Part shown: positions 1 through 31,368 of the stretch, one piece after another
How positions within the stretch are numbered: position 1 is the first letter of the stretch
Layout of the letters: each line of letters opens with the position of its first letter
DNA from: JBDROU01 sp043809745 [NCBI: bacterium]
Lineage (GTDB): Bacteria > Elusimicrobiota > JBDRMW01
Assembly (NCBI GenBank): GCA_043809745.1
Contig: JBDROU010000013.1
Coordinates: 1-31,368 of the forward strand
DNA: 31,368 bases
Direction of reading: 5' to 3'
The notes under the pieces: model-generated
The model's database searches: none
Seen by the model: the letters and a program-made list of their open reading frames with translations, nothing else
Told to the model about the DNA's origin: nothing
Position numbers and translations under genes: made by a program

Positions 1-141
1 GAGATGGTAATGCCTGGAGATAATGTGGAGTTGGAAGGAGAGTTGATAACCCCGATAGCCATGGAGAAGGGCTTAAGGTTTGCGATAAGAGAAGGCGGCC
101 ATACGGTAGGAGCTGGGGTGGTTTCTGAAATTATTGAGTAA
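1..141 (+). CDS. tuf: Elongation factor Tu, C-terminal end (partial)
   Basis: Only the last 46 codons are present; the gene enters from the left edge in frame 1 and stops at TAA 139-141. The residues [20 protein letters not shown], followed by [20 protein letters not shown], are the highly conserved domain 3 tail of EF-Tu, which delivers aminoacyl-tRNA to the ribosome. It lies 37 bp upstream of rpmG, and the order tuf-rpmG-tRNA-Trp-secE-nusG-rplK-rplA is a classic bacterial arrangement. Identification is secure despite the truncation, which is only the window edge. Confidence 0.97.
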
Positions 142-178
142 AGTTAGTAGAATCGAAGTATTAAGGAGAGGTTAAAAG

Positions 179-334
179 ATGGGTGATACAATAGTAAAAA
201 CATTAGCTTGCCAAGTATGTAAGGAGAGAAATTATTCATTCAGAGTTGGGGCAAAAAAAGGTAAAGATAAAGTTGAAGTAAAAAAATTCTGCGCTAGTTG
301 CAGAAAGCACACGAATCACCGGGAAGTAAAATAA
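179..334 (+). CDS. rpmG: 50S ribosomal protein L33
   Basis: A 51-residue protein, too short for many ORF cut-offs. It starts at ATG 179 after the ribosome binding site AAGGAGAG (about 163-170) and ends with TAA 332-334. Residues include LACQVCKERNY and later FCASCRKHTNHREVK, so both CxxC pairs are present. This is the zinc-binding (C+) form of L33 rather than the cysteine-free form. The length is normal for the family, and the position between tuf and tRNA-Trp/secE is the usual one. Confidence 0.96.
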   Translation: MGDTIVKTLACQVCKERNYSFRVGAKKGKDKVEVKKFCASCRKHTNHREVK

Positions 335-539
335 ATAGTTTTTTAGATGGCTGTGTGATTTGCTTTATTTAACAATTTGGTTTGACTAAAATATTTTTAA
401 AATAGCACTTGCTTTTTATTTGATTTTATAATAAAATTTTAACCTGCTTTTTTAAGCAACCGGATGCCTAGATATTTATCTAAACAGCTTAATAGTTGTT
501 GAAGAGAAATAAGGTCCCAAGAATAAGTTAGATTTTTCT

Positions 540-610
540 GGGAGTGTCGGTTAATGGCAAACCACTGGTCTCCAAAACCAGGACTGGGGGTTCAAGTCCC
601 TCCACTCCCG
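540..610 (+). tRNA. trpT: tRNA-Trp (anticodon CCA)
   Basis: The cloverleaf folds fully by eye. The acceptor GGGAGTG (540-546) pairs with CACTCCC (603-609), with discriminator G610. The D stem is GGTT/AACC, and the anticodon stem CTGGT (565-569) pairs with ACCAG (577-581). The loop CTCCAAA has anticodon CCA at 572-574, and the T arm is GGGGG-TTCAAGT-CCCTC. No CCA tail is encoded. The location upstream of secE-nusG is the common trpT site. A TATAAT at 427-432 is a possible promoter element, but no good -35 was found. Confidence 0.96.
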
Positions 611-613
611 GTT

Positions 614-1174
614 ATGATAAATTTTATGAGATTTATGTGGCAAAATGTTAAGTGGGTTGGTTTTTTATTACTTTTTGTAATTTTTGGGATTTCTTGTCAG
701 AAAGGTCAACCTTCAAAAATAATGGGACAGGTATACGAAAATAAAGTTCATAACTTTAGCATTGAATTCCCTGAAAGTTGGAAAGTGGACGAGTCTGGGG
801 TACTTGGTTCAATAGTAATATTTAAAGAGCAGAAGTTTAGAAAAGATTTTTCGGCCAATATCAATGTATTTGCTGAAAAAACTAAATTTGATGTAAACGA
901 ATATACAGATATAACTGTAAATCAACACGGCAGCGTATTTAAAGGTTATAAACTGATTAAAAAAGAGAATGAAAAAATATCCGGGTTGGATGCAATAGTA
1001 GTTGATTATGAGTATAGATATGGCATTGTTGGAATGCTTCAAGTGAGAAGCTGCTATGTTAAGCATGACGGCAAGATGTTTTCAATTACTGCAACCGCAT
1101 TACAGGAAGAGATTAGTAAATACAATGATAAATTTAATAAAACTATAAGGGAATTTAAGGTTTTACAATCATGA
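614..1174 (+). CDS. Small predicted lipoprotein, PsbP/DUF1795-like
   Basis: A 186-residue protein of unknown function. The N-terminus has a hydrophobic signal (about residues 12-25, VGFLLLFVIFGISC) followed by a Cys, which suggests a lipoprotein, although Gly at the lipobox -3 position is weak. The mature part contains HNFSIEFPESWKVDESG and a later VNEYTDITVN stretch, which resemble the PsbP/DUF1795 fold of small secreted proteins. That resemblance is from pattern only. The open frame extends upstream through the tRNA-Trp gene, so the start must lie after 610: ATG 614, 626 or 635 are possible and none has a clear ribosome binding site. It overlaps secE by ATGA, so it is probably co-translated with it. 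Confidence 0.75.
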   Translation: MINFMRFMWQNVKWVGFLLLFVIFGISCQKGQPSKIMGQVYENKVHNFSIEFPESWKVDESGVLGSIVIFKEQKFRKDFSANINVFAEKTKFDVNEYTDITVNQHGSVFKGYKLIKKENEKISGLDAIVVDYEYRYGIVGMLQVRSCYVKHDGKMFSITATALQEEISKYNDKFNKTIREFKVLQS

Positions 1175-1359
1175 CTTGGATAAGCAAAGCAATTCAATTT
1201 GTTAAAGAAGCATATTTCGAATTAAAGAAGGTTACGTGGTTAGGAAAAAAAGAAATGATAGCTTCTACTGTTGTTGTGATACTTTTAGTGCTCATAATAG
1301 CATTCTATGTTGGAATAATTGATTTAATTTTGATGAAGTTGCTGGGTATATTTATATAA
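1171..1359 (+). CDS. secE: Preprotein translocase subunit SecE
   Basis: A 62-residue protein with the short bacterial SecE layout: an amphipathic N-terminal helix (FVKEAYFELKKVTWLGKKE) carrying the conserved KKVTWL-type motif, then one transmembrane helix (about residues 30-50). SecE clamps SecY in the SecYEG channel of the inner membrane. The ATG overlaps the stop of the upstream lipoprotein gene (ATGA), and nusG follows 46 bp later, the near-universal secE-nusG pairing. Confidence 0.96.
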   Translation: MTWISKAIQFVKEAYFELKKVTWLGKKEMIASTVVVILLVLIIAFYVGIIDLILMKLLGIFI

Positions 1360-1405
1360 TAAGTTTTAACATCATGATAATTGAATAATATTTAAGGAGT
1401 AAACA

Positions 1406-1936
1406 GTGGAATTAAGATGGCATATTGTGCATACGTACTCTGGGTATGAAGATAAAGTAAAGGCTAATATAGAAAAAAATGTAGAAGCCTCTGGATTAAA
1501 GAGCAAGATAGATCAGGTAATTATACCGACTGAAGAAGTAGTAGAGATTAAGCGCAATAAGAAATCTATCAGAAAAAGAAAGTTTTTTCCCGGCTATGTA
1601 TTGGTGCATATGGTAGTGGACAATGATACTTATTGGGTAATTAGAAATGTTCCCGGAGTAACTGGGTTTTTGGGGGGAGTAAATCCTGTGCCGTTAGTCG
1701 ATGAAGAAATTCAGTCAATACTTGAGCTTGTATCAGCTCCTACTGCGGCTAAGCCAAAACCTGCTGTGTTGTTTGATAAGGGGGAGAATGTCCGTATTAT
1801 TGAGGGGCCTTTCAGACATTTCGTTGGTTCAGTTGATGATGTAAATTCAGAGAGAGGCAAGCTTAAGGTTATGGTAAGTATTTTTGGAAGACCTACCCCG
1901 GTTGAATTAGATTTTTTACAGGTTGAGAAGTTTTAG
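1406..1936 (+). CDS. nusG: Transcription termination/antitermination factor NusG
   Basis: A 176-residue protein of normal NusG length. The N-terminal NGN domain begins [20 protein letters not shown] and contains [12 protein letters not shown] and VPGVTGFLG. The C-terminal KOW domain begins near [11 protein letters not shown] and ends [11 protein letters not shown]. NusG binds RNA polymerase, promotes processivity, and couples to Rho or ribosomal protein S10. The start is GTG 1406, supported by AAGGAGT at 1394-1400 with normal spacing. It sits between secE and rplK. Confidence 0.97.
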
Positions 1937-1965
1937 ATTTTAATAAGACAATTAGAGGAATAAAT

Positions 1966-2394
1966 ATGCCGCCTAAAAAAGTTAAAACTCAGATTAAATT
2001 GCAAATACCTGCTGCGAATGCAAATCCAGCACCTCCGGTTGGTCCGGCATTAGGACAGCATGGAGTAAATATTATGGATTTTTGTAAGCAGTTTAACGAA
2101 AAAACAAAGACGCAGGAGAATGGGATGCTAATCCCTGTTGTAATCACTGTATTTGAAGACAGATCATTTACATTTATTACAAAGATGCCGCCGGTATCCT
2201 CACTGCTTAAAAAAGCAGCCGGGCTTGCAAAAGCATCAAGTTCACCTAAAAAGACAAAGGTTGGATCGGTAACAAATCAACAGGTGCAGGAGATTGCGGT
2301 GCAGAAGATGCCGGATTTGAATGCACAGGATTTAGATGCAGCTGTGAAAATCGTTAAGGGGACTGCAAGAAGTATGGGTATTGAAGTAAAATAG
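1966..2394 (+). CDS. rplK: 50S ribosomal protein L11
   Basis: A 142-residue protein with the typical L11 features: an N-terminal domain with [20 protein letters not shown], the proline-rich linker used by thiostrepton-class contacts, and a C-terminal RNA-binding domain ([11 protein letters not shown] at the end). It forms the GTPase-associated centre with 23S rRNA. The start ATG 1966 follows AGAGGA. It is co-directional with nusG 29 bp upstream and rplA downstream. Confidence 0.97.
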
Positions 2395-2484
2395 GTTAGT
2401 TTGCTTATAGTAAAGTAAGGCTCTTAAAATAACTATATAGCAAAAAAAGGGTCTATAACCATATAATAATTAAGGAGAACTTAG

Positions 2485-3171
2485 TTGAGTAAGAGAATAT
2501 TGGAAATTACTAAATTGGTTGACAAAAATAAATTGTATCCTTTGCAAGAAGCTGTAGGTGTTATAAAGAAGGCCGCGAAAGCAAAGTTTGATGAAACGGT
2601 TGAGGTGCATATTAAATTAGGGATTGATCCAAAGCAGTCAGATCAGGGTGTTCGTGGCACTGTGAATCTTCCTCACGGCACAGGTAAATCAAGAAAGGTA
2701 GCTGTTGTGGCTGCTGGTGAAAAATTGAAGGAAGCAGAATCAAATGGAGCTGATATTTGCGGCGGGGATGATCTGATTGAAAAGATCGCAAAGGGATGGA
2801 TGGATTTTGATGTGCTAGTTGCTACACCTGATAATATGAGGAATATATCTAAGCTAGGTAAGGTTTTAGGGCCCAGAGGCCTTATGCCAAATCCCAAATC
2901 AGGGACCGTTACTTTTGATATAGCCAGTGCTATAAAGGAAATTAAGGCTGGAAGAGTTGAATTCAAAAATGATATATATGGAAATATTCATTGCGCTATT
3001 GGGAAAGCTTCGTTTAGCGAAGAGCATTTGGTTGAGAATTTAAAATATTTAGTTTCAAGTGTAATAAGATTAAAACCTGCTTCATCAAAGGGTATTTATA
3101 TCAGAAAGATTTCTTTAAGCTCTACGATGGGGCCCGGGATAGCGATCGATCCTTCCCAGAAGTTTAGTTAA
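2485..3171 (+). CDS. rplA: 50S ribosomal protein L1
   Basis: A 228-residue protein matching L1 in length. Conserved stretches include RGTVNLPHGTGK, GKVLGPRGLMPNPKSGT and the C-terminal KGIYIRKISLSSTMGPGI. L1 forms the ribosomal L1 stalk and in many bacteria represses its own operon by binding the mRNA; I did not identify such a site here. The start is TTG 2485, chosen because AAGGAG at 2472-2477 lies 7 bases upstream and the N-terminus aligns with the family. No rplJ or rplL follows; the next gene is hppA after a 181 bp gap. Confidence 0.97.
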   Translation: MSKRILEITKLVDKNKLYPLQEAVGVIKKAAKAKFDETVEVHIKLGIDPKQSDQGVRGTVNLPHGTGKSRKVAVVAAGEKLKEAESNGADICGGDDLIEKIAKGWMDFDVLVATPDNMRNISKLGKVLGPRGLMPNPKSGTVTFDIASAIKEIKAGRVEFKNDIYGNIHCAIGKASFSEEHLVENLKYLVSSVIRLKPASSKGIYIRKISLSSTMGPGIAIDPSQKFS

Positions 3172-3352
3172 AAACCAACCAGCAAAAGGATTGAGCTGCA
3201 AAAAAAGCTTATTAACGATAAGTTTGAAAAGTTTCATTGAATCATTTATAGTCTGAAAGCACAATACTAATAATTCTAAGAAAGTTTAAAAAAAATGAAA
3301 GAGATTGAAGGTATAAAAAAATAATTTTATTAGGGTAAGAAAGGAGCAGTTT

Positions 3353-5443
3353 ATGGCATTATTAATAATCGGGATCAGTTTATTTTCGTTGCTTTTTGCA
3401 GGTTATCTTGCTTACTATGTATTGAAACAAGATACCGGTACCCCTGAGATGCAGGAGATCTCAAATGCAATAAAAGAAGGAGCGGAAGCCTTTCTTAAGA
3501 GACAGTATAGAACAGTAGGCATACTGTCTATAGTTCTGGCAGTAATAATATATGCCCTCTATGTTTTTATAAAGGGGGATCACAATGAAGCGTTAACTAC
3601 TACAATTTCATTTCTTTTTGGTGCTGTTTGTTCCGGAATAGCCGGATATATAGGCATGCATATTTCGATAAGAGCAAATATCCGTACGGCAACTGCTGTA
3701 AAAACAAATTTTAATAAAGCTTTAAAAATTTCCATTAGGGGAGGAGCAGTTTCAGGGATTACGGTTGTAGCCATGAGTTTACTTGGTGTTGGAGGACTAT
3801 TTTATATAATGGGCGGGATGTCGAATCCTTCAATAATACCCTTGAAAATTGTCGGTTATGGATTCGGCGCAAGTTTTGTAGCGCTGTTTGCCCAGCTTGG
3901 CGGCGGTATTTATACAAAAGCAGCTGATGTAGGTGCCGATTTAGTTGGTAAGATAGAAGCAGGTATACCCGAAGATGATCCGAGAAATCCAGCTGTTATA
4001 GCAGATTTGGTAGGAGATAATGTTGGGGATTGTGCTGGAAGAGGCGCTGATCTTTTTGAATCAACTGCAGCTGAGAATATAGGAGCTATGATTCTTGGTA
4101 TTGCGCTATTACCGCATTTTGGTGTTAAAGGTATTCTATTCCCTTTAGTAGTTCGTGCATTTGGATTAATTGCCTCTATGGTTGGGATAATGACTGTAAA
4201 TGTGAAAGATGAAAAGTTAGATCCTATGAGAGCTCTAAATAAAGGATATCTGGTAACTTCTTTACTAGCAATTGTTGGATTGTATATTGCAAATTATAAA
4301 TTGCTTGATAATAATATGTGGCTTTTTGCTGCAGGTTTAATTGGTATTTTTTGCAGCTGGATATTCGTTTACATTACTGAGTATTATACAGGAACGTATT
4401 TCAGGCCTGTAAGATCTATTGCGGAAGCTTCTCAGACAGGGCCTGCAACAAACATCATTACTGGTTTTGCGGTAGGATTGGAGTGCACCGCAATGCCTGT
4501 AATAGTTATTTCATTTGCCCTTCTTGGTTCGTATTACTGCGGAATAAAGGGATTAGTTCAGTTCACTGATATATCTGCTATTAGCGCAGGTCTCTACGGT
4601 ACCGCGATTGCCACAATGGGAATGCTTGCAACATGTGCATATATACTTGCAATGGATACATTCGGTCCGATAACTGATAATGCGGGTGGAATAATTGAGA
4701 TGACCAAACAGCCTGATGAGATCAGAATGAGAACAGACAGACTGGATGCTGCAGGCAACACAACAAAGGCTTTAACAAAAGGATATGCTATAGGCTCAGC
4801 TGCTTTAGCCGCATTCCTATTGTTTTCTGCATATCTTGATGAGGTGAGCCATATTCTTGGAAAACCTTTCCATAGTGTAGATATAGCTAAAGTGGAGGTT
4901 TTTGTAGGAGGTCTTTTGGGTGCGATGTTAGTATTTCTATTTAGTGCGCTTGCAATTAGAGCTGTTGGGAAAGCAGCTTACTATGTTATAAATGATGTTA
5001 GAGCTCAGTTTAAAGAGAATAAAGGTATACTTGAAGGTAAAGTAAAACCGGATTATGCCAGATGTGTTGATATAGTAACAAAAGGAGCTCTTAAAGAGAT
5101 GATCCTCCCCGGATTGCTGGCTGTGAGCGGACCGGTTGTAGTTGGATTATTATTCAAGCAATTCGGTATTGGAGCAGAAACAGTAGCTTCCTTTTTAATG
5201 ATTGGTACAATAAGCGGCATATTATTAGCAACGGTTATGAATAACGGTGGTGGCGCATGGGATAATGCAAAGAAATTCATTGAACTTGGTAATTACGGAG
5301 GGAAAAAATCAGAAGCACACAAGGCAGCTATAGTAGGAGACACTGTTGGTGATCCATTTAAGGATACAGCAGGACCGAGTTTGCACGTTTTAATAAAGCT
5401 TCTAAGCACTATTACACTTGTATTAGCGCCTTTGTTTATTTAA
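3353..5443 (+). CDS. hppA: Membrane-bound proton-pumping pyrophosphatase, K+-independent type
   Basis: A 696-residue polytopic protein that couples hydrolysis of pyrophosphate to ion pumping across the membrane. The substrate signature begins at D192 (DVGADLVGK) and continues [17 protein letters not shown], then [18 protein letters not shown]. The second catalytic motif near the C-terminus contains [16 protein letters not shown]. The determinant motif [10 protein letters not shown] begins at G468, with Lys472 and Thr475. In this family Lys and Thr at these positions mark K+-independent, proton-specific enzymes, while Ala and Gly mark K+-dependent ones. AGGAG about 3341-3345 supports the ATG. 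It follows rplA but is probably a separate unit. Confidence 0.96.
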
Positions 5444-5729
5444 CGGCAAACGTATACTTATCGGATCTGCTCGACCTGAAGAACTCAGTAATGCAATTTC
5501 TCTCCATTTAGTAAAATCAAATTAGAATAATCATACTCATCCAAATGCATCTAAATATAAACTATAAATGGGGACAGGCACTTTTTAGATTTTTTTAGAT
5601 TTAAATGGGGGCAGGCACTTTTTAGATTCTTTTTAGTTTAGTTTTTAGAACAGGCATCAGTATTTAACATTTAATTGAGTTTTTATTTTGGTAGATTTAC
5701 CTTAGAAATAGGTATGATTTAAATACAAA
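5444..5729. other. Non-coding intergenic region with short repeats
   Basis: No plausible gene is seen between hppA and the terminator of the minus-strand sigma-like gene. The stretch is very AT-rich apart from a small cluster of G-rich repeat units at 5566-5628 (listed separately) and a more degenerate third unit near 5648-5660 (AGAACAGGCATCAG). I see no hppA terminator with a clear hairpin and T-run. Confidence 0.7.
5566..5628. repeat. Two tandem 26-bp units, GGGGACAGGCAC type
   Basis: The unit at 5566-5591 (core GGGGACAGGCACTTTTTAG) recurs at 5603-5628 with a single difference (GGGGGCAGGCAC). The start-to-start distance is 37 bp. G-rich units of this form followed by T-runs are widespread dispersed intergenic repeats in many uncultured bacteria and resemble the sites associated with REP-associated (IS200-like) tyrosine transposases. 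No such transposase is encoded in this window, so the link is an inference. Confidence 0.75.
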
Positions 5730-5760
5730 AAACAACTTTTCTTGTTTCGAAAAGTTGTTT
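5730..5760 (-). terminator. Rho-independent terminator of the sigma-like gene
   Basis: A perfect 12-bp stem, AAACAACTTTTC (5730-5741) with GAAAAGTTGTTT (5749-5760), and a 7-base loop. Read on the minus strand it is followed directly by a T-run (complement of the A-run 5727-5732), and it lies 40 bp after the stop of the minus-strand gene. In the plus direction the downstream T-run is broken, so it would be a weaker terminator for hppA. Confidence 0.85.
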
Positions 5761-5800
5761 CTATTATTAGTATGCATGTTTTGTCTACTCATGGCTGAAA

Positions 5801-6526
5801 TTATTTAAGAAATTTACCTTTACTATTTGCATATTTTCTCTTTAATTCAGCATAAATAGATGAGTCAAATTTTTTTATATTTTTTAGTGCTTTTGCCTTA
5901 TTATTTCTTACTGTACTCTCAGAAATGATTAATTTTTCAGCAATTTCTTTATATGAGAGATCGCTAAAATAATAGTCAGTAAATACAATTTTTTGCCTTT
6001 TAGGCAATTTATTAACAATTTGCGTGAATCTCATCTGGAGTTCTCTATTATTAAAATGCGCAAGTTTAGGATGGTATGCTACTTTAATTTTTCTATATGC
6101 AGTAAGCAAGTAAAAATAAAACCATCTGTATAAATAACCAAGAAATCCGCTTTTCTTTCCGTATTTTACATAAGCGAGCACTCTTTGCTTAAACACATGA
6201 TCTATCAGCTTTTCCCATTCAGTTATGCTTAAACCCTTAAAACCTTCTTTTGATTCTATAAACTGGATCCAGCTTATTTGATAATATGTTCTTCCTATTT
6301 CCTGTGTCTCAAATGATTCCTGTTCCTCATTTTCTTGCGGGTTGTACTTGATTTCCTTAGATTGAGTCCATTTTTCCATCAAAGGCGAGAGAAACTTTTT
6401 TAGTTTTCGAATAGAAACCTCAAATTGGTCGTAATCCTTAGCCTTATGAGCTCTTTGTGCGTGTATGACTTCGATCTCTATGTCCTGTCTGAATCTATAA
6501 GGATGTGGTTTTATTTTTATTCCCAT
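5801..6526 (-). CDS. Sigma-70 region 4-like transcription regulator
   Basis: A 241-residue cytoplasmic protein. Residues 166-221 form a sigma region 4-type domain: RFTQIVNKLPKRQKIVFTDY, then the helix-turn-helix LSYKEIAEKLIISESTVRNN at 190-209, typical of ECF/sigma-70 -35 recognition. The first 160 residues are basic and not an obvious region 2; there is a charged linker (60-80) and an aromatic segment YLYRWFYFYLLTAY (131-144) that might be a degenerate region 2 helix. It could be a divergent sigma factor or a LuxR-like regulator using the same fold. It is transcribed alone, divergent from the cyclophilin-like gene, with its own promoter and terminator. No anti-sigma gene is adjacent. Confidence 0.8.
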   Translation of the reverse strand: MGIKIKPHPYRFRQDIEIEVIHAQRAHKAKDYDQFEVSIRKLKKFLSPLMEKWTQSKEIKYNPQENEEQESFETQEIGRTYYQISWIQFIESKEGFKGLSITEWEKLIDHVFKQRVLAYVKYGKKSGFLGYLYRWFYFYLLTAYRKIKVAYHPKLAHFNNRELQMRFTQIVNKLPKRQKIVFTDYYFSDLSYKEIAEKLIISESTVRNNKAKALKNIKKFDSSIYAELKRKYANSKGKFLK

Positions 6527-6557
6527 TTGTTTAACCTAAAGCGCTTAATTAATGGTA

Positions 6558-6566
6558 ATTATAGCA
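6558..6566 (-). promoter_or_regulatory. Extended -10 promoter for the sigma-like gene
   Basis: On the minus strand the sequence reads TGCTATAAT, a perfect extended -10 (TGn plus TATAAT). It lies 31 bp upstream of the ATG at 6526, giving an expected leader of about 25 nt. No clear -35 was found, which is normal for extended -10 promoters. Confidence 0.6.
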
Positions 6567-6600
6567 GAAAGTGTTTTTATTTTTCTACATTTATATAATA

Positions 6601-6609
6601 TGTTATAAT
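6601..6609 (+). promoter_or_regulatory. Extended -10 promoter for the cyclophilin-like gene
   Basis: TGTTATAAT is a perfect extended -10 (TGn plus TATAAT at 6604-6609), only 7 bp before the ATG at 6617. Transcription should start at about 6616, so the mRNA would have essentially no leader. No Shine-Dalgarno sequence precedes this start codon, which fits a leaderless transcript. Confidence 0.6.
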
Positions 6610-6616
6610 TCTAATA

Positions 6617-6982
6617 ATGTTAATAATACTTGATTTTGAAGCAGTTAAATTAATAGTAAAACTTAATAATACCGTTACTGCGCAAAAATTATCTGAAACA
6701 ACCCCATTTAATTCTATAACGAATAAAAAACAAGGGATGTTGTATTTTAATGTGCCTCTAGCTTTTGGGGCAGAGAATCTGACGTTGGATGTTGAAACAG
6801 GTGATGTTGTTTATTTGCAGGAAGGCCCGGCTTTAATAATATTCTTTGGGAAAACAGAATTTAGTGCTACCGAAAAACCCATATCTCCTAAGCTGGCAAC
6901 AAAGATTGGTCAAGTTATAAGCGGATTAGAGTTAATAGATAAAATAACAGATAAATTTTTATTCTCAGTAAAATTGTCTTAA
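6617..6982 (+). CDS. Cyclophilin-like fold protein (TM1367/PF04126 type)
   Basis: A 121-residue cytoplasmic protein with no signal or membrane segment. The pattern IVKLNNTVTAQKLSETTPFN, then MLYFNVPLAFGAEN, VETGDVVYLQEGPALIIFFG and a final IGQVISGLELIDKI, matches the small cyclophilin-like family of Thermotoga TM1367. In that family the GDVxY..G.AL.(I/L)FFGKT segment is the most conserved part. The biochemical role of the family is not established, and prolyl isomerase activity should not be assumed. It is divergent from the sigma-like gene and appears monocistronic. Confidence 0.75.
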   Translation: MLIILDFEAVKLIVKLNNTVTAQKLSETTPFNSITNKKQGMLYFNVPLAFGAENLTLDVETGDVVYLQEGPALIIFFGKTEFSATEKPISPKLATKIGQVISGLELIDKITDKFLFSVKLS

Positions 6983-7170
6983 TAATATCTTTTGTGGAAA
7001 AGAGAAGTAATACTAAATTTTTATGATATCACTTGACTTTGATAAAGCTGAGATAATTGAATAACAAGGCATAAAGTTTATTTAAATTTTAAATTTCTTT
7101 AATCTTGACAAGTTTTGAGATTTTTACGAAAATATAACTGAATCAATCGTTAAGAAAATTATATACATAT

Positions 7171-7899
7171 ATGAGAATAACTAAATTACATCTAATCATT
7201 TTGCTGTTAATACTTGCTGGTGGCGGTTATTGGGGCTATCTATACTTCGAAAAAATGAAGGATGCCTCGGAAGAGCAGGAACGCCAGAGCTTGCTTTTAG
7301 AGCGGAAAGCAAAACATACAGAGGAAGAGAAAAGCGCTCAAAGATATATCGATGAAAAGGCAAATGATGAGATTGTAGTCAACGATGCCAGGGAAGCACT
7401 TGTAGTAGCAATTGAGATGTTAGAGAAAGCTCAAGGTGAAGGCAAAGATGTTTCTATGGCTGAAATGACTATACAAAAAGCTGAAGAATCTTTAGAGATT
7501 AATCAATATAAACAAGCATGGAGTCTTGCCCGCCAGGCAATAGAAGAGATACGCCAAACTTCTTATGATCAGGATGATGTGAGTTACAAAGCAGAAAGCC
7601 GCCCAGTCAGTAGAGAAAGCGCAAAACCTAGAAAATCAGAGCAACCCAGAGAAGTAGAAAGAACAAGCAAACCTGAAAGGCCCAAAGAAACTGTAAAGCC
7701 CAAAGAAACTGTAAGGCGTGAAGGCGGTAATATAGTGTATGTTGTGCAGCGGGGGGATAATCTCTGGAATATTTCTAAAATGGGCGAGCACTACGGGTTA
7801 GGTTCTAAATGGGTGGGAATTTGGCGTACTAATGAAAAAGAAATTCCAGACTTTGACTTAATTTATCCCGGACAAGAAATAATTATTCCTGTAGATTAA
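7171..7899 (+). CDS. Membrane-anchored coiled-coil protein with C-terminal LysM
   Basis: A 242-residue protein with three parts. An N-terminal membrane anchor (about residues 7-25, LIILLLILAGGGYWGYLYF) is followed by a charged helical region (about 30-140, rich in Glu, Lys and Ala, including AREALVVAIEMLEKAQGEGK) likely to form coiled coil. Then comes a Pro/Lys/Glu linker with short PKETVKPKETV repeats and a single LysM domain (about 188-240: YVVQRGDNLWNISKMG...DLIYPGQEIIIPVD). LysM binds peptidoglycan, so the protein probably bridges inner membrane and cell wall. A second LysM protein of different make-up lies at 11460. No gene-specific name is justified. Confidence 0.85.
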   Translation: MRITKLHLIILLLILAGGGYWGYLYFEKMKDASEEQERQSLLLERKAKHTEEEKSAQRYIDEKANDEIVVNDAREALVVAIEMLEKAQGEGKDVSMAEMTIQKAEESLEINQYKQAWSLARQAIEEIRQTSYDQDDVSYKAESRPVSRESAKPRKSEQPREVERTSKPERPKETVKPKETVRREGGNIVYVVQRGDNLWNISKMGEHYGLGSKWVGIWRTNEKEIPDFDLIYPGQEIIIPVD

Positions 7900-8026
7900 A
7901 AGTTAAATATATTTCCTGAATAAAGATCCAAAAAAATATAACATAGAGGTTATTAGCAAAGACCTGCTTTAATTTTGCTGATATTAGATTTATTATTTTA
8001 CTTTGTTATAGAAAAGGAGAATGCTT

Positions 8027-8314
8027 ATGGACATGATGAAAATGTTAAAAGAAGCATATCAACTGAGATCTAAATATAAAGATATGCAGCAAGAACTAAA
8101 ACAGAAGAAATTTACTTATGAAGAGCATGGTATTACTGCTGTTATTGATGGGAGTTTAGAACTTGTTGATATCAAAATATCACAGGAAGCGATTGCATTA
8201 GGCAGCAAGCAACTCGAAGAGATAATTAAAAGGTGTATGTGTCGGGTTAATAGTAATGCAAAGGAGGAGTTGGCGAAAGAGTTTAAGGGTTTGGTTAATG
8301 GTGGATTAATGTGA
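8027..8314 (+). CDS. YbaB/EbfC-family nucleoid-associated protein
   Basis: A 95-residue small protein of typical YbaB length. It begins MDMMKMLKEAYQLRSKYKDM and contains LKQKKFTYEEHGITAVIDG, DIKISQEAI and a C-terminal VNSNAKEELAKEFKGL, which follow the family pattern. YbaB proteins are dimeric DNA-binding nucleoid proteins, usually encoded between dnaX and recR; neither is nearby here. ATG 8027 is preferred over the in-frame ATG 8021 because AAGGAG at 8014-8019 is 7 bases before 8027 but only 1 base before 8021. It overlaps the next gene by 4 bp. Confidence 0.85.
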   Translation: MDMMKMLKEAYQLRSKYKDMQQELKQKKFTYEEHGITAVIDGSLELVDIKISQEAIALGSKQLEEIIKRCMCRVNSNAKEELAKEFKGLVNGGLM

Positions 8315-8697
8315 TACTTAAAATCCTTCCCTGGTTTTTATTTCTTGTTTGGAATGTCATTATATATTCGCTTTCTGACATTCCAAATCTAACAACAAAT
8401 CTTGGCATAATTGATTTAATTCTAAGGAAAGTTGCTCATATGGTTGAATACGCCATTCTGTATTTTTTGTGGCGGCGGGCTTATAGCGTAAGTTTTAATG
8501 ATAAAAAAAGCATATCTACCGCAATTGGAATTATCGTATGTATTTTAATAGCAATAAGTGATGAAATTCATCAAAGTTTTGTGCCGGGACGTAAAGGTTC
8601 ATGGAAGGATGTTCTTTTCTTTGATACTCTCGGGATAGTAGTTATGGCTTTTGTTATTCAGAAATGGTATAAAATACATCATAGGATTAAATTATAG
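8311..8697 (+). CDS. VanZ-like integral membrane protein
   Basis: A 128-residue protein with about four transmembrane helices. It carries the VanZ-family pattern: IYSLSDIP early, then RKVAHMVEYAILYFLWRRA, then ISDEIHQSFVPGRKGSWKDV followed by an Asp and a Gly in the last helix. VanZ is named from teicoplanin resistance, but the wide family is mostly uncharacterised and resistance should not be inferred. The GTG start at 8311 overlaps the ybaB-like stop (ATGTGA), so the two are probably translationally coupled. Confidence 0.85.
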   Translation: MILKILPWFLFLVWNVIIYSLSDIPNLTTNLGIIDLILRKVAHMVEYAILYFLWRRAYSVSFNDKKSISTAIGIIVCILIAISDEIHQSFVPGRKGSWKDVLFFDTLGIVVMAFVIQKWYKIHHRIKL

Positions 8698-8708
8698 GTG
8701 GTAAAGAA

Positions 8709-9545
8709 GTGAGAAATGTTATAATTTATGCTGCTATATTTTTTATCATTGGCTGCGGAACAGAGTATAAATTTAAGAAAGCAAATAAATTAATAAAAGA
8801 AGAAGCATATTTGGTTGCGATCTCAGTTTATCAGGACATCGAATCTTCAGATAAAAATAGAGCTGCAGAAGCATTCTACAGAGAAGCAGAAATATTCAGG
8901 AAATATTTATTTTTGTATCCAGAAGCTATTAAAGGATATAGAATTGTCTATGAACTCTATCCGCAGCAATCAGATTGGGCAAAAAAAGCAAAACTTGGAG
9001 CATTTAACAGCCCGGATTACTTCCCTATTAAAGAAGGGAATATGTGGATTGAGGTAGATTCTCAGACGGGCGGTAAAAATTTACGTGCGGAGATGGTTTG
9101 CAGTGAAGTAAAAGGCAAAGGTGATCCGGAACCAGTAGTATTCCTTGATACTAAGTATTTTGCAGGAAAAAAGTTAGTTCCTGGGATTTCAGGCAAAAAT
9201 TATTTTTCTAAACAATCGTTGGAGCTTAAGCAATACCAGAATTATGAAAAAGACATCTATCAAACCGTGTTGAGATTCCCTTTCGAAAAAGGGAATGAAT
9301 GGGTTACTAAAGAAGGCAAAAGGGAACTTCGTTGTATGATTGAAGATGTAGGTGTTGTTTGTAAAGTGAAAGCAGGAAATTTTAAGAACTGTATTAAAAT
9401 AAGTAAACATTATGAAGGTTTAGGAGCAATCACTTATGTTTACTATGCTCCTAATATTGGAAAGATATTAGTTACAATAAAGAGCCCTGGTTCTAAAAAA
9501 GAAACCAGAAATACTGAGTTGAGCAGTTTTAAGATAAAAGATTAA
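8709..9545 (+). CDS. Predicted lipoprotein with TPR-like N-terminal half
   Basis: A 278-residue exported protein. Signal peptide and lipobox are clear (AAIFFIIGC, Cys16). Residues about 20-95 are helical with repeats like AYLVAISVYQDIESSDKNRAA and YPEAIKGYRIVYELYPQQ, as in tetratricopeptide lipoproteins such as BamD/YfiO. The C-terminal half is beta-rich (FPIKEGNMWIEVDS, YEKDIYQTVLRFPFEKGNEW, GLGAITYVYYAPNIGKILVT) and resembles secreted domains seen in many lipoproteins of unknown function. The start is GTG 8709 with a GGTGG-like site just upstream. It follows the VanZ-like gene by 11 bp. Function is unknown. Confidence 0.8.
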   Translation: MRNVIIYAAIFFIIGCGTEYKFKKANKLIKEEAYLVAISVYQDIESSDKNRAAEAFYREAEIFRKYLFLYPEAIKGYRIVYELYPQQSDWAKKAKLGAFNSPDYFPIKEGNMWIEVDSQTGGKNLRAEMVCSEVKGKGDPEPVVFLDTKYFAGKKLVPGISGKNYFSKQSLELKQYQNYEKDIYQTVLRFPFEKGNEWVTKEGKRELRCMIEDVGVVCKVKAGNFKNCIKISKHYEGLGAITYVYYAPNIGKILVTIKSPGSKKETRNTELSSFKIKD

Positions 9546-9583
9546 ATGAGCGATCTCTAAATATTTATGAGGTTTTGATTATT

Positions 9584-11392
9584 ATGAAACGTACAAATTA
9601 TTGCGGAGAGGTAACAGAAAAGCATCTGGGAAAAAGAATAGTTTTAGCAGGGTGGGTAAGTTCCTGGAGGGATCACGGTGGTGTAATCTTTATTGATTTA
9701 AGAGATATCGAGGGAATAGTACAGATTGTTTTTAATCCGGAGAATAAAAAACTTTTTTCTATGGCTGAAAAACTGCGTTCCGAGTATGTCATTCAGATTA
9801 GCGGCTTAGTTGCAAAAAGGCCTCTGGGTTCAGAAAATCAGGAGATTCCCACAGGGCGTATAGAGGTTGTGGTAGAAGAGTTGGAAATATTAAATATTTC
9901 AAAAGCGCTTCCGTTTGAATTAAATCAGTTCTCAAAAGCTTCTGAGGAAGTGCGCTTGCGTTATAGATTTCTTGATTTACGGCGTCAGGAGTTGCAGAAT
10001 AATTTACTGATAAGACATAAATTATATCAAATAGTCAGGAAATATTTAGTCGAACAAAAGTTTTATGAGATCGAAACTCCTTTCCTAACGAAATCAACAC
10101 CTGAAGGTGCCAGAGACTATTTAGTTCCAAGCAGGGTAAATCCAGGTTCTTTTTACGCTCTCCCGCAGTCACCGCAGCTTTTTAAACAGTTATTAATGAT
10201 TTCGGGTTTTGATAGGTATTTCCAGATTGCGCGGTGTTTCAGGGATGAAGATTTGAGGGCGGATAGACAGCCGGAGTTTACACAAATTGATATTGAACTT
10301 TCTTTTATAAATGAGGATGATATCTATAACATAATGGAAAATCTTGTAGTGCAGATATATAAGGAGATATTAAATATAGATTTAAAAAGACCATTTAATA
10401 AAATTTCTTATAAGGATGCTATGCTTAGATACGGAACTGATAGGCCTGATACTCGTTTTGATCTGCCGATAGTAGATTTGGGAGAAGGACTTAAGGAATC
10501 AAAGTTTAATGTGTTTAAGCAAGCTCTGGAGAAGAAAGGTGTTGTAAGAGGAATTAAGGTTTTAGGTGGGGAGAGCTTCTCAAGAATGGAAATAGAAAAC
10601 TTTACAAAATTTGTCGGCACTTATGGAGCGAAGGGTCTGGCCTGGATTAAACATACAAAAAATGGGCTCGAATCAAGTATTATCAAATTCTTTTCGAACC
10701 AAGATTTAAGTTATTTTGAAAAGACATTTGAATCTAACCCCGGTGATATATTGTTTTTTGTTGCCGATAGCCAAAAAGTTGCTTCAACAGCGCTAGGTGC
10801 ACTTAGAAATCATCTTATAAAGTTTTTGAATCTTAAACGTAAGGTTGATTGGGAATTTGTGTGGGTGGTGGATTTTCCTTTATTTGAATGGGATGAAGAA
10901 GAAAAGAGATTAGTTGCTGTTCACCATCCATTTACTTCTCCGCGTGATGAAGATAAAGAAAAATTAAAAGATTTATTGGAAAATAAACCAACAAATGAGA
11001 TTATTGCTCTTGCCTCAACAATAAAAGCGAGAGCTTATGATTTAGTGGTTAATGGGGTAGAATTAGGCGGAGGCAGTATTCGTATACATCAGAACGAGAT
11101 ACAAAGCTTGATTTTTAAAGCGCTTAAGATTCCGGAACAAGAAGCTAAAGAGAGATTTAACTTTTTGCTTGAAGCACTTCAGTATGGAGCTCCGCCTCAT
11201 GGAGGTATAGCATTTGGTTTTGACCGGTTGGTTGCTCTTATAACAGGGGAGGATTCAATACGGGATACAATTGCTTTCCCAAAAACCCAGAAGGCGGCCT
11301 GTATGTTAACAGGAGCTCCTGATAAAGTTTCAGAGAAACAATTAAAAGAATTGAACCTGTTAGTCAGGGAACTGAAAAAGCAAACAACCTAG
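9584..11392 (+). CDS. aspS: Aspartyl-tRNA synthetase, bacterial type, probably non-discriminating
   Basis: A 602-residue class IIb synthetase. The N-terminal OB anticodon-binding domain contains GWVSSWRDHGGVIFIDLRD. The catalytic core has motif 2 (RCFRDEDLRADRQPEFTQID), the bacterial insertion domain, and motif 3 (GIAFGFDRLVALITG). The start is ATG 9584, since GAGG at 9569-9572 suits it better than the upstream in-frame TTG 9575. With this start residue 31 is His, at the position where the non-discriminating AspRS of Pseudomonas has His and discriminating enzymes usually have Leu. That suggests it also charges tRNA-Asn for amidation by GatCAB, though no gat gene is in this window. Confidence 0.96.
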   Translation: MKRTNYCGEVTEKHLGKRIVLAGWVSSWRDHGGVIFIDLRDIEGIVQIVFNPENKKLFSMAEKLRSEYVIQISGLVAKRPLGSENQEIPTGRIEVVVEELEILNISKALPFELNQFSKASEEVRLRYRFLDLRRQELQNNLLIRHKLYQIVRKYLVEQKFYEIETPFLTKSTPEGARDYLVPSRVNPGSFYALPQSPQLFKQLLMISGFDRYFQIARCFRDEDLRADRQPEFTQIDIELSFINEDDIYNIMENLVVQIYKEILNIDLKRPFNKISYKDAMLRYGTDRPDTRFDLPIVDLGEGLKESKFNVFKQALEKKGVVRGIKVLGGESFSRMEIENFTKFVGTYGAKGLAWIKHTKNGLESSIIKFFSNQDLSYFEKTFESNPGDILFFVADSQKVASTALGALRNHLIKFLNLKRKVDWEFVWVVDFPLFEWDEEEKRLVAVHHPFTSPRDEDKEKLKDLLENKPTNEIIALASTIKARAYDLVVNGVELGGGSIRIHQNEIQSLIFKALKIPEQEAKERFNFLLEALQYGAPPHGGIAFGFDRLVALITGEDSIRDTIAFPKTQKAACMLTGAPDKVSEKQLKELNLLVRELKKQTT

Positions 11393-11419
11393 TTATTTAT
11401 TTTTGAGTACTGATTGTAT

Positions 11420-11449
11420 TTGACAAAAACATTAGCTAATTGCTAAAAT
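11420..11449 (+). promoter_or_regulatory. Promoter of the LysM lipoprotein gene
   Basis: A consensus -35 TTGACA at 11420-11425, an 18-bp spacer, and -10 TAAAAT at 11444-11449. The start codon at 11460 is only 10 bp beyond the -10, so the 5' leader would be about 4 nt. Confidence 0.65.
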
Positions 11450-11459
11450 AAGATTAAAT

Positions 11460-11978
11460 ATGATTTTTAGCCGAGAAATCAAACCATACAAGTTAACATT
11501 CCAGTTATTATGCTGTCTTATTGCTTTTTCCTTTATTGGTTGTGCTGCTGCAGGTAAATCTACAAAAGGTGACTCTACAGAAGAACTAGTTGAATTTGCT
11601 GAAGAAGAATTTATTGAAGAATTCGATGAAGACGGTTCGGAAGGTGGGGTTGTAGTAATAGAGGAAGAAGAGTTTCCGGTAGAGGAGTACGAAGACTACA
11701 ACGGTAAAGAGGTTGATTCAAATGAAGGTGAAGCATCTTATGAGGCCCAGGATGCTCAACCGGCGCTGTATCAAGAAAGACGTGAGATTCCAGCCGGCAG
11801 TAAGGAACATAAGGTATGGATATGGCAGGAAACCAGGGATTGCCTCTGGACTATTGCTAGAGATTATTACGGTGATCCGTGGAAATGGAAGAAGATATAT
11901 TTAGCAAATCAGGATAGTATTTATGATCCGAATATAATTTTTCCAAAACAGATTATATATATACCACCTGATGAATAA
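11460..11978 (+). CDS. Acidic lipoprotein with C-terminal LysM domain
   Basis: A 172-residue exported protein. The N-terminus has a basic stretch and a hydrophobic core ending FIGC, a good lipobox. Residues about 35-95 are extremely acidic (runs such as FAEEEFIEEFDEDG and VVIEEEEFPVEEYEDY), followed by a single LysM domain (about 118-170: WIWQETRDCLWTIARDYYG, then WKWKKIYLANQD and PKQIIYIPPDE). It should attach to a membrane by lipid and to peptidoglycan by LysM. The acidic spacer may bind cations or act as a flexible spacer, which is speculation. No Shine-Dalgarno precedes the ATG and the promoter lies immediately upstream. Confidence 0.85.
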   Translation: MIFSREIKPYKLTFQLLCCLIAFSFIGCAAAGKSTKGDSTEELVEFAEEEFIEEFDEDGSEGGVVVIEEEEFPVEEYEDYNGKEVDSNEGEASYEAQDAQPALYQERREIPAGSKEHKVWIWQETRDCLWTIARDYYGDPWKWKKIYLANQDSIYDPNIIFPKQIIYIPPDE

Positions 11979-12233
11979 AAATCGCAAGAAAATCCAATTT
12001 AAAAATATTTATTCAAAATCTCTCTAAAGGGTTCTGCCTGCCAAAATAAAAATATTATGCATAATGAGATCTCTGAAATAGTTTTCTTGAAATCTTCAAA
12101 TTCTGAATTATTGATAAAGAGATATTTTTTAGCTGTGGTTTAAAAGGGATATATTTCAATGATTTCGTTGTAATTATTTTTTGCAAAGAAGTTAAATCTT
12201 AATACTTAGACTTTCAATTAACGGGGGAGTATC

Positions 12234-13241
12234 TTGGTAACCAAGAAGGTAGTTTTAGGCAATATTGAAGAAGCGATCAGTTTGTTTGGCCATCTTGACA
12301 ACAATATCCGTTTGATTGAAAAGGAGTGCGGGGTTCAGGTATTCATTAAGCATGCGCATGGATCTGGTGCCAGTTGGCCGAGTCTTTCTGTTAGAGGTTC
12401 TCCCGGTAAAGTGGAACGTGCTCTTAAAATGATTCAAAAAATGAGGGAAAAAATTAATAATGACAAACATTTGGACAACAACAACAATAATAATAGAAGT
12501 AACTCAAATCAACAAAATAGTTTGTCTGACATATATAGTAATGATCCTCAGATTGAAGACGGCAAATATGGACAGCCAATTTATATAACCTCTTTTGGCA
12601 ACAGAGTTTTCCCGCGCACATCCCAACAGGCTAATTATGTAAACTTGATGAAAAAATTAGATATGGTAATAGCCATAGGTCCTGCGGGCACTGGAAAAAC
12701 ATATTTAGCCGCTGTTTCTTCTTTGGTAGACTTAAAGCGAGGTCGTATATCTAAAATAGTACTCACAAGGCCTGTGGTAGAAGCTGGTGAAAAACTCGGA
12801 TTTTTACCCGGTGATTTTTATGAAAAAGTAAATCCTTATTTGAAACCTTTATATGATGCGTATTATAATATGCTGGGTCCTGACAAATTCAGGCTTTTTA
12901 GGGATAATGAAACGATTGAGATTGTGCCGCTGGCGTATATGCGCGGTAGAACTTTTGATAATTCTTATATCATACTTGATGAAGCGCAGAATACCACGCC
13001 TGAGCAGATGAAGATGTTTCTCACAAGAATGGGGAATAACTCCAAGATGGTAATAACTGGCGATATAACACAAATAGATCTAGAAAACAAAAATCGTTCC
13101 GGCTTGGTTCAAGCTTCCAGATTATTAAAGAATGTTGAAGAAATAGCAATAATCTACTTAGGGCATGAGGATGTTATTAGACATCATCTTGTAAAGAAGA
13201 TTATTAAAGCATATGAAGACTTAGATAATTCAAAGGGATAA
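12234..13241 (+). CDS. phoH: PhoH/YbeZ-family ATPase
   Basis: A 335-residue cytoplasmic NTPase. An N-terminal KH-like region (about 1-85, ALKMIQKMREKI at its end) is followed by an Asn-rich linker (NNNNNNRSNSNQQN, about 88-101) and the PhoH ATPase core. Walker A is GPAGTGKT beginning at G149; Walker B is SYIILDEAQNTT, followed by LTRMGNNSKMVITGDITQID. YbeZ works with YbeY in rRNA processing, and ybeY lies two genes downstream. The start is TTG 12234, supported by GGGGGAG just upstream. It is one base from the HD gene and clearly co-transcribed with it. Confidence 0.94.
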   Translation: MVTKKVVLGNIEEAISLFGHLDNNIRLIEKECGVQVFIKHAHGSGASWPSLSVRGSPGKVERALKMIQKMREKINNDKHLDNNNNNNRSNSNQQNSLSDIYSNDPQIEDGKYGQPIYITSFGNRVFPRTSQQANYVNLMKKLDMVIAIGPAGTGKTYLAAVSSLVDLKRGRISKIVLTRPVVEAGEKLGFLPGDFYEKVNPYLKPLYDAYYNMLGPDKFRLFRDNETIEIVPLAYMRGRTFDNSYIILDEAQNTTPEQMKMFLTRMGNNSKMVITGDITQIDLENKNRSGLVQASRLLKNVEEIAIIYLGHEDVIRHHLVKKIIKAYEDLDNSKG

Positions 13242-13242
13242 T

Positions 13243-14748
13243 ATGTTTGAAAAGGATTGGAAATTTTCCTGGAAGCGCTTGTTATTGAGAGCTCTGATTT
13301 GGACAGAAAAGAGAAGAACTTCATCAATTAGCCAAAGACAGAGCAAAACACCCTTTCTAAACAGAGAAATCCATGTCCCAACCTATGTTGTGATGTTTGT
13401 AAGCGCCAGCGCCTTCTTTTTAGTATTTTTGCTAAAAGTTGGGTTATTCCCTGATAGGGTTATAGCATTACTGTTGTTTGTCATACTGTGTACTACAGTT
13501 GTTGTTTACTATATAAGAGTTGCTCAACCAGAACTTATAGCAGATGATGAATCCATAATGCTAATAGGTTGCGTAACAACAGCAATAATTTTAATAATGG
13601 CTAGCTTAAAACCATGGGAGCAGATAGGTGTTCCATATATGGTCCCGGTCGCGGCAGCAAGCATGTTAATTGCAATATTGATTAATATGCATCTGGCACT
13701 AATCTTAACTATAATATTAGCTGTTAGTTTTGGAATAATAAATAATTTTTCTTTTGATCATTTTTTTGTAGGTTTAGTTAATGGAATTGCCGGAGCGTTT
13801 TCAATGCTCAATGTTCGTGTCCGGAAGGATATAACACGGGCAGGTTTTTTACGGGTTATTCCTTTTACTGTTGCAGCTATTATTATAATGGAGTTATTTA
13901 GAGGGCAGAATCCGTTCTTAAAAGAAAGTATTAATCTTATATTTTTTGGGGTGCTTAATGGATTTATTGCTGTATTTATAGTGTTAGGAACCTTGCCATT
14001 TTTAGAAACCTATTTTTCCAGAACAACAAATATAAGACTTCTAGAAATAGCTGATTTTAATCAACCTTTATTAAAACGATTGATGTTAGAAGCACCGGGT
14101 ACATACCACCATTCTTTGGTTATAGCCTCATTGGCAGAACAGGCTGCAGAATTGATAGGGGCTCATTCACTGCTATGCCGTGTTGGCGCCTACTACCACG
14201 ATATAGGAAAAATGGTTAAACCTGAGTATTTTATTGAGAACCAGATGGCTATGGGGAATGTGCATGATGATTTGATGCCTTCAATGTCGAGTTTAATTTT
14301 GATTTCTCATGTAAAAGAAGGCATAGCCCTTGCTAAAGAACACAGTATTGATAATGCAGTAATAGATTTTATTGCTATGCATCATGGAACCTCCCGTATA
14401 CACTATTTCTATCACCGTGCATTGGAGCAATCACCTGACTCTAAAATTGAGGATGAAGATTATAGATATCCCGGGCCAAAGCCTCGAACAAAAGAAACAG
14501 CTATAGTTATGCTTGCTGATGCTATAGAGGCAGCAAGTCGTTCACTTCAAGAACCGACGCACCCTAGAATAAAGGATTTGGTGGGAAAGATTTGCAACAA
14601 TAAGTTTATTGACGGTCAGTTTGATGAATGTCCTATAACATTGTCAGACTTACATGCTATTTCTGAAACAATGGTTAATAATTTAGCCAGTATTTATCAT
14701 GCGAGGGTAGAGTATCCAACGGATCAGAAAAAAGAAGAAGCTCAATAA
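13243..14748 (+). CDS. Membrane HD-domain phosphohydrolase (7TM-HD, PgpH-like)
   Basis: A 501-residue protein. After a basic N-terminal segment come seven or eight hydrophobic helices (about residues 48-260), then a cytoplasmic HD domain. The metal motif is YYHDIGKM with H319-D320; further ligands are probably in ISHVKEG and the characteristic MHHGTSRIHYFYHRA. In Listeria the family member PgpH hydrolyses c-di-AMP. Unlike PgpH (over 700 residues) this protein lacks the large extracytoplasmic 7TMR-HDED domain normally placed before the helices. It sits between phoH and ybeY, its usual position. c-di-AMP as substrate is inferred from the family. Confidence 0.88.
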   Translation: MFEKDWKFSWKRLLLRALIWTEKRRTSSISQRQSKTPFLNREIHVPTYVVMFVSASAFFLVFLLKVGLFPDRVIALLLFVILCTTVVVYYIRVAQPELIADDESIMLIGCVTTAIILIMASLKPWEQIGVPYMVPVAAASMLIAILINMHLALILTIILAVSFGIINNFSFDHFFVGLVNGIAGAFSMLNVRVRKDITRAGFLRVIPFTVAAIIIMELFRGQNPFLKESINLIFFGVLNGFIAVFIVLGTLPFLETYFSRTTNIRLLEIADFNQPLLKRLMLEAPGTYHHSLVIASLAEQAAELIGAHSLLCRVGAYYHDIGKMVKPEYFIENQMAMGNVHDDLMPSMSSLILISHVKEGIALAKEHSIDNAVIDFIAMHHGTSRIHYFYHRALEQSPDSKIEDEDYRYPGPKPRTKETAIVMLADAIEAASRSLQEPTHPRIKDLVGKICNNKFIDGQFDECPITLSDLHAISETMVNNLASIYHARVEYPTDQKKEEAQ

Positions 14749-14853
14749 GAGATATCTCAAGAATTCTTTTGGGTATAGGCGAGGATATTCAACTGAACTC
14801 AGTCGAAGCCCAAAGGAAAGCCATCGCAGCAGCAACCCGTTTTGAGCGATCTC
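14749..14853. repeat. Hairpin-rich intergenic element, possible REP-like remnant
   Basis: The space between the HD gene and ybeY folds as nested inverted repeats. The outer arms are GAGATATCTC (14749-14758) and GAGCGATCTC (14844-14853). An inner pair is TTCTTTTGGG with CCCAAAGGAA, and a central near-palindrome TTCAACTGAACTCAGTCGAA lies at 14788-14807. The central motif resembles the TTCGACTnnnnTCAGTCGAA repeats found dispersed in many bacterial genomes. Arms contain mismatches, so it looks like a decayed copy. It does not have a T-run and so is not a standard terminator. Confidence 0.5.
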
Positions 14854-14876
14854 AGTAATTTGGAGGAAAAGATAAG

Positions 14877-15323
14877 ATCAGAAAAAAAGAGAACTTTGAG
14901 ATTTGTGTATTCAATAAATCTAGCAGCAAAGTAAGAATAAGTTATGTGCGTTCTGTTGCAAAAAGAATTTGTTCCTGTTTGAATTACAGCACGCATTTAT
15001 TAATAAATATTGTTTTATTAAATAATAAGTCAATAACTGCTCTCAATAGGAAATACCATTATAGAAACCGCCCAACAGACGTTATAGTTTTTAGTTATAA
15101 ATATCGCAGCGCAAGCTACAATGATGTTTTGGAAGGTGATGTATTTGTTTCAGTAGATCAAATCAAGGCTAACTCAAAAAGATTTAAGAATAGTTTTTAT
15201 GGCGAATTGGTGTTAGTAGTAGTGCACGGGATATTGCACGCTATAGGATTTGAAGATTCAACAAGACAAAAAAAAACGCAGATGTTTAAAAAACAGGATC
15301 AGATATTAAGTAATATTATTTAA
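14877..15323 (+). CDS. ybeY: Endoribonuclease YbeY (rRNA maturation), probable AUC start
   Basis: A metal-dependent RNase for 16S rRNA 3' maturation and quality control. The protein contains NRKYHYRNRPTDVIVFSY, EGDVFVSVDQIKANSKRF and the metal motif HGILHAIGFED. Using GTG 14946, the first standard start, would give 125 residues and lose the family's first beta strand and helix. The same frame is open back to a stop at 14856-14858, and its translation FEICVFNKSSSKVRISYVRS fits the normal YbeY N-terminus. No ATG, GTG or TTG exists between 14859 and 14946, but a strong GGAGG at 14862-14866 is 10 bases before an ATC codon at 14877, giving 148 residues. The third metal ligand, usually His, is Asp here. 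Confidence 0.88.
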   Translation: MRKKENFEICVFNKSSSKVRISYVRSVAKRICSCLNYSTHLLINIVLLNNKSITALNRKYHYRNRPTDVIVFSYKYRSASYNDVLEGDVFVSVDQIKANSKRFKNSFYGELVLVVVHGILHAIGFEDSTRQKKTQMFKKQDQILSNII

Positions 15324-15338
15324 CAGGAATAGAAAGAA

Positions 15339-16373
15339 ATGTTAATGCCTATAGTATTTTCAATAGTTTTCATAATATGTATTTTCTTATCGGGCTTGTT
15401 TTCTTCTTCGGAAATTGCGCTGGTAAGTCTTTCGCACTATAGGTTGAAAAAGCTTATATTAAAGAGGAAATCACTTGCTCACATATTCACCTCATGGCTG
15501 CTTTCGCCGCAATATATTCTCACTGCAATTTTGGTTGGAAATAATGTTGTTAATATTGTTATAACGACTATGACTACTGCAATGGCTTTGATTATGTTTT
15601 CTAATATTGAGCCAAGAATTGTAGAAATCAGTGTGTGGCTGATACTTATGGTTTTGATACTTATATTTGGTGAGATTACGCCAAAGATATTTGGCAGAAG
15701 GTATTCTGAGGTTATTTCACTTATAGTTATAAGGCCACTTTATTATTTTGCATTGGCGCTCAAACCAATTATTAATGCCTACATGTGGGCAGTTAGGCCT
15801 TTTGCCCCAAGTGCGGCTATCGCTCCTGTTAAGAGTGTGACAAAATTTACTATGGAGGAAGTTAAGCGTTTAATCAAGGAGTCAGAAGAAGGCGGGTATT
15901 TAGGAAAGAGCTCTACTGAGATGATGCAAAAAGTATTAGCGCTCAATGATATATCAGTTGGGAATATTATGACGCATTTGAAGGATGTCGAATCTATAGA
16001 CATAACCAAATTCCATGAAAGAAGGGTAGAGTTAATTGATGAGATCAATGAAATAGATCATACAAGAATCCCTATTGTAAAAGGGGACAAGACGCATGTG
16101 ATAGGGTATATTAATGTTAAGGACATCTTTGTTAAGCCTGATCTAGGTTTTGAGGTAGATTTAAGTAGTTTTATTCGCGAACCTTTGTTTATTAATAAAA
16201 ACACAACAGTAGCAAACGCGTTAAAAGAGTTTAGGACTAAAGGAATAGTTATAGCAATAGTGCAGGATGACCGCAATCGAGCATGTGGGATTGTTACTTT
16301 TGAAGATATTATTGAGGAAATAGTAGGTGAAATATTAGATGAATATGATCTAGAAATTAATAAAGAGCCATGA
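15339..16373 (+). CDS. CNNM/CBS-domain membrane protein, lacking CorC_HlyC domain
   Basis: A 344-residue protein. The N-terminal CNNM (DUF21) transmembrane domain (about 1-180) contains GLFSSSEIALVSLSHYRLKK and ILIFGEITPKIFGRRY. A CBS pair follows (VGNIMTHLKDVESID, RIPIVKGDKTHVIGYINVKD, CGIVTFEDIIEEIVGEILDE). The protein ends right after the second CBS domain, so the C-terminal CorC_HlyC domain of longer relatives is missing. The CNNM family includes CorC, a magnesium exporter in the inner membrane. It starts 15 bp after ybeY and overlaps its paralogue by 4 bp (ATGA). A Mg2+ role is inferred. Confidence 0.9.
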   Translation: MLMPIVFSIVFIICIFLSGLFSSSEIALVSLSHYRLKKLILKRKSLAHIFTSWLLSPQYILTAILVGNNVVNIVITTMTTAMALIMFSNIEPRIVEISVWLILMVLILIFGEITPKIFGRRYSEVISLIVIRPLYYFALALKPIINAYMWAVRPFAPSAAIAPVKSVTKFTMEEVKRLIKESEEGGYLGKSSTEMMQKVLALNDISVGNIMTHLKDVESIDITKFHERRVELIDEINEIDHTRIPIVKGDKTHVIGYINVKDIFVKPDLGFEVDLSSFIREPLFINKNTTVANALKEFRTKGIVIAIVQDDRNRACGIVTFEDIIEEIVGEILDEYDLEINKEP

Positions 16374-17680
16374 TTATCATAATTCAAATTATTCTTATAG
16401 CAATTATGTTGTTAGGCAGTGGATTTGTATCCGGGAGTGAAACCGCGCTTACAAGCCTTTCAAGCGACGATTTGTCTAATGTTGTTTTAAAATACCCGCG
16501 TTTCCAAAAATCATTTTTATTTTGGAAAGACTTTCCTAATCGAGTTTTAGCAATGATTCAAATAGGAAACAGTTTCTTTAATATTGGATTAGGTGTAGTT
16601 GCCGCATCATTAGCGATTAATTTGTCGATTATCTCAGATTTTGATAAAAAATTACTATTAGTAATAATTCCTGGAACTATAACAATAATGATTCTTTTAT
16701 TTGCCGAGATTCTGCCTAAAATTATTGCAAGGCAGAACAAACAAACATATTCCATTTATTCAGTTGGGATTTTAGTTTTTTTTACTCGACATCTCGCTTC
16801 TTTTATTAGTTTCTTAGTAGGAATATCAGATAAACTGATTAAATGGTTTGGGGGAGCAGGGGTTGGTGATAATGTATTTTTAAGCTCCAGGGAATTAAAG
16901 ATAATATTTTCATCCAGAGAGCATAGTTCTGTTACGCCTGACGGCAAGAAAAGTGTTTTAAGTTCAAGCGGAATGGATATGGGCCTGGCAACAGATACAA
17001 GACAAATCCTGCGTAATATATTAAAGTTCTCCAGTATTACGGTAGGTGAGATAATGACCCCAAGAACAGAGATGTTTGCGGTTAATATCAACGATAAAGC
17101 GATACATATAATGCGCTCAATTTATTCTCAAGGGTACTCAAGGGTCCCTGTGTATGAAAAGTCAATTGATAATATAGTAGGATTAATTTATGCTAAAGAT
17201 TTACTGCATGCCTGGAGGAATAGTAACTTAATACTCATTGGAGACCTGCTGCGTCCCGTTTACTTTGTTCCTAGCACAACACCAATCACCGGACTTTTAA
17301 GGGAGTTTAGGACCGGAAAACATCATATTGCTATAATTGTTGATGAATATGGAGGCACTGCAGGTCTAGTAACTATTGAAGATGCGTTAGAAGAGATTAT
17401 AGGCGAGATATATGATGAATATGATGAGAAGATACAGACAATTATTAAAGAAAAAGAAAATTCCTGGATTGTGCAAACTTCTGAAAGTTTGGATAAGATT
17501 AACGAAGCGCTAAATTTGGATTTACCTGCTGATAAATTTGAGAATTTGGCATCGTTTCTGCTTAATTTATACGAGCGGGTTCCCAAAAAAGGGGAAATAA
17601 AGCAGTTTAGTACTTATAAATTTGAAATTGTAGAGGCAGATAAAAAGCGTATTTATACTATTAGAATTCAGAAGTATTAA
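16370..17680 (+). CDS. CNNM/CBS/CorC_HlyC-domain membrane protein
   Basis: A 436-residue full-length CorC-like protein. The CNNM transmembrane domain begins at the first residues (SGFVSGSETALTSLSSDDL, LLFAEILPKIIARQ). The CBS pair contains ITVGEIMTPRTEMFAVN, RVPVYEKSIDNIVGLIYAKD and DEYGGTAGLVTIEDALEEII. The C-terminal CorC_HlyC domain (about 355-436) contains the LPADKFENLASFLLNLYERV segment. CorC proteins bind Mg-ATP in the CBS pair and export Mg2+ with Na+. It is the second of two tandem paralogues, coupled by ATGA to the first, and mgtE follows. Confidence 0.92.
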   Translation: MIIIIQIILIAIMLLGSGFVSGSETALTSLSSDDLSNVVLKYPRFQKSFLFWKDFPNRVLAMIQIGNSFFNIGLGVVAASLAINLSIISDFDKKLLLVIIPGTITIMILLFAEILPKIIARQNKQTYSIYSVGILVFFTRHLASFISFLVGISDKLIKWFGGAGVGDNVFLSSRELKIIFSSREHSSVTPDGKKSVLSSSGMDMGLATDTRQILRNILKFSSITVGEIMTPRTEMFAVNINDKAIHIMRSIYSQGYSRVPVYEKSIDNIVGLIYAKDLLHAWRNSNLILIGDLLRPVYFVPSTTPITGLLREFRTGKHHIAIIVDEYGGTAGLVTIEDALEEIIGEIYDEYDEKIQTIIKEKENSWIVQTSESLDKINEALNLDLPADKFENLASFLLNLYERVPKKGEIKQFSTYKFEIVEADKKRIYTIRIQKY

Positions 17681-17890
17681 CTCAATAATTCTAATTTTCT
17701 ACAATCATAATATTGACCGTTAATTGCTACCTTTTTTATCAAAAGAAATTTATCATAAATTTTTAAGGGCTTTGTAAAAATATCTTTGTAAGAGTTGTGC
17801 TTTTATAGTATTATAAAAACATAATTCTCCAGGCTTTTGCAGGAATTATTGCATCTGCTGAATTATATAATTTTATCGAGTGGGATACAT

Positions 17891-19258
17891 ATGGTTAATG
17901 TAGCAACTTTCGCGTTATTTTTGCCAGAAATAAAGGACTTAATTAAAAATAAGGAGTATGAGCAGTTAAAGAAGATGCTTAAGGAGATTAATCCAATTGA
18001 TTTGGCTGACGGATGGACAAATTTTGAATCTCAAGAGAAAATTATAGCATTTAAGCTGCTAGATCAAAAGCGTGTTATAGAGGTGTTTGAAGAACTGGAT
18101 TTTGATGAACAGTTTTTTATTATAAGTAACTTTGAAGAAAAATCACTCGGCCCAATTCTCGAAGAGCTCCCGCCAAAAAAAGCTGCGTATCTGTTTCATA
18201 AATTACCAGAAAAAGTAATCCGTAAACTCATCTCTTTAATGAAGGAGGATAATGCTAATAAAGTTAAAGAGACTCTTTCTTTTCCGGAAAATAGCGCGGG
18301 CCGGCTGATGTATCCAATTGTAACCCGGCTTACACCCGTTATGACGGCTCGTCAAGCGGTGGATGTAGTAAGAGGATCAACAAAGATGAGATATGAGAAA
18401 GCATTGCATAATCTTTATGTTACAGATGAATATAATCGCTTACTGGGAAGGATCAGCTTAAAGGATTTAATTATTTCACCAGCAGAAATAAAACTTCAAC
18501 AAATCATGAATCCGGTTCAGTTAATTAAGATTCAAGTTGATTTGGACCAGGAGGAAGCTGCAAGAATATTTACTAAATATAATTTGGTAGATGCGCCTGT
18601 TGTTGATAAAGAGAACCATTTGCTTGGGGTAATAGCGGTTGATGATATAATGGATGTAATAAATCAGGAAGCAACTGAAGATATGGCAAAACTGGCAGGT
18701 ACTGAAGCAGGTGAAATACGCGCTCAATCGGTGTTTCATGTAGCCAGACTTCGCATGCCATGGCTGCTTGCAAGCTGGGGAGGGGGAGTTTTAGCAAGTA
18801 TCTTAATTTCACGATTTAATTCACTGTTAAGCCAGGTAGTGCTTCTTGCTTCATTTATGCCGGTTATTACAGGGATGGGCGGCAATGTCGGGACGCAATC
18901 TTCGACTATTATTGTTAGAGGACTTGCAACAGGGCAGGTTGATTTGAAAAGGGTATGGAAGATTATATTTAAAGAGTTACGTGTGGGATTTATTCTTGGC
19001 ATATCTTACGGCGTTCTTCTGGGTGTTATTGCTTATTTTATGTACGGGAAGGCCGCGCATCTGCAATTTGCATTTGTTGTTGGGCTTGGAATATTTACTT
19101 CTATGATTATTGCAACAGGATTGGGGACATGCCTTCCGATAGTGTTTCATAAATTATCAATAGATCCAGCGCTTGCAACGGGACCGTTTGTTTCAACAGT
19201 GACAGACATCCTTAGCATAGTTATTTATTTGACGATCGGGTTTTATATTTTATTATGA
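17891..19258 (+). CDS. mgtE: Magnesium transporter MgtE
   Basis: A 455-residue protein with MgtE order: an N-terminal helical MgtE-N domain (about 1-120, LKEINPIDLADGW, LEELPPKKAAYLFHKLPEK), a CBS pair (about 125-245, ENSAGRLMYPIVTRLTP, DAPVVDKENHLLGVIAVDDI), then five transmembrane helices (GMGGNVGTQSSTIIVRGLAT, TGPFVSTVTDILSIVIY with the conserved pore Asp). MgtE is a Mg2+ channel gated by Mg2+ binding in the cytosolic domains. The frame is open to an upstream TTG 17837, but ATG 17891 gives the usual N-terminus and follows GAGTGGG. I saw no obvious Mg riboswitch in the 210 bp upstream. Confidence 0.94.
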   Translation: MVNVATFALFLPEIKDLIKNKEYEQLKKMLKEINPIDLADGWTNFESQEKIIAFKLLDQKRVIEVFEELDFDEQFFIISNFEEKSLGPILEELPPKKAAYLFHKLPEKVIRKLISLMKEDNANKVKETLSFPENSAGRLMYPIVTRLTPVMTARQAVDVVRGSTKMRYEKALHNLYVTDEYNRLLGRISLKDLIISPAEIKLQQIMNPVQLIKIQVDLDQEEAARIFTKYNLVDAPVVDKENHLLGVIAVDDIMDVINQEATEDMAKLAGTEAGEIRAQSVFHVARLRMPWLLASWGGGVLASILISRFNSLLSQVVLLASFMPVITGMGGNVGTQSSTIIVRGLATGQVDLKRVWKIIFKELRVGFILGISYGVLLGVIAYFMYGKAAHLQFAFVVGLGIFTSMIIATGLGTCLPIVFHKLSIDPALATGPFVSTVTDILSIVIYLTIGFYILL

Positions 19259-20004
19259 AAACTCATACAACAAAAGGGTGGATTCTCAAGTCTAAAAGTG
19301 TTCAAGATAATAAGCTCGAAACCATCATATATACAGATGATTTTGGCAAAATATATCTTAAAGTACAGGGAGCTCAAAAAATGGGTTCCAAATTACTGGT
19401 TGCCTGTGATGCTTACAAGGAAGTTGAATTGGTTTGTTCACTTCCTGAAGGTTCTGCGTATGGTCGTTTAATCTCAATCAGAGAATTAAAAAGCTTTGAT
19501 TTAATTACGAAGGAAATAGGAAGGTTCATTGAAATCAACTATCTATCCGAGATGCTGGATTCTCTTACTCCATTTGCATTGCCTAACAGAACAAAGTACT
19601 CGCTCTTCAAACATTGCATGGCAATTGCTGGGGAGTCAGAATACTTTTATCTAGCAGGTATATATTTTTTGCTTAATTTTCTGAAATTGGCCGGACAAGG
19701 ATTACAATTAGATGTTTGTGTGAACTGCAGGGGTGAATGTACAGATGAGATATTCTTAACATCAAGAGGATTAATATGTAAATCATGCAAATCGACGAAG
19801 ACATATAATAAAAGATTAGGAAAACAGCTTTTAGAGCAAATTAAGGTCATATTACATGTAAATGCAAGTGAATTTGTTAAAAATGGAAATATTTTTGATG
19901 TGAATTCATTAATTGATGTTATGAATTTTTTATTACCTTTTTATTTGCCAAGGCCGTTAAAAGTGGATATATTCAAGAATAAAATGATCCCAAGCGGAGT
20001 TTAA
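19255..20004 (+). CDS. recO: DNA repair protein RecO
   Basis: A 249-residue protein. The N-terminal OB-fold domain begins TTKGWILKSKSVQDNKLETI and includes YTDDFGKIYLKVQGAQK. The helical C-terminal domain holds a zinc site, CVNCRGEC, then LICKSC. RecO loads RecA onto SSB-coated DNA with RecR in recombinational repair. The ATG overlaps the mgtE stop (TTATGA), so it is probably translated from the same mRNA. The order recO-glyQ-glyS is found in several bacterial groups. Confidence 0.92.
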   Translation: MKTHTTKGWILKSKSVQDNKLETIIYTDDFGKIYLKVQGAQKMGSKLLVACDAYKEVELVCSLPEGSAYGRLISIRELKSFDLITKEIGRFIEINYLSEMLDSLTPFALPNRTKYSLFKHCMAIAGESEYFYLAGIYFLLNFLKLAGQGLQLDVCVNCRGECTDEIFLTSRGLICKSCKSTKTYNKRLGKQLLEQIKVILHVNASEFVKNGNIFDVNSLIDVMNFLLPFYLPRPLKVDIFKNKMIPSGV

Positions 20005-20083
20005 TTTTTTTAATGTAGAAGTAAGCTCTATAATTATTTATAATTGGTTATCTGCTGTTAGGAGAGCTCTCTAAGAGGTAGTT

Positions 20084-20932
20084 ATGAACTTCCAAAATAT
20101 AATAATAACACTGGATAAGTTTTGGATCAAACAGGGTTGTTTGGTCTTTCAACCATATGATATTGAAAAGGGCGCTGGAACATTTAATCCCGCAACTTTC
20201 TTGAGGTGTTTGGGAAAAGCTCCTTGGTCATCATGTTATGTAGAGCCTTCAAGAAGGCCTGCTGATGGACGTTTTGGTGAGAATCCCAACAGATTAGGCC
20301 ATTACTACCAGTATCAGGTGGTAATTAAGCCTGCCCCAAGCAATATACAAAGGCTTTACCTGGATTCTCTTAGCAGCTTGGGGCTAAAACCAAAGGAACA
20401 CGATATACGTTTTGTGGAGGATGATTGGGAATCCCCAACATTGGGTGCTTCAGGCTTAGGGTGGGAAGTCTGGCTTGACGGTATGGAGATTACACAGTTT
20501 ACTTACTTCCAGCAGATGGGCGGCATTTCGCTTAATCCAATAACTGTAGAACTTACTTACGGGTTAGAGCGCATAGCGATGTACTCCCAAAAAAAGAATA
20601 ATGTATTTGAAATAAAATGGAATGATGATTGTACTTATGGAGATATACATTTGGAAGATGAGAGGCAGTTTTCTCGTTATCATTTTGAAGAAGCGGATGT
20701 TGATTTATTGAAACGCAATTTTTCTGAATATGAGAATGAATCTATAAGGCTTGTTGGTAAAGCGCTTATTCTTCCAGCATATGATTTTGTAATTAAGTGT
20801 TCTCATCTTTTTAATGTTTTGGATGCCCGTGGAGCAATAGCGGTTTCTGAAAGAGTTAATTACGTTGCTCGTATAAGAAACCTCGCACGCAAAGTTGCTG
20901 AAGGTTATGTTAAGATGCAGGAAAGTAAGTGA
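20084..20932 (+). CDS. glyQ: Glycyl-tRNA synthetase alpha subunit
   Basis: A 282-residue alpha subunit of the bacterial alpha2-beta2 GlyRS, which holds the catalytic core. Conserved stretches include [59 protein letters not shown] and [11 protein letters not shown]. It charges tRNA-Gly. The start at ATG 20084 is preceded by AAGAGG (20073-20078). A perfect 10-bp palindrome GAGAGCTCTC at 20062-20071 lies just ahead of the ribosome binding site; its role is unknown. The stop overlaps the glyS GTG start. Confidence 0.97.
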
Positions 20933-23040
20933 ATATGGCTAAAGAGGCGTCAATAATAAAAGAAGACTTTTTGTTGGAGTTATGGGTTGAGGAAATACCC
21001 TCAGGATATATAACTCATGCGCTCACTTGTTTAAAAAAATATATATGCGATTCGCTGGATAATCACAAAGTTAATTATAAATCTGCGTATACATATGGTA
21101 CACCCAACAGGCTTGTGGTTTATATAGAAAAAGTTGCTGTTTTTTCAGAAAAAGAAACCAAAGAAGTATACGGCCCTTCGGAAAAGATGCTCCTGGATGA
21201 TAATAAGCAATTTACAATTCAAGCCCAAGGATTTGCAAAAAAATTCAATATTAAACCGGAGCACATTAAAATAAAAGATGGACGGGGCGTAGTTTCAATT
21301 ACTTCGGGTAATGAAAAAACTAGGACCATACTCGCAAGAGTCCTTCCGGAATTGATTCTGAAAATCGAATTTCCTAAGACAATGGTATGGGAACAAACAC
21401 AGTTCAGGTTTGCCAGACCGATACGCAATATAGTTGCACTTTTAGGAAAAGATGTAGTGCATTTCAGAGTAGCTGGAGTAAAAAGTTCAAAAAAAACACT
21501 TGGACTGCATGTCTATTCAGAAAAATTTATTATTATCAATAACCCTCAACAGTACGCTCAAAAACTTAAGGATAATTGCGTAATAGTCGACCCGGTGAAA
21601 AGAAAAGAAGCAATAATAAAACTAGCCCAGCAAAGCTTAAAAAACTATAACGCTAACATTTCATATGATGAAACTCTTATTGAAGAGATTTGTTTTTTGG
21701 TGGAACATCCGGTTGCTATAGTAGGATCTTTTAATAAGGAGTTCCTTGATCTGCCGGGTATCGTTCTGATAAGTTGTCTGAAAGACAAACAAAAGTTCTT
21801 AACAGTTGTTGATAAGGCAGGAAAACTTCTGCCTTATTTTGTTGGGTTTAGAAATGGTGTTTCGGAACATCAAGATATAGTAAGAGAAGGATATGAAAAA
21901 GTGGTAGAGGCCCGCCTCAGGGATGTGAAATTCTTTTTTGAAAAGGATAAGCAAACAAAATTAGAAGAAAGGGTAGAAAAATTGCATGCTGTTGTGCAAA
22001 ATGAACAGCTCGGAAGCTTACATCAAAAAGTCAGCAGGATAATGGTCCTGGCTGGAGGAATAGCGCAGGAGCTTAAACTTTCTCAAAATGAGCAATCTAT
22101 GCTTCAGAGAGCCGTGAAGCTATGTAAGACTGATCTTATTACTGAAATGGTTTTTGAGTACCCTGAGCTACAAGGCATTATCGGAGGTATTTATGCCGGT
22201 TTGGATGGGGAGGCGCCGGAAGTAGCTCAAGCGATATCACAGCATTACAGGCCGCTTCAAATGGGAGAACCGTTGCCAGAAAACATAATTGGCAAGATAT
22301 TAGCGATTGCCGATAAGATTGATTCGTTAAACTCTTCTTTTGTATTAGGGTATATTCCGAAGGGCAGCGGTGATCCGTATGGTTTAAGAAGGATGGCATT
22401 GGGAATTATTAACATTGCGCTAGAGAATAATTTCGAAATATCCATACAATCTATACTCAATAAGAGCATAGAGTTATTTCCTGAGGAGCTTCATGAAAAA
22501 AATATGGATGCACTAGCAAATGCGCTGGATTTTATTAAGCAGAGATTATCTGTGCAGTTTAGCTCGCTAGGATTTAGTTATGATACTGTTGATGCAATTC
22601 TTTCCTCACCCGGCTGGGGCAAAAGCTTGGTAAATACAAAAGTACGATTGCAGGCGCTTAAGGAAATACGTTCTCATCAAAATTTTGAGCCATTCATAAT
22701 ATTATATAAAAGAGCCGCTAATATACTAAGACAGGCTTCTGAAATGAAGCTGGAATTTGAAGGTGATTGTGATCCGAAACTATTTAAACAGAAAGAGGAA
22801 ACAGATCTTTGGGAAAGATGTAGTAATCTAGAAAAGACATACTTTGATTGTTTAAATAAAAGAGAATACAATAAACTTTTCTTTGCGCTTCTTGAATTCA
22901 AAGACCCATTAAATAGCTTTTTTGACAAGGTTATGGTGATGGTAGATGCTGAGGCATTAAAAATTAATAGACTTAAATTAATAAAAAAGTTTAACTCCTA
23001 CTTTGCCCCCCTTGCTGACTTCTCAAAGATCGGCAATTAG
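20929..23040 (+). CDS. glyS: Glycyl-tRNA synthetase beta subunit
   Basis: A 703-residue beta subunit, of usual length. It begins [16 protein letters not shown] and contains [20 protein letters not shown], a central HD-like region with [20 protein letters not shown] and [18 protein letters not shown], then [13 protein letters not shown]. The C-terminal part is the tRNA-Gly anticodon-binding (DALR-like) region. The start is GTG 20929, overlapping the glyQ stop, with AGGA at 20919-20922 spaced correctly; ATG 20935 is a possible alternative. No full terminator was recognised after it. Confidence 0.97.
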
Positions 23041-23216
23041 GCTTTATAGAATTTGTACCTGATTTAAAGCCAATAATTTAGAAATACTTAAGAATTGTCT
23101 GTGCAGTTATGTAGGCCTGCATCAAGCAGTAATTTATCACCTAGGCAATTAATTTTCTCAGGTTAGAATACTGAAATCTAAAGAATATTAATATATCCCT
23201 TGACAACTAGTTCTGT

Positions 23217-23302
23217 TGTGTATATCTGTGGGACAGTATCAGTATTGCATCTAAATATAGATAAAATAAACTGTGGATAAGTATTCAATTTTCTGTGGAT
23301 AA
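23217..23302 (+). promoter_or_regulatory. DnaA-box cluster
   Basis: TGTGGATAA, the reverse complement of the consensus DnaA box TTATCCACA, occurs exactly at 23272-23280 and 23294-23302, same orientation, 22 bp start to start (about two helical turns). A one-mismatch relative, TGTGTATAT, lies at 23217-23225. This could be a DnaA-titrating or regulatory cluster, or part of an origin. Origin hallmark genes such as dnaA, dnaN or mnmG are not near. Confidence 0.55.
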
Positions 23303-23364
23303 CTATTAGCATCAGCTCTCTAAAGTCATAGCAATATTTGTTAAAAAGTTAATCCAAAACCCCC

Positions 23365-23393
23365 TTGATAATTTATTATTATGGGTGTATACT
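23365..23393 (+). promoter_or_regulatory. Promoter of the PilZ-domain gene
   Basis: -35 TTGATA at 23365-23370, exactly 17 bp spacer, -10 TATACT at 23388-23393. Transcription should begin near 23400, giving a leader of about 57 nt before the ATG at 23457. Confidence 0.75.
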
Positions 23394-23456
23394 AATAAAG
23401 GAAGCAAAAGTAAACTTATTATTATGTAATTTTTCTATTCGACAGGGGAAATGCAA

Positions 23457-23801
23457 ATGGACCAAGATTACTCCGAGAAACGCCGTTACCCGCGAAAGAA
23501 TACAGCAATTACCTCATTATGCATCAAAAGAGATTTAGAACAAAAAAAAATTGAGATGGATATAGTTCCAATAAGAAATATTGCCCAAGAAGGTGTATTT
23601 CTGCAAACGGATGTTCCTTATATAAAAGGTACTCTCGTTGAAGTTCAATTTATAGTTCCTGACAATCCCCGCCCTATGGCAATTAAGGGTAAGGTTATGT
23701 GGTTTAGGAATATTGGGAATAGGCCTGGAATGGGAATACAGTTTGTCTCGATTTCAGATCGGGATAAAGATGAATTAATAAGGTATCTTGAAAAGCTTTA
23801 A
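23457..23801 (+). CDS. PilZ-domain protein, possible c-di-GMP receptor
   Basis: A 114-residue stand-alone PilZ domain. The N-terminal RRYPR matches the RxxxR half of the c-di-GMP site. The second half, usually (D/N)xSxxG, reads NIAQEG here, so Ser is replaced by Ala. The rest (GKVMWFRNIG, MGIQFVSIS, ELIRYLEKL) is a normal PilZ barrel and final helix. It may bind c-di-GMP weakly or not at all. ATG 23457 is preferred over ATG 23451 because AGGGG at 23444-23448 is 8 bases before it. It is convergent with the oxidoreductase gene, with only 2 bp between stops. Confidence 0.88.
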   Translation: MDQDYSEKRRYPRKNTAITSLCIKRDLEQKKIEMDIVPIRNIAQEGVFLQTDVPYIKGTLVEVQFIVPDNPRPMAIKGKVMWFRNIGNRPGMGIQFVSISDRDKDELIRYLEKL

Positions 23802-23803
23802 TC

Positions 23804-25102
23804 CTACCTTGAAATAATATCCGCTGCTTGTTTCGCATAGAATATCCCATTATTTATGCTTCTTGTCCAGGGATAAATCTGGGTTGTGTTTGCGAGAAAC
23901 AAACCTTGTATTGGCGTTGTGAATGTAGGCAGTGCAAGAGAGTAATTTAGAAAATAATATGGATCGGCATAGTCTTCTTTAAAAGCATAAGATCTAATTA
24001 TGTCGTCACGAGAAAAATTCCTATTTATCATACTTAAAAAAGGCATATAAGTATCAACTATTGCGCTTTTAGTCGCTTTTAATAGTGAATGGTTTTTAGG
24101 CAAATAATTTGGTATATAGACAAAATGATTATCGTTTAACTCTTTTGGCGGCCTTAATTGAGTGAATTCAATTATTCCTGGGAAAGGGAATTTGGTGTCG
24201 CACACATTTATCCAGAAATAATCACTAAATGGCCTGTTAAGCTCCAGTATTATATTTAATATGCCTGCATATTCAATCTGACGAATTTTTTCTGGTAAAA
24301 GCTCTATTAGCTCTGGCGCTATGAGTTTAATTTGCGGTATAGGAATCGTACAAAGTATACAGTCGAAAGAAGTTACTTTTCCGGATATTAATACACTCTT
24401 AACTTTGCTGTTTAAGATGTTGATTCTGTCAACAGGTGAGCTTGTGATTATACTGCCGCCATTTTTTTTAATTGCGGTTTCAATACTGTCAAAGAGTATT
24501 TTAATGCTTTGCTTGAAGTATCCAAATTTCTCACTAGTGCCAAAAATGGATCTGCTTTTGGCTCTTCTTTTAGTACGTGCCCAAAACCACGCGGTAGGAA
24601 TAGTGTGGACAAAACCATCAAATCTGGATTCAAAAAGGTGCTGCCATAAAGTTTCGTATACACGAAGCCCTGAGTTTCTGATTATCCATTCTTTGGCTGA
24701 GAGCTTGTCTAACTTTTCCCAGTTGTTTCCTCTGTGAAGTTTAAACATTGAGTATAGAAAACGTAGTTTTTCAATAAAATCTAGATGAGGGAATCTATAA
24801 AGATCAAGAATACTTGTAAAAGGATAAAGGATTTTATTTCTAAGAGTGCCGAGTTTAGTGTTTTTCCATATAATTTCTTTTTTAAGATCAAGATCTTCCA
24901 ATAGTTCAAGTAAATAAGCATCATTTTTTGAGAAAAAATGATGATATGTCTCTAGGAATACATTATTTTTAGGTTCAAAAGTACTCGCCAGGCCGCCGAG
25001 ATGGTCTTTTCCTTCAAATATAGTAATGTCATGACCCATTCTAGATAAATAATATCCGGACATCATTCCAATAATTCCACTACCTATTATTCCGATCTTC
25101 AT
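23804..25102 (-). CDS. FAD-dependent amine oxidase/protoporphyrinogen oxidase-like protein
   Basis: A 432-residue flavoprotein. The N-terminal Rossmann fold has IGSGIIGMMSGYYLSRMG and IFEGKDHLGGLAST, the dinucleotide-binding GxGxxG and the following GG motif. A C-terminal flavin segment reads GLFLANTTQIYPWTRSINNG. The overall pattern matches the COG1232-like NAD(P)-binding oxidoreductases often found in polysaccharide or lipid clusters and related to UDP-galactopyranose mutase. The substrate cannot be told from sequence. It stands alone on the minus strand, without an obvious ribosome binding site, and is convergent with the PilZ gene. Confidence 0.85.
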   Translation of the reverse strand: MKIGIIGSGIIGMMSGYYLSRMGHDITIFEGKDHLGGLASTFEPKNNVFLETYHHFFSKNDAYLLELLEDLDLKKEIIWKNTKLGTLRNKILYPFTSILDLYRFPHLDFIEKLRFLYSMFKLHRGNNWEKLDKLSAKEWIIRNSGLRVYETLWQHLFESRFDGFVHTIPTAWFWARTKRRAKSRSIFGTSEKFGYFKQSIKILFDSIETAIKKNGGSIITSSPVDRINILNSKVKSVLISGKVTSFDCILCTIPIPQIKLIAPELIELLPEKIRQIEYAGILNIILELNRPFSDYFWINVCDTKFPFPGIIEFTQLRPPKELNDNHFVYIPNYLPKNHSLLKATKSAIVDTYMPFLSMINRNFSRDDIIRSYAFKEDYADPYYFLNYSLALPTFTTPIQGLFLANTTQIYPWTRSINNGIFYAKQAADIISR

Positions 25103-25222
25103 TAACTTATGTTTTGCCCTTTTAAGAATGCAGCGAGTCTTTCCAAAGTAACATCTTAACCTTTACCTTAGATAAAGTTTATAAACTATATGATCTAGAT
25201 CTGTAAAAGAATTTCATATCTA

Positions 25223-25251
25223 TTGAAAAACAAACACTAATTTAATATATT
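25223..25251 (+). promoter_or_regulatory. Promoter of the OmpR-type regulator gene
   Basis: -35 TTGAAA at 25223-25228, 17-bp spacer, -10 TATATT at 25246-25251. It is followed by AAGGAG (25259-25264) and the ATG at 25272, so the leader would be about 14 nt. Confidence 0.65.
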
Positions 25252-25271
25252 ATAACATAAGGAGCTCAAAT

Positions 25272-25946
25272 ATGTCTTCAAAAATATTATTAGTTGATGA
25301 TGATCCGGAGATAAGAAGTTATCTGCGTATGGCGTTAGAGAAGGAAGGTTTTGAAGTAGAAACGCTTAAGGATGGTAAAGAAGTTATCTCTACGATGAGG
25401 AGCTTTCAGCCAGAACTAATTATATTGGATTTAATACTTCCAGATACCAATGGTTTTGAATTGTGTAAGAAGATACGTTCAGATGAGGATTTATTTATAA
25501 CGCCTATAATAATGCTGACTGGCAGGACTTCAGTGGAAGACAGGGTGCAGGGGCTGAATTTAGGTGCGGATAGTTATTTCACTAAACCTTTTTATGCTGA
25601 AGAGGTTATTGCGCAGATAAAGACGACTATTAAAAGGTCTTTAGATAGAAGCGGTTCGGTTAAAAAAGATGAGTTGTTACTTAGAGCCCAAGAGCAAGAG
25701 GTCTTATATCGAGGACAAAGAATAGAAAATCTTACCACCAGAGAGTTCGGAATTCTATATACTCTTGTTAAACAAAGCCCTCGAGCGGTGAACAGAGCAG
25801 ATCTATTCAATGTGTTATGGAAGCAGGATTATCCAGAAACAACTCGCAGAATTGACATGATGGTTAAGCGCTTGAGAACAAAAATAGGAGAAGATCTGGC
25901 AAAAAGAATAAAAACCGAAGGTGGTATAGGTTATCGGTTTGAGTAG
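25272..25946 (+). CDS. OmpR/PhoB-family response regulator
   Basis: A 224-residue two-domain regulator. The receiver domain (1-120) has the acidic pocket DDD at 9-11, phosphoacceptor Asp53 in LIILDLILPD, Thr in MLTGRT and Lys in FTKPF. The C-terminal winged helix (about 135-224) contains NLTTREFGILYTLVKQSPR, NRADLFNVLW and RRIDMMVKRLRTKIG, ending GIGYRFE. Such proteins bind tandem 11-bp direct repeats as dimers. No histidine kinase gene is adjacent, so it is an orphan here. A Pho-box-like tandem repeat is 0.9 kb downstream. Confidence 0.95.
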   Translation: MSSKILLVDDDPEIRSYLRMALEKEGFEVETLKDGKEVISTMRSFQPELIILDLILPDTNGFELCKKIRSDEDLFITPIIMLTGRTSVEDRVQGLNLGADSYFTKPFYAEEVIAQIKTTIKRSLDRSGSVKKDELLLRAQEQEVLYRGQRIENLTTREFGILYTLVKQSPRAVNRADLFNVLWKQDYPETTRRIDMMVKRLRTKIGEDLAKRIKTEGGIGYRFE

Positions 25947-26033
25947 TATATTATGTAGTCCTTCCAAATAATAAGAACAGAATATAATTTTAGTATTTAC
26001 AATAAAATAAATAATCAGCAAAGGGGTGTTGCT

Positions 26034-26798
26034 ATGCAAAGAATTTCTGTGCTATTTTGCCTATCGTTTTTCCTTGTTTCTTGCGCAACTGTACAATATA
26101 CTAACAGACGGTCTTTTATAATGATCTCAGTTGATGAGGAGATTGCATTAGGTGAGGAGGCGTTTAAGCAGGTTTTAAAAGAAGCAAAATTAAGTAATGA
26201 TCAGGAAAAGAAGGATTTAATTCAACGTGTTGGCAATAAATTGGCTGCTGTAGCTGATCAGCCAAAATATAACTGGGAGTTTATACTAATTGATGAACCA
26301 AATACGGTAAATGCATTTGCTCTTCCCGGGGGAAAAGTAGCATTTTATACAGGTATACTGCCTTTATGTAAGGATGAAGCAGGTATAGCTGTTGTTATGG
26401 GGCATGAGTTTGCGCATGCTATTGCGCGCCACGGTGCGGAGCGTATGTCACAGGGTATGGTAGCAGGTTTAGTTGGTAATGCATTAAGTGCTGCTGTTGC
26501 AAATAAAACTCCTGAGGCGCAGAGAGCTGTCTTAGATGGGTATGGGCTTGCTACTAATCTCGGTGTTTTACTCCCATTTAGCAGAAAGCATGAGTACGAG
26601 GCCGATAGGATAGGACTAATATTAATGGCTAAGGCAGGTTATCATCCTCAAGCAGCGCCGGATTTTTGGAAAAGGATGCTCCAATACTCTACAGGACAGA
26701 AACCGCCGGAGTTCCTTTCTACGCATCCCAATGACGAGAAACGTATTCAAGAGCTTGAGGGGCATCTGTCTGAAGCGATGCAATACTATACAAAGTGA
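26034..26798 (+). CDS. M48-family zinc metalloprotease lipoprotein
   Basis: A 254-residue periplasmic peptidase. The signal peptide ends LVSC, a good lipobox, so it is probably lipid-anchored to a membrane. The catalytic zinc motif is HEFAH (H124-H128) and the third ligand is in the HEYEADRIG segment. NAFALPGGKVAFYTG and FLSTHPNDEKRIQELE complete the M48 pattern, as in the LoiP/BepA-like proteases that act on outer-membrane proteins in Gram-negatives. AAGGGG at about 26020-26025 is the ribosome binding site. It follows the regulator gene by 87 bp. Confidence 0.93.
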   Translation: MQRISVLFCLSFFLVSCATVQYTNRRSFIMISVDEEIALGEEAFKQVLKEAKLSNDQEKKDLIQRVGNKLAAVADQPKYNWEFILIDEPNTVNAFALPGGKVAFYTGILPLCKDEAGIAVVMGHEFAHAIARHGAERMSQGMVAGLVGNALSAAVANKTPEAQRAVLDGYGLATNLGVLLPFSRKHEYEADRIGLILMAKAGYHPQAAPDFWKRMLQYSTGQKPPEFLSTHPNDEKRIQELEGHLSEAMQYYTK

Positions 26799-26807
26799 CA
26801 GTTAAAA

Positions 26808-26863
26808 TTTTAACATAATTTTAACATAAACTTTATCACTTCTTTACACTAATAATGTATAAT
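26808..26863 (+). promoter_or_regulatory. Pho-box-like operator and -10 element
   Basis: The 11-bp unit TTTTAACATAA is repeated exactly and in tandem at 26808-26818 and 26819-26829. In the same 11-bp register two weaker units follow, with cores TTTATCA (26832-26838) and TTTACAC (26843-26849). The last core ends 8 bp before a perfect -10 TATAAT (26858-26863), and there is no recognisable -35. This is the geometry of PhoB/PhoP-type activator sites, where tandem direct repeats replace the -35. The downstream gene is the receiver at 26903. Confidence 0.6.
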
Positions 26864-26902
26864 AAATTCAGCAACAAAGAGTCATCTGAAAGAGGCTTCT
26901 AA

Positions 26903-27268
26903 ATGAAAATCCTTGTAGTTGATGATGACGTAGAAATTCTAAAAATGCTAAAAACCTTCCTTGAAAAAGGTGGACACGATGTTTTATGTGTTGAAAATGC
27001 GCAAGAAGGAAAGAGGCTGGCATTAGTAGAGAGACCGGATTTAGTATTAATAGATATTAGGCTTCCTGATATTAATGGGATAGAACTGCTTTCCCAAATA
27101 AAAGAGATTGATAAAGATGTAATTGCAGTAATGATTACAGCTTATAAAGATGCTGAAAAAGTAATTGATGCATTCCGTGCCGGTGCTTTTGATTGCTTGC
27201 TTAAGCCGTTTGATTTTAACTATCTAACAGATAATGTACTGAACAAGGTTCCGAGAAGAGTAAGGTAG
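26903..27268 (+). CDS. Single-domain response regulator receiver protein
   Basis: A 121-residue CheY-like receiver without an output domain. It has the acidic pocket DDD at 7-9, phosphoacceptor Asp51 (LIDIRLPD), Thr in MITAYKD and Lys in LLKPFDF. The residues DVIAVMITAYKDAEKVIDA and GAFDCLLKPFD resemble NtrC-type receivers, so it may be a stand-alone relay or a truncated NtrC-like regulator. It ends cleanly with ...NKVPRRVR and TAG. AGAGG at 26890-26894 is the ribosome binding site. It lies behind a Pho-box-like element. Confidence 0.93.
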   Translation: MKILVVDDDVEILKMLKTFLEKGGHDVLCVENAQEGKRLALVERPDLVLIDIRLPDINGIELLSQIKEIDKDVIAVMITAYKDAEKVIDAFRAGAFDCLLKPFDFNYLTDNVLNKVPRRVR

Positions 27269-27364
27269 ACATTCCTTTATCAATAAAATCTTCCTATATT
27301 TAACCTAAATTCAAGATTAAGAGTATTTCCACAATTTTATACTTAGAAGATCCTTTTAGAGAAG

Positions 27365-27476
27365 ATTGGGCGAGATGGGATTCCTCCTCACCCGCTCGCT
27401 ATCGCTCGCTCCTTCGGAGCCGGCCGCCCTCGCTTCTCCTGCCGCTGGCAGCGCTCGGGTCGTCTTCGAATCCCAT
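27365..27476. repeat. GC-rich palindromic element with tRNA-Leu-derived ends
   Basis: A block of about 84 bp (27384-27467), about 70% G+C by my count, sits in a roughly 35% G+C background. It is bounded by inverted repeats ATGGGATTC (27375-27383) and GAATCCCAT (27468-27476). The left boundary plus 10 more bases, ATTGGGCGAGATGGGATTC at 27365-27383, is an exact 19-bp copy of the tRNA-Leu 3' end at 27535-27553. The core carries internal small palindromes (GCTCCTTCGGAGC, TGCCGCTGGCA) and CGCT-rich repeats. No protein is credible in it. It looks like a short mobile or tRNA-targeting hairpin element. Confidence 0.75.
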
Positions 27477-27536
27477 ATTATTTTTGATTTCAGTAAGAGT
27501 TTAGGTTGCTTAGATTAGGTATTATGCTGAAAAAAT

Positions 27537-27620
27537 TGGGCGAGATGGGATTCGAACCCACAAGGTTTTGCAACCACAGGTTCCTGAAACCTGCGTGTCT
27601 GCCAGTTCCACCACTCGCCC
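27537..27620 (-). tRNA. tRNA-Leu (anticodon CAG)
   Basis: On the minus strand the acceptor GGGCGAG (5' end at 27620) pairs with CTCGCCC (down to 27538), with discriminator A at 27537, as Leu tRNAs need. The anticodon stem CAGGT/ACCTG encloses loop TTCAGGA with anticodon CAG. A long variable arm (class II) follows and the T loop is GGTTCGAATCCC. CCA is not encoded. It reads codon CUG. Confidence 0.95.
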
Positions 27621-27682
27621 AAATATAACTTACAAATCGTAATTATAGAGTTAAATTCAACCTTAGTCAAGCTTGTTTTAGA

Positions 27683-27711
27683 TTGCCACAAAAAGCTTAT
27701 TTATGTAATAT
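27683..27711 (+). promoter_or_regulatory. Promoter of smpB
   Basis: -35 TTGCCA at 27683-27688, 17-bp spacer, -10 TAATAT at 27706-27711. A TSS near 27718 would give a leader of only about 9 nt before the smpB ATG at 27727. Confidence 0.6.
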
Positions 27712-27726
27712 ACTCTTATAAAACAT

Positions 27727-28188
27727 ATGAACGGAAAACTTATTAACCATAACAGGCAGGCTAAACATTTTTTTAGTATACTGGAAACCTACGAGGCAGG
27801 AATAGTGCTTGAAGGATATGAGGTGAAATCAATTAGAATGAGCGGTATTACAATAAAAGACGGATTTGTTAGAATTGAAAATGATGAAGCGTTCTTATAT
27901 AATGTACACATCACCCAATATCCTTTTGTAAGTCATATTGATTATGACCCAACAAGAAAAAGGAAGCTTCTATTAAAAAAACATGAGATTCAAAAATTAA
28001 AGGGCAAAACTCAGGAAAGAGGATTGTCCCTAATACCACTAGATGTATTTATAAGTCCAAAAGGATTAGTTAAAATTACAATTGCAGTTGGTAAGGGCAA
28101 GAAAGTATTTGATAAGCGTAATGCCATTAAGAAACGCGAGGTTGAAAGAGATTTAAGAAGAGAACACAAAGGCAGATACAGTGTGTAA
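27727..28188 (+). CDS. smpB: SsrA-binding protein SmpB
   Basis: A 153-residue protein of standard length. The OB-fold core contains NHNRQAKHFFSILETYEAGI, LEGYEVKSIRMSGITIKDG and VHITQYPF, and the C-terminal tail GKGKKVFDKRNAIKKREVER is the segment that mimics mRNA in the ribosome. SmpB carries tmRNA to stalled ribosomes. No ssrA gene was seen in the window. There is no Shine-Dalgarno before the ATG, in keeping with a near-leaderless mRNA. Confidence 0.96.
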   Translation: MNGKLINHNRQAKHFFSILETYEAGIVLEGYEVKSIRMSGITIKDGFVRIENDEAFLYNVHITQYPFVSHIDYDPTRKRKLLLKKHEIQKLKGKTQERGLSLIPLDVFISPKGLVKITIAVGKGKKVFDKRNAIKKREVERDLRREHKGRYSV

Positions 28189-28277
28189 AAGGGATATTGA
28201 ATCCTGGACACCCCAATTTAAAGCAATAATAGTATATGATATTTGAATGACTGTGATATTTGTATAGACTTTAATTT

Positions 28278-28367
28278 GGAGGGGTGGCCGAGTGGTTGAT
28301 GGCGCCGCTCTCGAAAAGCGGTATCCACATTCGTGGATCGAGAGTTCGAATCTCTCCCCCTCCGCCA
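28278..28367 (+). tRNA. tRNA-Ser (anticodon CGA), CCA encoded
   Basis: The acceptor GGAGGGG (28278-28284) pairs with CCCCTCC (28357-28363); discriminator G28364 is followed by an encoded CCA (28365-28367). The anticodon stem CCGCT/AGCGG encloses CTCGAAA, anticodon CGA. A long variable arm (TATCCACATTCGTGGATC) makes it class II, and the T loop is TTCGAATC. It reads codon UCG. Confidence 0.96.
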
Positions 28368-28375
28368 GCGCGGTA

Positions 28376-28413
28376 TATTCCGGGCACATCCTCGGAATAG
28401 GTGACCCCTTTCC
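28376..28413. repeat. REP-like hairpin with 17-bp repeat, left copy
   Basis: A 7-bp stem TATTCCG/CGGAATA (28376-28382 and 28393-28399) with a 10-base loop runs directly into ATAGGTGACCCCTTTCC (28397-28413). The 17-bp sequence recurs exactly at 30099-30115, on the far side of the glycosyltransferase-like gene. It begins 8 bp beyond the tRNA-Ser CCA end. Confidence 0.65.
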
Positions 28414-28454
28414 CACCTTCGGCACATAATTTCTATTAATTTTCCCATCTTTTC

Positions 28455-28463
28455 TGCTATACT
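28455..28463 (+). promoter_or_regulatory. Extended -10 promoter for the glycosyltransferase-like gene
   Basis: TGCTATACT is a TGn-type extended -10 whose -10 (28458-28463) is only 4-7 bp before the TTG 28468 and GTG 28471 start candidates. A transcript starting about 28470 would leave no leader; GTG 28471 would then be the likely first codon. Confidence 0.45.
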
Positions 28464-28467
28464 ATGG

Positions 28468-30106
28468 TTGGTGGAAAACGCAAATTCCTATCGATTACCC
28501 ATAAAGAAGATTATTCTCAAAAGCTTAGGTATTTTTTGTTTTGTTTTGTGTTTGTTTCTTATATCGTTTTACACTTATTTCAAAGGCGGAGAAAGTTTTG
28601 AATTTTGTCACTATGCTGAAATCGCTACGAACATCCTGAGCGGACATGGGTTTTCATCGAAAGTCCATTACCCCTATTCTCTTGCCTATGTCTCTTCTTT
28701 AGGTTTGAAAAATAAATCAGGACTTGTTATCGATAGGTTCATGTTGTTTAGTTACTGGTCAGCGGTGTGGTTGCTCATCGGTGGTGGAGATTTTGGTATG
28801 GCATTGGGAAACGGAGTGGCTCACGCACTGTGGGTGGTTCTCATTTATTGGTGGGGAAGAAAGATGTTTAGCCGGCAAGTGGCATGGTTCAGCGCTTTTT
28901 TATGGGCTATTCATCCAGTCGTTTTGGCTGGCCACGATTTGTTTGGTTATCCCGACGTTCTTTTTGGTTTTCTTTTCACTTTTTTTAATATCATTTTTTA
29001 TTCTGTCCTTCGCGATTCCTTATCGCATCGTCCGAGGATATTCCTTCTGCTTGGTCTTTTAGCGGGAGGATTGTACCTGACCCGAGGAAGTTTCTTATTT
29101 TGGGTGCCTTTCTACATATTGAGCCCACTATTGATTATCAAGAAGGAGCGCTGGAGCTGCGTGGCGGCTTTTTTTTTAGGGCTATTTGTAGTATGGATAT
29201 CCTGGGCTATACAAACACGAAGCAGTATAGGTGCCTTGTCGCCTCCTTATCTTATGGTCCTTTTGGCTAAGGATACTTTAAGCAAAATGCCTTGGACCAA
29301 TTATCATGTTTATACATACTCTGATTTTATGGTTCCCGGCATTATTAATATTTTTTTTTAACAAATTTTATTTTAACCTTAAATCCTTTTTAATATCCCT
29401 ACCTAATCTTTGGTTTGAAGGTATTTTAATTCCCTTTGGGTTGTTGGGAGTGATGACAGCGAAGCACCCCGTGAAGGGATTTGGGATTTGGTTTTTGATG
29501 CTTTTCGGGTGGCAGGTATTTGTTTTTTCATTTATTCAGTTTGAAAACTTGGGGTATCTGAGTGGTCGGTATTATTTGTGGTTTGCACCCGTTGTGATTC
29601 TTTACGCGATTGGATTTTTTGGGAGACTGATTAGTACTTGGACTTGGAAATTAACTGCGTTAATCGTTTTAGGATTTCTCTTATGGAATTGGGCAGTTGG
29701 CTTTAAGTCTATTAGTAGATCATCAGATCACCCCAGTCATCAGTCTGTTGGGAATTGGCCTGAAATTATTTACCTAAGAGATAAGATTCCTCCAAACGCA
29801 CGAGTTTTAACTAACATCCCCGCACAAATTGCTTGGTATGCCAAAAAGGAAACGATCCTTATCCCATACGATCCAGGGGAAACTTCTCAAATCATTCAAG
29901 ATTGGCCGGTTGAATACTTCTTTTTATCCTATCATCGAATCGGAGAATTGGGTAATTTTAATCGCTGGCTCACCCTTCTTAGGAATAAGAATTCTTTTGA
30001 AAAATCAATTAGTCAAATGGGATTTACTTTTGAGAAAGCTTTTAAGGGAGGGCTGTTATTTCGAAGGGAAATAGGGTCCCCTATTGACATTTGTCTTTAT
30101 AGGTGA
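28468..30106 (+). pseudogene. Multi-pass membrane glycosyltransferase-like protein, frameshifted
   Basis: Two overlapping frames make one protein of about 545 residues. The first (28468-29361) has an N-terminal membrane helix, an outer loop with CHYAEIATNILSGHGFSS, then many helices (WSAVWLLIGGGDFGMALGNG, HPVVLAGHDLFGYPDVLFGF), the layout of GT39/ArnT-like lipid-linked sugar transferases. It ends NIFF-stop in a run of nine T (29351-29359). Dropping one T continues into FNKFYFNLKSFLISLP and on to 30106, with more helices and a soluble tail. The break is a frameshift, an assembly error, or slippage on the T9 run. The final codons run into the downstream REP-like element. Base composition is more G-rich than the neighbours, suggesting transfer. 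Confidence 0.7.
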
Positions 30107-30115
30107 CCCCTTTCC
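30074..30115. repeat. REP-like hairpin with 17-bp repeat, right copy
   Basis: GGGTCCCCTAT (30074-30084) pairs with ATAGGTGACCC (30099-30109) with one mismatch and a 14-base loop, a strong hairpin. The sequence 30099-30115 repeats 28397-28413 exactly. The stop codon TGA (30104-30106) of the glycosyltransferase-like frame lies inside the element, so the native C-terminus may have been replaced when the element arrived. Confidence 0.65.
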
Positions 30116-30178
30116 TTTGTTTGCGGATTGAGTACACATTTATGACGCATATAGATTATGTTATCGGAGCAATAAATT

Positions 30179-30667
30179 ATGAAAAACTTAGCGTTGGTGG
30201 TTATTGTACTTATTGGACTATGGTTTCTTATAAATAGATGCAGTAAAAGCAGTGTTACTAAAATATCTGATAATAATGAAATACATTATTCAGATAAAGA
30301 AGCCTTGGCATTTAAAAATAGTATTACGAAGATATCTTTTCCTGCTTCAGGACAGGAGATTTTAGACATATTGGGGATTGAAGAGGATAAAGTACCAGTA
30401 AAAACTAGTTATATTTACGATGTTAAGGGTGATTACATTTTTATTTTATACTTTAAAGTTAGTAAGTCATACATTCTTATGCTTATTCAGACAGAGAAAC
30501 CCGGTAATTGGAATTCTCGTGAATATACGCTCGAAAAGAATATCTTTTCAAAAGTAATCATTGGTGAACTGGGAGATGAATTGGATTTGCTATATAATGA
30601 GAATTTACGAAAGCAACTAGGAGGAAGTCAGGATTCTCTAAAGCGTCATCTTAAATTGAGCAAATAA
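30179..30667 (+). CDS. Small membrane-anchored protein of unknown function
   Basis: A 162-residue protein I do not recognise. The N-terminus is a hydrophobic helix (ALVVIVLIGLWFLI, about residues 5-18) followed by N-R-C; the Arg before the Cys argues against a lipobox, so an uncleaved anchor is more likely. The rest is a soluble domain with a beta-hairpin-like segment (YIYDVKGDYIFILYFKVSKS) and a charged C-terminus. GGAG at 30166-30169 supports the ATG. It lies in the accessory region between the REP-like element and the next small membrane protein. Confidence 0.7.
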   Translation: MKNLALVVIVLIGLWFLINRCSKSSVTKISDNNEIHYSDKEALAFKNSITKISFPASGQEILDILGIEEDKVPVKTSYIYDVKGDYIFILYFKVSKSYILMLIQTEKPGNWNSREYTLEKNIFSKVIIGELGDELDLLYNENLRKQLGGSQDSLKRHLKLSK

Positions 30668-30760
30668 TTTATCTTGTTAGCTCAATTGATCAAGGAGTGA
30701 GGAGGTTTAATGGAAACATGAATAGAGTTTGTTGAATTAATAGGAAAAGGTCCGGCGATA

Positions 30761-31192
30761 GTGCTAGGTGTTGTACTTATTATTGTCACCCTTGTTATTA
30801 CTCAAAAGTTAAGCAAAAAACGAAGTGCCTTGCTTCAAGGACTCAAAGACTTTGCAAGATTAAACAATTTTTCATTTGATGAAGATGGTTCAGAATATAA
30901 CACGTCTATTATTCTGCCAAAGCCCTCTTTCCTGAATTTGGTAGGTTCCGTTCGCTATTTAATGAAAAGAAAAACTGACTCTTATGAAATACAAATCTTG
31001 AACTATTCAGTGAGCAGGAGAAACCGACATGGTGACAATTATACGATTGTGATCTTCAAAACTAATACGACTAAAATACCTGAGTTTGAGGTTAATAGCC
31101 CACAATTATCATTGAATATAGCAGGTGTTTTCAAAAAGTCCCTATCACAGGGTGAAGCAGTATTTAAGGGGAATGATAATGTACTGTTTTAA
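30761..31192 (+). CDS. Small membrane protein of unknown function, N-terminus interrupted by TGA
   Basis: A 143-residue frame from GTG 30761. It has one membrane helix (LGVVLIIVTLVIT) and a charged soluble domain (FARLNNFSFDEDGSEYNTSI, YEIQILNYSVSRR) that I do not recognise. The natural start is probably ATG 30710, in the same frame and 5 bp after a perfect GGAGG (30701-30705), but its fourth codon is TGA (30719-30721). Translation without that stop gives MET-stop-IEFVELIGKGPAIVLG, continuous with the helix. TGA could be a Trp codon mutated to stop, so the gene may be a pseudogene or rely on weak restart at GTG 30761. Confidence 0.6.
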   Translation: MLGVVLIIVTLVITQKLSKKRSALLQGLKDFARLNNFSFDEDGSEYNTSIILPKPSFLNLVGSVRYLMKRKTDSYEIQILNYSVSRRNRHGDNYTIVIFKTNTTKIPEFEVNSPQLSLNIAGVFKKSLSQGEAVFKGNDNVLF

Positions 31193-31231
31193 CAAACCTT
31201 GCTGAACCACCTAACTCAAAAACCTGGACTA

Positions 31232-31261
31232 TTGACAACTGCATAAGTAATGTCCTATAAT
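31232..31261 (+). promoter_or_regulatory. Consensus promoter of the transposase-like gene
   Basis: Perfect -35 TTGACA (31232-31237), 18-bp spacer and perfect -10 TATAAT (31256-31261), followed by GGAGG and the ATG at 31283. Both hexamers match the consensus exactly, the strongest-looking promoter in the window. Confidence 0.75.
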
Positions 31262-31282
31262 ATAAGCCGGAGGTGGAATCCT

Positions 31283-31368
31283 ATGAGACCGCACGGTAAC
31301 CAAATGCAGTTGGAGCAAAGACGTTTCACCGCACTTAGCATGCTCAAAGAAGGACTTCTTCCCGGAGA
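31283..31368 (+). CDS. Probable IS630-type transposase, N-terminal start (partial)
   Basis: Only the first 28 codons are present, running off the right edge. The sequence begins MRPHGNQMQLEQRRFTALSM, then LKEGLLPGE. A Leu-Glu-x-Arg-Arg segment followed by LKEGLLPGE is the first helix of the helix-turn-helix at the start of IS630-family transposases and related Tc1-like proteins. It follows GGAGG (31269-31273) and a consensus promoter. The family is judged from a short stretch only. Confidence 0.55.
   Translation, partial: MRPHGNQMQLEQRRFTALSMLKEGLLPG

What the first reader, a model, noticed from the sequence alone, without database searches (positions are those of the whole stretch)
27365..27620. 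GC-rich palindromic element carrying inverted copies of the tRNA-Leu 3' end
An 84-bp block, about 70% G+C by my count in an AT-rich genome, is bounded by ATGGGATTC and GAATCCCAT. These are the T-arm sequence of the adjacent tRNA-Leu in the two orientations. The left boundary extends to a 19-bp exact copy of the tRNA 3' end (27365-27383 versus 27535-27553). The right end reads TTCGAATCCCAT, again T-loop sequence. This suggests a small element that captures or targets tRNA 3' ends, or a relic of site-specific integration. The core has no protein and is built of short CGCT-rich repeats and hairpins.
Basis: partly seen in the sequence, partly recalled or inferred. Interest (0 to 1): 0.72.

Follow-up and report, generated by a model that had tools for sequence, protein, structure and literature searches.

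The report
tRNA-end insertion with folded site
Next to a leucine tRNA gene sits a small GC-rich folded DNA element carrying a second copy of that tRNA's tail, with the same layout as a family of mobile elements, some carrying genes, found at tRNA genes of tiny bacteria called Patescibacteria.

Summary
On the minus strand the order is tRNA-Leu, 58-nt spacer, inverted T-loop copy (12 nt), GC-rich core, second copy of the tRNA 3' end (19 nt exact). The window's own genome is not held, so I looked for the layout elsewhere. It recurs as a mobile family in Patescibacteria. A covariance model built from it matches 44 of 286 genomes, with strong covariation (104 distinct rows). Many copies sit 3' of a tRNA or tmRNA and carry that gene's own 3' end (nt 57-76). 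The inverted arm tracks the host tRNA's T-loop. In one genus 11 tRNA genes carry the element in some species and not in others; in five of them the flanks show a clean insertion. At four tRNA genes the folded site closes kilobase units with genes (restriction-modification, HNH and others), once two units in a row. The best reading for the window is a cargo-less insertion ending in an attC-like folded site. Membership of the window copy rests on anatomy: the model does not find it, and its core resembles the Patescibacteria cores only weakly. The enzyme, and whether DNA or RNA folds, are inferred and not shown.

The parts
27536..27621 (-). tRNA-Leu (CAG), the target gene, intact
   Evidence: ARAGORN; Rfam tRNA
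27535..27553 (-). copy 1: 3' end of the tRNA-Leu gene from the T-loop onward (nt 57-73 plus 2 nt), left direct repeat
   Evidence: 19/19 identical to 27365-27383; numbering by the usual tRNA scheme (own knowledge)
27477..27534 (-). AT-rich spacer with a weak hairpin (TTTCAG...CTGAAA), in the place of the hp1 hairpin of the Patescibacteria copies
   Evidence: sequence; fold of 27477-27536 -2.0 kcal/mol
27465..27476 (-). A': inverted copy of tRNA nt 54-65 (minus strand ATGGGATTCGAA)
   Evidence: exact 12-nt inverted repeat of 27545-27556
27384..27464 (-). GC-rich structured core with nested hairpins; no ORF of 80 aa or more
   Evidence: (71.4% G+C over 27384-27467), fold, ORF list
27365..27383 (-). 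copy 2: displaced tRNA-Leu 3' end, right direct repeat; imperfect extension to 27359

Best explanation
The block is a small insertion at the 3' end of tRNA-Leu: the cargo-less form of a tRNA-targeting cassette whose right end is a folded recombination site. Shown in Patescibacteria: insertion places [hp1 hairpin - A' - core] between two copies of tRNA nt 57-76, so the tRNA stays intact; A' is partly complementary to the same tRNA's T-loop, and in several copies to its CCA end; the core folds into a conserved structure; some copies close kilobase units with genes. Inferred: a tyrosine recombinase recombines the folded site with the tRNA gene, much as integron integrases use folded attC sites; the cargo-less copies are cassettes reduced to their site; the window copy works the same way.
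For: Same order of parts in the window and at Pro, Lys, Ser, Arg and Leu tRNAs of Patescibacteria. 14 of 40 tRNAs in the fetched part of G281 have a copy of their own 3' end within 500 bp. Eleven tRNA genes have the element in some species of one genus and no copy within 420 nt in others; the flank continues cleanly after copy 2 in Ala-ggc, Arg-cct, Arg-gcg, Leu-gag and Pro-cgg. In the 897-kb contig of G248, 5 of 5 model hits lie 3' of a tRNA on the same strand with 19-20 of 20 nt of its tail, two of them 5.0 and 9.0 kb away. Gene-carrying units at tRNA-Pro, -Gln (two in a row), -Glu and -Lys with defence-type cargo among others. Structure: 90.3% of cells paired against 65.0% shuffled, 763 cells changed on both sides against 215.6, 0 of 500 shuffles. 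A' fits the own T-loop better than other tRNAs' (7.91 against 6.48 of 9 over 75 loci; 8.12 against 6.67 over the 51 loci that keep a core-like end; 0 of 2000 permutations each). Matches to a tyrosine recombinase: 18 of 18 genomes with elements, 10 of 16 without (Fisher one-sided 0.006; related genomes, so only a hint).
Against: Model R1 does not find the window copy: 6.7 bits, E 3.5, arms only, third of six hits, two chance hits above it. Window core against the Patescibacteria cores: best 9 of 1000 shuffles in nine comparisons, weak. The window A' lacks the part that matches the CCA end. No enzyme is identified. The one tyrosine recombinase found beside an element (L234) lies between tRNA-Asp and a displaced tRNA-Asp 3' half that reaches back to the anticodon arm, so it belongs more likely to an ordinary island; among the 16 of 30 ORFs of the other long units scanned with Pfam none is a recombinase. 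How A' comes to match each new tRNA is unexplained. G.T cells outnumber A.C cells 179 to 32, which fits RNA as well as single-stranded DNA of the tRNA-sense strand, whereas integrons use the attC bottom strand (PMC2727003).
Confidence: 0.52

Rival explanations
1. An ordinary tRNA-gene genomic-island scar: a tyrosine integrase used the tRNA 3' end as attB, the island was later lost, and the GC-rich hairpins are what remains of an attP region.
For: Restored tRNA plus displaced 3' fragment is the classic island signature, and tandem arrays and a T-stem class of sites are on record (Islander, PMC4383910, passages). Such an island, with integrase, lies next to an element in L234.
Against: The folded core recurs with strong covariation in 104 distinct sequences and stands in gene-free forms at many different tRNAs of one genome; near-identical cores sit beside different tRNA ends (L029 and L034); the inverted arm matches the tRNA.
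Confidence: 0.22
2. A functional or guiding RNA linked to tRNA genes: the structure works as RNA, for example in RNA-guided integration or tRNA processing, with A' pairing to the tRNA.
For: One pair is G.T in 89 of 103 cells, and 179 G.T against 32 A.C cells point to folding of the tRNA-sense strand; A' matches the tRNA in two blocks with an unmatched middle.
Against: Presence varies among species of one genus, so the tRNA does not need it; cargo ORFs run in both directions, so transcription of the site is not assured; no RNA data.
Confidence: 0.16
3. A REP-like or IS200/IS605-type non-coding element moved by a HUH transposase.
For: Small, palindromic, many copies; a REP-like palindrome is itself inserted in copy 2 at L029 and L099.
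Against: Joined to tRNA or tmRNA ends with ~20-bp direct repeats and in places gene cargo; longer than the 20-40 bp given for REPs (abstract in the listing, PMC3733652). HUH transposases were not searched.
Confidence: 0.05
4. Chimeric assembly or library artefact in the window.
For: Single GC-rich block in an AT-rich contig; own genome not held for checking.
Against: The same order of parts is found in independent genomes, and the window block carries its own tRNA's sequence in both orientations.
Confidence: 0.02

Closest known systems
Integron gene cassettes and attC sites
   Same: Folded, sequence-variable site ending a gene-carrying unit; imperfect inverted arms with an unpaired middle; units in a row; a tyrosine recombinase is the plausible enzyme
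   Different: The platform is a tRNA or tmRNA gene rather than attI beside intI; arms match the host tRNA; no GTTRRRY R box; the tRNA-sense strand seems to fold; no integron integrase found beside it
tRNA/tmRNA-gene genomic islands (Islander set)
   Same: Intact tRNA, displaced 3' fragment as direct repeat, T-loop-side boundary, arrays
   Different: Many copies are gene-free and about 100-140 bp between the repeats; a conserved folded site with an inverted tRNA-matched arm precedes the displaced fragment; no integrase found inside the long units in the part scanned
Additive flexible genomic islands with tRNA-end repeats (Actinomarinales PMC7771536, Methylophilaceae PMC10872708)
   Same: Gene cassettes at tRNA genes marked by direct repeats of part of the tRNA
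   Different: No folded site is described in the passages read
Tycheposons
   Same: Cargo elements at tRNA genes with tyrosine recombinases
   Different: 4-200 kb (as told in PMC10872708); no such folded site in the passages read

Membership tests
Integron / attC | Integron integrase (IntI) next to attI | tested here: inconclusive
   The recombinase of L234 scores 36.1 bits against a 265-bit cut-off for integron integrase and lies in what looks like an ordinary island; IntI was not searched across genomes
Integron / attC | R boxes GTTRRRY / RYYYAAC | tested here: not met
   By reading the sequences: sites end in tRNA sequence (GAATCC...CCA); consensus recalled
Integron / attC | Folded site of 57-142 nt with two paired boxes, unpaired spacer and variable terminal structure | tested here: met
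   Patescibacteria copies: fold, pairs; size range from PMC2727003. The window fold has only the inner arm
Integron / attC | Arrays of units with gene cargo | tested here: met
   Two units with 3.6 and 1.3 kb of cargo in a row at tRNA-Gln, one case; not in the window
tRNA-gene genomic island | Restored tRNA plus displaced 3' fragment in the same orientation | tested here: met
   Window; Patescibacteria
tRNA-gene genomic island | Integrase gene inside the island | tested here: not met
   No ORF of 80 aa or more between the repeats in the window. In the long Patescibacteria units other than L234 only 16 of 30 ORFs were scanned with Pfam, none an integrase
Patescibacteria tRNA-end element (this report) | tRNA - spacer - inverted T-loop copy - GC-rich core - second copy of own 3' end | tested here: met
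   Window
Patescibacteria tRNA-end element (this report) | Core recognised by covariance model R1 | tested here: not met
   E 3.5, arms only. The G040/G288 copies used have another core type; no model was built for it
REP/RAYT palindromes | 20-40-bp palindrome tied to a Y1 (HUH) transposase | not tested
   No HUH search was run

The most novel reading that the evidence does not exclude
A separate gene-cassette system in Patescibacteria and at least one other lineage: tRNA and tmRNA genes serve as attachment platforms, units end in a folded site, and the site's arm is rewritten to match whichever tRNA it enters, so that one element family can occupy many tRNA genes of a genome without harming them.
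Probability: 0.38. Interest if true: 0.9.

Novelty: new variant of a known kind. Interest (0 to 1): 0.8.

Why it matters
If right, some of the most genome-reduced bacteria hold an overlooked way of taking up genes, restriction-modification genes among them, at their tRNA genes. It would join two known worlds, tRNA-gene islands and integrons, and raises a testable puzzle: how a mobile site comes to carry an arm matched to each new tRNA. It also gives a search key (tRNA tail copy plus folded site) for finding cargo.

Tried and rejected
The 19-mer GAGCGAGCGATAGCGAGCG from the core was searched in viral contigs: 17 loci, none with a tRNA or tmRNA gene and none with the layout, so the motif is a common hairpin and no marker. 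A 20-nt arm pattern found 0; a looser pattern found 3 places with 43-48% G+C cores and no layout. Plasmids gave 10 records with short partial matches, phages none. SmpB as a bait gave 7 distant loci, so the window's own clade was not reached. In 194 genomes of the phylum of G001 (a Verrucomicrobia record) the arm pattern gave 19 places in 18 genomes; 2 of the 18 loci fetched hold any tRNA; I treat them as chance. R1 found 0 of 74 in the phylum of G005 (the tool warns that such an empty answer shows little). A search with the L234 recombinase matched genomes with and without elements, so no enzyme could be singled out. Considered and dropped: an Rfam RNA (no match to the core) and a plain transposon target duplication (does not explain the inverted arm). 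Rows dropped: from the G281 set the Leu-caa copy (broken core) and two long copies (Met 98 nt, Leu-gag 99 nt) were left out of A1, and Arg-tct was trimmed by 3 nt. The 75 loci include a few false ones (tandem Val tRNAs, a Verrucomicrobia locus); one search repeats the count without 26 of 77.

Full report
The block is as described. On the minus strand the order is tRNA-Leu(CAG) 27621-27536, spacer, ATGGGATTCGAA (27476-27465), GC-rich core, then GAATCCCATCTCGCCCAAT (27383-27365), which repeats the tRNA 3' end from nt 57 on. The 84-bp block is 71.4% G+C in a 35.9% window. The two other window tRNAs have no such copy. Folding energy is not unusual for the composition, and no Rfam family matches the core. 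No whole genome is held for the window. It carries glyQ and glyS; GlyQ (PF02091) was found in 0 of 20 Patescibacteria genomes sampled, so the window is probably not from that phylum. Omnitrophota is my guess from recall.

The arm pattern GGGATTCGAN{50,80}GAATCCC was searched in 286 genomes of the phylum of a Gracilibacteria record (Patescibacteria): 7 genomes, 11 places. Seven of the 11 lie just 3' of a tRNA (Pro twice, Ser twice, Lys, Arg, Leu); L026, L028 and L034 have no tRNA found in the fetched 3 kb, and L031 lies at a contig edge. Reading them showed one recurrent layout: a tRNA, a short spacer often with a hairpin, an inverted T-loop copy, a GC-rich core, and a second copy of the same tRNA's 3' end. 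The second copy is complete in L027, L032, L033 and L035, interrupted by an insert in L029 and L036, and degenerate in L030. Two cores of genome G288 differ at 2 of 73 positions yet adjoin different tRNA ends (L029, L034).

In the fetched part of genome G281, 14 of 40 tRNAs have a copy of their own last 18 nt within 500 bp at 14 of 18 or better; 12 are exact (a first batch gave 8 of 21 at 15 of 18 or better). The inverted arm follows the tRNA: TTCAAATCC gives GGATTTGAA, TTCGACTCC gives GGAGTCGAA, TTCGATTCT gives AGAATCGAA. Where the tRNA has G at nt 55 the arm has the matching C (Gly of G294; Met-labelled tRNA at L125), although the base at that place next to copy 2 is different. A second, outer part of the arm (TGGnnn) fits the CCA end in several copies, with an unmatched middle (my reading). 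Over 75 tRNA-plus-copy loci the arm fits its own T-loop at 7.91 of 9 on average against 6.48 for other tRNAs' loops; 35 are perfect and 12 fit at fewer than 7; 0 of 2000 permutations reach the observed sum. With only the 51 of 77 loci that keep a core-like end the figures are 8.12 against 6.67, again 0 of 2000.

Fourteen cores (12 from G281, one each from G239 and G098) were aligned (A1) and a structure written by hand: P1 (arm with copy 2), P2, and P3 with a bulged A and an AGCA loop. Pairs are supported on A1. Model R1 collected 121 matches, 104 distinct rows, from 99 loci, most of them fetched because they match R1: 90.3% of cells paired against 65.0% shuffled, 763 cells changed on both sides against 215.6, covariation 0.588 against 0.159, 0 of 500 shuffles. 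That alignment is fitted to the structure and its rows are related, which favours it; slid versions reach 44.3% paired at most. G.T cells outnumber A.C cells 179 to 32, or 88 to 31 without the pair that is mostly G.T, so the tRNA-sense strand is the likely folding strand.

R1 matches 44 of 286 Patescibacteria genomes at E 1e-3 or better, up to 16 times in one with strict filters; 3 of 3 in the family of G281 with 19, 5 and 8 matches; and 4 of 4 in the genus of G161 with 12, 6, 7 and 4. Of 28 loci, each the best match of one of the 44 genomes, 15 have a copy of the 20-nt tail at 16 of 20 or better within 350 bp upstream, and 20 have a tRNA or tmRNA within 400 bp upstream on the same strand. tmRNA lies upstream in L121, L152 and L228; only L152 has a complete tail copy.

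tRNA genes of the four congeners, matched by anticodon, give the test of insertion. Eleven (Ala-ggc, Arg-cct, Arg-gcg, Arg-tcg, Arg-tct, Gln-ctg, Gly-ccc, Leu-gag, Leu-taa, Lys-ctt, Pro-cgg) have the element in at least one species and no copy within 420 nt in at least one other. In Ala-ggc, Arg-cct, Arg-gcg, Leu-gag and Pro-cgg the sequence after copy 2 in filled species continues as the sequence directly after the tRNA in empty ones; in the other six I did not establish this. G153 Ala-ggc has a different insert with a tail copy, G153 Gly-ccc a broken element, and G161 Gln has its copies further away. The hp1 hairpin is shared between loci (L157 and L165 at Leu-taa, L144 in the Gln array), so it belongs to the unit.

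Of 24 elements examined in larger stretches, some without a tRNA nearby close long units. With a 20 of 20 tail copy at an intact tRNA: tRNA-Pro with 4.2 kb (L223), tRNA-Gln with 3.6 and then 1.3 kb in a row (L227), tRNA-Glu with 9.0 kb (L232) and tRNA-Lys with 4.9 kb (L233). L230 has 0.9 kb beside a tRNA remnant, not beside its tRNA-Ile. In L234 a 5.8-kb stretch after tRNA-Asp begins with a 333-aa phage-integrase-family recombinase, but it ends in a displaced tRNA-Asp 3' half that reaches back to the anticodon arm, and the element follows only then; I read this as an ordinary island next to an element. I scanned 20 of the 37 ORFs listed with Pfam; 11 had a family. Cargo includes a type IIG restriction enzyme-methyltransferase, a DNA methylase, an HNH protein, DUF4145, glyoxalase, cupin and CYTH proteins. 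In the single 897-kb contig of G248, with 49 tRNA/tmRNA genes, R1 gives five matches, and 5 of 5 sit downstream of a tRNA with that tRNA's tail at 93, 91, 128, 4970 and 9043 bp. Tails of the 49 genes gave 20 non-tRNA copies at 17 of 20 or better, against 5 in 147 shuffled tails; several of the 20 are the same places seen from different tRNAs.

The enzyme is not settled. A search with the L234 recombinase found relatives in 28 of 34 genomes: 18 of 18 with elements and 10 of 16 chosen as without R1 matches (Fisher one-sided 0.006; the genomes are related, so this is only a hint). The proteins I could extract (19 of 28 loci) read as Xer-like in both groups, by my eye. I infer a tyrosine recombinase from the folded site, the tRNA target and this hint.

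Back to the window: the order of parts, the exact direct and inverted copies and the GC-rich core agree with the Patescibacteria layout, most closely with the core type in G040 and G288. R1 does not find it beyond the arms, and two chance hits score higher. The shared stretch CCGGCTCCGA..GGAGCGAG with G040 is reached by 9 of 1000 shuffles, the best of nine comparisons. I therefore call it the same kind by anatomy and leave homology open.

Literature: ten searches in open-access PubMed Central papers; in the titles and abstract openings listed (capped lists, the longest search holding 465 papers) I saw no account of such a folded tRNA-end site in Patescibacteria. Subscription papers and preprints are not held. 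I read passages, not whole texts, of PMC2727003 (attC), PMC4383910 (Islander), PMC10872708 and PMC7771536. The last two describe cassettes or islands at tRNA genes with tRNA-end repeats in other bacteria, so that part is known; the folded, tRNA-matched site is what I did not find described.

Noticed in passing
L029 and L099, inside copy 2: A REP-like palindrome (CTGCCTG(A/C)CGGCAGGCAGG) is inserted within the displaced tRNA end in two different Patescibacteria genomes, at nearly the same position.
   Followed up: no
L100 and L107 (genome G294): The structured core sits inside the T-loop of a tRNA copy, with a short hairpin in place of copy 1 and the inverted arm, next to an intact tandem tRNA; perhaps an intermediate or alternative form.
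   Followed up: partly
G248:C1 near 849407, 382205 and 456377: Tail copies (18 of 20) 1.1, 0.75 and 2.8 kb downstream of Ser, Arg and Gly tRNAs lack the R1 core; these may be ordinary island ends.
   Followed up: no
G153 Ala-ggc (L205): A different insert, without the R1 core, also ends in a copy of the tRNA tail.
   Followed up: no
L234 (G114), tRNA-Asp: An apparent ordinary island with a tyrosine recombinase ends in a displaced tRNA-Asp half, and an element sits on that displaced half.
   Followed up: partly
L001-L017, viral contigs: The hairpin motif GAGCGAGCGATAGCGAGCG recurs in 17 viral contigs in unrelated settings.
   Followed up: no
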